A stretch of 64,000 bases of DNA from Actinomycetospora sp. NBRC 106378 (GTDB lineage Bacteria > Actinomycetota > Actinomycetes > Mycobacteriales > Pseudonocardiaceae). Of the stretch, positions 1-64,000 are shown piece by piece. The DNA is taken from contig NZ_BSTT01000001.1 in the NCBI RefSeq assembly GCF_030269685.1, forward strand, positions 558,001-622,000, given 5' to 3'. Both the position numbers and the translations under genes were made by a program. Every line of letters begins with the position of its first letter. The first letter of the stretch is position 1. The notes below the pieces were generated by a model. The model was not told the DNA's origin. It did not search any database and saw nothing but the letters and a program-made list of their open reading frames with translations.

Positions 1-309
1 GACCAGGCCCCCGCTGGCGACGAAGAGGGCGCGACGCCAGCCGGTCTGCGGCGTGGGGCGCGTCGGGCGCAGGAGCTGGGCCGACGACAGGTCGGTCGGT
101 CCGGGCGACAGCGGCGCGAGCGCGGTGGAGGGTTCGGGGCGCCGGCGGACGTCACCGCGGGCGGCACCCGCCGTGTCGACCTGGTGGGTCGTCTCCGCCG
201 AGGGCCCCGCATCGGCCGTCGCAGGTCCTGCGGTGGAGTCGTCCGACGGCGGGGCATCGGACGACGGACTCCCGTCGCGCTGCGCCGTGTCCTCTCCCCG
301 GTCGTCCAT
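1..309 (-). CDS. MinD/ParA-like protein, N-terminal part (runs off left edge)
   Basis: An open frame of 103 codons starts at ATG 309 and is still open at base 1. A GGAGGG ribosome site lies about 10 nt before the ATG. The first ~75 residues are an acidic Asp/Pro/Ala/Ser low-complexity tail; after it comes a basic stretch (LLRPTRPTPQTGWRRALF, about residues 79-96). I associate that segment with actinobacterial MinD/ParA-like ATPases, just before the P-loop domain, which would lie outside the window. Its place directly downstream of ccsB matches Rv0530 in M. tuberculosis. The family assignment is by context and this short segment only. Confidence 0.5.
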   Translation of the reverse strand, partial: MDDRGEDTAQRDGSPSSDAPPSDDSTAGPATADAGPSAETTHQVDTAGAARGDVRRRPEPSTALAPLSPGPTDLSSAQLLRPTRPTPQTGWRRALFVASGGLV

Positions 310-398
310 CGTCCCCGCCCCCTCCGCGATCACCCCAGAGATCCTCGGGCGACCGTAGTGGGCCGGGACGATCCGGACACCCCGAACGGGGGAGGATC

Positions 399-1370
399 TC
401 AGCCGACGCCGGCGTAGGAGTGCAGCCCCGTCACGACGAGATTCACGAAGAACAGGTTGAACACCATCACCGCGAACCCGACGACGTTGATCGCGGCGGC
501 GCGCTGCCCGCGCCATCCGGCGGTCGAGCGGGCGTGCAGGTAGCAGGCGTAGACGACCCAGGCGATGAACGCCGTCGTCTCCTTCGGGTCCCAGCCCCAG
601 TAGCGGCCCCAGGCGGCCTCGGCCCAGATCGCGCCGGTGATGACGGCGAACGTCCAGATCGGGAAGGCGACCGCCGTGGCGCGGTAGGCGACCCGGTCGA
701 GCACCTGCGCGCCCGGCAGCTTCGCGGTCCAGGCCATGCGGCCGGTGCGGTCGTGGGCCGAGCGCAGCAGGTAGAGCACGCTCGCCACGCCCGCGAAGAG
801 CAGGATGCCGGACGAGATGACCGCGGCCGTGACGTGGATCGCGAGCCAGTACGAGCGCAGCGCCGGCACCACGGGCGCGGTCTGCGTGTAGAGCACCGTC
901 CCGCCGAGGAACATCAGCAGGATCACCGGGAGCAGCACGAACACACCCAGGCGGCGCAGCTCGGGGCGGCGGTAGAGCACCACCAGCCAGGCGCCCACGC
1001 CGACGAGGCACACCGCCGCGGTGAACTCGTACATGTTGCCCCACGGCGCCCGCCCGGCGGCCACGCCGCGGACGACCAGCATCGCCAGGTGCAGGGCGAA
1101 GCCGAGAACCGTGAGCGAGACGCCCATGCGCCCGAACCGCTCGGAGAGCGGACGGGACGGACGCGGCGGGGCGTCGTCACCGGTCGTCGGGACGGAGCTC
1201 TCGCTGCGGGCGCCGACGGCGACCGCGACCGGGACCTCGGCCATCGCGGGCTCGGCCCGGCGCAGCAGCCCGTGCTCCACCGCGTGCAGCAGCATCGCGA
1301 GGATGTAGACGGCGAGCGCCGAGTAGAAGAGCACGTCGCCGAAGTCGCCGAGGGGGGCGTCGACGCCCAT
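399..1370 (-). CDS. ccsB: Cytochrome c biogenesis protein CcsB (CcsA/ResC type)
   Basis: A 323-residue integral membrane protein with about eight hydrophobic segments. It carries the heme-handling WWD-type motif WGWDPKE at about residues 258-264, and conserved His positions in AIHVTA and in the C-terminal GLHSYAG. With ResB it forms the System II complex that exports heme and attaches it to apocytochrome c outside the membrane. Start ATG 1370 overlaps the resB stop by one base (TGATG), so the two are translationally coupled. It is the last gene of the hemL-to-ccsB operon. Length and motif fit the family; no oddity was seen apart from an acidic/Arg-rich cytoplasmic insert near residues 40-75. 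Confidence 0.95.
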   Translation of the reverse strand: MGVDAPLGDFGDVLFYSALAVYILAMLLHAVEHGLLRRAEPAMAEVPVAVAVGARSESSVPTTGDDAPPRPSRPLSERFGRMGVSLTVLGFALHLAMLVVRGVAAGRAPWGNMYEFTAAVCLVGVGAWLVVLYRRPELRRLGVFVLLPVILLMFLGGTVLYTQTAPVVPALRSYWLAIHVTAAVISSGILLFAGVASVLYLLRSAHDRTGRMAWTAKLPGAQVLDRVAYRATAVAFPIWTFAVITGAIWAEAAWGRYWGWDPKETTAFIAWVVYACYLHARSTAGWRGQRAAAINVVGFAVMVFNLFFVNLVVTGLHSYAGVG

Positions 1371-2980
1371 CAGGAACCTCCGTGTCGGGGTCGCAGCAGG
1401 TCGTCGCGGAGCCGTTCGAACTCCTCGCCGTACCCGGCCTGGTCCGTCCGGGCGAGCCCGCCGACCTGCACGAGGCTACGACGATCTGTCGTAGACGGCG
1501 AGGCGGGGGTCACCCGCACCCAGAACCGCCGCCGTTTGACGGTCAGCGAGAGCGTGATCCCGACCAGCAGGGCGACCGCCGCGACGAGCACGGCGTCCTG
1601 GGCCGGGTCGTGGGAGACCTGCAGGTTCACCCACTCCTTGACGGAGTCGAAGCGGACCTGGGTGCCGTCGGGCAGCGCGACCGTCTGCCCGGGGACGAGG
1701 TTCTGGCGCACCATCCGGTTCAGCCGGCCCTGGTCGACCATCGACTGGTCGATGGCGAAGATCGACTGCCCGCGGCCGGAGTCGAGCCCGAGGTCGCCCT
1801 CGTAGACGTCGGCGGCCACCTCGGGGCTCGTCAGCGCCGGGAAGGTGGAGGTCACCACGGATCCGCCGCTCGAGGTCGGCGCGAACAGCCCGGTGATCGC
1901 GATCTGGGTGCGGCGCCGCTCGGCCTCGTCGGTGACCCCGGGACGGTCGAACTTCGTGGCGCCCTGGGAGAGGAAGGTGCGCTGGTCGACGGGCTCCCAC
2001 TGCGTGGCGAGCGTCCGCTGCTCGCCGTCGGGGAAGGTCACGGTGAACTGCGGGGCGTAGCCGTGACCGAGCAGGTAGACCCGCTCGCCGTCGAAGCGCA
2101 GCGGGTCGTTGACCGCGATCGTCGTCGACACCGGCGGGGTGCCGTCGGCGAGCGCGTCGGCATCGGAGTACCGGACGTCGGCGGCGAACGAGTCGGCCGC
2201 GCCGTCGGGACGGTACTGCGCGGTGAAGCGGTCGACGTCCAGGCAGAACGGCTCGAGGTTCGTGCCGTCGATGCGCAGGCCCGGCCGGAACGTGTCGTAC
2301 GCGAGGATGCCGGAGTTGCAGAACTCCGAGCCGTCCGCCATCACGATGACGTTGCCCTCGTAGCCGAACAGCTTCCCGACGGCGATGCCCAGCAGCAGCG
2401 CGACCAGGCTCATGTGGAACACGACGTTCCCGACCTCGCGCAGCGCACCCTTCTCCGCCGAGATCGTCCGGACGCCGTCCGGCTCCTCCCGCACGTCGAG
2501 CTTCCACCCGCGCAGCCGCGTCCGCGCCGCCGTGATCACCTCGTCGGGCGTGCGGTCGTCGTCGGCCGCGGCGTGGTGGGGCAGGCGGGAGAGGTTGCGC
2601 GGGACGGCGACCGTCCGGGCGCGCAGGCCGCGGAGCTGTTCCCAGGTCCGCGGGACCAGGCAGCCGATGAGGGAGATGAACAGCAGCAGGTAGATCGCCG
2701 AGAACCACGGCGTGCCGAAGATGTCGAACATCCCGATGCGGTCGAGCAGCGGCGCGAGCGTCGGGTGCTCGGTGAAGAAGTTCTGCACCGCCTGCGGGCT
2801 CGGGGTGCGCTGCGGCAGGAACGCGCCGGGCAGCGCGGCGAGCGCGAGCAGGAACAGCAGGATCAGTGCCGTCCGCATGCTCGTCAGCCCGCGCCAGGTG
2901 TTGCGCGCGAGCGCGAGCAGGTCGCGGCCGCGGGAACCGGTTCCCGACGGCGGGTCGGTGCGCTCGAGGGTGTCGGTCAT
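1370..2980 (-). CDS. resB: Cytochrome c biogenesis protein ResB
   Basis: A 536-residue membrane protein: hydrophobic segments near residues 38-58 and 85-110, another near 180-200, a large extracytoplasmic domain, and a last segment near 470-490 (VLVAAVALLVGITLSLTV). This is the ResB/Ccs1 layout. It is the partner of CcsB in heme ligation to apocytochrome c. The frame is open far upstream, but I place the start at ATG 2980 because it overlaps the ccdA stop in an ATGA junction and the protein then begins MTDTLERTDPP, shortly before the first membrane segment. Confidence 0.93.
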   Translation of the reverse strand: MTDTLERTDPPSGTGSRGRDLLALARNTWRGLTSMRTALILLFLLALAALPGAFLPQRTPSPQAVQNFFTEHPTLAPLLDRIGMFDIFGTPWFSAIYLLLFISLIGCLVPRTWEQLRGLRARTVAVPRNLSRLPHHAAADDDRTPDEVITAARTRLRGWKLDVREEPDGVRTISAEKGALREVGNVVFHMSLVALLLGIAVGKLFGYEGNVIVMADGSEFCNSGILAYDTFRPGLRIDGTNLEPFCLDVDRFTAQYRPDGAADSFAADVRYSDADALADGTPPVSTTIAVNDPLRFDGERVYLLGHGYAPQFTVTFPDGEQRTLATQWEPVDQRTFLSQGATKFDRPGVTDEAERRRTQIAITGLFAPTSSGGSVVTSTFPALTSPEVAADVYEGDLGLDSGRGQSIFAIDQSMVDQGRLNRMVRQNLVPGQTVALPDGTQVRFDSVKEWVNLQVSHDPAQDAVLVAAVALLVGITLSLTVKRRRFWVRVTPASPSTTDRRSLVQVGGLARTDQAGYGEEFERLRDDLLRPRHGGS

Positions 2981-3789
2981 AGCGGCGTCGAGAACCCCGC
3001 GATCGGTGCGCGCAGCTCGGTGACGAGCTCGCCCCACAGGCCGGTGGCCAGGGCGAGCCCGACGATCACGAGCAGGACGCCGCCCGCGATCTGGATGGTC
3101 CGCACGTGGGCGCGCAACCACGCCTGGGCCCGCACGGCGCGTCCGGCCCCGAGCGCGATGAGGATGAACGGCACGCCCAGCCCGAGGCAGTAGGCGAGCA
3201 CGAGGGCCCCGCCGCGGACGGCGGCGCTGCCGTCGCCGCCCGTGCCGGAGGCCAGGGCGATCACGCCGGTGAGGGTCGGGCCGAGACACGGGGTCCAGCC
3301 CAGGCCGAAGGTGGCGCCGAGCAGCGGCGCGCCCGCGAGACCCATGCGCGGCACCCAGTGCGGGCGGGTGTCCCGCTGCAGGGCGGGGACGAGCCCGACG
3401 AACACCAGGCCCATCGCCACGGTGACCACCCCGCCGAGACGCTGCAGCACCGCCTCGTTGACCACGAGCGCGTCCGCGGCCCACACGATCGCGCCCAGCC
3501 CCAGCACGAACACGACCGTGAAGCCGGCGACGAACAGCGCGGCGGCCCCGGCCAGGCGCAGCCGGTGCGTGGTGGGTCGGGTCAGTGTCGCGGTGGAGCC
3601 CGGGCGGGCCTCGTCCCTCGTGACCGGCGGTGCGCTCGCCCCGACCAGGCCGGCCAGGTACGCGAGGTAGCCCGGCACGAGCGGCACGACGCACGGCGAG
3701 GCGAAGCTGACGGCCCCTGCCACCAGCGACAGCGCGAGGGCGAGCAGCACGGGGCCCGACGTCACCGTCTGGGTCAGGTCCATGCGCAC
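2977..3789 (-). CDS. ccdA: Thiol-disulfide interchange membrane protein CcdA
   Basis: A 270-residue membrane protein with six or more hydrophobic segments and the two redox cysteines of the CcdA/DsbD-beta family, C33 in SPCVVPLVPG and C168 in GWTPCLGPT. It passes electrons from cytoplasmic thioredoxin across the membrane to the extracytoplasmic TlpA-like protein, which then reduces the CXXCH motif of apocytochrome c. A hydrophilic insert (about residues 52-78) separates the first two segments. It overlaps resB by 4 nt and is preceded by a 105-nt gap from tlpA, which holds a stem-loop. Confidence 0.95.
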   Translation of the reverse strand: MRMDLTQTVTSGPVLLALALSLVAGAVSFASPCVVPLVPGYLAYLAGLVGASAPPVTRDEARPGSTATLTRPTTHRLRLAGAAALFVAGFTVVFVLGLGAIVWAADALVVNEAVLQRLGGVVTVAMGLVFVGLVPALQRDTRPHWVPRMGLAGAPLLGATFGLGWTPCLGPTLTGVIALASGTGGDGSAAVRGGALVLAYCLGLGVPFILIALGAGRAVRAQAWLRAHVRTIQIAGGVLLVIVGLALATGLWGELVTELRAPIAGFSTPL

Positions 3790-3807
3790 TCCATCTCGCG
3801 CCCCAGG

Positions 3808-3846
3808 GTAGGACGCCGGCGTCGCTCCGGCGTGAGGCGGTCCTAC
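3808..3846 (-). other. Stem-loop inside the cytochrome c maturation operon
   Basis: GTAGGAC (3808-3814) pairs with GTCCTAC (3840-3846), and a G/C-rich inner stem (CGCCGG/CCGGCG) lies between. It sits in the only sizeable gap of the operon, between the tlpA stop and the ccdA start. It has no clear T-run, so it may be an attenuator or an mRNA processing site rather than a full terminator. Confidence 0.4.
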
Positions 3847-3894
3847 CAGTTGTCGTAGGTCACGCGGCGCTCCCTCTTCGCGCGAGGGGAACCC

Positions 3895-4479
3895 TCACGC
3901 GGCCGGGGCCGGCTCCGCGGCGACCCGGTCCACCACGGGCTGCAGGTCGCTCGCGAGGACGGCCGTGAGGAACACCGCCGCCACGCGCTGCTGCCGGTCG
4001 AGCACGATCGTCGACGGCACGGCGTTGCGCGGGTAGCCGCGCAGGGCGAGCAGCGACCGGCCGGGCGGGTCGTAGATCGAGTCGTAGCTGACGCCGCGGT
4101 CGCGGACGAAGTCGGCCGCCGCGGCCCGGTCGTCGCGCACGTCGACGCCCACGAACTGCACGCCGCGGGCCTTCGACGCCTCCGCGACCTGCTCCAGGGC
4201 GTCCGCCTCGCCCCGGCACGGACCGCACCACGAGCCCCAGATGTTGAGCACCACGACCTGGCCGCGGAACTGGGCGGTCGAGAGCTGCGTGCCCGGCCGC
4301 AGCAGCGAGTCGCCCGCCACGGGCGACAGCGGCCGCCGCTCGTTCTCCGGGTAGGAGATCTGGGTCTGCCCGCCCGGCGCGACGAACGTGAACCCGCCGT
4401 CGTCCCGGTTCTCCCCCGAGGAGCAGCCGGCCAGCAGCGCGAGCGCGGCGACCAGCACCGTCACGGCCAGCTTCTTCAT
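3895..4479 (-). CDS. TlpA/ResA-like thioredoxin lipoprotein
   Basis: A 194-residue lipoprotein with signal peptide MKKLAVTVLVAALALLAGC and lipobox Cys19. A thioredoxin fold follows, with active site WCGPC (Cys85 and Cys88) and the cis-Pro region near AVPSTIV. The predicted role is reduction of apocytochrome c cysteines outside the membrane, with electrons from CcdA. The start at ATG 4479 is set by the signal peptide and by an ATGA overlap with the phosphatase stop; the frame itself is open further upstream. It is the equivalent of Rv0526. Confidence 0.92.
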   Translation of the reverse strand: MKKLAVTVLVAALALLAGCSSGENRDDGGFTFVAPGGQTQISYPENERRPLSPVAGDSLLRPGTQLSTAQFRGQVVVLNIWGSWCGPCRGEADALEQVAEASKARGVQFVGVDVRDDRAAAADFVRDRGVSYDSIYDPPGRSLLALRGYPRNAVPSTIVLDRQQRVAAVFLTAVLASDLQPVVDRVAAEPAPAA

Positions 4480-5096
4480 GCACCGGTCCCGGTCGACGTG
4501 CCGCTCGGCTCCGCGTACGCGATGTCGACCAGGGACTCGTCGTCGAAGGTCAGCGTCGTGACCGAGCCGAGCGAGCACTCGCGCTTCGCCGGGTTGTGCC
4601 AGAGCCGGTCCCCCGCGAGGTAGCGCCGCAGGGTCCAGATCGGCAGCTGGTGCGACACGCACACCGCCTCGTGCCCCGCCGCCAGCGCCCGCGCGCGGTG
4701 CGCCGCGCCCAGCATGCGGTGCGCGATCTCGAGGTAGGGCTCGCCCCACGACGGGCGGAACGGGTTGCGCAGCAGCGGCCAGTACTCCGGCTTGCGCAGC
4801 GCCCCGTCCCCGACCGCGACCTGCATCCCCTCGAACGCGTTCGCGGCCTCGATCAGGCGGTCCTCGGTGACGATCTCGAGCCCGAGCTTCTCCGCGATCG
4901 GCACCGCCGTCTCCTGGGCGCGCTGCATCGGCGAGACCAGCAGGGCGGTGACGTCGGCGCCCGCGAGGTGGTCGGCCACCCGCCGCGCCTGCTCCCGGCC
5001 GGTCTCGGAGAGCCCGTAGCCGGGGAGGCGGCCGTAGAGGATGCCCTCGGGGTTGTGGACCTCGCCGTGCCGGACGAGGTGGACCAGCGTGCGCAT
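4476..5096 (-). CDS. Histidine phosphatase family protein (phosphoglycerate mutase-like)
   Basis: A 206-residue protein with the phosphohistidine motif LVRHGE (His10) and the second catalytic His near 149 in CVSHQLP. This is the histidine phosphatase superfamily fold at usual size. The substrate cannot be told from sequence. It sits between hemL and tlpA, as in M. tuberculosis (Rv0525), with a TGATG overlap to hemL and ATGA to tlpA, so it is co-translated with heme and cytochrome c genes. A direct role in that pathway is inference only. Confidence 0.9.
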   Translation of the reverse strand: MRTLVHLVRHGEVHNPEGILYGRLPGYGLSETGREQARRVADHLAGADVTALLVSPMQRAQETAVPIAEKLGLEIVTEDRLIEAANAFEGMQVAVGDGALRKPEYWPLLRNPFRPSWGEPYLEIAHRMLGAAHRARALAAGHEAVCVSHQLPIWTLRRYLAGDRLWHNPAKRECSLGSVTTLTFDDESLVDIAYAEPSGTSTGTGA

Positions 5097-6430
5097 CAGG
5101 ACTCCGTCGCGGCCGCCGCCGCCCGCGCCGCGTGGGGCAGGGCCTCGGCGATGACGCCGAACGCCTCGTCGTCGAGCGCCGCCGAGATGAAGCAGGCCTC
5201 GAAGACGCTGGGTGGGAAGTACACCCCACGGTCGAGCAGGGCGTGGAAGAACGGCGGGAAGCGCCAGGTCTCCTGGGCCTTCATGTCGTCGTAGTTGCGC
5301 CCCGGCTCCGCGCCGAACCGCACCGAGACGAGCGATCCGGCCCGCTGCATCGTGTGCACCACGCCCGCCGCGGTGAGCGCCTCGTCGATCAGGGAGTGCA
5401 GCCGGTCGGCCCCGGTGTCGAGCGCGGTGTAGACGTCCTCGGTCGCGTGCCGCAGCGTCGTCAGCCCGGCCGCCACGGCGACGGGGTTCCCCGCGAGCGT
5501 CCCGGCCTGGTAGACGGGCCCGGCCGGGGCGAGGTGCCCCATGACGTCGGCCCGCCCGCCGAACGCTGCAGCGGGCAGCCCGCCGGACATCACCTTGCCG
5601 AAGCAGTACAGGTCGCCGGCGACGCCCTCCAGGCCGTACCAGCCCGCGGCCGAGACGCGGAAGCCGGTCATCACCTCGTCCATGATCAGGAGTGCCCCGT
5701 GGGCGGCGCAGAGGCGCTTGAGCCCGGCGTTGAACCCGTCGTCGGGAGCGACGGCGCCCATGTTCCCGGCGGCGGCCTCGGTGATGACGCAGGCGATGTC
5801 CTGGCCGCGCTCGGCGAACGCGGCGGCGACGGCGTCGAGGTCGTTGTAGGGCAGCACGATCGTGTCGGTGGCCTGCGCTCCGGTCACGCCCGGCGTGCTC
5901 GGCAGGCCGAAGGTGGCCACGCCGCTGCCGGCCTCGGCGAGCAGCGCGTCGACGTGGCCGTGGTAGCAGCCGGCGAACTTCACGACGACGCTGCGGCCGG
6001 TGAAGCCGCGCGCCAGCCGGATCGCGCTCATCGTCGCCTCGGTGCCGGAGTTGACCAGGCGCACCTGCTCGACCGGCTCGACCCGCCGGACGATCTCCTC
6101 GGCGAGGTCGACCTCGCCCTCGGTCGGTGTGCCGAAGCTCAGCCCTCGGGTCGCCGCCTCGCGCACCGCCTCCACGACGGCCGGGTGGGCGTGCCCCAGG
6201 ATCATCGGGCCCCACGAGGAGACCAGGTCGACGTAGCGGTTGCCGTCGGCGTCGGTCAGCCACGCACCGGCGGCCTCCCGCATGAACCGGGGCGTGCCGC
6301 CGACCGAGCGGAAGGCCCGGACCGGGGAGTTGACGCCGCCGGGGACGATCGCCTCGGCGCGCGCGAAGAGCTCGGCCGAACGGGTCACCGGTCCGGCCGC
6401 TGTCGCGGGAGCGCTGCTCACGGGGCCCAT
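5096..6430 (-). CDS. hemL: Glutamate-1-semialdehyde 2,1-aminomutase
   Basis: A 444-residue PLP enzyme that converts glutamate-1-semialdehyde to 5-aminolevulinate, the product used by HemB. Visible are the N-terminal [12 protein letters not shown] signature (residues 29-40), the SGTEA phosphate-binding region (128-132), DEVMTGFR (251-258) and the Schiff-base lysine K279 in [10 protein letters not shown] use ATG 6430 although the frame is open upstream, because upstream codons overlap the palindromic repeat region. It heads the cytochrome c maturation operon. Confidence 0.95.
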
Positions 6431-6478
6431 CCTCCCAGGCGCACCCGTGTGACCGCCGTCCGTGGGCCCCGTTCCCCG

Positions 6479-6554
6479 TGGCAGGAAAGCGTCGTCCTCA
6501 TGACAGGAAAGCGTCGTTGCTGTCACGCAGTGGCAGCAACGACGCTTTGCTGCC
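6479..6554. repeat. 55-bp-type palindromic element, copy 1 (with extra half-arm)
   Basis: The left arm at 6501-6525 begins TGACAGGAAAGCGTCGTTGC and ends TGTCA; the loop is CGCAG; the right arm at 6531-6554 is the near-perfect reverse complement. A further truncated left arm (TGGCAGGAAAGCGTCGT) directly precedes it at 6479. The element lies between divergent hemL and the DUF3761 gene, so it is not simply a terminator. The same arms recur at 7371, 39180, 40084 and 53327. Confidence 0.85.
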
Positions 6555-6666
6555 GGACCGTCCCGGCGTGTCCCGGGCTGGCTGCGCCGGTCGAGCGATG
6601 CTTGTAACAACGAACGGATTCGCAGCGCTTCTCCGGCCGTCACTGCCGACGAGGGGGGCCGCACCG

Positions 6667-7275
6667 ATGAGCACGACACCGCTGTCACGCCTGCACGCGA
6701 ACCAGCAGCACTGGCCGGGAGGCGTCCGCGTCCTGTGGTGGGCCCTGCTTCTGCCCCTCGCCGTCGCGGCGTGGGCCTCGTGCCGGTCGCACGTCGTCGC
6801 CCGGCTCGTCGGGTACGGGGCTGCTGGCTTCGTCCTGCTCTTCGGTCTGCTGGTCGGCGTCGCGACCGTGGCGCCGGCCCCGCCGACCACGGTCGCCAGC
6901 GTCTCGGCCGCGGCACCGGACGCGACCCCTACCACGGCATCGGCTCCGCTTCCGGCTTCGGCGCCGCTCCCGACCACAACGGCACCGGCGACCGCCTCTC
7001 CGCGCGTGGTCGTGGCACCGCCTGCACCCAGGGTGGTCGTGCCGCGGGCGGTCGCGGCGCCCCCGAGCCGGCGTGCGAACGCACCGAGGTCGGTCGCCTC
7101 CGTCCCGGCACCCAGCGCGGCAGGGACCTACACGAACTCCGACGGCAACCAGATCGAGCGGCCGGACGGTAACGCTTCAGGGGCGACTGCCATCTGCAAG
7201 GACGGCACCGACAGCCATTCCGCCCACCGATCCGGAACGTGCTCGGGGCACGGCGGCGTGGCGCAGTGGCTGTGA
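6667..7275 (+). CDS. DUF3761 domain protein with membrane N-terminus
   Basis: A 202-residue protein. It has a short cytoplasmic head, hydrophobic segments at about residues 22-38 and 48-65, a long Ala/Pro/Thr-rich linker (about 68-150), and a C-terminal domain that ends [13 protein letters not shown]. That Cys/His/Gly pattern with CKDGT upstream is the DUF3761 signature; its function is unknown to me. The frame runs back through the palindromic repeat, but I take ATG 6667 because the hydrophobic segments and normal coding start there. It is probably surface exposed or secreted. Confidence 0.75.
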
Positions 7276-7298
7276 CAGCGGCCCTGCACGACCGGTCT

Positions 7299-7352
7299 CG
7301 GACTTCAGTGGCACGAGGGCGACTCAGCTGCACCCTTTGCCACTGAAGTCCG
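7299..7352. terminator. Long hairpin with 15-nt perfect arms
   Basis: CGGACTTCAGTGGCA (7299-7313) is perfectly complementary to TGCCACTGAAGTCCG (7338-7352), with a 24-nt loop. It lies 24 nt after the DUF3761 stop, between convergent genes, which suits a bidirectional terminator. There is no T-run, as is usual in this GC range. It is not related in sequence to the 55-bp element. Confidence 0.6.
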
Positions 7353-7370
7353 GGCCGCCCGCGACGACGT

Positions 7371-7413
7371 GACGATGCTGTCACTGGATGACAGCAACGA
7401 CGCTTTCCTGTCA
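7371..7413. repeat. Palindromic element, copy 2 (left arm truncated)
   Basis: The full right arm at 7389-7413 starts TGACAGCAACGACGCTTTCC and ends TGTCA. Only about half of the left arm remains (ATGCTGTCA, ending 7383). The last three bases supply the TGA stop of the minus-strand gene 7411-7659, so the element abuts or replaced the native gene end. Confidence 0.8.
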
Positions 7414-7659
7414 GGAGGGAGTCGGCGCCGCTCGCCCACGACGGATGCGCGCCACCACGTCGACCAGGCACAGCACCGCCGCGGTGGCCAGGACGACCCC
7501 GGCGGCCACCCACGCCCCGAGCACGCGCGTCAGTTCGACCGGCGCCACCAGCAGGCCGCCCGTCGAGGGAGCGGAGTCGAGGCCCCGCCCGAAACACAGC
7601 ACGGCGCCCACGAGCAGCAGGACCGCGACGACCGCGGTCACGACGGCCCGACGGTTCAC
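7411..7659 (-). CDS. Small membrane protein, unknown
   Basis: An 82-residue protein with two hydrophobic segments (about 6-24 and 47-69) and a basic C-terminus (RIRRGRAAPTPS). I do not recognise a family. GTG 7659 overlaps the previous stop (GTGA), the usual coupling in this window. The last codons coincide with the right arm of palindromic copy 2, so the C-terminal tail may have been altered by that insertion. Confidence 0.6.
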   Translation of the reverse strand: MNRRAVVTAVVAVLLLVGAVLCFGRGLDSAPSTGGLLVAPVELTRVLGAWVAAGVVLATAAVLCLVDVVARIRRGRAAPTPS

Positions 7660-8135
7660 GACGACGGCTCGCGGGCCGCCAGCACCGCCGACAGCGTGGC
7701 GTGCAGACCCTCGGCGTCCCGGGCCCAGGCCGCGCGCCGGGTGCCGTCGTCCATCGTGACCACCACGGCGCCGAGGTGCCGCAGCACCGACGGGTGGTCG
7801 CCGAACGGCTTGATGCCGAAGCGGCCGCTGCCGTCGGGCGGGCGGACGCCGACGATGCGCGCCAGCGGCACCGTCTCCTCGCCCTGCACCAGCTCGGTGT
7901 CGGTCACCCGCACCTTCAGCAGGCGACGACGGACCCGCACGATTAGCGCGATCGGCGCCAGCAGCACCGCGCCGATCACCACCCACGCCCACGGCGTCGC
8001 CCCGCCGGGTGCGAGCCGGTCGAGGACCAGACCCCCGACCGCCAGGACGGGCCCGATCAGCACCGGCCACCAGGGCGCACCCGCCTCGGCGAACCGCACC
8101 GACCGGGCGTCGGGACCAGCGGGAACGGCGGCCAT
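7656..8135 (-). CDS. Membrane protein with two N-terminal TM segments, unknown
   Basis: A 159-residue protein with hydrophobic segments near residues 24-40 and 50-68, followed by a basic turn (RVRRRLLKVRV) and a soluble domain of beta-rich character that resembles bacterial PH-like domains (TDTELV, RIVGVRPPD, VVVTMDDG). No confident family. ATG 8135 gives a TGATG junction with the upstream gene; GTG 8138 would give a GTGA junction and is an equal alternative. It is probably part of the hemB-downstream membrane-gene run. Confidence 0.65.
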   Translation of the reverse strand: MAAVPAGPDARSVRFAEAGAPWWPVLIGPVLAVGGLVLDRLAPGGATPWAWVVIGAVLLAPIALIVRVRRRLLKVRVTDTELVQGEETVPLARIVGVRPPDGSGRFGIKPFGDHPSVLRHLGAVVVTMDDGTRRAAWARDAEGLHATLSAVLAAREPSS

Positions 8136-8548
8136 CACGCGAACCAGGCGCGCGCCGCGGGCAGGTGCAGCAGGAGCGCGCCCGCGGCGAAGGCGACGAA
8201 GTACACGCCGCCCACGCCGAGGAACGTCAGCTGGACGAGGCCCGCGACGGCGAGCACCACGCCGATCGCGGTGAGGGTCGCCCGGGCGGGTCGGGACCGG
8301 GCCACGAGTCCGCGCGTGGCCCAGAGGGTCGCCGCGCCGAGCGCGGCGAGGACCACCGCGGTCAGCACCAGGGAGCCGGTGCCGGTGTTCGGGTCGGTGT
8401 TCCCGACGACGAGGGCGATCAGGAAGAGCACCGCGGTGCCGACGAGCAGCACGCCGAGCACCGCCCAGAGGACCAGCGCCACCGTGACGACCGTCGGGCG
8501 GTGCGGCTCCTCGCGGGGCGGCGTGACCTCACGCACGTGCTCGCTCAT
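8135..8548 (-). CDS. Four-TM membrane protein downstream of hemB, unknown
   Basis: A 137-residue protein with four hydrophobic segments (about 20-45, 57-78, 85-105, 108-132) after a charged N-terminal tail. It begins 8 nt after the hemB stop and therefore belongs to the heme operon transcript. Membrane proteins of unknown role also follow hemB in mycobacteria (Rv0513 position). Function is unknown; involvement in heme metabolism rests only on position. Confidence 0.7.
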   Translation of the reverse strand: MSEHVREVTPPREEPHRPTVVTVALVLWAVLGVLLVGTAVLFLIALVVGNTDPNTGTGSLVLTAVVLAALGAATLWATRGLVARSRPARATLTAIGVVLAVAGLVQLTFLGVGGVYFVAFAAGALLLHLPAARAWFA

Positions 8549-8555
8549 GTCGCGC

Positions 8556-9530
8556 TCAACGATCGAGCCGCGTGGCCAGTTCGGTCGCCCAGTAGGTGAG
8601 GACGATGTCGGCGCCCGCGCGACGGATGCCGGTGACGGACTCGAGGATCGTGCGGTCGCGGTCGATCCAGCCCCGCTCGGCGGCGGCCGAGATCATCGCG
8701 TACTCGCCGGACACCTGGTAGGCGGCGACGGGGACGTCGGAGATCTCGGCGACCGAGCGCAGCACGTCGAGGTAGGCCATGGCCGGCTTGACCATCACCA
8801 TGTCGGCGCCCTCGGCGAGGTCCAGCGTCGTCTCCCGCAGCGCCTCGCGGGCGTTCGCCGGATCCTGCTGGTAGGTGCGCCGGTCGCCCTTGAGCTGCGA
8901 GTCGACGGCCTCGCGGAACGGGCCGTAGAACGCGCTGGCGTACTTCGCGGAGTAGGCGAGGATGGCGGTGTCGACGTGGCCGGCCGCGTCGAGCGCCGAC
9001 CGGATCCGCCCGACCTGGCCGTCCATCATCCCGCTGGGCGCGACGACGTGGGCGCCGGCGTCGGCCTGCGCGACCGCCATCTCCGCGTAGACCTCGAGGG
9101 TCGCGTCGTTGTCGACCGAGCCGTCGGGCGCGAGGACGCCGCAGTGGCCGTGGTCGGTGAACTCGTCGAGGCACGTGTCGGCCATGACCGGCAGGGCGTC
9201 GCCGACCTCCTCGCGGACCTCGCGCAGCCCGACGTTGAGGATGCCCTCGGGGTCCACGGCGCCGGTGCCCGTCGCGTCGTGCCGCGACGGGACGCCGAAC
9301 AGCATGATCCCGCCGAGCCCGACGGAGGCCGCCTCGGCGGCGGCCTTCCGCAGGGTCTCGCGGGTGTGCTGCACGACGCCGGGCATCGACGTGATGGGCT
9401 TCGGGCCGTCCAGGCCTTCCGCGACGAACACCGGCAGCACCAGGTGGCGCGGCCGCACGTCGGTCTCGGACACGAGCCGGCGCAGCGCGGGGGTGGTGCG
9501 CAACCGTCGGGGACGGTCGGTGGGGTACAT
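8556..9530 (-). CDS. hemB: Porphobilinogen synthase (delta-aminolevulinate dehydratase)
   Basis: A 324-residue enzyme that condenses two 5-aminolevulinates into porphobilinogen. The two catalytic lysines are K196 ([12 protein letters not shown]) and K248 ([10 protein letters not shown]). The metal segment near 120-130 ([14 protein letters not shown]) keeps C120 and C130 but has Asp in place of the middle Cys of the classic zinc site, an arrangement I recall from other actinobacteria. ATG 9530 lies 2 nt after the hemD stop. Confidence 0.95.
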
Positions 9531-9532
9531 GG

Positions 9533-11167
9533 TCACCGCCGGCGTGCCTTCGTCTTGCGCGGGGGCGGCAGGGCGCCCTCCGCGCGCAGCTTGTCGGCGT
9601 GGGCGGCGAGCGCCTCCACCAGCGCCGGGACCTCGGCGATCTCGGGCTTCACGTCGACGCGCAGGCCGAACTCGACCGCGGTCTCGGCCGTCTTCGGGCC
9701 GATGCACGCGACGATCGTGCGGGCGTGCGGCTTGCCGGCGATCCCGACGAGGTTGCGCACCGTGGACGACGAGGTGAAGCACACCGCGTCGAAGCCGCCG
9801 GTCTTGATCGCCTCGCGGGTCGGCGCGGGCGGCGGCGCGGCGCGCACCGTGCGGTACGCGGTCACGTCGTCGATCTCCCAGCCGCGCGCCTGCAGGCCCT
9901 CGGCGAGGGTCTCGGTCGCGATGTCGGCCCGCGGGAGCAGCACGCGGTCGACCGGGTCGAGGATGTCGTCGTGCGGCGGGAAGATCTCGAGCAGGCCCTC
10001 GGAGGACTGCTCGGTCTGCTCGGCCGGCACGAGCTCGGGGTGCACCCCGAACGCGCGGATCGCCGAGGCGGTGGCCTCGCCGACACAGGCGATCTTCACG
10101 CCGGAGAAGGCACGGGCGTCGAGGCCGAACTCCTGGAACTTCTCCCAGACCGCGCGGACGGCGTTCTGCGAGGTGAACACCACCCACTGGTAGCGCCCGT
10201 CGACCAGGCCCTTGACCGCGCGCTCCATCTGCGCGGGTGAACGCGGCGGCTCCACCGCGATCGTCGGGACCTCCTCGGGCACCGCGCCGTGGACGCGCAG
10301 CCGGTCGCTCATCGCGCCGGCCTGGTCCTTCGTGCGGGGCACGAGCACGCGCCAGCCGTAGAGCGAGCGCGACTCCCACCACGACAGCGCGGCGCGGTCA
10401 CCCGCGGCCTCGCCGATGGTGACGGTCAGCGGGCCCTCGAGGTCGGCGCCGTCGGCCGCCAGCTTGTCCACCGAGGAGGTGACGGTCTTCTGCTTGGACT
10501 CGGTGCCCTGCGCGGTGACCAGCGCCGGGGTCTCGGGCTTCCAGCCGTTCTCGACCAGCGACGCCGACGTCGACGCGAGGTCGGCGGCGGTCGCGGTGAG
10601 CACGAGCGGACCGGGCGCGACGGCGAGCGTGGTCCAGTCGAGACCGCCGCGGACGTCCGCGGCGGTGTGGGCCGAGCCGAGCGCGACACCGGCGTAGGCC
10701 GGGACGGCGGTGCTCGCGGGCATCCCGGGCACGACGTCGAACGGCACGCCCGCCGTTGCGATCGCCTTGACCTCGGTGATGACGGTCTCGCGGGTCAGCG
10801 GGTCGCCGCCGACCAGGCGGACGACCGACTCGCCCTCGCGGGCGCGGGTCACGAGGTGCTCGGCCAGGGCGGCCGGGTCCTCGGGCAGCGGCGCGGCGAT
10901 CTCGGCGCCCTCGGCGAGGGAGCCCGCGGCGTCGTCGCCCAGCGGCGACACCTCGGCGTCGGCGCCGACGTGGCGCACCGTCACAGTGCCCTCGGGTCGG
11001 CCCTCGTCGAGCGACTCGACGATCTCGGCCGGCACGCCCGGGTCCGCCACGACGTAGGTCGCGGAGGACAGCGCCTCGCGGGCTCGGACGGTGAGCAGGC
11101 CGGGGTCACCGGGCCCGCTGCCGACGAACGCGACGCGGCCGGCGGTGGTGGAGGGGGGTGCGGTCAT
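9533..11167 (-). CDS. hemD: Uroporphyrinogen-III methyltransferase-like / synthase fusion
   Basis: A 544-residue two-domain protein. Residues about 10-245 resemble the SAM-dependent uroporphyrinogen-III methyltransferase ([29 protein letters not shown]). Residues about 260-525 are the HemD synthase that closes hydroxymethylbilane with D-ring inversion ([31 protein letters not shown]). The methyltransferase half departs from the classic RLKGGDPFVFGRGGEE block, reading [15 protein letters not shown], so its activity is uncertain. The same fusion stands in mycobacteria (Rv0511). It is separated by 44 nt from hemC. Confidence 0.9.
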
Positions 11168-11211
11168 GTCGTTGTCTCGTCCTTATCCGTCTTCTTCACT
11201 GCGTCGGGGGG

Positions 11212-12168
11212 TCACGGCGTCTGCGCGCCGCGCGGCTCCGCCCCGTCGGCGAGCAGCTCGGCGGCCAGCGACCGCCCGATCTGCTCGGCATCCTTCGTCT
11301 CTCCCGTGGCCGAGTTGCGCACCGGCGCACCCTCGGCCGTGGTGGCGAACGCGCGCAGGGACAGCCTCTCCACGATGCGTCCGTCGTCGTCCAGATCCTC
11401 GACGATGTCGGCGAGTGCACCGATGGGGGCGCTGCACGGTGATCCGAGCTCCTGCAGCACCGCCCGTTCGGCCGATACCGCGGTGAACGTCGACTCGTCG
11501 TGCAGGGTCGCCCGCAGGAACGTCTCCAGGTCGGTGTCCGCCGCGCGGCACTCCACCGCGAGCGCGCCCTGCGCGGGCGCGGGCAGCATCTGCAGCGGGT
11601 CGAGGACCTCGGTGGCCTCGCCCGCTCGACCGATCCGCGCCAGGCCCGCCCGCGCGAGGATCACGCCGTCGACCTCGCCGTCGGTGACCTTGCGGATGCG
11701 GGTCTCGACGTTGCCGCGGATCCCGACGACCTCGAGGCCCAGCCCGAGCGCGTCGAGCTGCGCGGTCCGCCGCGGCGAGCCGGTGCCGATGACCGAGCCG
11801 GGAGGCAGCTCGCCCAGCACCATCTGGTCGCGGGCGACGAGCACGTCGCGCGGGTCGGCCCGCACCGGGACCGCCGCGAGGACGACCCCGGACAGACCCG
11901 CCGTCGGGAGGTCCTTGTACGAGTGCACCGCGACGTCGATGCGCTCGGAGAGCAGCGCGTCGCGCAGCGCCGAGGTGAACACCCCGACGCCCGACCCGGC
12001 GAGCGGGATGTTGGCGGCCTGCGTGCGGTCGCCGTCGGTGGAGACGTGCACGATCTCCACCGTCGCGCCGGCGGCGGTGAGCGCGTCGGCGACGGTCTGG
12101 GTCTGGGTGCGGGCGAGCAGGCTCGCCCGGGTCCCGATGCGGATCGTCCCCAGGTCCGGGGCCGTCAC
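11212..12168 (-). CDS. hemC: Hydroxymethylbilane synthase (porphobilinogen deaminase)
   Basis: A 318-residue enzyme that polymerises four porphobilinogens. The dipyrromethane cofactor Cys is C245 in [11 protein letters not shown] and the catalytic Asp is D86 in VHSYKDLPT; the Arg-rich pocket appears in [10 protein letters not shown] and GIRGNVETR. The GTG start at 12168 overlaps the hemA stop (GTGA). The open frame extends far upstream inside hemA, but the family N-terminus ([11 protein letters not shown]) fixes this start. Confidence 0.95.
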
Positions 12169-13595
12169 CGCTGCGCCTCCCCGAACGCCGGGGTCGAGCT
12201 CCGCTGCGCCGCGTCTCCCGCACTGCGCGCGGCCAGGGCCTGGTCGACCTCGAGGCCCTCGAGGTGCGAGGACTCGCTCGTCACGATCTCCGCGACCGGA
12301 CCCGAGGTGACCGCGGCGGGCGCCTGCGGGTCGAGCTCGAACAGCTCGCGCAGCGCCTCGGCGTAGGTGTCCCCGCCCGGGGACTGGGCCAGCCGCTTCA
12401 CCTGCACGGTCGGCGTGTGCAGCAGCTTGTCGACCACGCGGCGCACGGTCTTCGCGACCTCGCCCCGGACGTCGGCCTCCAGGCCCGGCAGCCGGCCGTC
12501 GAGGCGCAGCAGCTCGGCGTCGACCACCTCGGCCGCGCGTCGGCGCAGGGCGGTGACGGTGGGGGTGACCTCGGCGGAGCGCTGCGCGGCCAGATAGGCG
12601 CGCACCTCGTCCTCGACCAGCGCCCGGGTGGTCGCGACGGCGTGGCCGGCCGCGGCGTCGCGCAGCCGGTCGGCGAGGGTCGCGAGATCCACGAGCGTCA
12701 CGCCCGGGAGGTCGGCGACCTCCGGGGCCACGTCGCGGGGCAGCCCCAGGTCGCAGACGACGAGCGCCCGGTCGGTCCGCGGCCGTGCCGCGCGGACGGT
12801 CTCCAGGTCGACCACGGTGCCGATGGCGCCGGTGGACACCATGACGATGTCGGCGGTGGCGAGCGCGGGTCCGAGGCCGTCGAGCCCGACCGCGCGGGCC
12901 GGGGTGCCCTCGGCGGCGGTGATCTCGGCGAGCCGCTCGGCGCGCTCCGGGGTGCGGTTGGCCACGACGACCTCGCCGATGCCCCGGCGGCGCAGTGCCG
13001 CGGAGGACAGACCGCCCATCGAGCCGGACCCGACGACGAGCGCCCGGCGGCCGACGAGGCCGCCCAGGGCGGTCTCGGCGTCGTCGAGGGCCTCGGTGAC
13101 GACGGAGGCGCCGGCAGCGTCGATGCCGGTCTCGCTCTGCACGCGCTTGCCGACCCGCAGCGCCTGCTGCGCGACCTCGTGCAGGACGGTGCCCACGGTG
13201 CCGAGCTCGCGGGCCGTCGAGTACGCGGCGCGCAGCTGGCCGAGGATCTGGGCCTCGCCCACGACCATCGAGTCCAGCCCGGCCGCGACCGAGAAGAGGT
13301 GCTCGACCGCGGACCCGGCGTAGTGCACGTAGAGGTGGTCGGTGAGGTCCGACACGTCGGCCTGCGCGTGCCGGGCGAGGACGCCGGAGACCTCGGTCAA
13401 CCCGCCGTGGAAGGTCTCGACCACCGCGTAGATCTCGATGCGGTTGCACGTCGAGAGGACCACGGCCTCGGAGACGTACTCACCGCTGATGAGCTCGTCG
13501 AGGACCTTGGCCGTGTCCTCGCCGGAGATCGCGACCTGCTCCAGCACCGACACCGGCGCCGTGCGGTGCGACACACCCACGAGCAACAGACTCAT
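12165..13595 (-). CDS. hemA: Glutamyl-tRNA reductase
   Basis: A 476-residue NADPH enzyme that reduces glutamyl-tRNA to glutamate-1-semialdehyde, the first committed step of heme synthesis in this organism. The N-terminal catalytic domain has VGVSHRTAP (7-15) and the nucleophile C50 in STCNR. The NADPH domain carries VVGSGSMGG and the C-terminal helical domain mediates dimerisation. There is a ~40-residue extension after the family end. The ATGA overlap with rex couples its synthesis to the redox sensor. Confidence 0.95.
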
Positions 13596-14314
13596 CGGAA
13601 CACCTTTCCCGTCGCTTCGCGGCCTGCGGCCGCAGCGCTGCCGTCGTGGCGGGAGACGTGGAACGCCAGGATCTGCATCTCCACCGCCAGGTCGACCTTG
13701 CGCACCTCGACGCCCGCCGGGACGGACAGCACGGTGGGGGCGAAGTTCAGGATGCTGGACACCCCGGCCCCCACCAGCGCGTCGCAGACCTGCTGCGCCG
13801 CGCCCGCGGGCGTCGCGATCACTCCGATGGTCACCCCTCGGGAGGCGCACACGGACGGGATCTCCGCCACGTCCAGCACCTCCACCCCACCGATCGTCGT
13901 CCCCACCAGGGCCGGGTCGACGTCGAACAACGCTGCCACCCCAAAGCCCCGCTGCGCGAATCCGCCGTAGCCGGCGAGCGCGTGACCCAGGTTCCCGACC
14001 CCGACCAGCGCCACCGCGTGCGACCGGGTGAGACCGAGCACGGACTCCACCTGCTCGGTGAGTCGGGGGACGTCGTACCCGACCCCGCGCACCCCGGACG
14101 AGCCGATGTGCGAGAGGTCCTTGCGCAGCTTCGCGGCGTTCACCCCGGCCGCCGCGGCGAGCACGTCCGAGGAGACCGTGCGCACACCCTGGCCGAGCAT
14201 CTCGGTGAGCACGCGCAGGTAGACGGCGAGGCGGGCGACCGTGGCCTGCGGGATGCGCTCGGGGTCGACGACGCGAGTCGGAGCAGGGCGCGACACGCCC
14301 CCGTCCACCGTCAC
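13592..14314 (-). CDS. rex: Redox-sensing transcriptional repressor Rex
   Basis: A 240-residue NAD(H)-responsive repressor. Winged-helix DNA-binding half: [16 protein letters not shown] (21-36) and [18 protein letters not shown] (63-80). Rossmann half: [11 protein letters not shown] (103-113). A GTG at 14314 is preceded by GGGAGG at good spacing; the frame stays open upstream to 14404 but without a better site. It is first gene of rex-hemA-hemC-hemD-hemB, the arrangement described for Streptomyces. A candidate Rex site lies upstream, which suggests autoregulation and redox control of heme synthesis. Confidence 0.93.
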
Positions 14315-14386
14315 GCCGGGAGCCTCCCTGCCCGCACCACACGTACCGCTCGCCGGCACCGTTCCGCTGTCACCCGAGGGTACCGT

Positions 14387-14404
14387 TCGTGAACGCACGC
14401 ACAA
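14387..14404 (-). promoter_or_regulatory. Candidate Rex operator
   Basis: TCGTGA-ACGCAC-GCACAA is close to the 18-bp Rex consensus (TTGTGA-N6-TCACAA), with two departures. It lies 73 nt upstream of the rex GTG, where a promoter for the rex-hem operon is expected. The consensus is from memory of the actinobacterial Rex literature. Confidence 0.5.
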
Positions 14405-14435
14405 AGTCGCTGGTCACGAGCGCGACGTGGGTTTC

Positions 14436-16004
14436 TCACACCGCGGTGACCGCGACAGTGTGCCAGCCCGTCGCGCCGTCGGGGATCGACAGGGCCTCGA
14501 CGCCCGTCTGGACCGCTCCCGTGCGGTCGACGGCCCGCACCCGCAGCTGGTGGGCGCCGGGGGCGAGCGTGAGCGGCAGCCGCCACATCCGCCAGGAGTC
14601 CACGGAGGGCTCCGCGGCGAGCTGGGCGGGCTGCCAGGGCCCGCCGTCGACCGAGAGCTCCACCCCGGTGATTCCGGTGTGCTGGGCCCACGCGACCCCG
14701 GCCGCCACGGTCCGGCCGGCCGGCACGGTGGCCCCGTCGCGCGGCACGTCGATGCGCGAGGAGGTCTTGACCGGGCCGAACTTCCCCCAGCCGCGCTGCT
14801 CCCAGTAGGAGGTGAACGCGTCGAACGTGGTCACCTCGATGTCGGTGATCCACTTGGTCGCGGAGACGTAGCCGTAGAGGCCGGGCACCACCATGCGGAC
14901 CGGGAAGCCGTGCTCCACCGGCAGCGGGGCGCCGTCGAGCCCGATCGCGAGCATGGCGTTGCGCCCGTCGGTGAGCGGGCCGAGCGGGGTGTTGGCGTTC
15001 CAGCCGTCGGCCGAGGTCGAGGCGATCTGCTCGGCGCCCGGCCGCACGCCCGCGAGCGCGAGCACGTCGCGCATCGGGACCCCGAGCCAGCGGCCGTTCG
15101 AGATCAGCGTGCCGCCGACCTCGTTCGAGACGCACGTCAGCGTCACCGGCGCCTCGATGAGCCGCATCGAGCGGAGCTGGTCGAACGACAGCGTGACCTC
15201 GCGGTCGACCATGCCGTGGACCTTGAGCGACCAGTCGCCCGTCGAGATCCGCGGCACCGAGAGCGCGGTGTCGATGCGGTAGAAGTCGGCGGCGGGGGTG
15301 AGCCACGGCGGGGTGCCGTCGGCCACGAAGTCCGCGTCGACCGGGACCGGCGCCGCGGCCGGGGCCGGCGGCAGCGTCACCGAGGCGGGACCCGCAGCAG
15401 AGTCGTTCACGAGCCGCCCGACGGTGCCGGCGGCGAGCGCTCCGACGGCGGTCACACCGGCCGTCGTCAGGAACCGCTTGCGGGTCACGGCCCCCGCGGG
15501 GGACGTCTCCCCGCCCTCGGTGGCCGGCGCGACGGCGAGGCCGTGCAGCCACCGCCACACCACGACGCCGACGAGCAGCGCGACGACGGGCGGGACGAGG
15601 TCGAACGGGGCGAAGGTCGGCCCGGTCACCGTGGCCAGGAGCGCGAGCAGCCCCATCCCGACGACGAGCACGAGGCCCGGGCGCGGGTCGCGGCGCGAGG
15701 CGAGCCCGGCCAGGACCGTGACCGCCACGATCACGACGGACATCCCGACGAGCAGCGCGACCTTGTCGTAGGTGCCGAACCACGCGATCGCGGTCTCCTT
15801 CAGCCACTCGGGCGTCAGGCGGATCGCGCCCTGCCCGACGGCCAGGAACGGCGACGCGGCGGGCGAGACGAGCGCCGCGACGAGCTCGCCGAGCCCGATC
15901 GACGCCGCCACCGCGAGCACGGCCGCGAGGACCGTGCGACCACCCCGTGGTCCCGGGTCGAGCGCCGGCGGGATCGAGGACCGGTCGGCGGTGGGGGTCG
16001 CCAT
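14436..16004 (-). CDS. Membrane-anchored molybdopterin oxidoreductase, sulfite-oxidase-like
   Basis: A 522-residue protein. About four or five N-terminal hydrophobic segments (24-50, 82-102, 111-128, 138-158), then RKRFLTTAGVTAVGAL (175-190), reminiscent of a Tat-type signal, then the sulfite-oxidase Mo-cofactor domain with the molybdenum ligand C291 in VTLTCVSNE, and a C-terminal Mo-co dimerisation/Ig-like domain (about 405-520). The electron acceptor and substrate are unknown. ATG 16004 is preceded by AGGAG at 10 nt. It is convergent with nothing and separate from the rex operon. Confidence 0.88.
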   Translation of the reverse strand: MATPTADRSSIPPALDPGPRGGRTVLAAVLAVAASIGLGELVAALVSPAASPFLAVGQGAIRLTPEWLKETAIAWFGTYDKVALLVGMSVVIVAVTVLAGLASRRDPRPGLVLVVGMGLLALLATVTGPTFAPFDLVPPVVALLVGVVVWRWLHGLAVAPATEGGETSPAGAVTRKRFLTTAGVTAVGALAAGTVGRLVNDSAAGPASVTLPPAPAAAPVPVDADFVADGTPPWLTPAADFYRIDTALSVPRISTGDWSLKVHGMVDREVTLSFDQLRSMRLIEAPVTLTCVSNEVGGTLISNGRWLGVPMRDVLALAGVRPGAEQIASTSADGWNANTPLGPLTDGRNAMLAIGLDGAPLPVEHGFPVRMVVPGLYGYVSATKWITDIEVTTFDAFTSYWEQRGWGKFGPVKTSSRIDVPRDGATVPAGRTVAAGVAWAQHTGITGVELSVDGGPWQPAQLAAEPSVDSWRMWRLPLTLAPGAHQLRVRAVDRTGAVQTGVEALSIPDGATGWHTVAVTAV

Positions 16005-16093
16005 GGGGTAGGGGCTCCTGTCTCGCGACGTGGACGGCACGTGCGATTCGGTTGTCCACGCCCGGACGGTTCACCCGCCCGCCCGACCGGCGG

Positions 16094-16756
16094 CTACGAC
16101 GTCAGCGCGTCGAGCCCGAGCGGGGCGCCCGCGGCGCTCGGCGTGGCCCCCGTGGGCCGGCCGAGGAGGAACGCGGCGGTGGCGCCGTGCATCGCGCTCA
16201 CCGGCGCGAGGGTCGCCGCCAGCGCCGCGGCGCCCGGGTCGGTGAACTCCGCGGCGCGGGCAGCGACGGTGCCGCCGGTCATGGCCTCGACGTCGACCGC
16301 GAGCGCCAGCAGGTCGGTGGGCGCGGCGGCGCGGCCGAGCGCGGCACGCCGGTCGCTCTCCACGGTGAGCGGCGTGCCGGTCACGGCGGGCGCGCCGGCG
16401 GCGGTCAGCAACGCGTTCCAGGCGGCGGCGTGCTCGGTGTGCTGGGCGCCCGCACCGGAGAGGAAGGTCGTGACCACCCCGGGCACCTGCCCGAGCCGGC
16501 CGTCCCCCGCCGCCAGCACGGCGCCCGAGTAGAGGCTCGCGGCGAGCGCGGACGTCGCGGCGCACAGCGCCACCCCCCGCTGGTCACCGACGTAGGGCAC
16601 GCGGGCGGACGTGGTGGGAGTCGGCGCGGGGCTCCCGGGCGACGCCGAGGGGGTGCCCGCCGGCGGATCGTCGGAGCAGGCCGCCAGCGCGCCCACCCCG
16701 AGGAGGCCGGCCGCCGACCCGAGCAGCACCCGTCGTCGGGACAGCACGAAGCCCAT
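16094..16756 (-). CDS. Tat-type lipoprotein with ferritin-like helices
   Basis: A 220-residue protein. Its signal peptide has a twin-arginine segment (SRRRVLLGSAAGLLGVGALAAC, lipobox Cys near 27), then a Pro/Ser/Thr linker and an Ala-rich helical domain with HTEHAAAWNALL, which resembles a ferritin-like (DUF4439-type) fold. Function unknown. It shares a TGATG junction with the next gene, a second Ala-rich helical protein, so the two probably act together. Confidence 0.7.
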   Translation of the reverse strand: MGFVLSRRRVLLGSAAGLLGVGALAACSDDPPAGTPSASPGSPAPTPTTSARVPYVGDQRGVALCAATSALAASLYSGAVLAAGDGRLGQVPGVVTTFLSGAGAQHTEHAAAWNALLTAAGAPAVTGTPLTVESDRRAALGRAAAPTDLLALAVDVEAMTGGTVAARAAEFTDPGAAALAATLAPVSAMHGATAAFLLGRPTGATPSAAGAPLGLDALTS

Positions 16757-17355
16757 CAGTTGCCCTCCTCGGGCGGCGCGGCCTTCGCGGTGGGGAAGCG
16801 GGTGTCGGGGAAGCCGACCGTACCGATCCCGCCCGGCAGCGAGGCGAGGTCCGGCGGCGCGACGACGAGGTCGGCGCGGCCGGCCGAGAGCAGCGAGTTG
16901 ACCATCAGCAGGGTCGCCTTGCGGGCCGCGGACTCCGAACCCACCCGCAGGGCGAGCGCCCGCAGCGCGGGGGTGGACAGGCCCGCCGCGTCGGTGACGA
17001 GGGTCTGCGCGAGGACGTCCTCGAGGGTGAGGACGAGGCCGACGACGTCGGCCGGCGTGCGCACCGTGGGCAGGGCGGCGTCGACCACCGGGCCGTACGC
17101 CGGGTCGGGCGCGGTCTGCGCGCGGCCGCCGGCGCCGGTGGTCGCCGCGGTGAGGGCGGACCGGGCGTCGCCGAGCTCCACGACCGCCGCGGCGAGCAGG
17201 TCGCGCACCAGCGGCACGGCCGTGGCGCCGCCGCCCGCCGTGTTGGTCTGCAGGGTCCGGTAGGTCGACTGCGCGAGCACGACCAGCGCGGTCGCCGTGC
17301 GCAGCGCCGCGACGTCGTCGCCGGCGGTCTGGGCGCCGATCCCGCGGGGGTTCAC
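16756..17355 (-). CDS. Ala-rich helical protein, ferritin-like, unknown
   Basis: A 199-residue all-alpha, alanine-rich protein (blocks at about 18-45, 55-75, 98-125, 128-160) without an obvious signal peptide. GTG 17355 gives a GTGA overlap with the glutaredoxin-like gene; longer frames are open upstream but read through that gene. The pairing with the Tat-type lipoprotein downstream suggests a common role. No catalytic residues could be identified. Confidence 0.6.
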   Translation of the reverse strand: MNPRGIGAQTAGDDVAALRTATALVVLAQSTYRTLQTNTAGGGATAVPLVRDLLAAAVVELGDARSALTAATTGAGGRAQTAPDPAYGPVVDAALPTVRTPADVVGLVLTLEDVLAQTLVTDAAGLSTPALRALALRVGSESAARKATLLMVNSLLSAGRADLVVAPPDLASLPGGIGTVGFPDTRFPTAKAAPPEEGN

Positions 17356-17624
17356 GCGAGGGCCCGGCGCAGGTCGTCGGGCTCGACGCGCCACGAGGCC
17401 AGCTCCTCGCCGTCGACGAGCACCACCGGGACGCGGTCGCCGAACTCGCCGCGCAGCTCCGGGTCCGCCGCCGGGGCGTCCACGTCCACCGTCTCCCAGT
17501 CCTCCCCGACCTGCTCGCACACGGCGCGGACGACGAGCGCCATCCGGTCGCACGTCCGGCAGTCCGCGCGGACCAGCACCGTCACCCGGACGGGGTCGGA
17601 CGACTTCGGAACCGACTCTGACAA
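17352..17624 (-). CDS. Glutaredoxin-like protein
   Basis: A 90-residue thioredoxin-fold protein with a CRTC active site at residues 22-25 (RADCRTCDRM), a cis-Pro near VPVVLVDG, and DUF836/glutaredoxin-like length. Probably a small thiol-disulfide oxidoreductase. A glutaredoxin-like gene also stands near hemA in mycobacteria (Rv0508). It is first of three overlapping genes read leftwards. Confidence 0.85.
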   Translation of the reverse strand: MSESVPKSSDPVRVTVLVRADCRTCDRMALVVRAVCEQVGEDWETVDVDAPAADPELRGEFGDRVPVVLVDGEELASWRVEPDDLRRALA

Positions 17625-17955
17625 CCCGGATCCCTCCTGCTCGCGTGTCGTGGAGTCTGGCAGACCCGCGCCGACCGCCGACGGCGCGGTCCGGACCTCT
17701 CACCGCAGGTCAAGGGCATGTCAACGAGCCTCGTGCGGGTGGGTGGCGCTCCGGTGACGAGGGCCTCCGCGCCGCACGTATGCTCCGTCCCCAGCGTGGT
17801 CACGGGACGGTCTCGGTCTGGCAACCGGGAGGCGCGTGGCCGCGCAGGAGGAAGCGAGTGGTCGTCCAGCGAGGGAGAACGCCTTGTCCGCTGTCGTCGG
17901 CGTCGGCGTGACGACGGGGCCCGTGTGCGCCCCCGTCGCGCCCGCGGCCAGCGAT

Positions 17956-18058
17956 GGTCGAGCCCCGCTCCGCGACGTCCCCGGCGCCGACGGTCGAGCT
18001 CTGCTCCGCGGCGTCTCCGGCGCCGACGGTCGAGCTCTGCTCCGCGGCGTCTCCGGCG
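17956..18058. repeat. Tandem 36-bp repeat, about 2.9 units
   Basis: Units start at 17956, 17992 and 18028 and share GGTCGAGCTCTGCTCCGCGG followed by CGTCTCCGGCGCCGAC; unit 1 has a few changes. The array fills the space just before the sigma-factor start, in the 441-nt gap 17625-18065 that otherwise shows no gene I can support. In every frame it reads as a 12-residue repeat, as expected of a 36-bp unit. Confidence 0.85.
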
Positions 18059-18065
18059 GAGCGCG

Positions 18066-19160
18066 ATGACGGCTGGTGCCGGCGGGACCCCACCCGAGCC
18101 CGGCCCCGGGCGCCGCGACCGTGTCGTGCGCTCCGGCCGGGGCTCGCTGACCGACACCCCGCCCGAGCCGCTGGGCGCCTACCCCGGTGGCGCGCCGGAG
18201 CAGGGGTTCGCCGCGGCCTACCCCGAGCAGCGCGGGCGCGACGGCGGCCGTCCGCCCGGCCCGCACCCGATGGACCACCCCTCGCACCCCGACCTGCCGC
18301 GCATCGCCGGACACCCGGCGCCGATGCGCCAGGCGCCGCCGCCCGGAGGGCCCGCCCCGACGCGGCCGGGTCCTGGTCACCCGCCGCCTCCGCCGCCTCC
18401 CCCGCGGCCGGGAGCCCCCGGTCCGGGACCCGCGACCGGGCCCGCGGCGCCGACCGGTCCCGTCCCCGTACCGCAGGTCCACCCGGCGACGACCCCGCTG
18501 CCGGCACCGGCCGAACCCGTGGGCGACGGACCGGACGGCCCCGACACCAGTGACGAGGTCGACCAGTCCGAGCTGGAGCAGGTCGGGCTGGACCAGGCCG
18601 ACGAGTCGGTCGCCGACGGGTGGGCGCTGGTACGCCGCACCCAGGACGGTGACGTCGACGCGTTCGGCACGCTCTTCGACCGCTACCACGACGTGGTCTT
18701 CCGCTTCGTCTTCTACCGGCTGGGCGACCGCGGCGTGGCCGAGGACCTCACCCAGGAGACGTTCGTCCGGGCGTTCCGGCGCATCGCGTCCGTGAGCTAC
18801 CAGGGTCGCGACATCGGCGCCTGGTTCGTGACGATCGCCCGCAACCTGGTCCTCGACCACGTGAAGTCGAGTCGCTACCGACTCGAACAGGCCACGCCCG
18901 AGATCACCGACGTCGCACCCGACCAGCACCGGCCCGGGCCGGAGAGCGAGGTCATCGCGGGCGCCACCCACGAGGAGCTCCTGCGCTGCGTCGCGAAGCT
19001 CGGCGACGACCAGCAGGAGTGCATCACCCTCCGGTTCCTCCAGGGGCTCTCGGTGTCCGAGACCGCGCACATCATGGGACGCAACGAGGGGGCGGTGAAG
19101 GCGCTGCAACACCGTGCGGTGCGCCGCCTCGCTCAACTGCTCCCTGAGGGTTTGCGGTGA
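18066..19160 (+). CDS. ECF sigma factor with Pro-rich N-terminal extension
   Basis: A 364-residue protein. Residues about 1-170 are Pro/Gly-rich disorder with a poly-Pro run; region sigma-2 starts near 190 (FGTLFDRYHDVVFRFVFYRLG, DLTQETFVRAFRRI) and sigma-4 ends the protein (CITLRFLQGLSVSETA, GRNEGAVKALQHRAVRRL). The neighbourhood of rex-hem and a DUF5667 membrane gene resembles the bldN region of Streptomyces, so a BldN-like developmental/stress sigma is plausible (inference). I chose ATG 18066 because the frame upstream crosses the 36-bp tandem repeats; a GTG further upstream cannot be excluded. Confidence 0.85.
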   Translation: MTAGAGGTPPEPGPGRRDRVVRSGRGSLTDTPPEPLGAYPGGAPEQGFAAAYPEQRGRDGGRPPGPHPMDHPSHPDLPRIAGHPAPMRQAPPPGGPAPTRPGPGHPPPPPPPPRPGAPGPGPATGPAAPTGPVPVPQVHPATTPLPAPAEPVGDGPDGPDTSDEVDQSELEQVGLDQADESVADGWALVRRTQDGDVDAFGTLFDRYHDVVFRFVFYRLGDRGVAEDLTQETFVRAFRRIASVSYQGRDIGAWFVTIARNLVLDHVKSSRYRLEQATPEITDVAPDQHRPGPESEVIAGATHEELLRCVAKLGDDQQECITLRFLQGLSVSETAHIMGRNEGAVKALQHRAVRRLAQLLPEGLR

Positions 19161-19269
19161 GTGACAACGATGTAGTTCCACCCGTCGGCGTGGAGGACGT
19201 AACCGGTCGCCTATCCGGTCGTTCCGATAGACGACGGGTACGGCACGTGCCGGAGGGCACGGGCGCACG

Positions 19270-20610
19270 ATGAGGACGGACGACATGTCGAGCGGTCGCG
19301 AGGGGGCAGACGAGCGGTTCGCCGCTGCCTGGGACGAGCAGGTGCGCGCACGCGCCACCGGCCGCCCGGCGCATGCCACACCGCCGTTCAGCGATCACGG
19401 TCCCGGTCACGGCGGTAACGATTCAGGGGTCCCCGGACGAAACCGGGCCGTGGACACCGACCTCGCCGACGATCTCCGGATCGCCGACCTGCTCCGTGAC
19501 GTCGCGGCGGCCACCCCCGGCCCCGACGCGGCGGCCTCGTCCCGCATGCGCGCCTCGGTCATGGCGGCCATCACCGAGCAGGCCCCGCCGACCGGTGGCG
19601 CGCCCACCCGCTCGATCTCGGCCGTGGAGACCCCGGCCCGTCCCTCGCACGGCCGCCGTCGGGCCGACCGCCGCGGGGCGACCCGTCCGGCCGACCGCCG
19701 CCCCACCTCCGCGACCGGCTCGACCGGCCCCGCCCGCTCCGCGATGCGTCGGCTGATGTCCACCACGGTCGCGGGCGTCGCCTGCATCCTCGCGCTCGGC
19801 GCGCTCACCGTGCTGCTGTCCCGCGGTTCGCTGCCCGGCGACATGCTCTACGGCCTCAAGCGGGCCTCGGAGTCCGCCGAGATCGGTCTCACCTCCGGCC
19901 AGGAGGCGAAGGGCCAGAAGCACCTCGACATCGCCGCGCTCCGGCTCGACGAGATCCAGGAGCTGATCCAGCGCGACGCGGCCACCGCCGCGGGCCCCCG
20001 CCCGACCGCCGCCGGCCTCGACGACGCGGACGCCGCCCTCGTGGCGGACAACCTGCGGGCCTTCGACCAGCAGGCCCGCACCGGCTCCAAGCTCCTGCTC
20101 GGGCTCGTCAACCGCCCGTCCGGTCCGTCCGCGGGCACGCTCTCGTCCTGGGCCGCGCAGCAGCAGCAGACGTTCGACACCTTCTCGCCGTCGCTGTCCC
20201 CGGAGGGCCGCGAGCAGGCCGCCTCCTCGCAGCGCCTGCTCACCCAGCTGCAGAGCCGGGCCGCCGCCTTCGAGGCCGACCCCGGCTGCAGCGCCGGGAC
20301 GTCCGACGAGCTCGGCCCGGTCCCCTCGGAGACCTGCCGCGCCGCGCGCCCGGGCTCGACCAGCCCGACGACCGCGCCGGAGACCTCGTCCTCGACGGCT
20401 TCGTCGACCACCCGGGCGACCACCTCCACCGAGCCGACCACAACGACGACGGGCACGGACTCCACCCGCGCCTCGAGCTCGCCGTCGGGAAGCACCCCCA
20501 CCACCACGAGCACCCCCGCCCCGGTGAACGTGCCGGTGCCGGTGCCCGGCCTGCCGAAGGTCGAGCTGCCGCCGCTGCTGCCCGGTCTGCCCGGTCTCTC
20601 GCTCGGCTGA
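19270..20610 (+). CDS. DUF5667 membrane protein, possible anti-sigma partner
   Basis: A 446-residue protein. Soluble N-terminal part with a charged helix near 60-105, one membrane segment at about 163-184, an extracytoplasmic DUF5667 domain (GSLPGDMLYGLKRASE, about 186-290), and a Ser/Thr-rich, wall-type linker followed by VPVPGLPKVELPPLLP repeats at the C-terminus. Placed 110 nt after the sigma gene on the same strand, with topology like RsbN-type anti-sigma factors, it may control that sigma factor. ATG 19285 has an equally good ribosome site. Confidence 0.8.
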   Translation: MRTDDMSSGREGADERFAAAWDEQVRARATGRPAHATPPFSDHGPGHGGNDSGVPGRNRAVDTDLADDLRIADLLRDVAAATPGPDAAASSRMRASVMAAITEQAPPTGGAPTRSISAVETPARPSHGRRRADRRGATRPADRRPTSATGSTGPARSAMRRLMSTTVAGVACILALGALTVLLSRGSLPGDMLYGLKRASESAEIGLTSGQEAKGQKHLDIAALRLDEIQELIQRDAATAAGPRPTAAGLDDADAALVADNLRAFDQQARTGSKLLLGLVNRPSGPSAGTLSSWAAQQQQTFDTFSPSLSPEGREQAASSQRLLTQLQSRAAAFEADPGCSAGTSDELGPVPSETCRAARPGSTSPTTAPETSSSTASSTTRATTSTEPTTTTTGTDSTRASSSPSGSTPTTTSTPAPVNVPVPVPGLPKVELPPLLPGLPGLSLG

Positions 20611-20680
20611 GTCGGCACGTCCGGTCGACCACTAGGGTTGGTCGGACAACGACCGGCCGGTGAGCGGGAGGGTGCAGGCG

Positions 20681-21616
20681 GTGGGACGACGGCGTGACCG
20701 CCAGGCCTCGGACGCGGAGTTCGAGGCCCTGGACCCCTCCTCGCTCGCCGCGTCGGGCATCGCGGACGGCGTGGCCGCGCGGGACGCCGGCGCCGCCGCG
20801 GCGGCTGCGGCCGACACCGAGGGTCCGGTCACCCCGAGCGTCCCGCCGGACCTCACCGCCGCTGCATTCTTCGACGTCGACAACACGATGATGATGGGCG
20901 CGTCGATCTTCCACTTCGCCCGCGGGCTCGCGGCGCGGAACTTCTTCTCCGGCGCGGACCTGCGCGGCTTCGTCTGGCAGCAGCTCAAGTTCCGCCTGGG
21001 TGGCGAGGGCACGCCCGAGGACATCCGCCAGCACCGCGAGGCCGCCCTGTCGTTCGTCGCCGGCCGCCAGGTGTCCGAGCTGGTCGAGCTCGGCGAGGAG
21101 ATCTACGACGAGCTGATGGCCGACCGCATCTGGGAGGGCACCCGCTCGCTCGCGCAGATGCACCTCGACGCGGGCCAGCGGGTCTGGCTCGTCACGGCGA
21201 CGCCGCTCGAGCTCGCCGGGATCATCGCCCGTCGGCTGGGCCTCACCGGGGCGCTCGGCACGGTCGCGGAGCACGAGGACGGGGTCTACACCGGCCGCCT
21301 CGTCGGGGAGCTCCTGCACGGCCCCGCGAAGGCGCACGCCGTCCGGGCGCTCGCCGCGCGCGAGGGCCTCGACCTGCGTCGCTGCTCGGCCTACTCCGAC
21401 AGCATCAACGACGCCCCGATGCTCTCCGTCGTGGGCACCGCCGTCGCCGTCAACCCCGACGCCGAGCTGCGGGCCCTGGCGCGCAGGAAGGGGTGGGAGA
21501 TCCGCGACTTCCGCTCCGGGCGGAAGGTCGCCCGGATCGGGGTGCCGTCGGTGCTTGGCGCGGGCGCGGTCGCCGGCGCGGTCGCCGCCGGTGCTGCGTA
21601 CCGCCGCCGGGGCTGA
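20681..21616 (+). CDS. HAD-IB phosphatase (SerB-like)
   Basis: A 311-residue protein. A ~55-residue Ala-rich lead precedes motif [10 protein letters not shown] (Asp65 nucleophile, Asp67), with motif II-like VTATP and motif [15 protein letters not shown]. This is the HAD-IB family of phosphoserine-phosphatase-like and acyl-lipid-linked hydrolases; the C-terminus ends in a hydrophobic Ala/Gly helix. In many actinobacteria the family neighbours a PlsC-like acyltransferase, as here. The substrate is unknown. GTG 20681 has GGGAG at about 10 nt; GTG 20660 is in frame. Confidence 0.88.
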
Positions 21617-21640
21617 ACACAGCTCCCCGCTCCGCCCTTC

Positions 21641-21702
21641 GAGGTGCACACCAGGCAGGTCCGGGAGCCCCTCGGCCTGCCTCACGTCACCCTCGCGAAC
21701 GG
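21641..21702. repeat. Structured intergenic repeat, copy 1
   Basis: Begins GAGGTGCACACCAGGCAGGT and ends in the conserved CTGCCTCACGTCACCCTCGCG block. AGGCAG and CTGCCT can pair, with GAGGTG/CACCCTC as an outer arm. The 321-nt gap between the HAD gene and the acyltransferase (21617-21937) contains three such copies and no gene I can support. Confidence 0.85.
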
Positions 21703-21713
21703 CGTCGTCGCGC

Positions 21714-21777
21714 GAGGTGCACACCAGGCAGGTCCGGTCGCCCGGAAAGCTGCCTCACGTCACCCTCGCGGTCGGGC
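21714..21777. repeat. Structured intergenic repeat, copy 2
   Basis: Same conserved left and right blocks as copy 1, with a different 12-nt centre (TCGCCCGGAAAG) between them. Both stems are kept, so the variable part is the apical loop. Confidence 0.85.
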
Positions 21778-21836
21778 CGCCGTCCCCGGGCCTTCCCGAC
21801 GGCGGGTCGGCGCGAGCCCGACGGCTCGCCCCCGGC

Positions 21837-21901
21837 GAGGTGCACACCAGGCAGGTCCGGGAGCCCCGAAAGCTGCCTCACGTCACCCTCGCGGTCGGGC
21901 C
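21837..21901. repeat. Structured intergenic repeat, copy 3
   Basis: Third copy, with centre GAGCCCCGAAAG. It ends 37 nt before the acyltransferase stop codon. Spacing from copy 1 to 2 is 73 nt and from 2 to 3 is 123 nt, so the copies are dispersed rather than a strict tandem array. Confidence 0.85.
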
Positions 21902-21937
21902 GGGCCCGACGCGGGCGTGCGGCCCGACGAGCCGGCC

Positions 21938-22945
21938 TCAGCCCAGGAACGCGTTCCGGCGCCCGGAGAGGAGCCGGTAGAGCGTCTGCTGGATGTTCTC
22001 GCGGACCTGGTCGGTCAGGTTGAACACGAGCATCGGGTCGTCCGCGGCACCGGGCTCGTACTCGTCGGTGCGGATCGGCTCGCCGAACTCGATGTACCAC
22101 TTGGAGGGCAGCGGCACGAGGCCGAGCGGACCGAGGAGCGGCCAGGTCGGCGTGATGGGGAAGTACGGCACGCCGAGGAGGCGCGCGATCGGACCGAGGT
22201 CGCCGATCTTCGGGTAGATCTCCTCGGCCCCCACGATCGAGCACGGGATGATCGGGACGCCGGTGCGCAGGGCGGCCGAGACGAACCCGCCGCGGCCGAA
22301 GCGCTGCAGCTTGTACCGGTCGGCGTAGGCCTTGCCGATGCCCTTGAACCCCTCGGGCCACACCCCGACGAGCTCGCCGTCGCCCAGCAGGGCCTCGGCG
22401 TCCGGGCTGCAGGCGAGGGTGTGCCCGGCCTTGCGGGCCAGGGCACCCGCGCCCGGCAGGCCGAAGACGAGGTCGGCGGCGAGCATGCGCAGGTTGCGGG
22501 GGGTGGGGAGGTCGTCGTGGGTGGCGACCACCGTCATCAGGGCGTCCAGCGGCAGCGTCCCGGAGTGGTTGGCCACCAGCAGCGCGCCGCCCTCGGCGGG
22601 CACGTTCTCCACGCCGATCGTCTCCACGCGGAACCAGCGCTCGTAGAGCGGGCGCAGCGTGGGGAGGATGACGTTCTCGTTGAGGTCGGGGTCGAACCCG
22701 AACTCGTCGACGGTGTACCGGCCGGCGAGGCGTCGCCGCAGGAACGCCGCCACCTCGGTGACCGTGCGCTCCAGCTCCGAGGGCCCCGACGGGGCCGGGA
22801 CTGCCGGCAGGGACGCCGCCGGGGTCTCCTCGGGTTCCGGGGGCGTCTCCGCCGGCGGCGGCACGAGGCTGCGCCGACGCGGGGTCGGCCGGGGCCGCGG
22901 GCGCCCGCCCGGACCGTGCAGCGGGATGACGTCCGCCTCGCCCAT
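21938..22945 (-). CDS. 1-acyl-glycerol-3-phosphate acyltransferase-like protein
   Basis: A 335-residue PlsC-family protein. A disordered Pro/Arg-rich head (1-60) precedes the acyltransferase domain with the catalytic-type motif NHSGTLPLD (His127) and a later EGFKGIG block that binds the acyl acceptor. The presumed role is lipid acylation at the inner face of the membrane; the exact acceptor is unknown. ATG 22945 has GGAGGA at 9 nt, better than the upstream in-frame ATG. It is the Rv0502 equivalent by order, next to the epimerase gene. Confidence 0.87.
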   Translation of the reverse strand: MGEADVIPLHGPGGRPRPRPTPRRRSLVPPPAETPPEPEETPAASLPAVPAPSGPSELERTVTEVAAFLRRRLAGRYTVDEFGFDPDLNENVILPTLRPLYERWFRVETIGVENVPAEGGALLVANHSGTLPLDALMTVVATHDDLPTPRNLRMLAADLVFGLPGAGALARKAGHTLACSPDAEALLGDGELVGVWPEGFKGIGKAYADRYKLQRFGRGGFVSAALRTGVPIIPCSIVGAEEIYPKIGDLGPIARLLGVPYFPITPTWPLLGPLGLVPLPSKWYIEFGEPIRTDEYEPGAADDPMLVFNLTDQVRENIQQTLYRLLSGRRNAFLG

Positions 22946-22978
22946 GGGGTCGTTCCTCCTGCTGCTCACGTGAATCCC

Positions 22979-24094
22979 CTAGCGCACCGGTGCGAGAGCG
23001 GGCGTCTGGTCCTGCGCGGCCTCGAGCGCCGCCGGTTCCTCGCCGCGGATCCGCGCGGGGAGGTAGTGCGCGGCACCGCGGGCGATCGACTCGCCGACAC
23101 CCACGACGCGGTCGGTGTCGACGACGGGTCGCAGGGCCCGCCCGGCCACGAAGTCGTCGAAGGCCTGCACGGTCGTCCACCGCGGCTCGAACCCGAACTC
23201 GGTCTTGAGCTTCGTCGTGTCGACGACGCGACCGTAGTTGAGCAGGCGCATCTGCTCGGGTGAGAAGTCCACGAGCCGGGCGCGGCGGGTCACCCGCCCG
23301 ACCCACGGAACGAGCGGCTCGGGGATCGGCAGCGCCACCCGGCCGGCGCGCCGGATCGCCTGCGACAGCATCAGCACGCCGTCCGCGCCGACGTTGAACA
23401 CGCCGGGGAGGTCGTGCGTGGTGGCCCGTTCGAGCACCGCGACCGCGTCCTCGTGGTGCAGCAGCTGCACCCGGGCGTCGAAGCCGAGCACCATCGGGAC
23501 CACGGGAAGCGCGAAGTAGTGCGCGAAGGCGGTGTCGGCCCGCGGGCCGATGAAGTTGACGAAGCGCAGCGTCGTCACCGGGATGTCGGGGCGGCGTCGG
23601 GAGAAGCTCCGGACGTAGCCCTCGATCTCGACGGCGTCCTTCGCGTACCCGCCGGGCGGCAGCGCCTTCGGCTCCGTGCTCTCGGTGAAGGTCGCCGGGT
23701 CACGCGGGCTGGCGCCGTACACGCTCGTCGTGGAGCGCACGACCAGCCGGCCGACGGTGTCCGACTTCTGGCACGCAGCGAGCAGCTGCATCGTGCCGAT
23801 GACGTTCATCTCCATCATCATCGAGCGCCCGCCGGCGGCGGACGGGTGCCCGGACAACGACGCGTGCACGACCGTGTCGACCTTCGCGGTGCTGATGACC
23901 TTGCCGATCAGCGGGTTGCGGATGTCGACGCGGACGAACTCGGCCCGGCCCATCCGGCGGCGCGTGTCGCGACTCGGCGGGGTGGTGTCCACCCCGAGCA
24001 CGCGGTCGATCGACGGGTCCGCCGCGAGCCGTGCCGCCAGGTCGCCGCCGAGCTGGCGGCTCACGCCGGTGACGAGGACGACGGACGGCGGCAT
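22979..24094 (-). CDS. NAD-dependent epimerase/dehydratase family protein
   Basis: A 371-residue extended-SDR protein with the nucleotide-binding segment LVTGVSRQLGGDLA (7-20), DIRNPL and HASLSGHP. The usual YxxxK catalytic pair is not evident: the corresponding stretch reads GGYAKDAVE. A Ser/Thr-rich STTSVYG segment is present. It was called galE2-like in mycobacteria (Rv0501) but UDP-galactose epimerase activity is not supported by the sequence alone. ATG 24094 fits the family start; the long upstream frame is a shadow. Confidence 0.82.
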   Translation of the reverse strand: MPPSVVLVTGVSRQLGGDLAARLAADPSIDRVLGVDTTPPSRDTRRRMGRAEFVRVDIRNPLIGKVISTAKVDTVVHASLSGHPSAAGGRSMMMEMNVIGTMQLLAACQKSDTVGRLVVRSTTSVYGASPRDPATFTESTEPKALPPGGYAKDAVEIEGYVRSFSRRRPDIPVTTLRFVNFIGPRADTAFAHYFALPVVPMVLGFDARVQLLHHEDAVAVLERATTHDLPGVFNVGADGVLMLSQAIRRAGRVALPIPEPLVPWVGRVTRRARLVDFSPEQMRLLNYGRVVDTTKLKTEFGFEPRWTTVQAFDDFVAGRALRPVVDTDRVVGVGESIARGAAHYLPARIRGEEPAALEAAQDQTPALAPVR

Positions 24095-24158
24095 GGCTCT
24101 CCCGGACGGGGCTGGCGGTGTCGGAGGCGACCCTCGGCTCAGCCCCGGCCGGGGCCGA

Positions 24159-24260
24159 TCACTTGCCGAGCTTGCGACGCTGCACGCGGGTCTTACGCAG
24201 CAGCTTACGGTGCTTCTTCTTCGACATCCGCTTACGACGCTTCTTGATGACCGAGCCCAT
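24159..24260 (-). CDS. Small ribosomal protein bS22
   Basis: A 33-residue, strongly basic peptide, [20 protein letters not shown] plus 13 residues ending RRKLGK. This matches the tiny actinobacterial ribosome-associated protein (AURKAIP1/COX24-like, bS22) that stands in this position in mycobacteria. AAAGGGA precedes ATG 24260 at suitable spacing. Too short for most gene finders. About half of its residues are Lys or Arg. Confidence 0.9.
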
Positions 24261-24378
24261 ACGGGTTCCCTTTCGCTACTACCTGTCGTGGAGAGCCGGG
24301 GCGTCAGGCCCCCGAGCGCAAGGCTCCACCGTACCGGTGACCCGGGCGGCGACGATGCACCGCCCGGGTCCCGGGGTC

Positions 24379-24603
24379 CTAGCCGGCGTCGATGTACGAG
24401 CCCCGGAGGTACTCGTGGACGGCCTCCTCCGGCACACGGAAGCTGCGGCCGACGCGGACCGCCGGCAGCTCGCCGTTGTGCACCAGTCGGTACACCGTCA
24501 TCTTCGACACCCGCATGGTGGCGGCGACCTCGGCCACGGTCAGGAACTGCACCCGCGAGAGGTCGCCCTCTTCCCTCCGCCCTGCGGCGGCGTTCTGCGG
24601 CAT
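24379..24603 (-). CDS. Excisionase/MerR-type HTH DNA-binding protein
   Basis: A 74-residue single-domain regulator, LTVAEVAATMRVSKMTVYRL forming the helix-turn-helix and VGRSFRVPEEAV the wing. This is the Rv0500A type that lies beside bS22 and the epimerase in mycobacteria. GGAAGG precedes ATG 24603 by 9 nt, so I take this start rather than the earlier in-frame ATG at 24738. Target genes are unknown. Confidence 0.88.
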   Translation of the reverse strand: MPQNAAAGRREEGDLSRVQFLTVAEVAATMRVSKMTVYRLVHNGELPAVRVGRSFRVPEEAVHEYLRGSYIDAG

Positions 24604-24785
24604 GGTGAACCGCCTTCCGAGCACCCGTCGTGCCGCCGGTCTTCCCCTCCGGCGGTTCGACACGCACGTGCTGATCGGAGAGTAGCGAGACGCGTGTGAC
24701 GGATGAATCGCTCGACGTGATGGTGCGGTGGCCGTCATCCCCTGCGCGTCAAGCGCACACGCCGCGCGTTAGGCGCACCGGACCC

Positions 24786-25601
24786 TCACGACGAGCGGTC
24801 GGTCCCGTACGCCGAACCCAGCGCCTGCGACCGGTCACGGCACGCCTCGACCGCGTCCGCGAACGCCGCGCGCAGGCCGTGCGCCTCCAGGACGCGCAGC
24901 GCCTGGGCCGTCGTGCCGCCCGGCGAGGTCACGGCCTCGCGGAGCAGCGACGGGTGGTTGCCGGGCTCGGTGAGCAGACCGCCCGCGCCGTCCACCGTCG
25001 CGGCGACCAGCTCGGTCGCGGTCGGCCGCGGCAGGCCGAGCGCCACGCCCGCCTCGATCATCGCCTCGGCGACCAGGAACAGGTACGCGGGGCCGGAGCC
25101 CGAGAGCGCCGTCGCCGCGTCCTGCTGCGCCTCCGGGACGCGGACCGTGCGGCCCACGCTGCGCAGCAGCTCCTCCGCCGCGTCGAGCGCCGCGTCGTCG
25201 GCGTGCGTCCCCGGCGAGAGCACGCACATCGCGCGCCCGACGAGCATCGGGGTGTTCGGCATGACCCGCACGACCGGCGTGCCCGCCGGTAGCCAGGCCT
25301 CCAGCGCCGACGTCGGGATGCCCGCCGCGAGGGACACGACCAGGCGGTCCCGTCCCCCCTCGACGGCGCCGAGCACGCCCTGCACGTCCTGCGGCTTCAC
25401 CGCGACGACGAGCACGTCGGCCCGGGCGGCGGCGTCGGCGGCGTCGGTGGCGGTGATCCCGAGGCGCGCGGTCAGGTCCTCGGCCCGCGCGCCGTCGCGC
25501 TCCACGACCAGCAGCGACCCGACGTCGTGCCCCGCCGTGACGAGGCCACCCAGCAGGGCCTCACCGATCCGTCCGCCCCCGAGCACCGCCACCGTCGTCA
25601 T
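24786..25601 (-). CDS. proC: Pyrroline-5-carboxylate reductase
   Basis: A 271-residue enzyme that reduces pyrroline-5-carboxylate to proline with NAD(P)H. The Rossmann motif VAVLGGGRIGEALLGGL is at residues 4-20; VRVMPNTPMLVG and the C-terminal family signature (SGSGPAYLFLVAEAM, SPGGTTAQALRVLE) are complete. Length is typical. Confidence 0.95.
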   Translation of the reverse strand: MTTVAVLGGGRIGEALLGGLVTAGHDVGSLLVVERDGARAEDLTARLGITATDAADAAARADVLVVAVKPQDVQGVLGAVEGGRDRLVVSLAAGIPTSALEAWLPAGTPVVRVMPNTPMLVGRAMCVLSPGTHADDAALDAAEELLRSVGRTVRVPEAQQDAATALSGSGPAYLFLVAEAMIEAGVALGLPRPTATELVAATVDGAGGLLTEPGNHPSLLREAVTSPGGTTAQALRVLEAHGLRAAFADAVEACRDRSQALGSAYGTDRSS

Positions 25602-25726
25602 GCTCCGCAGTCTTCCCGACGCCGGGTCCGGTCCCGACGGGCGGCGCCCGCCGGCTCCGTCGTCGTGGCGCGCTGCTGACGTCCGGCGTCAGCCGTGGGC
25701 CACCGCTGACGAGCGGGACCCCGCCC

Positions 25727-26545
25727 TCAGGCGCGCGACCGCGGCGAGCGCGAGCCCAGGTGGAGGCGGGCGAACAGCAGCGACTCGGCGAGCGCGTCGA
25801 GCCGCTCGTTGCGGGTCCGGGCCCGCCGGGTGGAGATCTCGACGACCACGGTCCCGTCGAAGCCGGTCAGCGCGAGCCGCCGCAGCACGTCCGCGCAGGG
25901 CTGGTTGCCGCGTCCGGGCACGAGGTGCTCGTCGTGGGTCTCGCCGGTGCCGTCGGCGAGGTGGAGGTGGATCAACCGGTCGCCCATGCGCTCGAGCAGC
26001 GCGAACGCGTCGTCACCGGCGACGGCGGTGTGGGAGAGGTCGAGCGTGTAGTGCCGCGCGCCGGGCACCGTCGGGTCGTGGCCCGGCGTGTAGCTGGACA
26101 CCCGCACCCGGCCGCGGCGCAGCGGGAACATGTTCTCCATCGCCACGCGGACGCCGTGGGCCCGCTCCAGCTCGTCGATCTGGCGCGCCAGGCCGGCGGC
26201 GTAGCGGCGCTGCCAGCGGAAGGGCGGGTGCAGCACGACGACGGGTGCGCCGAGGCCCGCGGCCAGCACGACGCTGCGACGGAGCCGTTCGGCCGGGTCG
26301 GCGCCCCACACCCGCTGGGTGATCGCGAGGCAGGGCGCGTGCACGGCGAGGACCGGCATCCCGGTGCGCTCGGCGTGGCGGGCGACGGTGCGCAGTTGGC
26401 GGGACTCCGGCTCGTTCCACACCATCAGCTCGACGCCGTCGTACCCGAGCTCCGCCGCGGCGTCGAAGCCCGCGGACATGGGCTCGGGGTAGACCGAGGC
26501 GGTCGAGAGCGCGACGGGGACCTGGGGACCGGTCGGGAGGATCAA
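25727..26545 (-). CDS. Sugar phosphate isomerase/epimerase-like TIM-barrel protein
   Basis: A 272-residue xylose-isomerase-like TIM barrel: [13 protein letters not shown] (32-44), [29 protein letters not shown] and VVVEISTRR are the strand ends that carry metal ligands (His, Glu, Asp). Substrate is unknown; equivalent of Rv0498 by order. No ATG precedes the first strand, so I place the start at TTG 26545, which overlaps the upstream stop (TTGA). The start is therefore less sure than the gene. Confidence 0.83.
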
Positions 26546-27984
26546 CGAGCGAGGAGGACGAACGCGGCCGGTGAGACGGTCACGACGAGGCCGACGACGA
26601 TCGCGAGCGCCATCGTCTGCAGGTCGTCCGAGCGCCGCATGGCCCGCACCCCGAAGACCAGCCCACCGGTCGCGGCGGCTGCGAGGACCAGCGCGATCAC
26701 CGGCTGCTGCTGCCACAGGAAGGAGAAGCCGATCCAGAGCAGCGCCCCGAGCACGGCCCCGACCACCAGCTGGGCCGCGATCACGGCCCACTCCCGGGCG
26801 GTGGGGCGCTCGGCGGGCTCGTCGTCGTACTCGTCGTCCCAGTCGTCGTCGTCCCGGTCGTCGAGCTGGTCGAGGTCCCGCTCGCGACCGAGACCCGCGG
26901 GAGCGTCGACCCGGGTCGCGTCCGGGCGCGCGGCCGGGGATGCGGCGGTGGGCGGACCACCGTCGGCGTCCGGGCGCGGCGTCGCCGTGGTCGGGGCCGA
27001 GGCAGCGCGGGAGACGGCCGGCCGGGCCTGCGTGGGCGCCGCCGACGGGGCCATCGGCGTGGCGGTGGTGGGCGCCTCGGGCGCGGCCGGGCGGGCCGCG
27101 GGCGTCACGGTGGTCGGGGCGGACGCGGCCGGCGCCGAGGGGGCGGCGGGCGCCCACGACTGCGGCGGCGGGCTCGCGGGCTGCGGACCGGACCCCGACG
27201 GCGGGCCGGACTGACGCGGGACCGCGGCGGGCGGCTGCGCGTAGGACGCGGGGCCCGACGGCGCGTACCCGTAGGACGACGCGCTGCCGTACGGGTCGGC
27301 GTAGGGCTCGGGCGCGGAGGACGACGAGCCGTAGCCCGACCCCGGCGCGGCGTACGGGTCGGATCCGTAGCCCGAGGCTCCGTAGCCCGACGATCCGTAC
27401 CCCGACGTCCCGTAGCCCGACGCGTACCCGCCCGGGGACGAGCCGCCGCCGGCGTAGCCGCCCCCGCCGTAGGAACTACTGCCGCCGTAAGAACTGCCGC
27501 CGTAGGAACTGCCGCTGTAGCCGCCGTCGCCGGGACCACCGTCCGCGTACCCGTTCGACCCGTGGTCGGTCGATCCGTACCCGGAGGAGCCGTAGCCGGA
27601 GGAGGAGTAGCCGGCGGAGCCGTACCCGTCGTCGTAGGAGGAGCCGTAACCCGAGGACGACCCGTAACCCGAGGAGGAGTAGCCCGACGACGAGCCGTAG
27701 CCGGTGTCGTACCCGGAGGAGCCGTACCCGTCGTCGTACGAGGAGCCGTAGGACGAGCCGTAGGAGGGGCTCTGGCCGTAGGAGGAGCCGTACGAGGACG
27801 GGCCGGAGTCGTAGCCGCCGTAGGAGCGGTCCGGCGCCGCGTAGCCGGCGTCGCCGTAGGGGTCGCGCGGCTCGGGTTCGGGGGGCGGTGCGGGGGACGC
27901 CGAGCGCGACTCGGCACCGTAGGCGGCCAGCAGTTCCGCCACGCTGCGCTGAGCTCCCCGCGGAGGGGGTCCGTCGGTCGTCAT
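26542..27984 (-). CDS. Membrane protein with long YGSS-rich disordered domain
   Basis: A 480-residue protein. A short N-terminal helix ([10 protein letters not shown]), then about residues 40-240 made of Tyr/Gly/Ser repeats ([20 protein letters not shown]), a Pro/Ala/Thr linker to about 390, an acidic Asp/Glu patch ([13 protein letters not shown]) and a C-terminal block of three or four membrane segments (402-480). It is the Rv0497 equivalent, expanded by the repeats. Function unknown; the low-complexity part has prion-like composition. ATG 27984 makes an ATGA overlap with ppx. Confidence 0.82.
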
Positions 27985-29000
27985 CCGTTCCACCGTGCCG
28001 TGGTCGAGGTCGAGCGTCCAGTCGCAGCAGGACGACCGGTGGTGTACGTCCCGTCAGCGGCGAACGGGCCGCCCTCGAGGGGCACCTGGTCGAGCCGCCC
28101 GAGGATGACGCCCTCACGCAGGGCCCACGGACACACCTCGACCTCCTGGAGGCCGAGGGCGTCCATCGCCCCGCGCGCGACGATCGCGCCCGCCACCAGC
28201 TGGTGGGCCCGGGAGGCGCTGACACCCTCGAGCTCGGCGAGGTCCGCGGAGTCCATGCGGCTGATGAAGGCGACGACCTGCCGCAGGCCCGCCACCGTCA
28301 GCCGGCGCTCCACCCGGGGGCCCGCCGAGCGCGGCGCGGCCCCGGTCAGCCGGGCGAGCGAGCGGAAGGTCTTGGAGGTGACGACGGCGCGGTCGGGCGT
28401 CCCGCCCTCGAGCAGCGCCGCCGCCGCGGGGGCCACGGTGTCGTGGACGTACTCGGCGAGCGCGCGGGTCTCCTTGCGGTCGGGCGGGTCCGCCGCGAAC
28501 CAGTCGCGGGTGAGCCGCCCCGCCCCGAGGGGCAGCGACAACGCGACGTCGGGCCGCTCGTCGCGCCCGACGGCCATCTCCAGCGAGCCGCCGCCGATGT
28601 CGAGGGAGAGCAACCGCCCGGCCGACCAGCCGAACCAGCGGCGCACGGCGAGGAAGGTGAGCGCGGCCTCGTCGGGCCCGGTGAGGACCTGGAGGTCGAC
28701 GCCGGTCTCCTCCCGGACCCGGGAGAGGACCGCGTCGGAGTTGTCGGCGTCGCGCACCGCGGAGGTGGCGAAGGCCAGCAGGTCGTCGCAGCCGAGGGCC
28801 CGGGCCTCGCGGCGGGCCTCCGCGACCGCGGCGACCAACGCGTCCGCGCCCTTGCGCGAGAGCTGCCCGCCGACGACGTGCTCGGCGAGGCGCAGCGCGG
28901 TCTTGGTCGAGGACTGCGGGGTCGGGTGCGCACCACGGTGCGCGTCGACCACGAGGAGGTGAACGGTGTTCGACCCCACGTCGAGAACCCCGAGACGCAC
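27981..29000 (-). CDS. ppx: Exopolyphosphatase / Ppx-GppA family phosphatase
   Basis: A 339-residue ASKHA-fold phosphatase with phosphate-1 motif [15 protein letters not shown] (4-18) and [15 protein letters not shown] (about 131-145), plus [10 protein letters not shown]. Ppx/GppA members hydrolyse polyphosphate and/or (p)ppGpp. Lying beside regX3-senX3, it fits a phosphate-starvation neighbourhood. The C-terminal ~25 residues ([18 protein letters not shown]) are unusual tail sequence. Confidence 0.92.
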
Positions 29001-29035
29001 GACGACCAGCCTAGACGGTGTCCGGCATCACCCGA

Positions 29036-29752
29036 TCAGGCGTCCAGCTTGTAGCCCAGCCCGCGCACCGTCAGCAGGTGCCGCGGCTGCGAGGGCTCCG
29101 GCTCCAGCTTGGCCCGCAGGCGCTTGATGTGGACGTCGAGGGTCTTGGTGTCGCCCACGTAGTCCGCGCCCCACACCCGGTCGATCAGCTGGGCGCGCGT
29201 GAGCACCCGGCCGACGTTGCGCATCAGGTACTCGAGCAGGTCGAACTCCTTGAGCGGCAGCGCGACCTCTCCGGCCACCCCGCCGTTGTCCACCGTCACG
29301 ACGTGGCGGCCGACGTCCATGCGCACCGGGCCGGCCTCCAGGACCTGGCGGTCGGAGCCGCCGGACCCGCCGTCGGGAACGCCCTCGCTGCCCTCGCCGC
29401 GGCGCAGGACCGCGCGGACCCGCGCGATGAGCTCGCGGGCCGAGTACGGCTTGGTGACGTAGTCGTCGGCGCCCAGCTCGAGGCCCACGACCTTGTCGAT
29501 CTCCGCGTCCCGCGCGGTCACCATGATCACCGGCACCGAGGAACGCTGGCGCAGCGCCTTGCACACGTCCGTGCCGCTCATGCCGGGGAGCATCAGGTCG
29601 AGCAGCACGATGTCGGCGCCGTGCCGCTCGAAGTCCTCGAGGGCGGCCGCCCCGGTCCCGGCGACGCTCGCCTCGAAGCCCTCCTTGCGCAGGAGGTAGG
29701 CCAGCGGGTCGGCGAAGGACTCCTCGTCCTCCACGATCAGCACCCTGGTCAT
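29036..29752 (-). CDS. regX3: Response regulator RegX3 (OmpR/PhoB family)
   Basis: A 238-residue regulator. Receiver domain with acidic pocket VEDEE (8-12), phosphoacceptor Asp52 in LLDLMLPG and KPY lysine near 101; winged-helix output (EFDLLEYLMRNVGRVLTR, DVHIKRLRAKLE, VRGLGYKL). It is the partner of SenX3, whose stop overlaps this ATG (ATGA). Controls phosphate-responsive genes in mycobacteria. Confidence 0.94.
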   Translation of the reverse strand: MTRVLIVEDEESFADPLAYLLRKEGFEASVAGTGAAALEDFERHGADIVLLDLMLPGMSGTDVCKALRQRSSVPVIMVTARDAEIDKVVGLELGADDYVTKPYSARELIARVRAVLRRGEGSEGVPDGGSGGSDRQVLEAGPVRMDVGRHVVTVDNGGVAGEVALPLKEFDLLEYLMRNVGRVLTRAQLIDRVWGADYVGDTKTLDVHIKRLRAKLEPEPSQPRHLLTVRGLGYKLDA

Positions 29753-30963
29753 CGGTCACCTCTGGTGGTCGGTTCCAGCACGGGAAGTCCGTTGCGGTGG
29801 TGGTTCTCGTTCCCGACGGCAGGTGGGTCCGGGTCGGGGGGCTCGGGCGGCGGGGCCGGGAGCCGCAGCGTGAAGGTGGAGCCGACGCCGGGTTCGCTCC
29901 ACAGCACCACCTCGCCGCCGTGGTTGGCCGCGACGTGCTTGACGATCGCGAGCCCGAGGCCGGTGCCGCCGGTGGCCCGCGACCGGGCCGGGTCGACGCG
30001 GAAGAACCGCTCGAAGACCCGCTCCTGGTGCTCGGGGGCGATCCCGATCCCGCGGTCGGTCACCGAGATCTCGATCCGGTCCGCGACCGCCCGCCGGCGC
30101 ACCGACACCGTGGAGCCCGGCGAGGAGTAGGCGATCGCGTTCTCCAGCAGGTTCGCGAGCGCCGTGACGAGCAACGTGGAGCTGCCGGCGACCTCGAGTC
30201 CCTGCGGCGCGTCGAGCGTCAGGTCGGTGCCGGCAGCCTCCGCCGAGACCCGCACGCGGGCGACCGCCTCGCGGACCACGTCGTCGACCTCGACCGGGTC
30301 GAGCTCGGGCAGCGGGTCGCCGCCCTGCAGCCGGGAGAGCTCGATGAGCTCGGTGACGAGCGACCCGAGCCGGCGCGACTCGTGGAGGATCTTGCTGGTG
30401 AAGCGGGTGACCTCGGCCGGGTCGTCGGCGTCGAGCGCGGCCTCGGCGAGCACGGCCATCGCGCCGACCGGCGTCTTGAGCTCGTGGCCGACGTTCGCCA
30501 CGAAGTCGCGACGCACGGCCTCGAGCCGCACCGCCGCCGAGGTGTCGGAGGCCTCGACCACCACGAACCCGTCCCCGAGCGGGCCGAGCCGCGCGATCAC
30601 CGACTGCGGGGCCCGCCGCGACGCCACGGGCGGCGACAGGTCGATCTCGGCCGTCCCGCCGTGCTCGGCGATCCGCCCGGCGGCGGCCGCGACCCGGCCG
30701 TCGGGCCGCGCGTCGACGACCGCGCCGAGGACCTCCGCGCGGTCGTTGGAGAGCACCACGTCGCCGAAGCGGTTGATGACCGCCAGGCCGGCGTGCGAGC
30801 GCCGGACGATGCGGGCGAGGAGCTCGGCCACGGTCGGGCCGGCCGCGACGACCGCCGCGCGCTTGCTCCGCGCCTTCCACCGGACCCCGGCGACGCCGAC
30901 GACGACTCCCCCGAGGGCCGCCAGGACGACGGCCAGCACGGTCACGTACGCCGGGACGGCCAC
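29749..30963 (-). CDS. senX3: Sensor histidine kinase SenX3
   Basis: A 404-residue kinase with an N-terminal hydrophobic segment (6-27), a PAS-like region (about 45-145), HisKA with the phosphoacceptor His160 in VGHELKTPVG, and the catalytic domain (NLLENAIAYS, GIGIAPEHQERVFERFFRV, GTGLGLAIVK). The C-terminal ~30 residues are Pro-rich. In mycobacteria it controls RegX3 in response to phosphate via the Pst system. Promoter and PHO-box-like repeats lie upstream. Confidence 0.94.
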   Translation of the reverse strand: MAVPAYVTVLAVVLAALGGVVVGVAGVRWKARSKRAAVVAAGPTVAELLARIVRRSHAGLAVINRFGDVVLSNDRAEVLGAVVDARPDGRVAAAAGRIAEHGGTAEIDLSPPVASRRAPQSVIARLGPLGDGFVVVEASDTSAAVRLEAVRRDFVANVGHELKTPVGAMAVLAEAALDADDPAEVTRFTSKILHESRRLGSLVTELIELSRLQGGDPLPELDPVEVDDVVREAVARVRVSAEAAGTDLTLDAPQGLEVAGSSTLLVTALANLLENAIAYSSPGSTVSVRRRAVADRIEISVTDRGIGIAPEHQERVFERFFRVDPARSRATGGTGLGLAIVKHVAANHGGEVVLWSEPGVGSTFTLRLPAPPPEPPDPDPPAVGNENHHRNGLPVLEPTTRGDR

Positions 30964-31058
30964 GGGCCCGATGGTAGGGCCGTCACCCGGATTTCCACCC
31001 CTGTCGGACCGCCGTTGGTGACCCGTCCAACCCCCGGCAGGGTGACTGTTGGCGACCC

Positions 31059-31080
31059 GTTCAGGTGGTGTTCACCGAGC
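31059..31080. promoter_or_regulatory. PHO-box-like direct repeat upstream of senX3-regX3
   Basis: GTTCA occurs at 31059 and 31070, exactly 11 nt apart, as GTTCAGGTGGT and GTTCACCGAGC, followed by a weaker GCTCA at 31079. This is the spacing of PhoP/RegX3-type direct repeats. It lies 96 nt upstream of the senX3 start and ends at the gpmA stop, so autoregulation by RegX3 is likely. No footprint data; inference. Confidence 0.4.
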
Positions 31081-31845
31081 TCACCGGCCCTGGTTGGCCA
31101 CCGCCGCGATGGCGTCCTCCGCCGCGTCGGGGTCGAGGTAGGTCCCGCCGGGATTCAGCGGACGCAGCTCGGCCGGGTCGTTCCTGTCGGCCTCGAGGTC
31201 GTAGCGCAGCGGGATGCCGGTGGGGATGTTGAGCCCGGCGATCGTCTCGTCGTCGACGCCGTCGAGATGCTTGACGACGGCCCGCAGCGAGTTGCCGTGC
31301 GCGGCGACGAGCACCGTGCGCCCCGCCTTCAGGTCCGGGACGACGGCCTCGGTCCAGTACGGCAGCAGCCGCTCGAGGACGTCCTTCAGGCACTCGGTCC
31401 GCGGCAGGGCGTCGCCGAGGTCGGCGTAGCGCGGGTCGCCCGTCTGGGCGTACTCGTCGTCCGGGTCGATCGGGGGCGGCGGGGTGTCGTAGGAGCGGCG
31501 CCAGATCTGGAACTGCTCCTCGCCGAACTCCTCCATCGTCTGCTTCTTGTCCTTGCCCTGGAGCGCCCCGTAGTGGCGCTCGTTGAGGCGCCAGTCGCGC
31601 CGGACCGGGATCCAGTGCCGGTCGCAGACGTCCAGGGCGATCTGCGCCGTGGCGATCGCCCGGCGCAGCAGTGAGGTGTGCAGCACGTCCGGCAGCAGGC
31701 CGGCCTCGCCGAGGAGCTGGCCGCCCCGGCGGGCCTCCTCCTCCCCGGTCGCGGAGAGCGGCACGTCCACCCAACCCGTGAACAGGTTCTTCTCGTTCCA
31801 CTCGCTCTGCCCGTGCCGCAGCAGCACCAGCGTTCCGACGCTCAT
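31081..31845 (-). CDS. gpmA: 2,3-bisphosphoglycerate-dependent phosphoglycerate mutase
   Basis: A 254-residue glycolytic enzyme that interconverts 3- and 2-phosphoglycerate. The phosphohistidine is His11 in [33 protein letters not shown] and [17 protein letters not shown] follow in family order. It lies next to senX3-regX3, as Rv0489 does in mycobacteria. Confidence 0.95.
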
Positions 31846-31955
31846 GGGCCCGGACCCTAACGGGCGAGGCCGGGTGCGTAGGACGAAACGGCCGGGGGTA
31901 GCCGTGCGCGAACGGACGGCCAGGCCGTCCTCCCCATGATCGAGAAGGAGCAGGG

Positions 31956-32345
31956 ATGAACGACGACGACATCACCACCTCCGGGTCGAACCCCGGCCAC
32001 GGCCCTGCCGACGGCGGCGCCTCGGGTGGGGGCGCCGACGGCGGTGCCGACGGTGGCGCCGACGGCGGTGCCCACGGCCCGGCCGACGGCGGCGCGGCGG
32101 GTAACGGCTCCGACGGCGGTGCCGACGGGGGCGCGGGCCACGGCCCGGCCGACGGCGGTGCGGCCGGTGGCGGCGCGGACGGCGGCGCGGACGGCGGTGC
32201 CGACGGTGGCGCCCACGGCCCGGCCGACGGCGGTGCGTCCGGCAACGGCGCCGACGGCGGTGCGGACGGCTCGGCGGGGCACGGCCCGGCCGACGGCGGT
32301 GCCAGCGGCGGCGGCTCCGACGGTGGGGCCGACGGCGGCGCGTAG
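31956..32345 (+). CDS. Gly/Ala/Asp repeat peptide, candidate modified precursor
   Basis: A 129-residue acidic protein with an AAGGAG ribosome site 6 nt before ATG. Residues 1-14 ([14 protein letters not shown]) precede five units that each begin HGPADGGA: units of 25, 22, 25, 22 and 21 residues, so the pair 25+22 forms a 47-residue higher-order period. Within units GGADGG recurs. There is no Cys, Lys, Arg, aromatic residue or membrane segment, and the only His residues are the five that open the units. I recognise it only as resembling the Gly/Asp-rich proteins often labelled BatC in actinobacteria. It sits upstream of a JmjC oxygenase and a [2Fe-2S] protein, which suggests it is their substrate. 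Confidence 0.8.
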
Positions 32346-32353
32346 GTGCTTCG

Positions 32354-32399
32354 CAGGTGAGCACTAATCCGTGCCAGAACACGGACTAGTGCTCACCTG
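32354..32399. terminator. 20-nt-arm hairpin between repeat peptide and oxygenase
   Basis: CAGGTGAGCACTAATCCGTG (32354-32373) pairs with CACGGACTAGTGCTCACCTG (32380-32399) with one mismatch and loop CCAGAA. It starts 9 nt after the peptide stop and ends 23 nt before the oxygenase GTG. Lacking a T-run, it may act as a partial terminator, giving more precursor than enzyme transcript. Its outer stem is shared with the hairpin at 43701. Confidence 0.6.
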
Positions 32400-32422
32400 G
32401 CGCAGCCACATTGGAGGACACC

Positions 32423-33715
32423 GTGACCGACCGCCCGTTCCTGCGCCGCTGCGTGGCCGGCGACCTCGACACCTTCGCCGACGAGGCGTGGGGCCGGCAG
32501 GCCGTCCTCTCGCGCGCCGACGACCTCGCCAAGGACGGCGATACCGACGCCGCCTCCGGCTACGGGGACCTCTTCTCCCTCGACGCCGTGGACGACCTGC
32601 TCGCCCGCCGCGGCCTGCGCACGCCCTTCCTGCGCGTCGCGAAGCAGGGCACGGTCGTCGACTCGAAGCACTTCACCGGCGACGGCGGCGTCGGCGCCGA
32701 GGTCACCGACCAGGTCCGCGACGACCGGATCGCCGGCCTGTTCGCCGACGGCCACACCGTGGTGCTGCAGGGCGTGCACCGCACGTGGGACCCGGTGGCC
32801 CGCCTCGCGACCGGCCTGAACGCCGACCTCGGGCACCCGGTGCAGGTCAACGCCTACATCACCCCGCCGTCCTCGACGGGGTTCTCCGCGCACTACGACG
32901 TGCACGACGTCTTCGTCCTGCAGATCGCGGGCACCAAGCGCTGGCACGTCCACGCGCCGGTCCACCCCGACCCCCTGCGCAACCAGCCGTGGAACGACCA
33001 CGCGGCCGCCGTCCGCGAGCAGGCCGCCGGCGAGCCGCTGCTCGACGAGGTGCTCCAGCCCGGCGACGCGCTGTACCTGCCGCGCGGCTTCCTGCACTCG
33101 GCCACCGCCCAGGGCGAGATCTCGGCCCACCTGACGGTCGGCATCCACGTCCTCACCCGCCATGCCGTGCTCGAGACGCTCCTCGCGGGCCTGGCCGACG
33201 ACCCCGAGCTGCGCGCGTCGCTGCCGCTCGGCGTCGACGTCGCCGACCCCGCCTCGCTCGCGCCGCACGTCGAGGCGGTCGCCCGGAGGGCCGCCGAGTA
33301 CTTCGGGCGCCCCCTCGACGCCGACCGGACCTCGCGGCGGCTGCGCGGCCGCGTCTGGAACGGCAACCGCCCCGAGTCCCTGCTCCCGCTGCGCCAGGCT
33401 GCGGCCATCGCCGCGCTCGACGCCGACACCGTGGTGCAGCCGCGTCTCGGCCTGCGGCACCGGGTCCTTCCGGACGCCGGGTCGGGGAAGATCACCCTCG
33501 ACCTCCCCGACCGCTCGCTGGAGCTGCCGGCCGCGGCCGCGACGCCGTTGACGACGCTGCTCGCGGGCGGGCCCGTGCGGATCGGGGACGTCGGAGAGGA
33601 CGAGGCCGGCGACGCGATCGTGGTCGCCCGCCGGCTGATGAAGGAAGGTGTCCTGGTGACGCCCGATGCGGTCACTGGCGCCGATCACCGCGATGGAGGT
33701 ACGACGGACACGTGA
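32423..33715 (+). CDS. JmjC/cupin-4 Fe(II)- and 2-oxoglutarate-dependent oxygenase
   Basis: A 430-residue protein. A JmjC domain (about 85-245) holds the iron triad His157, Asp159 (HYDVHDVF) and His225 (GFLHSA) with GTKRWHV near 170; a helical dimerisation part and a winged-helix-like C-terminus follow, as in the NO66/MINA53/YcfD ribosomal oxygenases. Those enzymes hydroxylate His or Arg in proteins. Here the gene follows the His-repeat peptide, so protein hydroxylation of that peptide is the leading hypothesis; uL2/uL16 ribosomal hydroxylation is the alternative. GGAGG precedes GTG 32423 at 5 nt. Confidence 0.88.
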   Translation: MTDRPFLRRCVAGDLDTFADEAWGRQAVLSRADDLAKDGDTDAASGYGDLFSLDAVDDLLARRGLRTPFLRVAKQGTVVDSKHFTGDGGVGAEVTDQVRDDRIAGLFADGHTVVLQGVHRTWDPVARLATGLNADLGHPVQVNAYITPPSSTGFSAHYDVHDVFVLQIAGTKRWHVHAPVHPDPLRNQPWNDHAAAVREQAAGEPLLDEVLQPGDALYLPRGFLHSATAQGEISAHLTVGIHVLTRHAVLETLLAGLADDPELRASLPLGVDVADPASLAPHVEAVARRAAEYFGRPLDADRTSRRLRGRVWNGNRPESLLPLRQAAAIAALDADTVVQPRLGLRHRVLPDAGSGKITLDLPDRSLELPAAAATPLTTLLAGGPVRIGDVGEDEAGDAIVVARRLMKEGVLVTPDAVTGADHRDGGTTDT

Positions 33716-34653
33716 CGGCGGAATCACTGACCCGGCAGGACCCGGCGGACGACCCCACGCAGTTCCGCTGTTCGGCCGCCGCCCGCGAACGGGACGATCC
33801 GCTGTTCGCCTCCGCCCCGCCGGCCCGGCGCTGGCTGCTGGTGGAGCACCCCGGTCCGTGGGGGTTCCAGGCGCTGGCCGGGGCCGGGTTCTCCGACCCG
33901 GTCGTCGAGGCGATCGACGCGTTCTGCCGCAGCCACGAGGCGCGCTTCCAGCTCATCCGCCGCACCGCGGCACGCGGGATGCCCACCGAGGCCGGCGGTC
34001 GGTTCGCGCTCGTCGACTCCCGCATCGGACACGAGTCGGTGCGCTGGGGACGGGTCGACTCGCCCGAGGCGCTGCCGGCGGCACTGGCCGACGTGGAGGC
34101 GTCCACCGAGCCGTCGGACGAGCCGGTGTACCTCGTGTGCGCCCACGGCCGGCACGACGCCTGCTGCGCGATGCGCGGGCGCCCGGTCGCGGCCGTGCTG
34201 GCGACGGAGTTCGCCGACCGGACCTGGGAGACCACGCACACCGGGGGCGACCGCTTCGCGGCCAACGTCGTGCTGCTGCCGCACGGCCTCGTGCTGGGAC
34301 GGGTGCCCGCCACCGAGGCGGTGCGCGTCGCCGAGCGCTACGACGCGGGCGAGGTCGACCCGACCCTCGTGCGCGGTCGCGCCGGGCTCGCGCCGTCGGT
34401 GCAGGGCGCCCAGCACCATGCCCGCCTCGCCCTCGGCGAGCACCGCGTGACGGCGCTCGCGCCGGTGGCGGTCACGCCCGACCCGACCGAACCCGCCGTC
34501 GTGACCGTCCGTCTGGCGTCCGAGGACGGCCCGCTCGACGTCACCGTTCGGGAGCGGTGGATCCCGTCGGCGACGCCGCTGACGTGCAGCGCCGGACGGA
34601 CCGCCTCGATGCGGACCTACGACCTGGTGTCGCTGACCCCGACGCGGCCGTAG
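33712..34653 (+). CDS. Sucrase/ferredoxin-like thioredoxin-fold [2Fe-2S] protein
   Basis: A 313-residue member of the Suc_Fer-like family. Cluster-type cysteines are C20 (FRCS), C143, C151 and C152 (CAHGRHDACCAMRG); HTGGDRFAANVV (176-187) is the other hallmark block. Such proteins are presumed electron carriers. GTGA overlap with the oxygenase shows tight coupling, and GGAGG lies before the GTG. It could recycle ferrous iron in the oxygenase; that is inference. Its 3' end overlaps the convergent acyltransferase by 37 nt. Confidence 0.85.
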   Translation: MTAESLTRQDPADDPTQFRCSAAARERDDPLFASAPPARRWLLVEHPGPWGFQALAGAGFSDPVVEAIDAFCRSHEARFQLIRRTAARGMPTEAGGRFALVDSRIGHESVRWGRVDSPEALPAALADVEASTEPSDEPVYLVCAHGRHDACCAMRGRPVAAVLATEFADRTWETTHTGGDRFAANVVLLPHGLVLGRVPATEAVRVAERYDAGEVDPTLVRGRAGLAPSVQGAQHHARLALGEHRVTALAPVAVTPDPTEPAVVTVRLASEDGPLDVTVRERWIPSATPLTCSAGRTASMRTYDLVSLTPTRP

Positions 34654-35822
34654 CGGGCCGGGCCGGCGTCCCACCACGCCATCAGGCGGCGGTGGACGGG
34701 ACGCTCCACGGCCTTCGTCAGGAGCCAGCCGCAGAGGACGCCGGTGACGACCATGAGTCCGGTCTGCAGCGTCGGGCCGACCCCGAGCTGCTGCGCGCGG
34801 CGCATGACCACGTACCCGACCGTCTGGTGGGTGAGGAAGACCCCGTAGGAGATGCCCGCCAACCAGGTCACGGCGCGGTTGACGCGCCCGGGCAGCCGGT
34901 CGCCCCAGTCGGGGCCGACGGCGGCGACGGTCATCGCGACGACGCCGCACCCGATGAGGGCCACCGCGATCCAGTCGGTGGCCCAGCCCGTCGTCGGGTC
35001 GAGCACCGAGGTCTGCAGCGCGTGCTCCCCGATGGCGGCGATCTCGAGTGCCAGGAAGTGCGGCAGACGCAGGCGCCCCGTCGAGTACATCCACACCGCG
35101 ACGCCGGCGACGAACAGGTGCCAGCGGAAGATGCCGAGCCCGTCGACGACGTAGCCGTACATCGTCCCCGCGGGCAGGGTCGCCCGGTAGTACCACTGGG
35201 CGGCCGGGACGAGCACCGCCAGCCACATCACCACCCGGAGCCCGACGCCGCGACCGAGCGGGCTCCGCCACATCACCGCCGCGAGGCAGAACGCCATCAG
35301 CTGCAGCGGGATGGTCCAGTACGACCCGTCGACGAACCCCCAGCTCGGGTCCCAGTGCCAGAGCATCACCAGGTTGGCCAGGAGATCCCGCTTCCCGGGC
35401 AGGTACCAGCCGTCAGGGGCGAGGTAGCGCAGGAAGAGCCAGGCGTTGACGGTCGCCACGAAGAACGCGGGCAGCAGGCGCGCGATCTTGCCCCACCACC
35501 ACCGGGCGGTCCCGCCGCGCCGGACACCGCCGCGACGCACCGTCGCGGCGACGAAGTAGGCCGACAGGACGAGCAGCAGGCTCGCCCCGACCTGGTGGGG
35601 GAACGTGTAGTTCTTCGGCAGGATGTCGTGGTAGACGAGCGGGCCGATGAACGTCGAGTGGTAGAGGATCACCAGCAGGACGAACCCGCACCGCAGGACG
35701 TCCCAGCTGACCCGCCGCGACGATCCGCCCGGGGTCCGCGGCGGCTGGGAGCCGGCCGTCGGGCCGCGGACGTGCGACGACGGCGAGGCCGGTCGCTGCA
35801 CGATGTCGGTCACCGCGGGCAC
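34617..35822 (-). CDS. Acyltransferase-3 family membrane protein
   Basis: A 401-residue integral membrane protein with about ten hydrophobic segments. The family start is visible in SWDVLRCGFVLLVILYHSTF (39-58), with the His of ILYHS as the expected catalytic residue, and TWLAGISYGVFLTHQTV near the end. These enzymes transfer acetyl or other acyl groups to surface glycans, lipids or antibiotics; this target is unknown. It is convergent with the oxygenase operon and overlaps its last gene by 37 nt. Confidence 0.87.
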   Translation of the reverse strand: MPAVTDIVQRPASPSSHVRGPTAGSQPPRTPGGSSRRVSWDVLRCGFVLLVILYHSTFIGPLVYHDILPKNYTFPHQVGASLLLVLSAYFVAATVRRGGVRRGGTARWWWGKIARLLPAFFVATVNAWLFLRYLAPDGWYLPGKRDLLANLVMLWHWDPSWGFVDGSYWTIPLQLMAFCLAAVMWRSPLGRGVGLRVVMWLAVLVPAAQWYYRATLPAGTMYGYVVDGLGIFRWHLFVAGVAVWMYSTGRLRLPHFLALEIAAIGEHALQTSVLDPTTGWATDWIAVALIGCGVVAMTVAAVGPDWGDRLPGRVNRAVTWLAGISYGVFLTHQTVGYVVMRRAQQLGVGPTLQTGLMVVTGVLCGWLLTKAVERPVHRRLMAWWDAGPARYGRVGVSDTRS

Positions 35823-35848
35823 GGTAACAACGCACGGCGACCGTCAAC

Positions 35849-36148
35849 TCACGAGGCGTGGCGCTCCGCGCTCGGCGGATCGTCCTGCGCCGCGACCGGT
35901 CGGGGAGTCCCGTGGGTGCTCACGGTGTTTTCACGGGCGCCGTCACGAGAGCTGTCACGGGAGCCCTCGTCGGAGGTCCGCGTCGGCTCGGACGGCCGTC
36001 CGTCCTCGGACAGCGCGCGGCTCTCCGCCTTGAGGATGCGCATCGACTGACCGAGGCCGCGCGCCATGTCCGGCAGCTTGCGCGAGCCAAAGAGCAGCAG
36101 CACCACGACGATCACGATCGCCCAGTGCACCGGGCTGAGTGACCCCAT
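35849..36148 (-). CDS. tatA: Sec-independent translocase protein TatA
   Basis: A 99-residue protein with one N-terminal membrane segment (WAIVIVVVLLLFG, about 9-21), the FGSRKLPDMARGLGQSMRI amphipathic helix and an acidic/polar tail. It forms the pore-type partner of TatC in twin-arginine export. ATG 36148 is chosen over an upstream in-frame ATG because TatA begins directly with the membrane segment. tatC is not in this window. Confidence 0.92.
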   Translation of the reverse strand: MGSLSPVHWAIVIVVVLLLFGSRKLPDMARGLGQSMRILKAESRALSEDGRPSEPTRTSDEGSRDSSRDGARENTVSTHGTPRPVAAQDDPPSAERHAS

Positions 36149-36326
36149 CGTTCCCACCTCGCATCGATCTCGGCCGCAGGCGTGCGACCGTTCGGGCGCG
36201 AGGGTAGACCCGAGATGGTGAGCATGAGGCAAAGACCGTGGGAAACCCCCGGACGGGAGGTTTGATGACTGTGGCCCCGGGGCGACGTAGGGACTGCATC
36301 GTCACCTCGTCAAGAGAGGCACCGTC

Positions 36327-36605
36327 ATGGTCGTCTTCACCATCATCGGCTGGATCATCTTCGGCCTCATCGTCGGGTTCATCGCCCGCGCCCTGGTCCC
36401 CGGCAAGGACAACATCGGCGTCCTGCGGACGATCCTGCTGGGCATCGCCGGGTCCGTGGTCGGCGGTCTGATCGGCTCGCTGCTCTTCGCGCCGCACCGA
36501 CTCTCGCTCTCGAACCCGGTCGGCTGGATCGGGTCGATCGTCGTCGCGATCATCCTGCTCGTCATCTACAACCGCGTCACCGGACGCAAGGCCGCCCGTC
36601 GCTGA
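36327..36605 (+). CDS. GlsB/YeaQ/YmgE family stress membrane protein
   Basis: A 92-residue protein with three hydrophobic segments (3-22, 36-55, 68-85) and a Gly-rich turn, the layout of transglycosylase-associated (YmgE-type) small membrane proteins. These are stress-induced; a biochemical function is not established. A short perfect hairpin follows the stop. Confidence 0.87.
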   Translation: MVVFTIIGWIIFGLIVGFIARALVPGKDNIGVLRTILLGIAGSVVGGLIGSLLFAPHRLSLSNPVGWIGSIVVAIILLVIYNRVTGRKAARR

Positions 36606-36606
36606 C

Positions 36607-36622
36607 CCCTCCGAACGGAGGG
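36607..36622 (+). terminator. Short terminator hairpin after the YmgE-like gene
   Basis: CCCTCCG-AA-CGGAGGG followed by TT, starting 2 nt after the stop of the 92-residue gene. Seven perfect G/C-rich pairs. Confidence 0.6.
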
Positions 36623-36703
36623 TTCATCGCGAGCCCCGGAATCGGAGCATGGGGCCGTTCGGTTGTGGACGATCGAACGACTCCCGACCCACAGGAGGCA
36701 AGG

Positions 36704-37141
36704 ATGCCGAGCCGCGACGCCACCACCCACTGGGAAGGCGGCCTGCAGGACGGCAAGGGCAGCGTGACGCTGGACTCGTCGAACGCCGGACAGTTCAACG
36801 TCTCCTTCCCGACCCGCGCCGAGAGCCCGAACGGGCAGACCAGCCCGGAGGAGCTCATCGCCGCGGCGCACTCGTCGTGCCTCGCGATGAACCTCTCGGG
36901 GGTGCTCGGCAGCGAGAACCTGACCGCGAAGTCGATCGACGTCAGCGCCGAGGTGACGCTGTCGCCGGCCAAGGGCGGCGGGTTCGAGATCAGCGGGATC
37001 GCCATCACGCTCCGCGCCGTGGTCGACGGGGTGGACGAGGCGAAGTTCAAGGAACTCGCCAAGACCGCCGAGGAGACCTGCCCGGTCTCCAAGGCGCTCG
37101 CCGGCACCACGATCACGCTGGACGCCGCGCTCGAGAGCTGA
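36704..37141 (+). CDS. OsmC/Ohr family peroxiredoxin-like protein
   Basis: A 145-residue protein with the two family cysteines C59 (AAHSSCLAMNL) and C126 (EETCPVSKAL), separated by the expected distance. OsmC/Ohr proteins reduce organic hydroperoxides. GGAGG stands 6 nt before ATG 36704, so the longer frame from 36665 is less likely. It ends beside a 50-nt palindrome. Confidence 0.93.
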   Translation: MPSRDATTHWEGGLQDGKGSVTLDSSNAGQFNVSFPTRAESPNGQTSPEELIAAAHSSCLAMNLSGVLGSENLTAKSIDVSAEVTLSPAKGGGFEISGIAITLRAVVDGVDEAKFKELAKTAEETCPVSKALAGTTITLDAALES

Positions 37142-37147
37142 GCCGCC

Positions 37148-37197
37148 CACGAACGGGCCGTTCGTCACCGTCGACGGTGACGGACGGCCCGTTCGTG
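37148..37197. terminator. 50-nt near-perfect palindrome, bidirectional terminator
   Basis: Two 25-nt arms meet without a loop at 37172/37173 (CACCGTC.GACGGTG centre), with a single T/C difference that still allows G-U pairing. It lies between the stops of convergent osmC-like and MerR-PP2C genes, 6 nt from one and 2 nt from the other. Confidence 0.75.
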
Positions 37198-37199
37198 TG

Positions 37200-38204
37200 T
37201 CAGGGGGCGACCAGGTCCACCACGACGCACGCCGCGTTGTCCGGCGCCCCTGCCGCCCGCACCTGCGCCAGGAGGGTCCCGACGACGGGTCCCGGCTCGG
37301 CCCGGGCGGTCAGCGTGCGCGCGATGGCCGCGTCGTCGAGCTGCGTCCAGACGCCATCGGTACAGAGCAGGTAGCGGTCACCGACCTGCGCCGTGCGCCG
37401 GTGCAGGTCGGGCTCGTCGGTGCCCAGCACGCGGGCCAGCCGCGGCCGGTCGGGATGGTCGAGCGCCTCCTCCGGCGTCAGGCGGCCCTCGTCGACGAGG
37501 GACTGCACCCGGGTGTGGTCGACCGTGAGCCGCGCGAGTACCCCGTCGCGCAGCAGGTAGGCCCGGGAGTCGCCGACGTGCGCGACGAGCACCCGGTGGC
37601 CGTCGCACCACAGCGCCGTGGCGGTGGTGCCCCCGTCGTCCGGCGGCCCGGTCCGCGCGGCCGCCTCCCCGAGCGCATCGAGGAGTCGCGCCCCGTCGGA
37701 GCCGGTCACCGCCTCGACCACGCCCCGGCTCGCGGTCGCCCCGGCGGCGTGGAAGCCGTCGGCCACCACCGCCCGGTCGTCCACCCAGGCCGCCGCGTCC
37801 TGCTGCTCGTCGCGGGCACCCCGCTCCAGCCCGGTCGCGCCCACGCACCGCACCACGTCCGTCGTCACGATCGTCTCCCTCCGCCACCGTGCGAGGAGGT
37901 CGGCGACGTGGGTGCGCCGGACGGTCGTGTCGTGCTCGACCTGCCGCCACCAGGCCGCGAGGTCCGCGGCCGCCTCGTCGTCGGGCAGGTCCAGCAGCGC
38001 GCCGATCCGCGTCAACGGCACCCCGACCTGCCGGAGCTCCGCGACCCGTCGCGCCCGGCCGGACTGGCCGTCGTCGTAGAAGCGGTAGCCCGTCGTCGGG
38101 TCGACGGCGGCCGGGGCGACGAGCCCGAGCTCGTCGTAGAGACGCAGGGCCTTCGGTGTCAGACCGGTCGCGGCCGCGAACGCCCCGATCGTCATGCGCG
38201 TCAC
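37200..38204 (-). CDS. MerR-type regulator fused to a PP2C-type phosphatase
   Basis: A 334-residue two-domain protein. Residues 4-72 are a MerR winged helix (TIGAFAAATGLTPKALRLYDELGLV); residues about 120-334 are a PP2C fold: QQD (D136), VADG (D149), VAHVGDSRAY (208-217), CTDGVW (D283), APDNAA (D322-N323). All metal-binding Asp positions expected of an active Mg/Mn phosphatase are present. GTG 38204 has GGAGGG upstream. A MerR-type promoter dyad lies ahead and an exporter-like gene is divergent. A fusion of DNA-binding and Ser/Thr phosphatase domains is unusual. Confidence 0.88.
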   Translation of the reverse strand: MTRMTIGAFAAATGLTPKALRLYDELGLVAPAAVDPTTGYRFYDDGQSGRARRVAELRQVGVPLTRIGALLDLPDDEAAADLAAWWRQVEHDTTVRRTHVADLLARWRRETIVTTDVVRCVGATGLERGARDEQQDAAAWVDDRAVVADGFHAAGATASRGVVEAVTGSDGARLLDALGEAAARTGPPDDGGTTATALWCDGHRVLVAHVGDSRAYLLRDGVLARLTVDHTRVQSLVDEGRLTPEEALDHPDRPRLARVLGTDEPDLHRRTAQVGDRYLLCTDGVWTQLDDAAIARTLTARAEPGPVVGTLLAQVRAAGAPDNAACVVVDLVAP

Positions 38205-38256
38205 GTCGCCACCCTCCCCCGGTCCGGGCCGTTCCCGGACCGGTGACCACGCTCGG

Positions 38257-38279
38257 CCCTGTCCCGGGGGCAGGGTCAA
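38257..38279 (-). promoter_or_regulatory. Candidate MerR-type promoter with operator dyad
   Basis: Read on the minus strand, TTGACC (-35, 38279-38274) is followed by CCCTGCCCCCGGGACAGGG, a near-palindrome filling the spacer. An operator lying in the spacer downstream of the -35 is the hallmark of MerR-family promoters. It lies 53 nt upstream of the regulator start, so autoregulation is likely. Confidence 0.5.
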
Positions 38280-38337
38280 GTCCGCCGCCCACTCCACGCC
38301 CAGCCGCCGCACAGGCGGCCGTCCGACCCTCGTGAGC

Positions 38338-39162
38338 ATGGGGATCACGTGGGTGCTGCTGGCGGCGGTGCTGTTCGGCCTCGGGTCGGTGGCCCAGGCG
38401 GCGGCACTGGGCGCGACCGGCGCCCCGTGGACGGCGATGCTGCGCCACCCCGCGTTCGTGGCGGGCACCGTGGCCGAGGGGCTCGGCGCGCTCGCGCACG
38501 TGATGGCGCTGCAGACGGTGTCGATGGCGGTGGCCCAGTGCGCGGTCAGCGGCAGCCTCGCCGTGACCGCGGTGGCCGCACGGTGGTGGTTCGGGACGCG
38601 GTTGGGGTGGCGCGGGGTCGCGGCCGTCGGCGCCCTGTCGGCGTCCCTGGTGGTGCTCGCGTCGGTCGCCGGTCAGTCGGGCACCACCACGGACACCGCG
38701 GCCCTGGACGTCGGCCTCGTCGTGACGGCGGCGGTGGTGGGGTTGGCCGGGCTCGCAGGGGCCGTCGCCCGGCGACCCACCCTCGTCGCGGTGTGCTCCG
38801 GGCTCGGCTTCGCCGCCTGCTCGACCGCGGTCAAGCTCGTCGACCTCACGCACCCGCTGTCCGCCCTGACCTCGGCCCCCGCGCTCGCCGCGGCGGTGAC
38901 CGGGGCGCTGGGCTGCCTGTGGTGGACCGTCGCGCTGCGGCTCGGCACGGTCACCACGGTGACGGCCGTCGTCGTGGTGTCCGAGGTCGTCCCGCCGTCG
39001 CTGCTCGGGCCGCTGCTGGGCGACGAGGTGTCCTCCGCCTTCTACCTGGTCGCCCCGCTCGTGCTCGCCGTCGCGGCGCTCGCCTGCGTGGTGCTGGCCC
39101 GCGGTGGCGCCGAGGCGCCCGCACCCGTCGTCGGGACGCTGCCCGAGCCGGTGCCGGCGTAG
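38338..39162 (+). CDS. DMT-superfamily-like membrane transporter
   Basis: A 274-residue protein with about nine hydrophobic segments, beginning at once with a membrane segment (ITWVLLAAVLFGLGSVAQAAAL) and ending in a Pro-rich tail. The layout resembles drug/metabolite (EamA) or NIPA-like transporters. Substrate is unknown. It is divergent from the MerR-PP2C gene, which makes it a likely target. GTG 38332 is an alternative start. Confidence 0.78.
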   Translation: MGITWVLLAAVLFGLGSVAQAAALGATGAPWTAMLRHPAFVAGTVAEGLGALAHVMALQTVSMAVAQCAVSGSLAVTAVAARWWFGTRLGWRGVAAVGALSASLVVLASVAGQSGTTTDTAALDVGLVVTAAVVGLAGLAGAVARRPTLVAVCSGLGFAACSTAVKLVDLTHPLSALTSAPALAAAVTGALGCLWWTVALRLGTVTTVTAVVVVSEVVPPSLLGPLLGDEVSSAFYLVAPLVLAVAALACVVLARGGAEAPAPVVGTLPEPVPA

Positions 39163-39179
39163 CCCCGCCGCCGCCCCCA

Positions 39180-39233
39180 TGGCAGGAAAGCCCTATCGGC
39201 GTGCTCGATTGAACTGCTGTCATCCAGTGGCAG
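39180..39233. repeat. Palindromic element, copy 3 (degenerate)
   Basis: TGGCAGGAAAGC (39180-39191), then 22 unrelated bases, then CTGCTGTCATCCAGTGGCAG (39214-39233), which are the outer left arm, inner left arm, loop and start of the right arm of the 55-bp element. It lies between convergent genes. Confidence 0.65.
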
Positions 39234-39318
39234 GTGAGCCACATCGTGCGGGCCAGCCGAGCTGACAGATGTCGCGGATCCGGACGCCCAGGCCCCGGAT
39301 CCGCTACCTCGTCAGCCG

Positions 39319-40062
39319 TCAGCCCCAGCCCGCAGGTCGGTGCACCCGGGCGGGCAGCGCCGTCGCGGCGTCACCGTGCGCGGACGTGACCTGGGGGTTC
39401 GTCAGGAAGAGCACGCCGGACAGCGAGGCGCCGCGCAGGTCGGCCCCGCGCAGGTCCGCCCCGAGGAGGTCGGACCGCCCCAGGTCGACGCCCCGCAGAT
39501 CGGCGCCCATGAGCAGGGCCCCGCGCAGGGACGTGTCGGCCAGGCGACGCCGCCGCAGGTCCTTCCCGACGAGGTCCGCCCGGGCCGTCGACCGCCCGCC
39601 CGGCCCGCGCACCGCCTCGCTCAGCCGGCCGAGCAGCTCCCCCGCCTCGGCGCGCACCGCTGCGACGTCCGCCTCCGGACCGAGCGCGGCCACCCGCCCG
39701 GCGAGGGCCGCCCGCTCGTCGGCAAGGACGTCGATCGGCTCGGCGAGGTACCAGAGCACCTCGTGCAGCGCCCGCATCACGTCGAAGGCGCCGAACGCCT
39801 CGTCCGGGGCGACCCGCCAGTCCGCCCACGCCGTCACCCGCTGTCCGGCGCCGAAGCAGTCGAACGTGACGCACCCGGGGAAGCCGCGCTCGGGCAGCTC
39901 GGTGTGGATGGTGCAGGGCGCCGCCTCCCCCGGGGCCGTGACCGCCAGGTGCGGGCAGGGCGTCCGCGCCGACTTCGACAGCCCGAAGTCCGCCGAGCGC
40001 GCGAACGCCGGTGCGACGCAGCAGAGACCGCTGCACCGGGAGCAGTCGGCTTCCAGGTCCAC
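39319..40062 (-). CDS. Cys-rich N-terminus plus pentapeptide repeat protein
   Basis: A 247-residue protein. Residues 7-15 (CSRCSGLCC) with later Cys residues in TPCPHL, APCTIH and CVTFDCFG suggest a metal-binding module. A helical middle follows, then pentapeptide A(D/N)LXX repeats (ADLRGVDLGRSDLLGADLRG, about 190-215) near the C-terminus. Function unknown. AAGGAG lies 9 nt before GTG 40062; the longer frame runs into palindromic copy 4 just upstream. Confidence 0.82.
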   Translation of the reverse strand: MDLEADCSRCSGLCCVAPAFARSADFGLSKSARTPCPHLAVTAPGEAAPCTIHTELPERGFPGCVTFDCFGAGQRVTAWADWRVAPDEAFGAFDVMRALHEVLWYLAEPIDVLADERAALAGRVAALGPEADVAAVRAEAGELLGRLSEAVRGPGGRSTARADLVGKDLRRRRLADTSLRGALLMGADLRGVDLGRSDLLGADLRGADLRGASLSGVLFLTNPQVTSAHGDAATALPARVHRPAGWG

Positions 40063-40083
40063 GGGGTCCGGCTCCTTCGACGA

Positions 40084-40129
40084 TGCGGCTTTCCTGCCGC
40101 TGGTTGACAGCAACGACGCTTTTCTGTCA
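40084..40129. repeat. Palindromic element, copy 4 (mosaic)
   Basis: A truncated right arm (GCGGCTTTCCTGCC, 40085-40098) is followed by a full right arm (TGACAGCAACGACGCTTTTC, ending TGTCA at 40129), both in the same orientation. The left arm is missing. It lies between the RNA-ligase-like gene and the pentapeptide gene, about 8 nt upstream of the latter's ribosome site. Confidence 0.7.
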
Positions 40130-40139
40130 AGCGAGGGGG

Positions 40140-40679
40140 TCAGCGCGACCCCGTCAGCGGCAGCTCCGCCACGACGCGCCACGAGTCGGGCTCCCGGGAG
40201 CCCACGAGCAGGTGCAGGGCCTCGATCCGCGCGGTGAACGGCAGCTGCGGCACGACCCGTGCCTCGGCCGCCCGCATCGCCTCCACCGGTGCGACCGAGC
40301 CGTACCCGACGGTCAGGTGCGGGTGCGGCTCGTGCTCGCCGCGGTAGGGCGGGCAGGCCGGGAACGCCTCCCACACGCAGGCGGTCAGGTCCGCGAACGG
40401 CGCCGACGGGCGCGGGGCGAGCCAGAGGTAGTCCTCGCCGAACCAGCCCGTCGTCGGGAAGGAGCAGTCGATCGCCCCGGCGCCCGCCACCGCGTGCCGC
40501 AGGCGCGTGACGACGGCGTCGTCGATCTCGGCCGGCGGCAGGAACGGGTAGAGCACCGTCACGTGCGCGGGCACGCCGGCCGCCGTCGTCGGGTCCAGCT
40601 CCCGGCGCTCCTTCCCGACGACGGGTTCGGCCTCCGGCACCAGTGCGAGGACGGCGGACTCGGTCGGTGTGCTGCTCAC
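40140..40679 (-). CDS. 2'-5' RNA ligase / phosphodiesterase superfamily protein
   Basis: A 179-residue protein with the two HxTx motifs of the 2H phosphoesterase superfamily, HVTVLYPF (His39) and HLTVGYG. Probably a cyclic-phosphate or 2'-5'-phosphodiesterase rather than a ligase in vivo. GTG 40679 has an AGGA site; the ATG at 40712 is less well placed. Confidence 0.85.
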   Translation of the reverse strand: MSSTPTESAVLALVPEAEPVVGKERRELDPTTAAGVPAHVTVLYPFLPPAEIDDAVVTRLRHAVAGAGAIDCSFPTTGWFGEDYLWLAPRPSAPFADLTACVWEAFPACPPYRGEHEPHPHLTVGYGSVAPVEAMRAAEARVVPQLPFTARIEALHLLVGSREPDSWRVVAELPLTGSR

Positions 40680-40744
40680 CGGCCCATCCTGCCGTGGCAG
40701 GTGCGCCGGCACGGATCCCGTCGTGTCCCGACCTGCCCGGGACG

Positions 40745-41122
40745 TCAGGCCAGGGGGCGCCGCTCGCGCTCGGCCGCGATCACGAGACCCTCACTGAACA
40801 CCAGGAACACCACCGCGAGCCATACCGGTCCGGCCCACGCCAGCAGCAGCGCACCGACCGCGAACAGGGCCAGCTTCAGCAGCAGACCCGGCCGTGGTGG
40901 CAGCCGGCGAGCGGCCCGCGGGGCGAGCCACCGACCCCAGATCACGACGAAGACCCCGACGAGGACCACCACGAGGACGATCCGCCCGACGACCGAGCGG
41001 GGCAGCGCGACGCCCGCGTACACGAGCACGGCGATCATCGCGACCTCCGCCAGGAACACGCCCGCCTCGATCAGCCCCGGACCACTCGTCCGCTCCGCCA
41101 CGGGCCGGACCCTAGCGAGCAT
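40745..41122 (-). CDS. YrdB/DUF2568 family membrane protein
   Basis: A 125-residue protein with four hydrophobic segments (about 19-38, 45-63, 78-95, 97-112). The PPRPGLLLKLALFAVGALLL and F.EGLVIAAE pattern is typical of DUF2568. Function unknown. Confidence 0.75.
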   Translation of the reverse strand: MLARVRPVAERTSGPGLIEAGVFLAEVAMIAVLVYAGVALPRSVVGRIVLVVVLVGVFVVIWGRWLAPRAARRLPPRPGLLLKLALFAVGALLLAWAGPVWLAVVFLVFSEGLVIAAERERRPLA

Positions 41123-41148
41123 CGGTCGGGCGGACGAGGAGCCGAACG

Positions 41149-42015
41149 TCAGGCCGTCACTGCTCGCGCCACGTCCAGCACCCGCTGGGGCTCCTCGAGT
41201 GGCGAGATCAGGAGGTCGGTGGTGCCGGCGTCGGCGAAGCGCGCGAACTCGCGGGCCAGGTCCTCCTCGCTCCCGACGACGAGCGTGTCCGCCGGTCCCT
41301 GCAGGCCCGCGCGGTCGAGCACCGCGCGGTACGCGGGCATCGACTCCACCGCCACGAAGTCGCGGGCGATCCGCTCCCGCAGCCCGTCCGGGTCGGTGGT
41401 CACCGCCGCGAGGACCTGCACCACGACGCGCTGGTCGTCACGCAGCGCGGGACGCAGCACCTCGCCCACGAGGTCCGGGCGGACCCACACCGCGATCGTG
41501 CCGTCGGTGAGGTCGCGGGCGACCTCGAGCATCCGCGGTCCGAGCGCGGAGAGCAGGAGCGAGACCGGCGCGACCGGGACGTCCAGCGCCGTGTCGACGG
41601 TGAAGAAGCGGCCCTGGTGCCGGACGTGCTCGCCGCGCAGCAGCCCGCCCACGATCTCCAGGTACTCCCGGCTGTGGGCCGCGGGCGCGGCGTAGGGCAG
41701 CCCGAGCTGGTCGGTCACCGACCAGGCGTGGCTGGGGCCGAGCCCGAGCGTGAACGGCGCCCCGCTCGCCGCGGCGATGGTCAGCGCCTCGGTCGCGGCG
41801 ACGACGGGGTGCCGCGGGTAGGTGGGCACGATCGCGGTGCCGAGTTCGAGGCCCGGACCGACCCGGCCGGCGGCCGCGAGGAGCGCGAGCGGGTCCCAGG
41901 AGCCCGGCATCTGGTTGGTCCAGACGGAGTCGAGACCGCCGCGGATCGCTGCCGCGACCTCGACGGCGACCCGGTCCGGGGCGGTGGTGAGGGTGATGTT
42001 CCGGCCGATGCGCAT
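41149..42015 (-). CDS. LLM-class F420/flavin-dependent oxidoreductase
   Basis: A 288-residue luciferase-like monooxygenase-fold protein (GLDSVWTNQMPG, LELGTAIVPTYPRHPVVAA, FTLGLGPSHAW, GPRMLEVA, VVVGSEEDLAREFARFADAG-like end). The coenzyme (F420 versus FMN) cannot be decided from the sequence; F420 is common in this clade of actinobacteria. ATG 42015. It is divergent from a LysR regulator, its presumed controller. Confidence 0.88.
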   Translation of the reverse strand: MRIGRNITLTTAPDRVAVEVAAAIRGGLDSVWTNQMPGSWDPLALLAAAGRVGPGLELGTAIVPTYPRHPVVAATEALTIAAASGAPFTLGLGPSHAWSVTDQLGLPYAAPAAHSREYLEIVGGLLRGEHVRHQGRFFTVDTALDVPVAPVSLLLSALGPRMLEVARDLTDGTIAVWVRPDLVGEVLRPALRDDQRVVVQVLAAVTTDPDGLRERIARDFVAVESMPAYRAVLDRAGLQGPADTLVVGSEEDLAREFARFADAGTTDLLISPLEEPQRVLDVARAVTA

Positions 42016-42071
42016 GCCTGCCAGCTCACGCGCACCCGCCGTCGGGAACGAGATCGACCTACGCTCTACAG

Positions 42072-42090
42072 CGATCACGGGATCTGATCG
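42072..42090. promoter_or_regulatory. Candidate LysR operator
   Basis: CGATCA-CGGGATC-TGATCG is an inverted repeat with ATC-N9-GAT symmetry inside the 91-nt space between the divergent LLM oxidoreductase and LysR genes, the usual site of LysR binding (T-N11-A-type). Confidence 0.5.
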
Positions 42091-42106
42091 ACGGAGGTCT
42101 CCGGAC

Positions 42107-42970
42107 GTGGAGCTGCGGGCGTTGCGGTACTTCGTCACCGTCGCCGAGGAGTTGCACTTCGGCCGGGCGGCGGAGCGGCTGCACATCGTGCAGCCCGCGG
42201 TGAGCCAGCAGGTCGCCCGGTTGGAGCGCGAGCTCGGGGTGGCCCTGCTCGACCGCTCGTCGCGGCACGTGCGGCTCACCGTCCCCGGGGAACGGGTGCT
42301 CGCGGCGGCCCGCGGCGTGCTGGCGGCGGCGGACCAGGTGCGGGTGGCGGCGGTCGACCCGGGGATGACGCTGCGGATCGGGACCGCACCGGCGCTCACC
42401 GACCGGTTGGAGCGCGCCGTCGAGATCCTGCGGCGTGAGGACCCGGCGATCCAGACCGTGCTGGTCGACCTCCCCGCCGGCGACCGACTCGCGGCGGTGC
42501 GCGACGGACGGCTCGACGTGGCGCTGATGCGCGGGACGCAGTCGGTCGCGGGCCTCACCGTCGTGCCCGTCTGGCGCGAGCCGCTCCAGGCGGTCGTCGC
42601 CGTCGACCACCCCCTGGCCGGGCGGGAGTCGGTCGCCCTCGTCGAGGTCGCGGTGGGTCCACTGCTCGATCTCGACGGCGGGTCGGACCCGGCGCTGCGC
42701 GACGCGGCGGCCCGCGCCCTCGGCGACGCGGGGGTGTGCCAGCCGCAGCGCCGCGTGGTCGGCTCGGTGCAGGACCTCGTGGTGGGCGTCGGCGCCGATC
42801 CGCGCGCCTGGTCGTTGCTGCCGGCCGCGGTCCTCGCGGGCGCGGGGTCCCGTCGTGTCCGCGGGGTGGCGCTGGACCCGCCGGTGGAGCTGGTCGGCAG
42901 CATCGTCGCGCCGGTGACGACGCCGCCCGACTGCGTGCGGGCCCTCGCGGCCGCCTTCGGCGACGCCTGA
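42107..42970 (+). CDS. LysR family transcriptional regulator
   Basis: A 287-residue regulator. Winged-helix N-terminus (VELRALRYFVTVAEELHFGR, AAERLHIVQPAVSQQVARLE) and LysR substrate-binding domain (GDRLAAVRDGRLDVALMRG). GGAGG at 10 nt precedes GTG 42107. Divergent placement suggests control of the LLM oxidoreductase. Confidence 0.92.
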   Translation: MELRALRYFVTVAEELHFGRAAERLHIVQPAVSQQVARLERELGVALLDRSSRHVRLTVPGERVLAAARGVLAAADQVRVAAVDPGMTLRIGTAPALTDRLERAVEILRREDPAIQTVLVDLPAGDRLAAVRDGRLDVALMRGTQSVAGLTVVPVWREPLQAVVAVDHPLAGRESVALVEVAVGPLLDLDGGSDPALRDAAARALGDAGVCQPQRRVVGSVQDLVVGVGADPRAWSLLPAAVLAGAGSRRVRGVALDPPVELVGSIVAPVTTPPDCVRALAAAFGDA

Positions 42971-42992
42971 AGCAGTACCGGACATCCTGGAC

Positions 42993-43012
42993 AGGCAAGT
43001 GAGGGCTTGCCT
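42993..43012. promoter_or_regulatory. Candidate ArsR operator abutting the start codon
   Basis: AGGCAAG-TGAGGG-CTTGCCT: perfect 7-nt arms, 6-nt spacer, ending at the base before ATG 43013. ArsR-family repressors often bind such short dyads near their own promoter and start. Confidence 0.55.
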
Positions 43013-43297
43013 ATGGTGCCCGGGGTGAGCGACGTCTACCGGGCGCTGGCCGACCCCACGCGCCGCGCCCTGCTCGACGCGCTCACCGCGACCGACGGCC
43101 AGACGTTGTTCGCGTTGTGCGGCGCGCTGCTCGAGCGCGGCCTGTCACCCACCCGGCAGGCCGTGTCCCAGCACCTCGCCGTCCTCGAGGAGGCCGGACT
43201 CGTCCGCGTCCGCCGCGAGGGCCGCTACAAGTTCCACGACCTCGACACCCGTCCGCTGCGGGAGATCGCGCGGCGGTGGCCCGTCCCGGAGGAGTGA
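43013..43297 (+). CDS. ArsR-family winged-helix repressor
   Basis: A 94-residue wHTH protein (VYRALADPTRRALLDALTA, SPTRQAVSQHLAVLEEAGLV, VRREGRYKFHDL) without obvious metal-binding Cys clusters. It is followed after 4 nt by a VOC protein, a common ArsR/VOC pair. Earlier starts (TTG 43007) would lie within the operator, so I use ATG 43013. Confidence 0.88.
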   Translation: MVPGVSDVYRALADPTRRALLDALTATDGQTLFALCGALLERGLSPTRQAVSQHLAVLEEAGLVRVRREGRYKFHDLDTRPLREIARRWPVPEE

Positions 43298-43301
43298 CCC
43301 G

Positions 43302-43685
43302 ATGCCGAAGGTGTCCTACTGCAGCGTGTTCGTCGACGACCAGGAGCGCGCGTTGCGCTTCTACCGCGACGTCCTCGGCTTCGAGCTCAAGCACGACGTC
43401 CCGCTGGGCGAGCACCGGTGGCTCACCCTCACCGCGCCCGGCGACCCGGACGGCGCCCAGCTCGTGCTCGAGCCCGCCGAGCACCCGGCCGTGGGCCCGT
43501 TCCGCGCCGCGCTGGTCGAGGACGGCATCCCCGCCACCGCGTTCGAGGTCGACGACGTGGCCGCCGAGGCGGAGCGGCTCACCGGGCGCGGGGTCACGGT
43601 CGTGCAGCCACCGACCCCGGCCGGCCCGATCACGATCGCCGTCGTCGACGACACCTGCGGCAACCTCGTGCAGCTGTTCTCGTAG
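43302..43685 (+). CDS. Glyoxalase/bleomycin resistance (VOC) family protein
   Basis: A 127-residue VOC fold with two beta-alpha-beta-beta-beta halves (VSYCSVFVDDQERALRFYRD, LVLEP, AFEVDDVAAEAERL, VVDDTCGNLVQLF). Metal ligand pattern H/E partly visible (EHRWLTL, LVLEP). Substrate unknown. Operon with the ArsR gene. Confidence 0.88.
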   Translation: MPKVSYCSVFVDDQERALRFYRDVLGFELKHDVPLGEHRWLTLTAPGDPDGAQLVLEPAEHPAVGPFRAALVEDGIPATAFEVDDVAAEAERLTGRGVTVVQPPTPAGPITIAVVDDTCGNLVQLFS

Positions 43686-43700
43686 GTGCGCTGCGCGCTC

Positions 43701-43740
43701 GTGCGCACTCATGGTCGCCACAGCGGCCGTGAGTGCTCAC
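43701..43740. terminator. Hairpin between convergent VOC and DUF1330 genes
   Basis: GTGCGCACTCATGGTCGC pairs with GCGGCCGTGAGTGCTCAC with one mismatch and two G-U pairs and a 4-nt loop (CACA). Its AGTGCTCACCTG end matches the hairpin at 32354. Both hairpins follow a TAGGTGC sequence at the preceding stop codon. Confidence 0.6.
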
Positions 43741-43751
43741 CTGAGCGGAAC

Positions 43752-44039
43752 TCACAGCGCCTCGATGATCCGGATGTCGCGGTCGGCGCCGTCCCCGAGC
43801 GCCGCGAGCGCCTCCTGGTAGGCCGGGCTCTCGTAGGCGGCGACGGCCTGCTCGACGCTGTCGAACGCGATCAGCGTCGTCCGCTCGCGGGTGCCCTGCT
43901 CGAACGCGGCTGCCGGCGTGCCGCGCGCGAGGAAGGTCCCGCCGGCGGCGCGCATCGCCGGTCCGGCGAGCGCGACGTACGCGTCGAGCTTCTCCGGGTC
44001 CCGGATCGCGCGGAAGGTGTTGATCCAGTAGGCGCCCAC
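43752..44039 (-). CDS. DUF1330 family protein
   Basis: A 95-residue dimeric alpha/beta-barrel-type protein (VGAYWINTFRAIRDPEKLDA, AAAFEQGTRERTTLIAF, SPAYQEALAAL). Family function is not known; related to ABM-type folds. GTG 44039 lies 4 nt after the stop of the next gene upstream. Confidence 0.8.
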   Translation of the reverse strand: MGAYWINTFRAIRDPEKLDAYVALAGPAMRAAGGTFLARGTPAAAFEQGTRERTTLIAFDSVEQAVAAYESPAYQEALAALGDGADRDIRIIEAL

Positions 44040-44043
44040 CCGG

Positions 44044-44349
44044 TCAGCCTGCCCGCCGCGTCCACCCCCCGACGACGGGTGCGGGCGTCCGGGCGAGCGC
44101 GACGTTCCGGTGCGCGCTGATGGTGGTGGCGAGGATGTGCGCGTTGCGCGCCACCACCGGGTTGTGTCGGCCCGACACCCGCTCGACCGCGCCCTCCAGC
44201 AGCTCGACGGCGTGCGCGAGCTCGGCGAGGACGTCCCGCGACCACTGCGTGCGGTCGACGCCGGCCGGGCACAGGCCCGCGCCCCGCTCGGTGAGCTCGA
44301 GCAGGTAGTCCACGACCTCGTCCATCGACCCGATCCCGGTGGTGTGCAT
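44044..44349 (-). CDS. Small helical protein, unknown
   Basis: A 101-residue, mainly helical protein (SMDEVVDYLLELTERGAG, DVLAELAHAVELLEGAVERV, ARNAHILATTISAHRNVALA) without signal or membrane segment. I do not recognise a family. Co-oriented with and 4 nt from the DUF1330 gene, so probably one transcript. Confidence 0.6.
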   Translation of the reverse strand: MHTTGIGSMDEVVDYLLELTERGAGLCPAGVDRTQWSRDVLAELAHAVELLEGAVERVSGRHNPVVARNAHILATTISAHRNVALARTPAPVVGGWTRRAG

Positions 44350-44466
44350 GCCCGCAGTCCTACGCCGCCCGCAGGGTCGGGGCGGAGGCGTTGACGAGGT
44401 CGAGACGCGCGAGGCGACGGCCTTGCCGTGGCGCACACACACGGGCCCGACGCGACGGAGAAGCAA

Positions 44467-44507
44467 GCCCCGCTCCCCGTCCGCTCCCCAGCGACGAGGA
44501 GCGGGGC
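44467..44507 (-). terminator. Hairpin downstream of the monooxygenase-like gene
   Basis: GCCCCGCTCC and GGAGCGGGGC are perfect 10-nt arms around a 21-nt loop. It lies in the 278-nt gap 44350-44627, in which I see no other feature; it is 121 nt after the ABM stop. Confidence 0.45.
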
Positions 44508-44627
44508 CGACCTCCATCCGGGGACCGTGTCGGCGTTCCCCGAACCCGGCGCAGCCCCTGTGCGCTGGGATTCCTCCCCCGACCGGCCCGAAACCGTCAT
44601 CGGTGCGGTTTCTCGATCCAGCCGCCG

Positions 44628-44918
44628 TCAGCCGGTCAAGGATCGGACGTCCGCGACGTCGTACTCGGCCACCGAGGCGCCGAGGAGCTGCGCCGTCTGC
44701 TCGTCGCCCGTCCCCGCGCCGCGGAAGGCCTCGACGTCGGCCTGCGACGCCCACCGCTCGAGGACGTTGATCCGCCCGGGGTCGAGCAGGTCGGCCGACA
44801 GCGCGAAGTCGAGGCACCCGCGAGCGCCCCGCGCCTGCTCGACGACGGCCACGCACCCGGCCAGGTACGCCTCCCGCGCCTCCGGTGCGACCAGCAGATG
44901 TCCCGCCACGATGACCAT
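44628..44918 (-). CDS. Antibiotic biosynthesis monooxygenase (ABM) domain protein
   Basis: A 96-residue ferredoxin-like fold (VIVAGHLLVAPEAREAYLAG, GCLDFALSADLLDPGRINVL, ERWASQADVEAFRG). ABM proteins are small quinol or heme-active oxygenases; no heme ligand can be assigned here. GGAAGG lies near ATG 44918. Confidence 0.82.
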   Translation of the reverse strand: MVIVAGHLLVAPEAREAYLAGCVAVVEQARGARGCLDFALSADLLDPGRINVLERWASQADVEAFRGAGTGDEQTAQLLGASVAEYDVADVRSLTG

Positions 44919-44971
44919 GGGTCCCCTTCCGAGGTCGACGCACCGAGTGTCCCCGGGACCGGGCGCGGCGG

Positions 44972-45490
44972 TCAGGTCCGGGTGCCGGTGGGGTCGGGCG
45001 GACGGGATCGCCGTCCGGCGTCGGGGAACCGGGCGGGCGGCGCCCCCCGTTCGATCTCGCGAGCGACCGCACCGCGCCGTCGCTCGCCGAGGAGCTGGCC
45101 CAGGATGGCGGCGGCGGCGGTGTCGCCGTCGTCCCGGAGGAGGGCGACCAGGGCGACGCGCAGCCCCCGCGAGACGAGGCTGGACGGCGCGGGCTCGGGC
45201 CGCGCGAGCTCGGGGCACTCCTCGCCGACCGCAGCGAGCACCTCGACGACCTCACCGGTGAGCCGCACCTGCTCGGCGGCGCCCCGCTTGTCGCTGGCCG
45301 CCGTCACCTCGGCCTGCATCCCGCGGAGATCCACGCCGAAGCCGAGGAGGACGGTCCGGACGAGCGGGTCGGCCACGCTGGCCATGAGCAGGTGTTCGGT
45401 CCCGATGATCTGGGAGCCGAGTCGCAGCGCCTCCTGACGTGCCCCGAGCCGGCGCGCGAGGAGCAGCGATGCCTCCGGTACGCCGGTCAC
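44972..45490 (-). CDS. Clp N-terminal domain protein
   Basis: A 172-residue protein with one Clp_N (double-Clp repeat) domain: LLARRLGARQEALRLGSQII, GTEHLLMASVADPLV, LLGFGVDL, and a second helical half near 100-140. It lacks the AAA+ domain of ClpC/ClpA, so it may be a stand-alone adaptor. An Arg/Pro-rich C-terminus follows. The remainder of the 255-nt gap upstream (45491-45745) shows only a 17-bp tandem duplication. Confidence 0.72.
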   Translation of the reverse strand: MTGVPEASLLLARRLGARQEALRLGSQIIGTEHLLMASVADPLVRTVLLGFGVDLRGMQAEVTAASDKRGAAEQVRLTGEVVEVLAAVGEECPELARPEPAPSSLVSRGLRVALVALLRDDGDTAAAAILGQLLGERRRGAVAREIERGAPPARFPDAGRRSRPPDPTGTRT

Positions 45491-45702
45491 CGGGGCGGCG
45501 TCCGCCCGGCGGTCGCCTCGGCGTCGACGCTCATCACGCGGCCGACGGTAGGGGTTTCAGAAGGGGATGAACAGGGAACGGCCCTCGGCTCCCGCGGATC
45601 CTCACCACACGTCTTCGCCTGCCGACCAGGCTCGTCGCGGATCGGCCATCGTGCGACCGGGCGCGCTGCGCGTGGACGGACTGCCGGCTCGCTCGCAGCG
45701 GC

Positions 45703-45736
45703 GCGGTGTCACTCCCGCAGCGGTGTCACTCCCGCA
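45703..45736. repeat. Exact 17-bp tandem duplication
   Basis: GCGGTGTCACTCCCGCA occurs twice without interruption at 45703-45719 and 45720-45736, 10 nt downstream of the stop of the SnoaL-like gene (minus strand). Confidence 0.75.
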
Positions 45737-45745
45737 GCACGGCGA

Positions 45746-46294
45746 TCACGAGCCCGGCGTCCCGGACGGTCCGGACCCGGCCACGGCTCGACGCCGGGCC
45801 AGGAGCATCCGGGCGAGGTAGACCGGGCTCGGCGGGGTCCACCCGAGCTGCCGCCCCAGGGCCAGGTCGTCCCGGTTGGCCCAGTGCTCGACGATCCTGC
45901 CGTCCTTCATCCGGAACCAGTGGGTCTGGGTGACGGCGAACTCGCGGTTCCGCGGCGGGAAGACCATCTCCACCGCGGCGTCCGCGGTGTACGCGGTGAA
46001 CGGGCCGGTCTGTCGCCCGCTCATGGTGGTGTGGAGCACGACGAGGTCGCCGTCCTGGACGGCGTCGTGCACCTCCCAGCGGAGGTCGGAGTAGGCCTCG
46101 CGCAGCCACTGCGCGGACGCGTGGAAGCCCGCGGGGCCTGCGGTCCGCGCGCCCACCGGCTCGTCCTCGGCCTCGCGGTTGACGGCCGCCGGGTCGTAGA
46201 TCTCGGCGAACTGGTCGACGGTCCCGTTCGCCATCAGCTCCATCGACCTGATGCACACGGCCTTGTCCCCGGTCGCGTCCGTCGCTGCTGCCAT
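45746..46294 (-). CDS. SnoaL-like ester cyclase / NTF2-fold protein
   Basis: A 182-residue NTF2-like fold (MELMANGTVDQFAEIYDPAA, WLREAYSDLRWEVHDAVQDG, TQTHWFRMKDGRIVEHW). The closing HWFRMKDGRIVEHW block is typical of SnoaL-like polyketide cyclases and steroid isomerase relatives. Substrate unknown. The upstream gap contains the acyl-CoA synthetase terminator. Confidence 0.82.
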   Translation of the reverse strand: MAAATDATGDKAVCIRSMELMANGTVDQFAEIYDPAAVNREAEDEPVGARTAGPAGFHASAQWLREAYSDLRWEVHDAVQDGDLVVLHTTMSGRQTGPFTAYTADAAVEMVFPPRNREFAVTQTHWFRMKDGRIVEHWANRDDLALGRQLGWTPPSPVYLARMLLARRRAVAGSGPSGTPGS

Positions 46295-46372
46295 CCCGGC
46301 ACCCCCGTCACCGCCGCGACAGCGTGCTCCGGGGGGAGTCGGCGGTCAAGACACCTCGGCGCGCCCCGACCG

Positions 46373-46401
46373 CGGGCCCTGCCCGGAGGAGGCAGGGCCC
46401 G
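46373..46401 (-). terminator. Strong terminator hairpin after the acyl-CoA synthetase
   Basis: CGGGCCCTGCC (46373-46383) and GGCAGGGCCCG (46391-46401) form 11 perfect pairs with a 7-nt loop, 16 nt beyond the acyl-CoA synthetase stop (minus strand). Confidence 0.75.
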
Positions 46402-46416
46402 TCGTCGGGAAGACCG

Positions 46417-47994
46417 TCAGGCGTTCTCGCGGGCGCGGAGGTCCTTGCGCAGGATCTTGCCGGAGCCCGACTTCGGGATCTGGTCGATGAACTCGACCAC
46501 GCGCACCTTCTTGTGCGGCGCGATGCGCTCGGCGACGAAGGACATGACGTCGTCCTCGGAGATCTCGGCACCCTGCTGCTTCACCACGAACGCCTTGGGG
46601 ATCTCCTCGCCCTCGGCGTCCTTGACCCCGATGACGGCCGCGTCGGCGATCGAGTCGTTGGTCAGCAGCAGCGCCTCGAGCTCGGCCGGCGGCACCTGGT
46701 AGCCCTTGTACTTGATGAGCTCCTTGACCCGGTCGACGATGTAGAAGACGCCCTCGTCGGTGACGGTGGCGACGTCGCCGGTGTGCAGGTAGCCGTCGTC
46801 GTCCAGCGTCGAGGCGGTGGCCTCGGCGTTGTTGAGGTACTCGCGCATGACGTTGGGGCCCTTGACCCACAGCTCGCCGCGCTCGCTCTCCTCCCCGGTC
46901 TCCGGGTCGACGATCTTGCACTCGATGTTGGGCAGCGCGACGCCGATCGAGGAGAGGTCCATGTCGGGCCGGTCCTCGGGCATGGCGTGGCTGACCGGGG
47001 AGAGCTCGGTCATGCCGTAGCCCTGGAAGACCTTGCAGTTCAGCCGCTTGGCGACCTTGTGGCCGAGGTCGGCGTCGAGCGCAGCGGCGCCGGAGAAGAC
47101 GACGTCGACGCAGTCGATGTCGTACTGCTCGACCATCGGGTGCTTGGCCAGGGCCACCGCTATCGGCGGCGCGATGTAGATGCGGTCGACCCGGTGCTCG
47201 GAGACGATCCGCAGGAACTCCGCGAGGTCGAACTTCGGCATCGTCACGACGGCGGCCCGGTTGTAGATGCCGTTGTTCATCATTACGGTCATGCCGTAGA
47301 TGTGGAAGAACGGCAGGACCGCGAGGATCTTCGACTCGGGCGTCGTCTGCTGCATCGCCGCGAACTGCACGAGGTTCGCGACGAGGTTGCGGTGCGTCAG
47401 CACGACGCCCTTGGCACGCCCGGTGGTGCCCGACGAGTACGGCAGCGCCGCCACGTCGTCGCCGGAGAGCTGCACCGTCGGGCGCTCGGCGGTGGTCGTC
47501 AACAGGTCGGCCAGCGCGTTCTCGGGCAGCGGCGTGGACGCCTCGTCGCGGGCCGCGTCGAGCAGCACGACCTCCGTGACGGCGAGCCCCTCCTCGCGCA
47601 GCGCCGCCCGGGCCCGGTCGAGGAACGCCGACACCGTGACGAGCATCTTCGCGCCCGAGTCCCGCAGCTGGAACGCCAGCTCGTCGGGGGTGTAGAGCGC
47701 GTTGACCGTGGACACCGCCACGCCCGCGGCGAGGGCGCCGTGGAACACGACGGGGTAGTACGGGGTGTTCGGCGCGAACAGCGCGATGACGTCGCCCCGC
47801 CCGAGGCCCCGCTCGCCGAGCGCCGCCGCGAACCGGTCGACGCCCTGGGCGAGCTCGCCGAAGGTCATGCTGCGCCCCGACGGGCCGTCGATCAGGGCGA
47901 TGCGGTCGGCGTGCTCGCCCAGGTCGGAGAAGAGGAACTCCGGCAGGCCCACGTCGGGGATGTCGACGTCGGCGAACGGACTACGCACGGTCAT
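46417..47994 (-). CDS. AMP-dependent acyl-CoA synthetase (4-coumarate-CoA ligase family)
   Basis: A 525-residue ANL-superfamily enzyme. The AMP-binding P-loop YSSGTTGRAKGV is at 186-197; FQGYGMTELSPVSH and the hinge/adenylation block (GELWVKGPNVM, YLHTGDVA, KYKGYQVPPAELEALL) follow; the catalytic Lys is K513 in SGKILRK. Adenylates a carboxylic acid and links it to CoA; a hydroxycinnamate or fatty acid cannot be told apart. Confidence 0.93.
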   Translation of the reverse strand: MTVRSPFADVDIPDVGLPEFLFSDLGEHADRIALIDGPSGRSMTFGELAQGVDRFAAALGERGLGRGDVIALFAPNTPYYPVVFHGALAAGVAVSTVNALYTPDELAFQLRDSGAKMLVTVSAFLDRARAALREEGLAVTEVVLLDAARDEASTPLPENALADLLTTTAERPTVQLSGDDVAALPYSSGTTGRAKGVVLTHRNLVANLVQFAAMQQTTPESKILAVLPFFHIYGMTVMMNNGIYNRAAVVTMPKFDLAEFLRIVSEHRVDRIYIAPPIAVALAKHPMVEQYDIDCVDVVFSGAAALDADLGHKVAKRLNCKVFQGYGMTELSPVSHAMPEDRPDMDLSSIGVALPNIECKIVDPETGEESERGELWVKGPNVMREYLNNAEATASTLDDDGYLHTGDVATVTDEGVFYIVDRVKELIKYKGYQVPPAELEALLLTNDSIADAAVIGVKDAEGEEIPKAFVVKQQGAEISEDDVMSFVAERIAPHKKVRVVEFIDQIPKSGSGKILRKDLRARENA

Positions 47995-48105
47995 GCAGTG
48001 GCTCCTCGATCTGCGTCAGCTGGGTCACACCAACTTACCGAGCGGTACGCCGGAGAGCACGTGAAGTCACCGAGGAATCGGACAATCCGGCCGAGCCCCG
48101 CTCCG

Positions 48106-48588
48106 CTACGTCTCCCCCACCAGGTGCTGGAACGCTCGGAGGTTCGCCAGCGACTCGCCGCGGGACTCCCGCCAGGCCCACTCGCGCCGGATCGACGTCG
48201 CGAACCCGAGCTCGATGAGCGTGTTGAAGTCGCCGTCGCCCGCCTCAAGCACCTGCCCCAGGATGCGGTCGAGCTCGTCGTCGGTGACCGCGTGCCGCCC
48301 CACGCGACCGACGAGGTGGATGTCGCCCATGTCGTCGAGGCAGTAGTGCACGCCGTAGAGGCGCGTGTTGCGCTGCAGCAGCCAGCGGTAGACGCCCTCG
48401 AAGTTCTCGTCGGGCCGCCGGCACACGAACGCCTCGACCAGCAGGGCGTGCGGGGTGAGCACGAGCCAGCAGTTGGTCTGCAGCTTCTTGGTGCCGGGCA
48501 GGGTGACGAAGAAGCTGTTCTCGTCGCGGCGCTGGTAGGCGAGCTCGCGCTCGTCGAGGGCGGCGCGGATGACCTCGGGCAGGCTCAC
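48106..48588 (-). CDS. YbjN domain protein
   Basis: A 160-residue protein of the YbjN fold (type III secretion chaperone-like): [59 protein letters not shown]. Rv0487 equivalent. The GTG at 48588 overlaps the mshA stop (GTGA), so it is translated with mshA; function unknown. Confidence 0.87.
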
Positions 48589-49949
48589 ACCGCCACCCCC
48601 CGCGGCGCGAGCCGGGCGGCCGCCGCCTCGGCGTAGGTGGCGAGCAGGGCGTCGGCGGTCCGGTCCCACGAGAACGCCTGGGCGTGCTCGATCGCCCCGG
48701 CGGCGAGCCGACCCCGGGTCGTGCGGTCGACGGCGGCCCGCTCGAGCGCGGAGGCCCACGAGACCGCCGAGTGGTCGTCGACCAGCAGGCCGGACCGGCC
48801 GTCGGACACCGCCACCGGCAGCCCGCCCACGGCCGCGGCGACCACCGGCGTCCCGCAGGCCTGCGCCTCGAGGGCCACCAGCCCGAACGACTCCGAGTGG
48901 CTCGGCACCGCGACGACGTCCGCGGCGCGGTAGACCTCGGCGAGGGCGGCGCCCGCCCGGGGACGGAGGAATCTCACGACGTCGGTGATACCCAGTTCCT
49001 CGGCGAGATCGACGAGCACCCGCGGCTGGGCCAGACCGGAGCCCGACGGCCCGCCGACCACCAGCACCGTGAGCCGGGCACGTAGGTCCGGACGGCGGGC
49101 GATCATCTCGGCGGCGGCACGCAGCAGCACGTCCGGTGCCTTCAGGGGCTGGATGCGCCCGACGAAGGCGAGCACGACGTCGTCCTCACCCATCGACTTC
49201 CCGGCCTCCCGCGCCAGGGCGGCACGGGCCGCCGCGCGGTCGCGGGACGGGGTGAAGGTCGCCAGGTCGACGCCGGGCGCGACGGTGCGCACCCGCTCCG
49301 GGTCGGCGTCGTACTCGGCGATGAGGGCCTCGGCCTCGGCGGGCGTCGACGCGACGAGCCGGTCGGCCTCGGCCACCACCTGCTCCTCGCCGACGAGCCG
49401 GCCGAGCGGCTCGGGGGTGTCGCCGGCCGCCAGGGAGGCGTTCTTGACCTTCGCCAGGGTGTGCGCGGTGTGGACCAGCGGCACGCCCCAGCGGTCCCGC
49501 AGCAGCCACCCGACCTGGCCGGAGAGCCAGTAGTGGGAGTGCACGACGTCGAACCAGCCGGGCTCCTGACGGGCCTCGTCGCGCAGCACGCCCGAGGTGA
49601 ACGCGCAGAGCTGGCTGGGCAGGTCCTCCTTGCCGAGACCGCCGAACGGCCCGGCGACGACGTGCCGGACCAGCACGCCGGGAGCGAGCTCGGCCACGGG
49701 CGGCAGGTCCGACGCGGTCTGCCGGGTGAAGATCTCCACCTCGACCCCGCGGCGCGCCATCTCCTTCGCTGTCTGCACCACGTAGACGTTCATGCCGCCC
49801 GCGTCGCCCGTGCCGGGCTGGGCCAGCGGCGAGGTGTGCACCGAGATGACCGCCACCCGCCGTGGGGACCGCCGTACCGATGCCAGGGTCCGCGGCCTCG
49901 GCCGTGTGTGGGCCGTGCCGTCCGTCGCCGCCCTCGCCGCCGGAATCAC
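48585..49949 (-). CDS. mshA: D-inositol-3-phosphate glycosyltransferase MshA
   Basis: A 454-residue GT4 enzyme that joins GlcNAc to 1L-myo-inositol-1-phosphate, the first step of mycothiol. The acceptor-side signature [20 protein letters not shown] is near residues 38-57, HSHYWLSG follows, and the donor-site block [20 protein letters not shown] is in the C-terminal half. GTG 49949 is the best start by spacing from the SDR gene; the first ~30 residues are a low-complexity lead. It also shows this actinobacterium makes mycothiol. Confidence 0.93.
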
Positions 49950-50013
49950 GGCCCACAGCTTAGGCAACGACCAGATCGACGTCCGTCCGAAAACCGCCCT
50001 AGGGTGGCCCGCC

Positions 50014-50766
50014 GTGACCACTCCCACGGAGAAGCCGCTCGTCGTCGTCACCGGGGCGAGCTCCGGGATCGGAGCCGCGACCGCCCGCGCCCTCGCGGCG
50101 GACGGCTGGCACCCGGTCCTCGGCGCCCGTCGTCAGGACCGTATCGACGCGCTCGCCGAGGAGACCGGAGGGACCGCCGTGCCCCTCGACGTCACCGACG
50201 CCGACTCGGTCGCGGCGTTCGCGTCGCGGGTCGGCGAGCTCGGCACCCTGCGCGGCCTGGTGAACAACGCCGGTGGCGCCAAGGGCACCGAGAAGGTGAT
50301 CGAGGGCGACGAGGAGCACTGGCGCTGGATGTGGGAGTCCAACGTCCTCGGCACGATGCGCGTGACGAAGGCGCTGCTCCCGTCGCTCATCGCCTCCGGC
50401 GACGGGCACGTCGTGACGATCACCTCGATCGCCGCCCTCGAGGTCTACGACGGCGGGTCGGGCTACACCGCCGCCAAGCACGCCGAGGGCGCGCTGCACC
50501 GCACGCTGCGCGGGGAACTGCTCGGCGAGCCCGTGCGCGTCACCGAGATCGCCCCGGGCGCGGTGGAGACGGAGTTCGCGCTGGTCCGCTTCGACGGCGA
50601 CCAGCAGAAGGCCGACAACGTCTACCGCGGGATCACGCCGCTCGTCGCCGAGGACATCGCCGCGACGGTCGCGTTCGCCATGAGCCGGCCCTCGCACGTC
50701 AACATCGACACGATCGTGCTCAAGCCGCGCGACCAGGCGACCGGGATGCGGTTCAACCGGACCTAG
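50014..50766 (+). CDS. SDR family oxidoreductase
   Basis: A 250-residue classical short-chain dehydrogenase: [12 protein letters not shown] cofactor motif (11-22), VNNAGG, catalytic Ser near TITSIAAL and YTAAKHAEG (YxxxK). Rv0484c equivalent by order. Substrate unknown. GTG 50014 is divergent from mshA with only 64 nt between. Its stop overlaps the murB stop by four bases. Confidence 0.93.
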
Positions 50767-51827
50767 AGCGCGCAGCCACCTACGAGCACCGGCTCGGGCA
50801 CCAGCCGCACCCCGAACGCCGTCTCCACCCGGTCCCGCACGTCGCGGGCCAGGTCGAGCAGCTGCGCGGTGGTGCCCCCGCCGCGGTGGGTCAGCGCGAG
50901 GGTGTGCCGCGTGGACACCCGCACCGGCGCGTCCGGGCCCGGGTAGCCGCGCGAGACCCCGGCGCGCTCGATCAGCGCCGCGGCGGAGAGCTTCACCCGC
51001 CCGTCGGCGGTGGGCCACGCGGTGACCGGCCCGAGGTCGCGCGCCGCCACCCGGCGCGCCACCTCGTCGGCGGTCTCCTGCCCGACGACGGGGTTGGTGA
51101 AGAAGGAGCCCGCGCTCCAGGTGTCGTGGTCGGCCTCGTCGAGGACCATGCCCTTGCCGCGCCGCAGCCCCAGCACCGCGGCCCGCGCGGCGGCCGCGGG
51201 CACCCGCGTGCCGGGCTCGACGTCCAGGACCCGGGCGAGCTCGGCGTACCGGACCGGGGCGGAGAGGCCGTCGGTGCCCACGCGGAACCGCACGGCCAGG
51301 ACGATCTCGCGGTCGGCGCCCTTGAGCCGGCTCGTGCGGTAGCCGAGCCCGAGCTCCGCGGCCGGGACCGTCACCACGGCGTCGGCGGCGCGGTCGAACA
51401 CGGTGACGTCCTCGAGCAGGTCGGCGACCTCCACGCCGTAGGCCCCGACGTTCTGCACCGGGGTCGCGCCGGTGCTCCCCGGGATGCCCGAGAGGCACTC
51501 CAGCCCGCCCAGGCCCTCCTCCACGCACGCCGCGACGAACGTGTCCCAGTCCTCCCCGGCCTCCACCGTCACCAGCGCCGTGCCGTCGGCGGCGGGCGAC
51601 ACCACGTGGCCGCGGGACTCCAGCCGGACGACCGTGCCGTCGAACCCGTCGTCGGGGACGACCAGGTTGGAGCCGCCACCGAGCACGAGCAGCCGCTCCC
51701 CGGCGGCGTCGGCCTCACGGACCGCCGCGACGATCGCGTCGCGGTCGGGCGCGCGCACCAGCCGTCGCGCCGGCCCCCCGAGATGCAGGGTGGTCAGCTC
51801 GGCCAGCGAGGCGACGGTGGTGGGCAC
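50763..51827 (-). CDS. murB: UDP-N-acetylenolpyruvoylglucosamine reductase MurB
   Basis: A 354-residue FAD enzyme that reduces the enolpyruvyl group to lactyl in UDP-MurNAc synthesis. FAD motif VLGGGSNLVVPDDGFDGTVV (48-67), IPGSTGATPVQNVGAYG, and the catalytic Ser/Glu-type end (SAGSFFTNPVV, LALTHRGGGTT). Convergent with the SDR gene with a shared CTAG. Confidence 0.95.
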   Translation of the reverse strand: MPTTVASLAELTTLHLGGPARRLVRAPDRDAIVAAVREADAAGERLLVLGGGSNLVVPDDGFDGTVVRLESRGHVVSPAADGTALVTVEAGEDWDTFVAACVEEGLGGLECLSGIPGSTGATPVQNVGAYGVEVADLLEDVTVFDRAADAVVTVPAAELGLGYRTSRLKGADREIVLAVRFRVGTDGLSAPVRYAELARVLDVEPGTRVPAAAARAAVLGLRRGKGMVLDEADHDTWSAGSFFTNPVVGQETADEVARRVAARDLGPVTAWPTADGRVKLSAAALIERAGVSRGYPGPDAPVRVSTRHTLALTHRGGGTTAQLLDLARDVRDRVETAFGVRLVPEPVLVGGCAL

Positions 51828-51850
51828 GGCCCGACGGTAACCTGCGCGCC

Positions 51851-52321
51851 GTGGCCCGCCCCATCGAGCACGACGCCTCGTTCCCGCACCCGCCCGACGC
51901 CGTCGTCGGTGCCCTGACCGACGACGCCTTCCTGAACGCCCGCCTCGCCGAGCTCGGCGGGAAGGACGCCGCCCTGGTCAGTCACGACGGCGACCGGATC
52001 GTGCTGCGTCAGGGGGTGCCGGTCGAGTTCCTGCCGTCGGTGGTCCGCCGGTTCACCGGCGACGACCTCGTCCTCGACCGGACCGAGAACTGGCACGGCT
52101 CGAGCGCCGACGTGCAGGTCGACGTGCGCGGGCTGCCCGGCTCGATCACCGGGACGCAGGAGGTCGTTCCCGACGGCGACGGGTCCCGCCTCTCCGTCCG
52201 CGCCTCGACGGCCGTGCCGGTCCCGATGGTCGGCGGGAAGATCGAGGGCGTCGTCGCCGAACAGGTCTCGGAGCTGCTGCGCTGGGAGACGGAGTTCCTC
52301 ACGCGCTGGCTGGACCGCTAG
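51851..52321 (+). CDS. DUF2505 domain protein
   Basis: A 156-residue protein with a polyketide-cyclase-like START/SRPBCC fold (FPHPPDAVVGALTDDAFLN, VPVEFLPSVVRRF, RASTAVPVPMVGGKIEGVVA). DUF2505, Rv0481c equivalent. Function unknown. GTG start divergent from murB, stop overlapping the pirin stop by four bases (CTAG). Confidence 0.87.
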   Translation: MARPIEHDASFPHPPDAVVGALTDDAFLNARLAELGGKDAALVSHDGDRIVLRQGVPVEFLPSVVRRFTGDDLVLDRTENWHGSSADVQVDVRGLPGSITGTQEVVPDGDGSRLSVRASTAVPVPMVGGKIEGVVAEQVSELLRWETEFLTRWLDR

Positions 52322-53292
52322 ACGCGGTCGGCCGGGATCGCGCCGAGGCGGCCCTTCGAGAAGTCCTGGAACGCATCCATGACCTCCTCGCGGGTGTTCA
52401 TGACGAACGGGCCGCCCCAGGCGACCGGCTCGCGGATCGGGCGGCCACCGAGCAGCACGACCTCGAGGCGAGGGTGCCGCGCGTCCTGCGTCCCCGCCGC
52501 CGCGACCCGCAGCGACTCCCCCGGCCCGAAGACGACCAGCTGGCCCGTCGTGACCGGACGCCCCTCGGTGCCCGCGAACCCGTCGCCCGCGAGCACGTAG
52601 AGCAGCGCGTTCTGCTCGCGGTCCCACGGGACGTGCAGCTGCGCGCCCGGCTCGACCGACGCGTGGGCCATCGTCATCGGGGTGTAGGTCGACCCGGGAC
52701 CGGCGTGCCCGTCGAGCGACCCGGCGATCACGCGGACCAGCGCGCCCGCGTCGTGCGAGGTGACGAGCGCGGCCTGGCCGGCCCGGAGGTCCTGGTAGCG
52801 GGGGTGGACCCACTTCTGCGCCCGGGGGAGGTTCACCCACAGCTGCAGTCCGTGGAACAGCCCGCCCGAGGTGACCAGGGCCTCCGGCGGCCGCTCGATG
52901 TGCAGGACGCCGCCGCCCGCGGTCATCCACTGCGTGTCGCCGTTGGTGATCAGGCCGCCGCCACCGTGGTTGTCGGCGTGCTCGAAGGTGCCGTCGATGA
53001 GATAGGTGACGGTCTCGAACCCGCGGTGCGGGTGCCACGACGTGCCCTTCGGCTCGCCCGGCGCGTACTCCACCTCGCCCATCTGGTCCATGTGGATGAA
53101 CGGGTCGAGGTCGGCCAGGTCGACCCCCTGGAACGCCCGTCGCACCGGGAAGCCCTCACCCTCGAACCCGCGGGGAGCGGTCGTCACCCGCCGCACGGAG
53201 CGCTCGGTGATCCCGGTCCCGACGCCGGGCTCGGGCAGGCGCGGGAGGACGGTCAGGTCGGGGACGGTGAGAGCGGGCACGACGACCTCCAT
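52318..53292 (-). CDS. Pirin family protein
   Basis: A 324-residue bicupin. Iron-binding pattern in the N-terminal cupin: FIHMDQMG, HPHRGFETVTYL and HADNHGGGG; family end block GGPFVMNTREEVMDAFQDF. Pirins are iron proteins, some with quercetinase activity; this one's substrate is unknown. Confidence 0.92.
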   Translation of the reverse strand: MEVVVPALTVPDLTVLPRLPEPGVGTGITERSVRRVTTAPRGFEGEGFPVRRAFQGVDLADLDPFIHMDQMGEVEYAPGEPKGTSWHPHRGFETVTYLIDGTFEHADNHGGGGLITNGDTQWMTAGGGVLHIERPPEALVTSGGLFHGLQLWVNLPRAQKWVHPRYQDLRAGQAALVTSHDAGALVRVIAGSLDGHAGPGSTYTPMTMAHASVEPGAQLHVPWDREQNALLYVLAGDGFAGTEGRPVTTGQLVVFGPGESLRVAAAGTQDARHPRLEVVLLGGRPIREPVAWGGPFVMNTREEVMDAFQDFSKGRLGAIPADRV

Positions 53293-53326
53293 CTACTTGA
53301 AGGTTGAACCATACCCCCGCCCGAGG

Positions 53327-53381
53327 TGGCAGGAAAGCGTCGTTGCTGCCACGGGATGACAGCAACGACGCTTTCCTGCCA
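53327..53381. repeat. Palindromic element, copy 5 (complete, 25-5-25)
   Basis: Left arm 53327-53351 (TGGCAGGAAAGCGTCGTTGC plus TGCCA), loop CGGGA, right arm 53357-53381, differing from the perfect complement at one base. It is the most intact copy and defines the consensus. It lies between two co-oriented genes (pirin and YbaK-like). Confidence 0.9.
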
Positions 53382-53393
53382 CGCGGGGTCGGG

Positions 53394-53945
53394 CTACCGA
53401 CCCAGACCCTCCGTCGGCTCGGCCCCGGGCAGCAGCCCGAGGACCGACCCGGGCACCACGAGCTTCGACGCCCGCAGACCGCTCCCGACGACGACGGCCG
53501 GGGCCGCCACGACCGCCGGGTCCACGAGGACGGGCCAGCCGGCCGGGAGCCCGAACGGCGTGATCCCGCCGTACTCCATCCCGGTCAGCTCGACGGCGAC
53601 GTCCATGGCCGCGAAGGAGGCCTTGCGCACGTCGATCCGGCGCCGGACCACGCCGTTGACGTCGGCCCGGGTCGTCGCGAGGACCACGCAGCCCGCGAAG
53701 CGCTGCTCGCCCGACCGCGCGCCGGTGACGACGACGCAGTTCGCCGAGAGGTGGAGCGGGGAGGAGTAGGCCTCGCAGAACGCGGCGGTGTCGGCGAGCC
53801 CGGGATCGATCTCGGCGACCCCGCAGGAGCGGGCGACGTCCTCGGGCAGCGCGGCCAGCGCCGCGACGACGGGCGCGGCCAGGAGGTCCGGCCGGTCCGG
53901 TGCGGGGACCAGCTCCAGCGTCCCGGCGGCGGCGGGCTCCGTCAC
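53394..53945 (-). CDS. YbaK/EbsC family protein (putative aminoacyl-tRNA deacylase)
   Basis: A 183-residue YbaK-fold protein (SPLHLSANCVVVTGARSG, RRIDVRKASFAAMDVAVELT, EYGGITPFGLP, VGSGLRASKLVVPG). The family hydrolyses mischarged aminoacyl-tRNAs such as Cys-tRNA(Pro). GTG 53945 overlaps the DUF2516 stop (GTGA). Confidence 0.88.
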   Translation of the reverse strand: MTEPAAAGTLELVPAPDRPDLLAAPVVAALAALPEDVARSCGVAEIDPGLADTAAFCEAYSSPLHLSANCVVVTGARSGEQRFAGCVVLATTRADVNGVVRRRIDVRKASFAAMDVAVELTGMEYGGITPFGLPAGWPVLVDPAVVAAPAVVVGSGLRASKLVVPGSVLGLLPGAEPTEGLGR

Positions 53946-54265
53946 CACCGTCCGCCCTGCTGGACCTCCGTCACCTTCGGCCGGACGTCGAGCAGATAGA
54001 CCAGGACCGCGCACAGCGCGACGAGCCACAGGATGCCGAAGCTCGAGAAGATCCCGCCGATCGAGACGACGAGCAGCAGGGCGCCGACGCCCGTGATGGC
54101 GCACCAGGCGGGCTTGGTCAGCTTGTCGACGGCCGTGAAGGCGTCCGCGCGCTGCAGCAGGGCGTGGATGAACGCGTAGAGGCCGACCGGGATCCCGACG
54201 ACCCAGATCAGCAGCGACAGGTAGTAGTCGAGGTTCAACCAGATGGACGGCACGGACAGACCCAC
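53942..54265 (-). CDS. DUF2516 family membrane protein
   Basis: A 107-residue protein with three hydrophobic segments (about 12-38, 55-72, 74-92) and a conserved ALLQRADAFTAVDKLTKPAW loop. DUF2516, equivalent to Rv0476, in the HbhA neighbourhood. Function unknown. Confidence 0.85.
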   Translation of the reverse strand: MGLSVPSIWLNLDYYLSLLIWVVGIPVGLYAFIHALLQRADAFTAVDKLTKPAWCAITGVGALLLVVSIGGIFSSFGILWLVALCAVLVYLLDVRPKVTEVQQGGRW

Positions 54266-54351
54266 GCCGCGAGGATACGTGCTGGTCGCGGCGGCTCCGA
54301 TCCGCCCACCGGCGACGGACCGGACACCACGGGAGCAGCGGACACGACGAC

Positions 54352-54382
54352 GGCCCCGCCCCCGCGGTGCGGGGACGGGGCC
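54352..54382 (-). terminator. Terminator hairpin after hbhA
   Basis: GGCCCCGCCCCCGC (54352-54365) and GCGGGGACGGGGCC (54369-54382) pair with one mismatch and a 3-nt loop, 18 nt beyond the hbhA stop (minus strand). Confidence 0.7.
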
Positions 54383-54399
54383 GGTCGGTGCGGGGAGCG

Positions 54400-55128
54400 T
54401 CAGGCCTTGCCGGTGGGCGCCTTCGGGGCGGCCGCCTTGGTGGCGGACGACTTCGGGGCGTTCTTCGGGCCCTGCTTCTTCGGGGCCGTGCGGGACGCGG
54501 CCTTGCGGGTGGCCGAGCGCGTCTCGTGCGCGACCTCCTCGCCGGCCTCCTTCACGTCGGCGGCGAGCTCGTCGCCGGCCTCGGCGATGACCTCGGCGGC
54601 CTGGCCGGTGACCCGCTGGGTGTAGCGGGCGGCGCGCTCGCCGACCGAGCGGGTCTGCTTGGTGACCTCGGCGAGGGCGGCCTCACCGCGGACGCGGACC
54701 TCCTCGGTGGCGTCCTCGAGCCGGCTCTCCAGCTCGCTGGAGACGCTGTCGACGGTGTCGAGCGCCTGCTTGACCTGCGGCTGGGCCTTGATCTGCGAGT
54801 AGGCGGTCTCGCCGCGCTTCACGAGGTCGGCGTAGACGCTGCGGACGGCGGCGGCGTAGCTGTCGGCCAGCCGGCGGAAGTCCTCGGCGGTCAGCTTGCC
54901 GCGCAGCTCCTGCAGCTCCGAGGGCAGGTCCTCGACGCGGGCCTGCACCTCGGTGGCGCCGGCCTGCACCTTGGAGAAGGCCTCCTGGGCGCTCGCCACG
55001 GCGTAGTCGCCGAGGCCGAGCAGGGCCAGTGCCGGGGCGCGGAACGGGTCGACGGCGTCGGACACGACCTTGTTGGCCTGGTCGCGGGCCTCGCGGACGT
55101 CGAACTTGGTGGGGAAGGTGACGGGCAT
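54400..55128 (-). CDS. hbhA: HbhA-like heparin-binding hemagglutinin homolog
   Basis: A 242-residue protein. A helical N-terminal part with apolipoprotein-like heptads (YAVASAQEAFSKVQAGA, SELESRLEDATEEVRVRG), then a C-terminal Lys/Ala/Pro-rich tail from about 205 (TRKAASRTAPKKQGPKNAP). The tail is the heparin-binding type region of mycobacterial HbhA; outside mycobacteria the protein is thought to aid adhesion or lipid body binding. GAGGAG precedes ATG 55128. Confidence 0.82.
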   Translation of the reverse strand: MPVTFPTKFDVREARDQANKVVSDAVDPFRAPALALLGLGDYAVASAQEAFSKVQAGATEVQARVEDLPSELQELRGKLTAEDFRRLADSYAAAVRSVYADLVKRGETAYSQIKAQPQVKQALDTVDSVSSELESRLEDATEEVRVRGEAALAEVTKQTRSVGERAARYTQRVTGQAAEVIAEAGDELAADVKEAGEEVAHETRSATRKAASRTAPKKQGPKNAPKSSATKAAAPKAPTGKA

Positions 55129-55133
55129 GTCGT

Positions 55134-55616
55134 TCACTCCTCGTGGGACGGGATACGGGTGAGGTCGGGAGCGACGGCGAGCGCCGCCGTTCCCTCGAAG
55201 GCGCCGGAGGCGTCGTCGCGCTCGGCGGGCACCGGAGCCGTGAGCCCGGCCGCGCGGTTCTCGCGGCGGAACGACTCGTAGATGTCGTGCAGCACCTGCT
55301 TCTGGCGCTCCGTGAGCTCCGGATCGCAGGCCAGTGAGTCGAGGACCGCGGAGCCGACTCGCTCCTCGAGGATCCCCGCCTTCACGTACAGCGCCTCGGC
55401 CGAGATGCGCAGACCGGTCGCGATCTGGGCCAGGATCTCGGCGGACGGCTTGCGCAGTCCTCGCTCGATCTGGCTCAGGTAGGGGTTCGAGATCCCCGCG
55501 ACCTTCGCGAGCTGACGCAGGGACACCTGCGCCCCCTCGCGCTGCTTGCGGATGTAGGCACCGATGTCCTCGACGGCCTGGCCGAGCGCCTTGTCGACGC
55601 TGTCCACACCGGACAT
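55134..55616 (-). CDS. XRE-type HTH regulator upstream of hbhA
   Basis: A 160-residue regulator with an XRE helix-turn-helix (VSLRQLAKVAGISNPYLSQI, ERGLRKPSAEILAQIATGL, about 30-70) and an uncharacterised C-terminal half. Rv0474 equivalent, directly upstream of hbhA and separated by only 5 nt, so a likely regulator of the pair. AGGAGG precedes ATG 55616; GTG 55625 is an alternative. Its own promoter carries a dyad. Confidence 0.9.
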   Translation of the reverse strand: MSGVDSVDKALGQAVEDIGAYIRKQREGAQVSLRQLAKVAGISNPYLSQIERGLRKPSAEILAQIATGLRISAEALYVKAGILEERVGSAVLDSLACDPELTERQKQVLHDIYESFRRENRAAGLTAPVPAERDDASGAFEGTAALAVAPDLTRIPSHEE

Positions 55617-55647
55617 CGTGCTCACCTCCTCGCCTTGACTGACATCC

Positions 55648-55675
55648 ACGCTAACACGAGTGCTAGCTGATGCAA
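55648..55675 (-). promoter_or_regulatory. Promoter overlapped by an inverted repeat (HTH/hbhA)
   Basis: Minus strand: -35 TTGCAT (55675-55670), 16-nt spacer, -10 TAGCGT (55653-55648). The near-perfect dyad GCTAACAC-GA-GTGCTAGC (55650-55667, one mismatch) overlaps spacer and -10, as expected of a repressor site for the HTH protein encoded next. Confidence 0.6.
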
Positions 55676-55843
55676 GCACCCTGCTTGCGCAGGTGGCGTG
55701 GCCTGTGCCACAGGTTCGGTGATCGACCGCGTGCGCTGCGCGAACACCTCCGCTAGCGTCCGGGCGAGGGCGGTGGGGCCCGCCCGGGCGAGCGAGACGA
55801 CGAGAGGTTCGCTCCGACAACCGCGCCACGTCGGCGCCAACGG

Positions 55844-55876
55844 TCCCTGGAGCCCGAGTCCACGTGCGCCCAGGGA
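55844..55876 (+). promoter_or_regulatory. Possible SD-masking hairpin in the crcB leader
   Basis: TCCCTGG (55844-55850) can pair with CCAGGGA (55870-55876). The second arm includes the AGGGAG ribosome site of GTG 55885. A crcB leader is where a fluoride riboswitch is expected, but I do not see its conserved core, so this is only a structural suggestion. Confidence 0.35.
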
Positions 55877-55884
55877 GCTGCCCC

Positions 55885-56343
55885 GTGTCCGACCGCCCGG
55901 AAGTCTCCGACGACGCCGTCGCCGGACGTGAACCAGGGACCGACGTCCTGCGCGGCCAGGGCGCAGCCGTCGCCGCCGTCGCCCTCGGGGGCGTCCTCGG
56001 CGCCCTCGCCCGCTGGGGCCTCGGTCTCGCGTTCCCCACCACCTCCGGGGCGTTCCCGACGACGACGTTGCTCATCAACGTCTCCGGCTGCCTGCTGATG
56101 GGTGTGCTCGTCGTGCACGTCTCCGAGGTCCGGACGGCCCACCCGGTCGTCCGGCCCTTCCTCGGGGTCGGGGTGCTCGGCGGCTACACGACGTTCTCGA
56201 CGTTCGCCGTCGACGCCCAGCAGCTCCTCGCGGCGGGTCGGCTCGGGACGGCCCTCGCCTACCTCGCCGCGACGACGGTCGGCTCCGTCGGCGCCGCATG
56301 GCTCGGCCTGACCCTGGCCCGGGCGACGGCGGGTGCCCGGTGA
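55885..56343 (+). CDS. crcB: Fluoride exporter CrcB/FluC, first subunit
   Basis: A 152-residue membrane protein with four hydrophobic segments, GGVLGALARWGLG (35-47), LLINVSGCLLMG and GGYTTFSTFAVD, the CrcB signature. Two-subunit (heterodimeric) fluoride channels have paired genes as here. GTG 55885 has GGGAG at 8 nt; GTG 55864 is in frame. Confidence 0.92.
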   Translation: MSDRPEVSDDAVAGREPGTDVLRGQGAAVAAVALGGVLGALARWGLGLAFPTTSGAFPTTTLLINVSGCLLMGVLVVHVSEVRTAHPVVRPFLGVGVLGGYTTFSTFAVDAQQLLAAGRLGTALAYLAATTVGSVGAAWLGLTLARATAGAR

Positions 56344-56714
56344 CCGCCCTGACCGGCCTCTGGGTGGCGCTCGGCGCCGCGATCGGCGCCCCGACGCGCT
56401 ACCTCGTCGACCGCGCGCTGCAGTCGACGCACGGCACCTCGTTCCCGTGGGGCACGTTCACCGTCAACGTCACCGCCTCGCTGGTGCTCGGCGTGGTGCT
56501 CGGCGGGGCGTCCCCGTCGGCCGTGGCCGCCGCGGTGGGGACCGGCTTCTGCGGCGGGCTCTCGACCTGGTCGACGCTGGGCTACGAGACGGTGCGCCTG
56601 GCCGAGGCCGGCGAGCGCTCGCACGCGGTGTTCAACGTCCTCATGTCGACGTTCGCGGGCCTCGGCGCGGCGTCGTTGGGACTGGTGATCGGCGCCGGTG
56701 CCTTCGGGCCGTGA
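56340..56714 (+). CDS. crcB: Fluoride exporter CrcB/FluC, second subunit
   Basis: A 124-residue partner with four hydrophobic segments, GAAIGAPTRYLVDR, FTVNVTASLVLG and GFCGGLSTWSTL. GTGA overlap with the first gene. Together they form the dimeric channel that lowers cytosolic fluoride. Confidence 0.92.
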   Translation: MTALTGLWVALGAAIGAPTRYLVDRALQSTHGTSFPWGTFTVNVTASLVLGVVLGGASPSAVAAAVGTGFCGGLSTWSTLGYETVRLAEAGERSHAVFNVLMSTFAGLGAASLGLVIGAGAFGP

Positions 56715-56746
56715 GTCGTTGTCGCGGGTTCCCGCCGGCCCGTCGC

Positions 56747-56779
56747 CGCCTTGTCGCTGTGAATCACTGCGACAAGGCG
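56747..56779. terminator. 16-nt-arm hairpin between crcB and DUF445 genes
   Basis: CGCCTTGTCGCTGTGA (56747-56762), loop A, TCACTGCGACAAGGCG (56764-56779), one mismatch. The stem is almost loopless. It lies between convergent genes; a bidirectional terminator is likely, but the style (GCGACAAGG) also resembles dispersed palindromes. Confidence 0.65.
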
Positions 56780-56833
56780 CCCACGAAGGCGCGGTAGACC
56801 GCGACGAGGTCGACCGGGCGTCGCGGTGGGCGG

Positions 56834-58174
56834 TCAGCCGACGAGCAGCTCGCCGACGGTGTAGATGATCAGGCCGGCGAGGGCGCCCACCACGGTGCCG
56901 TTGATGCGGATGAACTGGAGGTCGCGGCCGACCTGCAGCTCGATCTTCCGTGAGGTCTCCGGCCCGTCCCAGCGCTTCACCGTGTCCGAGATGAGCGCCG
57001 TGATCTCCGGGGCGTAGCGGGTCACGACGTAGGCCGCCGCGTCGACGATCCAGCTGTCCACCTTCTCGCGCAGGCCCTCGTCGAGGACCATGCGCTCACC
57101 GAAGCGGGTGACGCCGTCGGTCACCCGCAGCCGCAGCTCGCTCGAGGGGTCCTCGGCCGCGTCGAGGATCATGGCCTTGCCGGTGGCCCAGGCCCGGCTG
57201 AGCAGGCCCTGCACGTCGGGGTGGTCGAGGAGCTGCGCCTTGATGGCCTCGACGCGGGCGATGGTCTCGGGCTCGTGCTGGAGGTCGCCGGCGAAGCTCG
57301 TGAGGAAGCGGTCGATCGCCTTGCGCAGCGGGTGGTCCTGGTCGGACTTCACCGCCCAGGCGAAGGAGAGCGCCTCGGCGTAGAGCCGGTCGCCGATGAG
57401 GCCGTCCACGAACCGCGGTGACCAGCTCGGGGCCTGCTTGCTCACGAGCGCCATGACGGTGTCGTGGTTCAGCCGCACCCAGTCGTAGGCCCGGTCGCAG
57501 ATGAGGTCGACCACGCGGCGGTGCGACCCGTCGTCGAGGATCCCCTCGAGCAGCTTGCCCATGGGCGGGCCCCACTGCTGGGCGACCACGCGGCGGGTGA
57601 CGGTCTGCTCGATGACCGCCTGCACCTCGTCGTCGCGCAGCACCGCCACCGCCCCGCGGACCACGGTGGCGGCCTCGGCGGTGACCCGCTCGGCGTTCGC
57701 CCGGCGCGACAGCCAGGCCCCGACGCGGTTGGCGATCCGGGCGGAGCGGAGCTTGTCGCTGACCACCGGCACGGCGAGGAAGTTCTCGCCGACGAAGTCC
57801 GACAGGCTCTCGCCGAGCTGGTCCTTCTTCCGCGGGATGATCGCGGTGTGGGGGATCTTCAGGCCCAACGGGTGGCGGAAGAGGGCCGTCACGGCGAACC
57901 AGTCCGCGAACGCACCGACCATGCCCGCCTCGGCGGCGGCCCGGACGAACCCGGTGAAGGCCGGGCCGCCGTTGCGCTCCCAGGTGAGGAACACGATCCA
58001 CACGATCGCGGCGCCGACGAGGAAGCCGGTCGCCACGACCTTCATGCGGACGAGTCGGCGGCGCTTGGCCTCCTCGTCGGCGAGCCCGACCAGGCCCGAG
58101 CCGCCCGCGTCCCGGCCACCACCCGTCGTCGGGTCCTCGTCCGTCGGGTCCGACGCCCGCACGTCTGTGCTCAC
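56834..58174 (-). CDS. DUF445 family membrane-associated protein
   Basis: A 446-residue protein with an N-terminal membrane segment (about 47-65), a second at about 82-98 (AAAEAGMVGAFADWFAVTAL, including the DWFAVTALFRHPLGLKIPHT block) and a C-terminal segment (IRINGTVVGALAGLIIYTVG). The DWFAVTALFRHP block is the DUF445 signature. Function unknown. GTG 58174. The 265-nt gap upstream (58175-58439) holds only the asnB terminator hairpin and this gene's promoter region. Confidence 0.9.
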   Translation of the reverse strand: MSTDVRASDPTDEDPTTGGGRDAGGSGLVGLADEEAKRRRLVRMKVVATGFLVGAAIVWIVFLTWERNGGPAFTGFVRAAAEAGMVGAFADWFAVTALFRHPLGLKIPHTAIIPRKKDQLGESLSDFVGENFLAVPVVSDKLRSARIANRVGAWLSRRANAERVTAEAATVVRGAVAVLRDDEVQAVIEQTVTRRVVAQQWGPPMGKLLEGILDDGSHRRVVDLICDRAYDWVRLNHDTVMALVSKQAPSWSPRFVDGLIGDRLYAEALSFAWAVKSDQDHPLRKAIDRFLTSFAGDLQHEPETIARVEAIKAQLLDHPDVQGLLSRAWATGKAMILDAAEDPSSELRLRVTDGVTRFGERMVLDEGLREKVDSWIVDAAAYVVTRYAPEITALISDTVKRWDGPETSRKIELQVGRDLQFIRINGTVVGALAGLIIYTVGELLVG

Positions 58175-58389
58175 ACCCGTCGATTGTGCCCCGACACGGC
58201 AGGATGAACCGTCGGGGCCCGTCGGACGAAACGACCGGACGGGGAACGGCTGTCCCGCATCGTCGGCGGGACGAGAGGCGTTACACCTACAGCGTGGTGG
58301 GCGCCCGGCGTCATGATGCGAGCGACCACGGGTCCGCCCGCCCTCGCACGCCCCGTGCGACCGACCGCGCCCGGCCGCACGGGGTTCTG

Positions 58390-58431
58390 CGTCCCTCGGC
58401 CGCCGTGCTGCCCCACGGCGGTCGGGGGACG
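58390..58431 (-). terminator. Terminator hairpin after asnB
   Basis: CGTCCCTCGGCCGCCGTG (58390-58407) and CACGGCGGTCGGGGGACG (58414-58431) are 18-nt arms with two mismatches and a 6-nt loop, 9 nt beyond the asnB stop. Confidence 0.7.
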
Positions 58432-58439
58432 CCCCCGCC

Positions 58440-60311
58440 TCAGCTCGTCTCGACGGTCGGCGAGTAGCGGCGCATCCAGGCGTCGAGCTGGAGCACGTTC
58501 TCCATCTGCGCGCGGTCGACCTCGAGGCTCGTCGTCGCGTCCCCGCTCGGCGCGTCGACGGCCGCCCGGACCCGGTCGACGTCGATGAGCGCGCGGACCG
58601 CGGCGCCCGCGTCGTTCACCAGGTCGGCGAGGTCGCTGCGGACCGCCTTCTCGTAGGCCGGGTCCTGCGTCGAGGGGTACGGGCTCTTCACCCGGTCGAC
58701 GATGGAGGCCGGCAGCACGTCCCGGGTCGCGGCGCGCAGGAGCGACTTCTCCCGGCCGTCGAAGGTCTTGAGCGACCACGGGGTGTTGAAGACGTACTGG
58801 ACGAGCCGGTGGTCGCAGAACGGCACGCGGACCTCGAGGCCGCTCGCCATCGACATGCGGTCCTTGCGGTCGAGCAGGATCTGCACGAAGCGGGTCAGGT
58901 GCAGGTAGCAGACCTCCCGCATCCGCCGCTCGGTCGCGCTCACGCCGTCGACGTGGGGCACCTCGGCCAGGGCGTCGCGGTAGGACTGGTCGACGTACCC
59001 CGGGAGGTCGAGCTCGGCGAGCAGGCCCTCGTCGAAGAACGACCGGGTCTGGTCCATCGGGCCCACCCGGCCCGCCATCCAGGGGAAGGTGTCGGCGTTC
59101 ACCGCGTCGGCGTCGTGGAACCAGCGGTACCCGCCGAACACCTCGTCCGCCGACTCACCGGACAGCGCGACGGTCGAGCGGCCGCGGATCGCCTTGAACA
59201 GCAGGTACAGCGACGTGTCCATGTCGCCGAGGGAGAGCGGGAGGTCGCGGGCGCGCAGCACGGCCGCGCGCGCGTCCGGGTTCATCAGGTCGTCGTTGGA
59301 GAGCGTGATGGCCTCGTGCTCGGCGGCCACGTACTCGGCGAGCTCGCGGACGTAGGGGCCGTCCGGGGTGTCGCGCATCGGGTCGGCGGCGAACGAGTCC
59401 TCGTAGCCGACGAAGTCGACCGAGAACGAGCGGACCGGGCCCGCGCCCTGCGCCTTCAGCTGCTGCGCGGCCAGCGCGGTGATCGCCGACGAGTCGAGCC
59501 CGCCCGAGAGCAGCGAACACAGCGGGACGTCCGAGATGAGCTGCCGGCCGACGATGTCGTCGAGGAGCTCGCGGACCCGGGCGACCGAGGTCTCCCGGTC
59601 GTCGGTGTGCTCGAGGGCCTCGAGCTGCCAGTACCGGCGGACCGAGAGTCCCTCACGGCGGACGCGGACCAGCGAGCCCGGGCGCACCTCGTGCATCCCG
59701 CGGTACCCGCCGTGGCCCGGCGTCTTGACGTGCGAGAGGACCTCGCGCAGTCCGTCGAGGTCCATCACGGCCTCGGCCCGAGGGTGGGCGAGGATCGCCT
59801 TGGGCTCGGAGCCGAAGAGCACCCCGTCGGGCGTCGGGTAGTAGTAGAGCGGCTTGATGCCCATCCGGTCCCGGACGAGGAACAGCTCGTCGGCGCGGGT
59901 GTCCCACAGCGCGAACGCGAACATGCCGTTCAGGCGGGCGACGACGTGCTCGCCCCACTCCAGCCAGCCGTGCAGCACGACCTCGGTGTCGGAGTCGGTG
60001 CGGAACCGGTGGCCACGCTGCTCGAGCTCGGCGCGCAGCTCGGTGAAGTTGTAGACCTCGCCGGAGTAGACGATCGCCAGGCGCGTCTCGCCGCTCGCCG
60101 GGTCGTCCAGGGTCATCGGCTGCCGTCCGCCCGGCACGTCGATGATGGCCAGCCGGCGGTGCCCGAGGGCGGCGTGACGGGCCGTCCAGAGACCCTCGTC
60201 GTCCGGTCCGCGGCAGGCCATCGTGTCCGTCATCGCCTGCGCGTCGGCCGCGGCGGCACGGTCCTCGGCGAAGTCACGGGTGAAGTCGACCGTTCCTGCG
60301 ATGCCACACAT
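58440..60311 (-). CDS. asnB: Asparagine synthase (glutamine-hydrolysing)
   Basis: A 623-residue class-II glutamine amidotransferase: Cys2 nucleophile (MCGIAGTVDF), RGPDDEGLW, then the ATP-pyrophosphatase domain with SLLSGGLDSSAITALAA and SGESADEVFGGYRW. Transfers glutamine amide nitrogen to aspartate; members of the family also build secondary metabolites and cell-wall amides. AGGAGG precedes ATG 60311; the upstream in-frame ATG at 60347 would displace the catalytic Cys. Confidence 0.94.
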   Translation of the reverse strand: MCGIAGTVDFTRDFAEDRAAAADAQAMTDTMACRGPDDEGLWTARHAALGHRRLAIIDVPGGRQPMTLDDPASGETRLAIVYSGEVYNFTELRAELEQRGHRFRTDSDTEVVLHGWLEWGEHVVARLNGMFAFALWDTRADELFLVRDRMGIKPLYYYPTPDGVLFGSEPKAILAHPRAEAVMDLDGLREVLSHVKTPGHGGYRGMHEVRPGSLVRVRREGLSVRRYWQLEALEHTDDRETSVARVRELLDDIVGRQLISDVPLCSLLSGGLDSSAITALAAQQLKAQGAGPVRSFSVDFVGYEDSFAADPMRDTPDGPYVRELAEYVAAEHEAITLSNDDLMNPDARAAVLRARDLPLSLGDMDTSLYLLFKAIRGRSTVALSGESADEVFGGYRWFHDADAVNADTFPWMAGRVGPMDQTRSFFDEGLLAELDLPGYVDQSYRDALAEVPHVDGVSATERRMREVCYLHLTRFVQILLDRKDRMSMASGLEVRVPFCDHRLVQYVFNTPWSLKTFDGREKSLLRAATRDVLPASIVDRVKSPYPSTQDPAYEKAVRSDLADLVNDAGAAVRALIDVDRVRAAVDAPSGDATTSLEVDRAQMENVLQLDAWMRRYSPTVETS

Positions 60312-60345
60312 GGGGCTGCCTCCTGTCGTCGTCGACGCAGCAGGC

Positions 60346-60372
60346 ATACCCCGATTGTTTAGGGCACGTAAC
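60346..60372 (-). promoter_or_regulatory. SigB/SigF-type promoter of asnB
   Basis: Minus strand: GTTAC (60372-60368), 16-nt spacer, GGGTAT (60351-60346), a very good match to the actinobacterial SigB/SigF consensus (GNNTN-N14-16-GGGTAT/C). It lies 35 nt upstream of the asnB ATG, so asnB may respond to general or osmotic stress. Confidence 0.55.
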
Positions 60373-60389
60373 CAGATGTGACGGAGAGG

Positions 60390-61796
60390 TTAACCGGACA
60401 TCGGGAGCCGGATCTCGAAGGTCGTCCCGGCCGACGAGGTGTGCACGCGGATGTCGCCGTGGTGCTTGGAGACGACGATGCGCCACGAGATGTCCAGGCC
60501 GAGCCCGGTGCCCTCGCCGACGTCCTTCGTCGTGAAGAACGGCTCGAAGATGCGGGGCCGGATCTCGTCCGGGATGCCGGGGCCGGTGTCGGCGATCTCG
60601 ACGACGGCGGTGTCGGACTCCCGGCGGGTGCGGATCGTCAGCGTGCCCTCGCCCCCCATGGCCGAGCACGCGTTGTCGACGATGTTCGTCCACACCTGGT
60701 TGAGCTCCGCCGGGTAGCAGGGGACCTGCGGCAGGTCGGGATCGAACTCCTTGACCAGGGTGATCCCCTCGAGCTTGCGCGAGAGCATCGTGAGCGTGGA
60801 CTTCAGCAGCACGCGCAGATCGGAGGCCTGGAAGGGCGCCCGGTCGAGCTGCGAGTACTGCCGGGCCGCGTTGACCAGCGTGCCGATCCGGGCGGTCGCG
60901 TCGGTGATCTCGCCCATCAGCGTCTCGGTCTCGACGGCGTAGGCGATCCAGCGGACGGCCGCACCCAGCGTGCCGTCGGGCACCGTGCGCTCCACCTTGC
61001 CGAGCCACTCGACGTCGAGCCCGCCGGCCACGAGCACCGCCGCGAGGTCCCAGGCCCCGCCGACCTCCCGCTCGTCGAGCCAGTCGCCGAGCTCGTCCTC
61101 GGCGTCCGAGGTCTGCATGGCGGTCAGCTCGGGCGCGGTGGCGACGCCCAGCACCGCCTCCTCCTGGAGTTCCACGAGCTGCGCGACGACGGCGCCGTCG
61201 AGCTTCCCCGACGCGAGCATCGCGAGCTTGTGCCGCATCCCGGCGACCCGGTCGCGCAGCGACTCGGTGGCGCGGATGGCGGCGGCCGCGGGGTTGTTGA
61301 GCTCGTGGGTCAGGCCCGCCGACAACGAGCCGAGGGCGAGCAGCCGCTCCCGCTCCCCGATCGCGGTGTTCGACCGCTGCATCCCGACGGCGAGCCCCTC
61401 GACCAGGTGCATCGCCAGCGGGAACCAGGCGCGCAGCCGTGCGCCGAACTCCTTGGCGGGCAGCGCGAGGAACCGGGCGTCGGTGCAGGCGCGCAGGGTG
61501 TGCTTGTAGGCGAGGTGCTCGCCCTCGACGTAGGCCTCGGTGGCACCGCCGTAGGAGCCGGGCCGGCTGCTGCGGCTCACCTCGACCTCGTCGCCGCGCA
61601 CGTGCCGGATGACGGCGATCTCGCCGTCGCACAGCACCCAGAAGCAGCGGGCGGGGTCGCCCTCGCGGCACACGTCCTCGCCGGCCGCGACGTCGACGAC
61701 GTCGGCGTGCTCCGCGATCCAGGCCACCTGCTCCTCGTCGAGGGACTCGAAGAGGAAGAGCCGCTGCAGCGAGGCGGGCTCGAGTTCGGTTCTCAT
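60390..61796 (-). CDS. Histidine kinase with cyclic-nucleotide-binding-like sensor
   Basis: A 468-residue soluble kinase. The N-terminal cNMP-binding fold (about 5-125: [20 protein letters not shown]) is followed by HisKA with H164 in [12 protein letters not shown] and a HATPase domain ([48 protein letters not shown]). Coupled (ATGA) to the response-regulator flavoprotein upstream; the two form a sensory pair of unknown signal. Paired genes of this kind are common in actinobacteria. Confidence 0.88.
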
Positions 61797-63445
61797 CGGT
61801 TCTCCAACCAGCGGTGCACCAGGCTCACCGCCATCGCGCCCTCGCCGACGGCGGAGGCCACGCGCTTCACCGACCCGCCCCGGACGTCGCCGACGGCGAA
61901 CACCCCGGGCAGGGAGGTCTCCAGGTGCAACGGCTCACGTCCGTCGCCTCTTCCCTCCCCGGCACGGGCCAGGTCGGGGCCGGTCAGCAGGAACCCGCGG
62001 TCGTCGCGTTCCAGCGTGCCGTCGAGCCAGTCGGTGCGCGGCCGGGCGCCGATGAAGACGAACAGCCACTGCGCGTCGACCACCTCCTCGGAGCCGTCGC
62101 GCCGGTCGCGCAGGGTCAGCTTCTCGAGGTGGCCGTCGCCCTCGGCGGCGACCACCTCGGTGCAGGTCCGCACCTCGATGTGCTCGACGCCCTCGATCTG
62201 CTCGATGAGGTAGTGCGACATCGAGGCGCCCAGCGACTGCCCGCGCACCAGCATCACGACGCGTCGGGCGTAGCGGGCGAAGTTCATCGCGGCCTGGCCG
62301 GCGGAGTTCGCGCCCCCGACGACGTAGACCGTCTCGTCGGTGCACGACGGCGCCTCGGTGGTCGCGGCGCCGTAGAACACGCCCTCCCCGGCGTAGGTCG
62401 TCAGGCCGGGCACGTCGTCGAGCGTGCGGTAGGAGACCCCGGTCGCGAGCACCACGGCGTGCGCGGCGATCTCGGACCCGTCGTCGAACGTGAGCACCCG
62501 GACGCCGCCGCGGATCCCGAGCCCGGTGACCGTCCTCGTCGTCAGGACCTCGACCCCGAACTTGACGGCCTGCCGGCGGGCCCGGTCGGTGAGCTGGGAG
62601 CCCGAGACCCCGTCGGGGAAGCCGAGGTAGTTCTCGATGCGGCTCGACGTGCCCGCCTGGCCGCCGGTCGCGAGCGACTCGACCAGGACGGTCCGCAGCC
62701 CCTCGGACCCGCCGTAGACCGCGGCGCCGAGCCCGCCCGGGCCGCCCCCGACGACCGCGAGGTCGTAGAGCTCGGCCGTGGCGTGGGTGGACAGGCCGAC
62801 CTGCTCGGCGACCTCGGCGTCGGTCGGCTCGACCAGCGCGCGCCCGTCGCCGGTGACCACCACCGGCAACCGCTCGGCGTCGCAGCCGGCCGCCTCGAGC
62901 AGCCGCGCGCCCTCGGGGTCGTCGGCGAGGTGGAACCGGAACGGCACCTGGTTGCGGGCGAGCAGGTCGCGCAGCTCGTAGGAGCGCGCCGACCAGCGGT
63001 GACCCACCACCCGCGTGTCGGTGGTCGGCCGGTCAGGAGCCCGTCGCCAGGCCTCGAGCAGCTGGTCGACGACGGGGTAGAGCTTCTCCTCGGGCGGGTC
63101 CCAGGGCTTGAGCAGGTAGTGGTCGAGGTCGACGACGTTGATCGCGGTGATCGCGGCATCGGTGTCGGCGTAGGCGGTGAGCAGCACCCGGCGGGCGCGC
63201 GGGAAGAGGTCCATGGCGCGCTCGAGGAACTCCACGCCGCTCATCCGCGGCATCCGCTGGTCGGCGAGGATCACCGCGACCTGCTCGCCGCGCAGGGCGA
63301 TCTCGCGCAGCGCCTCGAGGGCGGCCTCACCCGAGTCGGCCCGCACGATGCGGTGGTGCTCGCCGTACTCGCGGCGCAGGTCGCGGGCCACGGCGCGGGA
63401 GACGCCCGGGTCGTCGTCCACGGTGAGGATCACGGGGCGGGGCAC
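61793..63445 (-). CDS. Response-regulator / thioredoxin-reductase-like flavoprotein fusion
   Basis: A 550-residue protein. Receiver domain 1-130 with acidic pocket VDDD and phosphoacceptor Asp62 (ADQRMP); a glutaredoxin-like insert without Cys (about 145-215); then a TrxR-like FAD/NADPH domain (DLAVVGGGPGGLGAAVYGGS, 228-247; GGANSAGQAAMNF, 377-389; FAVGDVRGGSVKRVASAVGEG). The CxxC redox centre of thioredoxin reductase is absent: the position reads YGAATTEAPSC. A flavoprotein activity gated by phosphorylation is plausible; the acceptor is unknown. Confidence 0.9.
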   Translation of the reverse strand: MPRPVILTVDDDPGVSRAVARDLRREYGEHHRIVRADSGEAALEALREIALRGEQVAVILADQRMPRMSGVEFLERAMDLFPRARRVLLTAYADTDAAITAINVVDLDHYLLKPWDPPEEKLYPVVDQLLEAWRRAPDRPTTDTRVVGHRWSARSYELRDLLARNQVPFRFHLADDPEGARLLEAAGCDAERLPVVVTGDGRALVEPTDAEVAEQVGLSTHATAELYDLAVVGGGPGGLGAAVYGGSEGLRTVLVESLATGGQAGTSSRIENYLGFPDGVSGSQLTDRARRQAVKFGVEVLTTRTVTGLGIRGGVRVLTFDDGSEIAAHAVVLATGVSYRTLDDVPGLTTYAGEGVFYGAATTEAPSCTDETVYVVGGANSAGQAAMNFARYARRVVMLVRGQSLGASMSHYLIEQIEGVEHIEVRTCTEVVAAEGDGHLEKLTLRDRRDGSEEVVDAQWLFVFIGARPRTDWLDGTLERDDRGFLLTGPDLARAGEGRGDGREPLHLETSLPGVFAVGDVRGGSVKRVASAVGEGAMAVSLVHRWLENR

Positions 63446-63506
63446 GGACCCAGCCTAGGCTCGTCGTCGGGGACGGGCCCCCGCTCGACGGCGGCGGGAC
63501 CGGCGG

Positions 63507-64000
63507 TCAGTCCCAGCTCCAGCCGTCGTCGGCGAGGTCGACGCCGCCGCCCGAGGACCCGCCGGACACCTCGACGGTGTCCCGGATCGCCGCCAGCACG
63601 CTCAGCACGAACGCCGCGCCGGCCGGCGAGAGCTCCTCGGGGAGCCGCGCGCTCACCCGGTCCCGCGTGACGTCGGCCCTCCAGGCCCGGCCGAGGTCGT
63701 CGAGCAGGGTGCGACGCGGGGGGTGCCGCGCGACCCGGGTCCGCAGGCGGAGGAGCCGCCCGTCGACCTCGATCTCCCAGTCCTGCCACGGGCCCTCCCG
63801 GTGCGCCGACGCCGTCGCGACGACGTCCCGGCCGTCGAGCAGCTCGAACCGGTGCCCCTGCTGGTCGAGCCACCGGTCTCGGTCCCGGTCCCCGACGACG
63901 ACGGCGCGTCCCTCGCGCCGGTCCTTGCGGGACCGCCCGGGCCGCCTCCCGGGCCGCGTCACCGTGCCGGCGGGCCGGGCGTCGAACTCGAACGGGCGGT
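63507..64000 (-). CDS. Unknown protein, C-terminal part or whole (open to the right edge)
   Basis: From GTG 63962 the frame gives 151 residues (basic Arg-rich head, then RWLDQQGHRFELLDGRDVV and a beta-rich stretch that resembles a short scaffold domain). Upstream of that GTG the frame stays open to base 64000 and reads PFEFDARPAGT, so the true start may lie outside the window. No family recognised. It is 61 nt upstream of the flavoprotein gene, same strand. Confidence 0.55.
   Translation of the reverse strand, partial: RPFEFDARPAGTVTRPGRRPGRSRKDRREGRAVVVGDRDRDRWLDQQGHRFELLDGRDVVATASAHREGPWQDWEIEVDGRLLRLRTRVARHPPRRTLLDDLGRAWRADVTRDRVSARLPEELSPAGAAFVLSVLAAIRDTVEVSGGSSGGGVDLADDGWSWD

Follow-up and report, generated by a model that had tools for sequence, protein, structure and literature searches.

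A three-gene locus in Actinomycetospora

Three co-oriented genes lie side by side in the 64-kb window of contig NZ_BSTT01000001.1, the whole stretch of DNA analysed here. They encode a 129-aa repeat peptide (gene A), a JmjC oxygenase (gene B) and a Suc_Fer-like protein (gene C) (Table 1). The sequence bears out the preliminary description, which had reported a co-oriented set of three with a GTGA overlap: the GTG start of gene C (33712) overlaps the TGA stop of gene B (33715). That description held neither the 19-bp hairpin between A and B nor the leader-like start of gene A. A search of NCBIfam gave no family for any of the three proteins at an E-value of 1. In their own genome, genes B and C had one match each, and the peptide had one further, weak match besides gene A (E 0.03).

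Table 1. Features of the locus, numbered from the first letter of the window (feature, position, strand, basis).
AAGGAG ribosome-binding-like site of gene A	31945..31950	+	sequence; 5 nt 5' of ATG
Gene A, Asp-rich repeat peptide, candidate precursor, 129 aa	31956..32345	+	ATG to TAG; relatives
Leader-like N-terminus of gene A	31956..31997	+	acidic D-x-D-[IMTV]-like motif common in relatives
Gene A core, five HGPADGGA units with DGGADGG stretches in between	31998..32342	+	sequence
HGPADGGA unit starts in gene A core	31998, 32073, 32139, 32214, 32280	+	sequence
19-bp hairpin between genes A and B	32355..32398	+	folding; compensatory change at 7 pairs, 5 Actinomycetospora
Gene B, JmjC_2 Fe(II)/2OG oxygenase, 430 aa, NO66/MINA53 architecture	32423..33715	+	GTG start; alternative TTG 32411
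H157-Y-D159 of gene B, iron ligands one and two	32891..32899	+	homology
H225 of gene B, iron ligand three	33095..33097	+	homology
C-terminal winged-helix domain of gene B, residues 318-420, RRE-like by fold	33374..33682	+	predicted model, fold comparison
Gene C, Suc_Fer-like (PF06999) [2Fe-2S]-family protein, 313 aa	33712..34653	+	GTG start; Pfam

The repeat structure first described for gene A was recovered: the five units begin at residues 15, 40, 62, 87 and 109 and measure 25, 22, 25, 22 and 21 residues. Its composition (G55 A27 D20 S8 P6 H5 N4 T2 M1 I1) agrees with one His per unit, at the same place each time, and with a lack of Cys, Lys, Arg and aromatic residues. The five units occur in four DNA versions that differ at third codon positions only. 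Since the encoded residues dictate the first two positions, these differences tell us no more than that the repeats were not copied recently. No Pfam family covers the repeat peptide at an E-value of 0.1.

The stretch holding the 19-bp stem between A and B gave a z-score of -5.6. In five Actinomycetospora, 7 of the 19 pairs showed compensatory change and 92.6% of cells were paired; none of 500 shuffles reached the covariation score. Different long stems were found at five loci (L007, L008, L030, L033 and L089), the others having none by z-score. The hairpin is followed by no T run and is thus not a textbook terminator; its place 3' of the precursor gene would fit more peptide than enzyme being made.

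Gene B matched the JmjC_2 family (PF08007, E 8e-28). Its best solved relatives by sequence were NO66 and then MINA53, at 22-28% identity to the structures (PDB 4ccm, 4bxf), and the closest by fold were histidyl hydroxylases. NO66 and MINA53 hydroxylate ribosomal histidines, and E. coli RoxA (YcfD) is an arginine hydroxylase of L16. Among 52 aligned relatives of gene B, H157 and H225 were kept in all and D159 in 51. The enzyme therefore combines a PF08007 domain with the intact HxD...H triad of Fe(II)/2OG JmjC oxygenases, in keeping with the complete triad and NO66/MINA53-type fold proposed earlier, and it shares with NO66, MINA53 and RoxA the arrangement of JmjC domain, middle helical region and winged helix. 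The C-terminal winged helix was modelled with a pLDDT of 87.7, and fold comparison of this predicted model linked it to PqqD. A profile-profile comparison gave the link to PqqD a probability of 0.4%, five control pairs giving 0.1-3.4%; fold comparison is the single line of evidence that suggests an RRE-like domain.

Gene C scored 62.5 bits against the Suc_Fer-like family (PF06999, E 7e-17), over the gathering cut-off of 34.9. Residues C20, C143, H148, C151, C152, H176 and C292 were each kept in 96-99% of 160 aligned relatives. The third protein had been described earlier as having ferredoxin-type Cys. Suc_Fer-like (Apd1-type) [2Fe-2S] proteins are its nearest known counterparts; gene C resembles them in its Pfam match and its Cys/His set, but differs in being linked to a JmjC enzyme.

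Association of the three genes across Actinomycetota

Gene B was present in 17 of 18 genomes of the genus Actinomycetospora, the exception being an 83% complete genome. With distant JmjC relatives counted in, matches occurred in 71 of 150 family, 124 of 200 order and 43 of 296 phylum genomes. For the surroundings of gene B we used only the best-matching places of each search (17 genus, 30 family, 30 order and 30 phylum loci), the best 80 of 556 relatives in named genomes and a further 40 regions chosen by hand to span families; named-genome loci overlap the genomes of earlier sets, and four phylum loci repeat earlier ones. An Asp-repeat ORF was detected by script directly upstream of B in 16/16 genus, 20/20 family, 22/22 and 26/27 order, 28/28 phylum and 72/74 named-genome loci, these being overlapping samples of best-matching B loci (34% to 100% identical) with at least 300 nt upstream. 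Inspection by eye removed one hit of the phylum set as false (L112) and added three true peptides that the script had missed (L083, L151 and L146). The conservation check proposed in the preliminary description found A and B to be neighbours almost always at these best-matching loci. Named carriers include Pseudonocardia, Saccharopolyspora, Amycolatopsis, Actinokineospora, Kribbella, Geodermatophilus, Blastococcus, Modestobacter, Cellulomonas, Leifsonia, Agromyces, Dietzia, Rhodococcoides, Micromonospora and Paractinoplanes.

Applied to other ORFs, the detector called 1 of 376 within the window and 40 of 7645 across the loci (0.5%). Given this low background, the recurrence of the pair across the phylum is more than chance, and an origin of the repeat ORF as a by-product of GC-rich sequence was rejected. 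An origin in mobile or viral DNA found no support: the 47 viral_contigs stretches that matched a pattern encoded no relative, and the 136 plasmid records with a JmjC homologue were all below 60% identity, the ten listed lying at 30-35%. The unit is real and widespread in Actinomycetota.

Co-occurrence was also seen when the precursor served as the query. In the family, matches were found in 21 of 150 genomes, exactly the 21 non-genus genomes with a B gene at least 53% identical, and adjoined that gene in 20 of them. In the remaining genome (G090) the precursor's neighbour was a further JmjC match, a partial one on a different contig; one genome (G133) had an extra weak precursor match elsewhere (E 9.9e-4). 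This query missed the six Actinomycetospora genomes, which do have the peptide but with a core of another subtype. The order query matched 42 of 200 genomes, all within the 124 with a B match. No genome with the precursor only was found among the 150 family and 200 order genomes with these two insensitive queries (42 versus 124 genomes). As in RiPP systems, a short precursor is encoded beside, and co-occurs with, its candidate modifying enzyme. Whether either partner occurs alone had been raised earlier; those two queries gave no peptide without an oxygenase, but oxygenases without this peptide do exist, in distant clades and at L112. Distant JmjC loci yielded a precursor in 4 of the 13 that were fetched and in 2 of the 3 from the family, the loci without one being L040, L090-L094 and L099-L102.

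At several of these precursor-less loci the oxygenase adjoins different short peptides or genes of RiPP type. L099 adjoins Lant_dehydr_C, L091 a sub-threshold Lant_dehydr_N and a peptide ending CSCSATCSCCPSSSS, and L040 a nitroreductase-family gene and an MFS transporter. Such neighbours support a wider JmjC clade working on ribosomal peptides.

Gene C was adjacent in 17/17 genus, 20/21 family, 23/23 and 18/25 order, 23/28 phylum and 68/78 named-genome loci that had 1 kb or more of sequence downstream; the distant JmjC groups gave 2/3 and 6/13. When ten genomes lacking an adjacent gene C were searched whole with one query protein (E 0.001), two had a homologue elsewhere, and the five f15 genomes had none. 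The f15 oxygenases group with Virgisporangium (Micromonosporaceae) in the tree, and named Micromonosporaceae loci (L184, L185, L191, L196, L205 and L213) also lack an adjacent gene C. The existence of such branches indicates that gene C accompanies most lineages yet is dispensable.

In 4-kb flanks of 86 loci (80 from named genomes and 6 others), broad recurrence was confined to B, C and an antisense frame over B. No recurrent protease, exporter or transporter, regulator, second oxygenase or ligase was found in this insensitive screen of ORFs of at least 100 aa, which recovered JmjC in 57/86 and Suc_Fer in 33/86 loci and so leaves room for extra conserved genes.

Leader, cores and the candidate target residue

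Across 166 distinct precursors, a D-x-D-[IMTV]-like leader motif was matched in 153 by a loose pattern and in 145 by a stricter one, with the consensus L-[DN]-D-D-D-[IM]-T-[TS]. Of the 13 rows outside the loose pattern, six had mis-segmented starts (L058, L061, L096, L117, L157 and L198) and one was the false row L112. The motif is truly absent from L078, L089, L108, L110, L167 and L181, and also from L208, though the last passed the loose pattern. The cores, by contrast, differ greatly in length and sequence, so that the peptides show the conserved leader and variable core of RiPP precursors. DGGAD is present in 135 of the 166 rows (DGGA type); the other 31, the false row included, are mostly DxD (e.g. 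DADGTDADG). In the midpoint-rooted oxygenase tree, enzymes of DGGA-type loci formed one group (100/99, with L112) and those of the DxD type fell into two separate groups.

The Asp ahead of GGA was kept in 831 of 859 units. The detector requires Asp-rich C-termini and so accounts for part of the universality of Asp; Gly and Ala are equally widespread in the cores. On chemical grounds, Asp would be the best candidate for the modification site.

Reading these patterns together, we consider it probable that the genes form a RiPP-like unit in which the JmjC enzyme B hydroxylates or otherwise oxidises core Asp residues of precursor A. The precursor would consist of the short acidic leader (L-D/N-D-D-D-I/M-T-T/S) and the repeat core; gene B would recognise it, possibly through the RRE-like C-terminal winged helix, and oxidise the repeated core side chains in succession. 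The likeliest product would be beta-hydroxyaspartate at the Asp of D-G-G / A-D-G motifs. The role of gene C is probably to hold the oxygenase in its reduced state or to provide iron, or else to carry out a later redox step on the peptide. Where a lineage has a hairpin after gene A, it would let the peptide outnumber the enzyme. As for the use of the product, our guess is an intracellular peptide that binds metal (Fe or Ca).

The preliminary description had named the repeated His, or alternatively the Asp of DGG, as the hydroxylated residue, a proposal that our results support in part. Hydroxylation of His, as by NO66 and MINA53 on ribosomal proteins, would suit the nearest solved relatives of gene B by fold, the single His at the same place in each gene A unit of the window and the His that precedes 201 of 979 DGGAD stretches. 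But 43 of the 166 distinct cores contain no His, among them most members of a large branch with Asp-Thr-Gly-Ser cores, and among 462 units the residue ahead of G[PTLVAS]A is Glu in 241, His in 126 and Gly in 64. His was therefore dropped as the conserved target, Asp being favoured, and we regard the His reading as unlikely; since JmjC enzymes can differ in the residue they target, there is still some room for it in the genus Actinomycetospora. Another reading would make gene B a ribosomal oxygenase (of uL2, uL15 or uL16), with the acidic repeat protein an unrelated neighbour or its regulator. Against this stand the near-total adjacency and co-occurrence of B with the peptide gene, a context that favours the peptide over a ribosomal protein as substrate, and the patchy spread (43 of 296 phylum genomes, distant matches included), unlike that of a core ribosome modifier. 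A phylogeny had also been proposed earlier, to see whether gene B groups with ribosomal oxygenases: E. coli RoxA proved extremely distant from the gene B clade, on a long branch, in a tree where RoxA alone represented the ribosomal oxygenases. We hold a ribosomal role to be most unlikely.

A sensor of oxygen, iron or 2OG, in which the peptide would bind a metal or partner and signal through its hydroxylation state instead of being a mature product, would draw on the responsiveness of Fe(II)/2OG oxygenases to Fe, O2 and 2OG, on the acidic, low-complexity peptide and on the lack of a recurrent exporter or protease in the insensitive flank screen. The leader/core architecture, with cores of such different length and sequence, is typical of modified products, however, and the same screen found no regulator gene recurring beside the unit; a sensor thus seems very unlikely to us. 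Rather unlikely is an oxidative Asp chemistry other than hydroxylation (dehydrogenation, aminomalonate-like oxidative decarboxylation or cleavage, or cross-linking), gene C perhaps serving as the redox partner. The frequent third gene from a redox family would suit it, and iron oxygenases of RiPP pathways are not limited to hydroxylation in the accessible parts of two accounts (PMC13097080, PMC13060819); yet no second oxygenase or ligase recurred in the insensitively screened flanks, and there are branches without gene C.

Relation to known systems and significance

Precedents exist for JmjC-related enzymes that act on ribosomal peptides. The accessible part of PMC12257519 presents PbsQ and BpmG as JmjC/cupin RiPP hydroxylases of biphenomycin-like pathways, PbsQ acting, and BpmG predicted to act, on a ribosomal precursor peptide, as we propose for gene B. 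According to that part, they concern Orn in an MNIO/rSAM pathway with a protease, whereas the present unit has Asp-rich repeats and only a JmjC and a Suc_Fer protein. The accessible text of PMC12710340 describes fish and algal proteins in which PF08007 is joined to an RRE-like bbb-aaa domain, and places bacterial homologues (about 30% identity) in RiPP-like contexts; that text names no precursor, repeat peptide or Suc_Fer partner, unlike the unit described here. For Asp itself, SmaO and SmaX convert Asp through beta-hydroxyAsp to aminomalonate in a graspetide cluster, in the accessible part of PMC13097080, and the oxygenase chemistry on Asp of a ribosomal peptide would be alike in our unit. 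SmaO/SmaX differ in the graspetide setting, the two oxygenases and the N-terminal modification; that part does not give the family of SmaO. Asp hydroxylation by an MNIO is a gate for nitrile formation in the part of PMC13060819 available.

Our literature search, in which subscription coverage was incomplete and an account elsewhere is possible, found no description of an A-B(-C) unit, and a search for core strings returned one unrelated paper. The oxygenase-precursor unit is apparently undescribed, which accords with the preliminary description, where no system of such make-up was known. Compared with NO66 and MINA53, gene B is bacterial and stands beside an Asp-repeat peptide gene, with no ribosomal context seen.

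JmjC oxygenases have mostly been studied as histone demethylases and ribosomal hydroxylases. The unit offers a very large natural set of side-by-side oxygenase-substrate pairs, the substrates carrying many repeats of a simple motif; with paired genes and multi-repeat substrates, specificity, processivity and leader recognition become directly testable. A link between the winged helix of NO66/MINA53-type enzymes and RiPP recognition elements may emerge from it as well. More tentatively, and with considerable doubt, we suggest an undescribed, phylum-wide class of ribosomal peptides with poly-beta-hydroxyaspartyl repeats, made by a stand-alone JmjC enzyme with an RRE-like leader-binding domain and serving as conserved intracellular metal-handling or redox-linked material, not as antibiotics. 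If Asp is hydroxylated, common actinobacteria would make multiply hydroxyaspartyl peptides, a natural metal-binding chemistry.

Flanking genes and the intergenic hairpin

Histidine kinase and histidine-phosphatase-family genes lie upstream of the unit. Frames similar to them recur in Actinomycetospora loci and not broadly, and because of this limited recurrence we place these genes outside the unit. Between the peptide and oxygenase genes lies a hairpin, and at the equivalent position of five JmjC loci from other actinobacterial genomes (L007, L008, L030, L033 and L089) we found long stems that differ from the one in the window.

Features upstream of the unit and between its first two genes
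Feature	Window position	Strand	Remark
Histidine kinase and histidine-phosphatase-family genes	29749-31845	-	upstream of the unit
19-bp hairpin	32355-32398		peptide gene/oxygenase gene interval; compensatory changes in five Actinomycetospora

Variation in the precursor and the oxygenase

Kribbella-type precursors (L144, L146, L147, L149, L151, L187 and L204) end in NSGSW or SSGSW, with a C-terminal Trp on a peptide that is otherwise aromatic-poor. At L146, the precursor stop is followed by about 0.46 kb of repetitive sequence before the matched part of the oxygenase begins, and this stretch is perhaps a repeat extension of the oxygenase N-terminus. The iron-ligand Asp (D159) is replaced by Val in the L088 oxygenase, while the 51 other aligned relatives have Asp; either an inactive oxygenase copy or a sequencing error would account for this. 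A close JmjC orthologue (48%) is encoded at L112 in genome G468, where neither a recognisable repeat peptide at the locus nor a Suc_Fer gene adjoining the JmjC gene was found; a Suc_Fer homologue is present elsewhere in that genome.

Peptides near distant JmjC genes

At L091, from a genome of group f15, the distant JmjC gene lies near a Lant_dehydr_N-like gene, matched under the Pfam cut-off, and near a gene encoding a peptide that ends in a Cys/Ser-rich stretch, as thiopeptide clusters have. The peptide upstream of the distant JmjC gene at L093 ends in two copies of VIADNDPSDPVL. L100 and L101 encode short peptides that terminate in ADNDGND(G), and further downstream at these loci there is a Suc_Fer motif. 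The peptides of L093, L100 and L101 are possible further precursor types.
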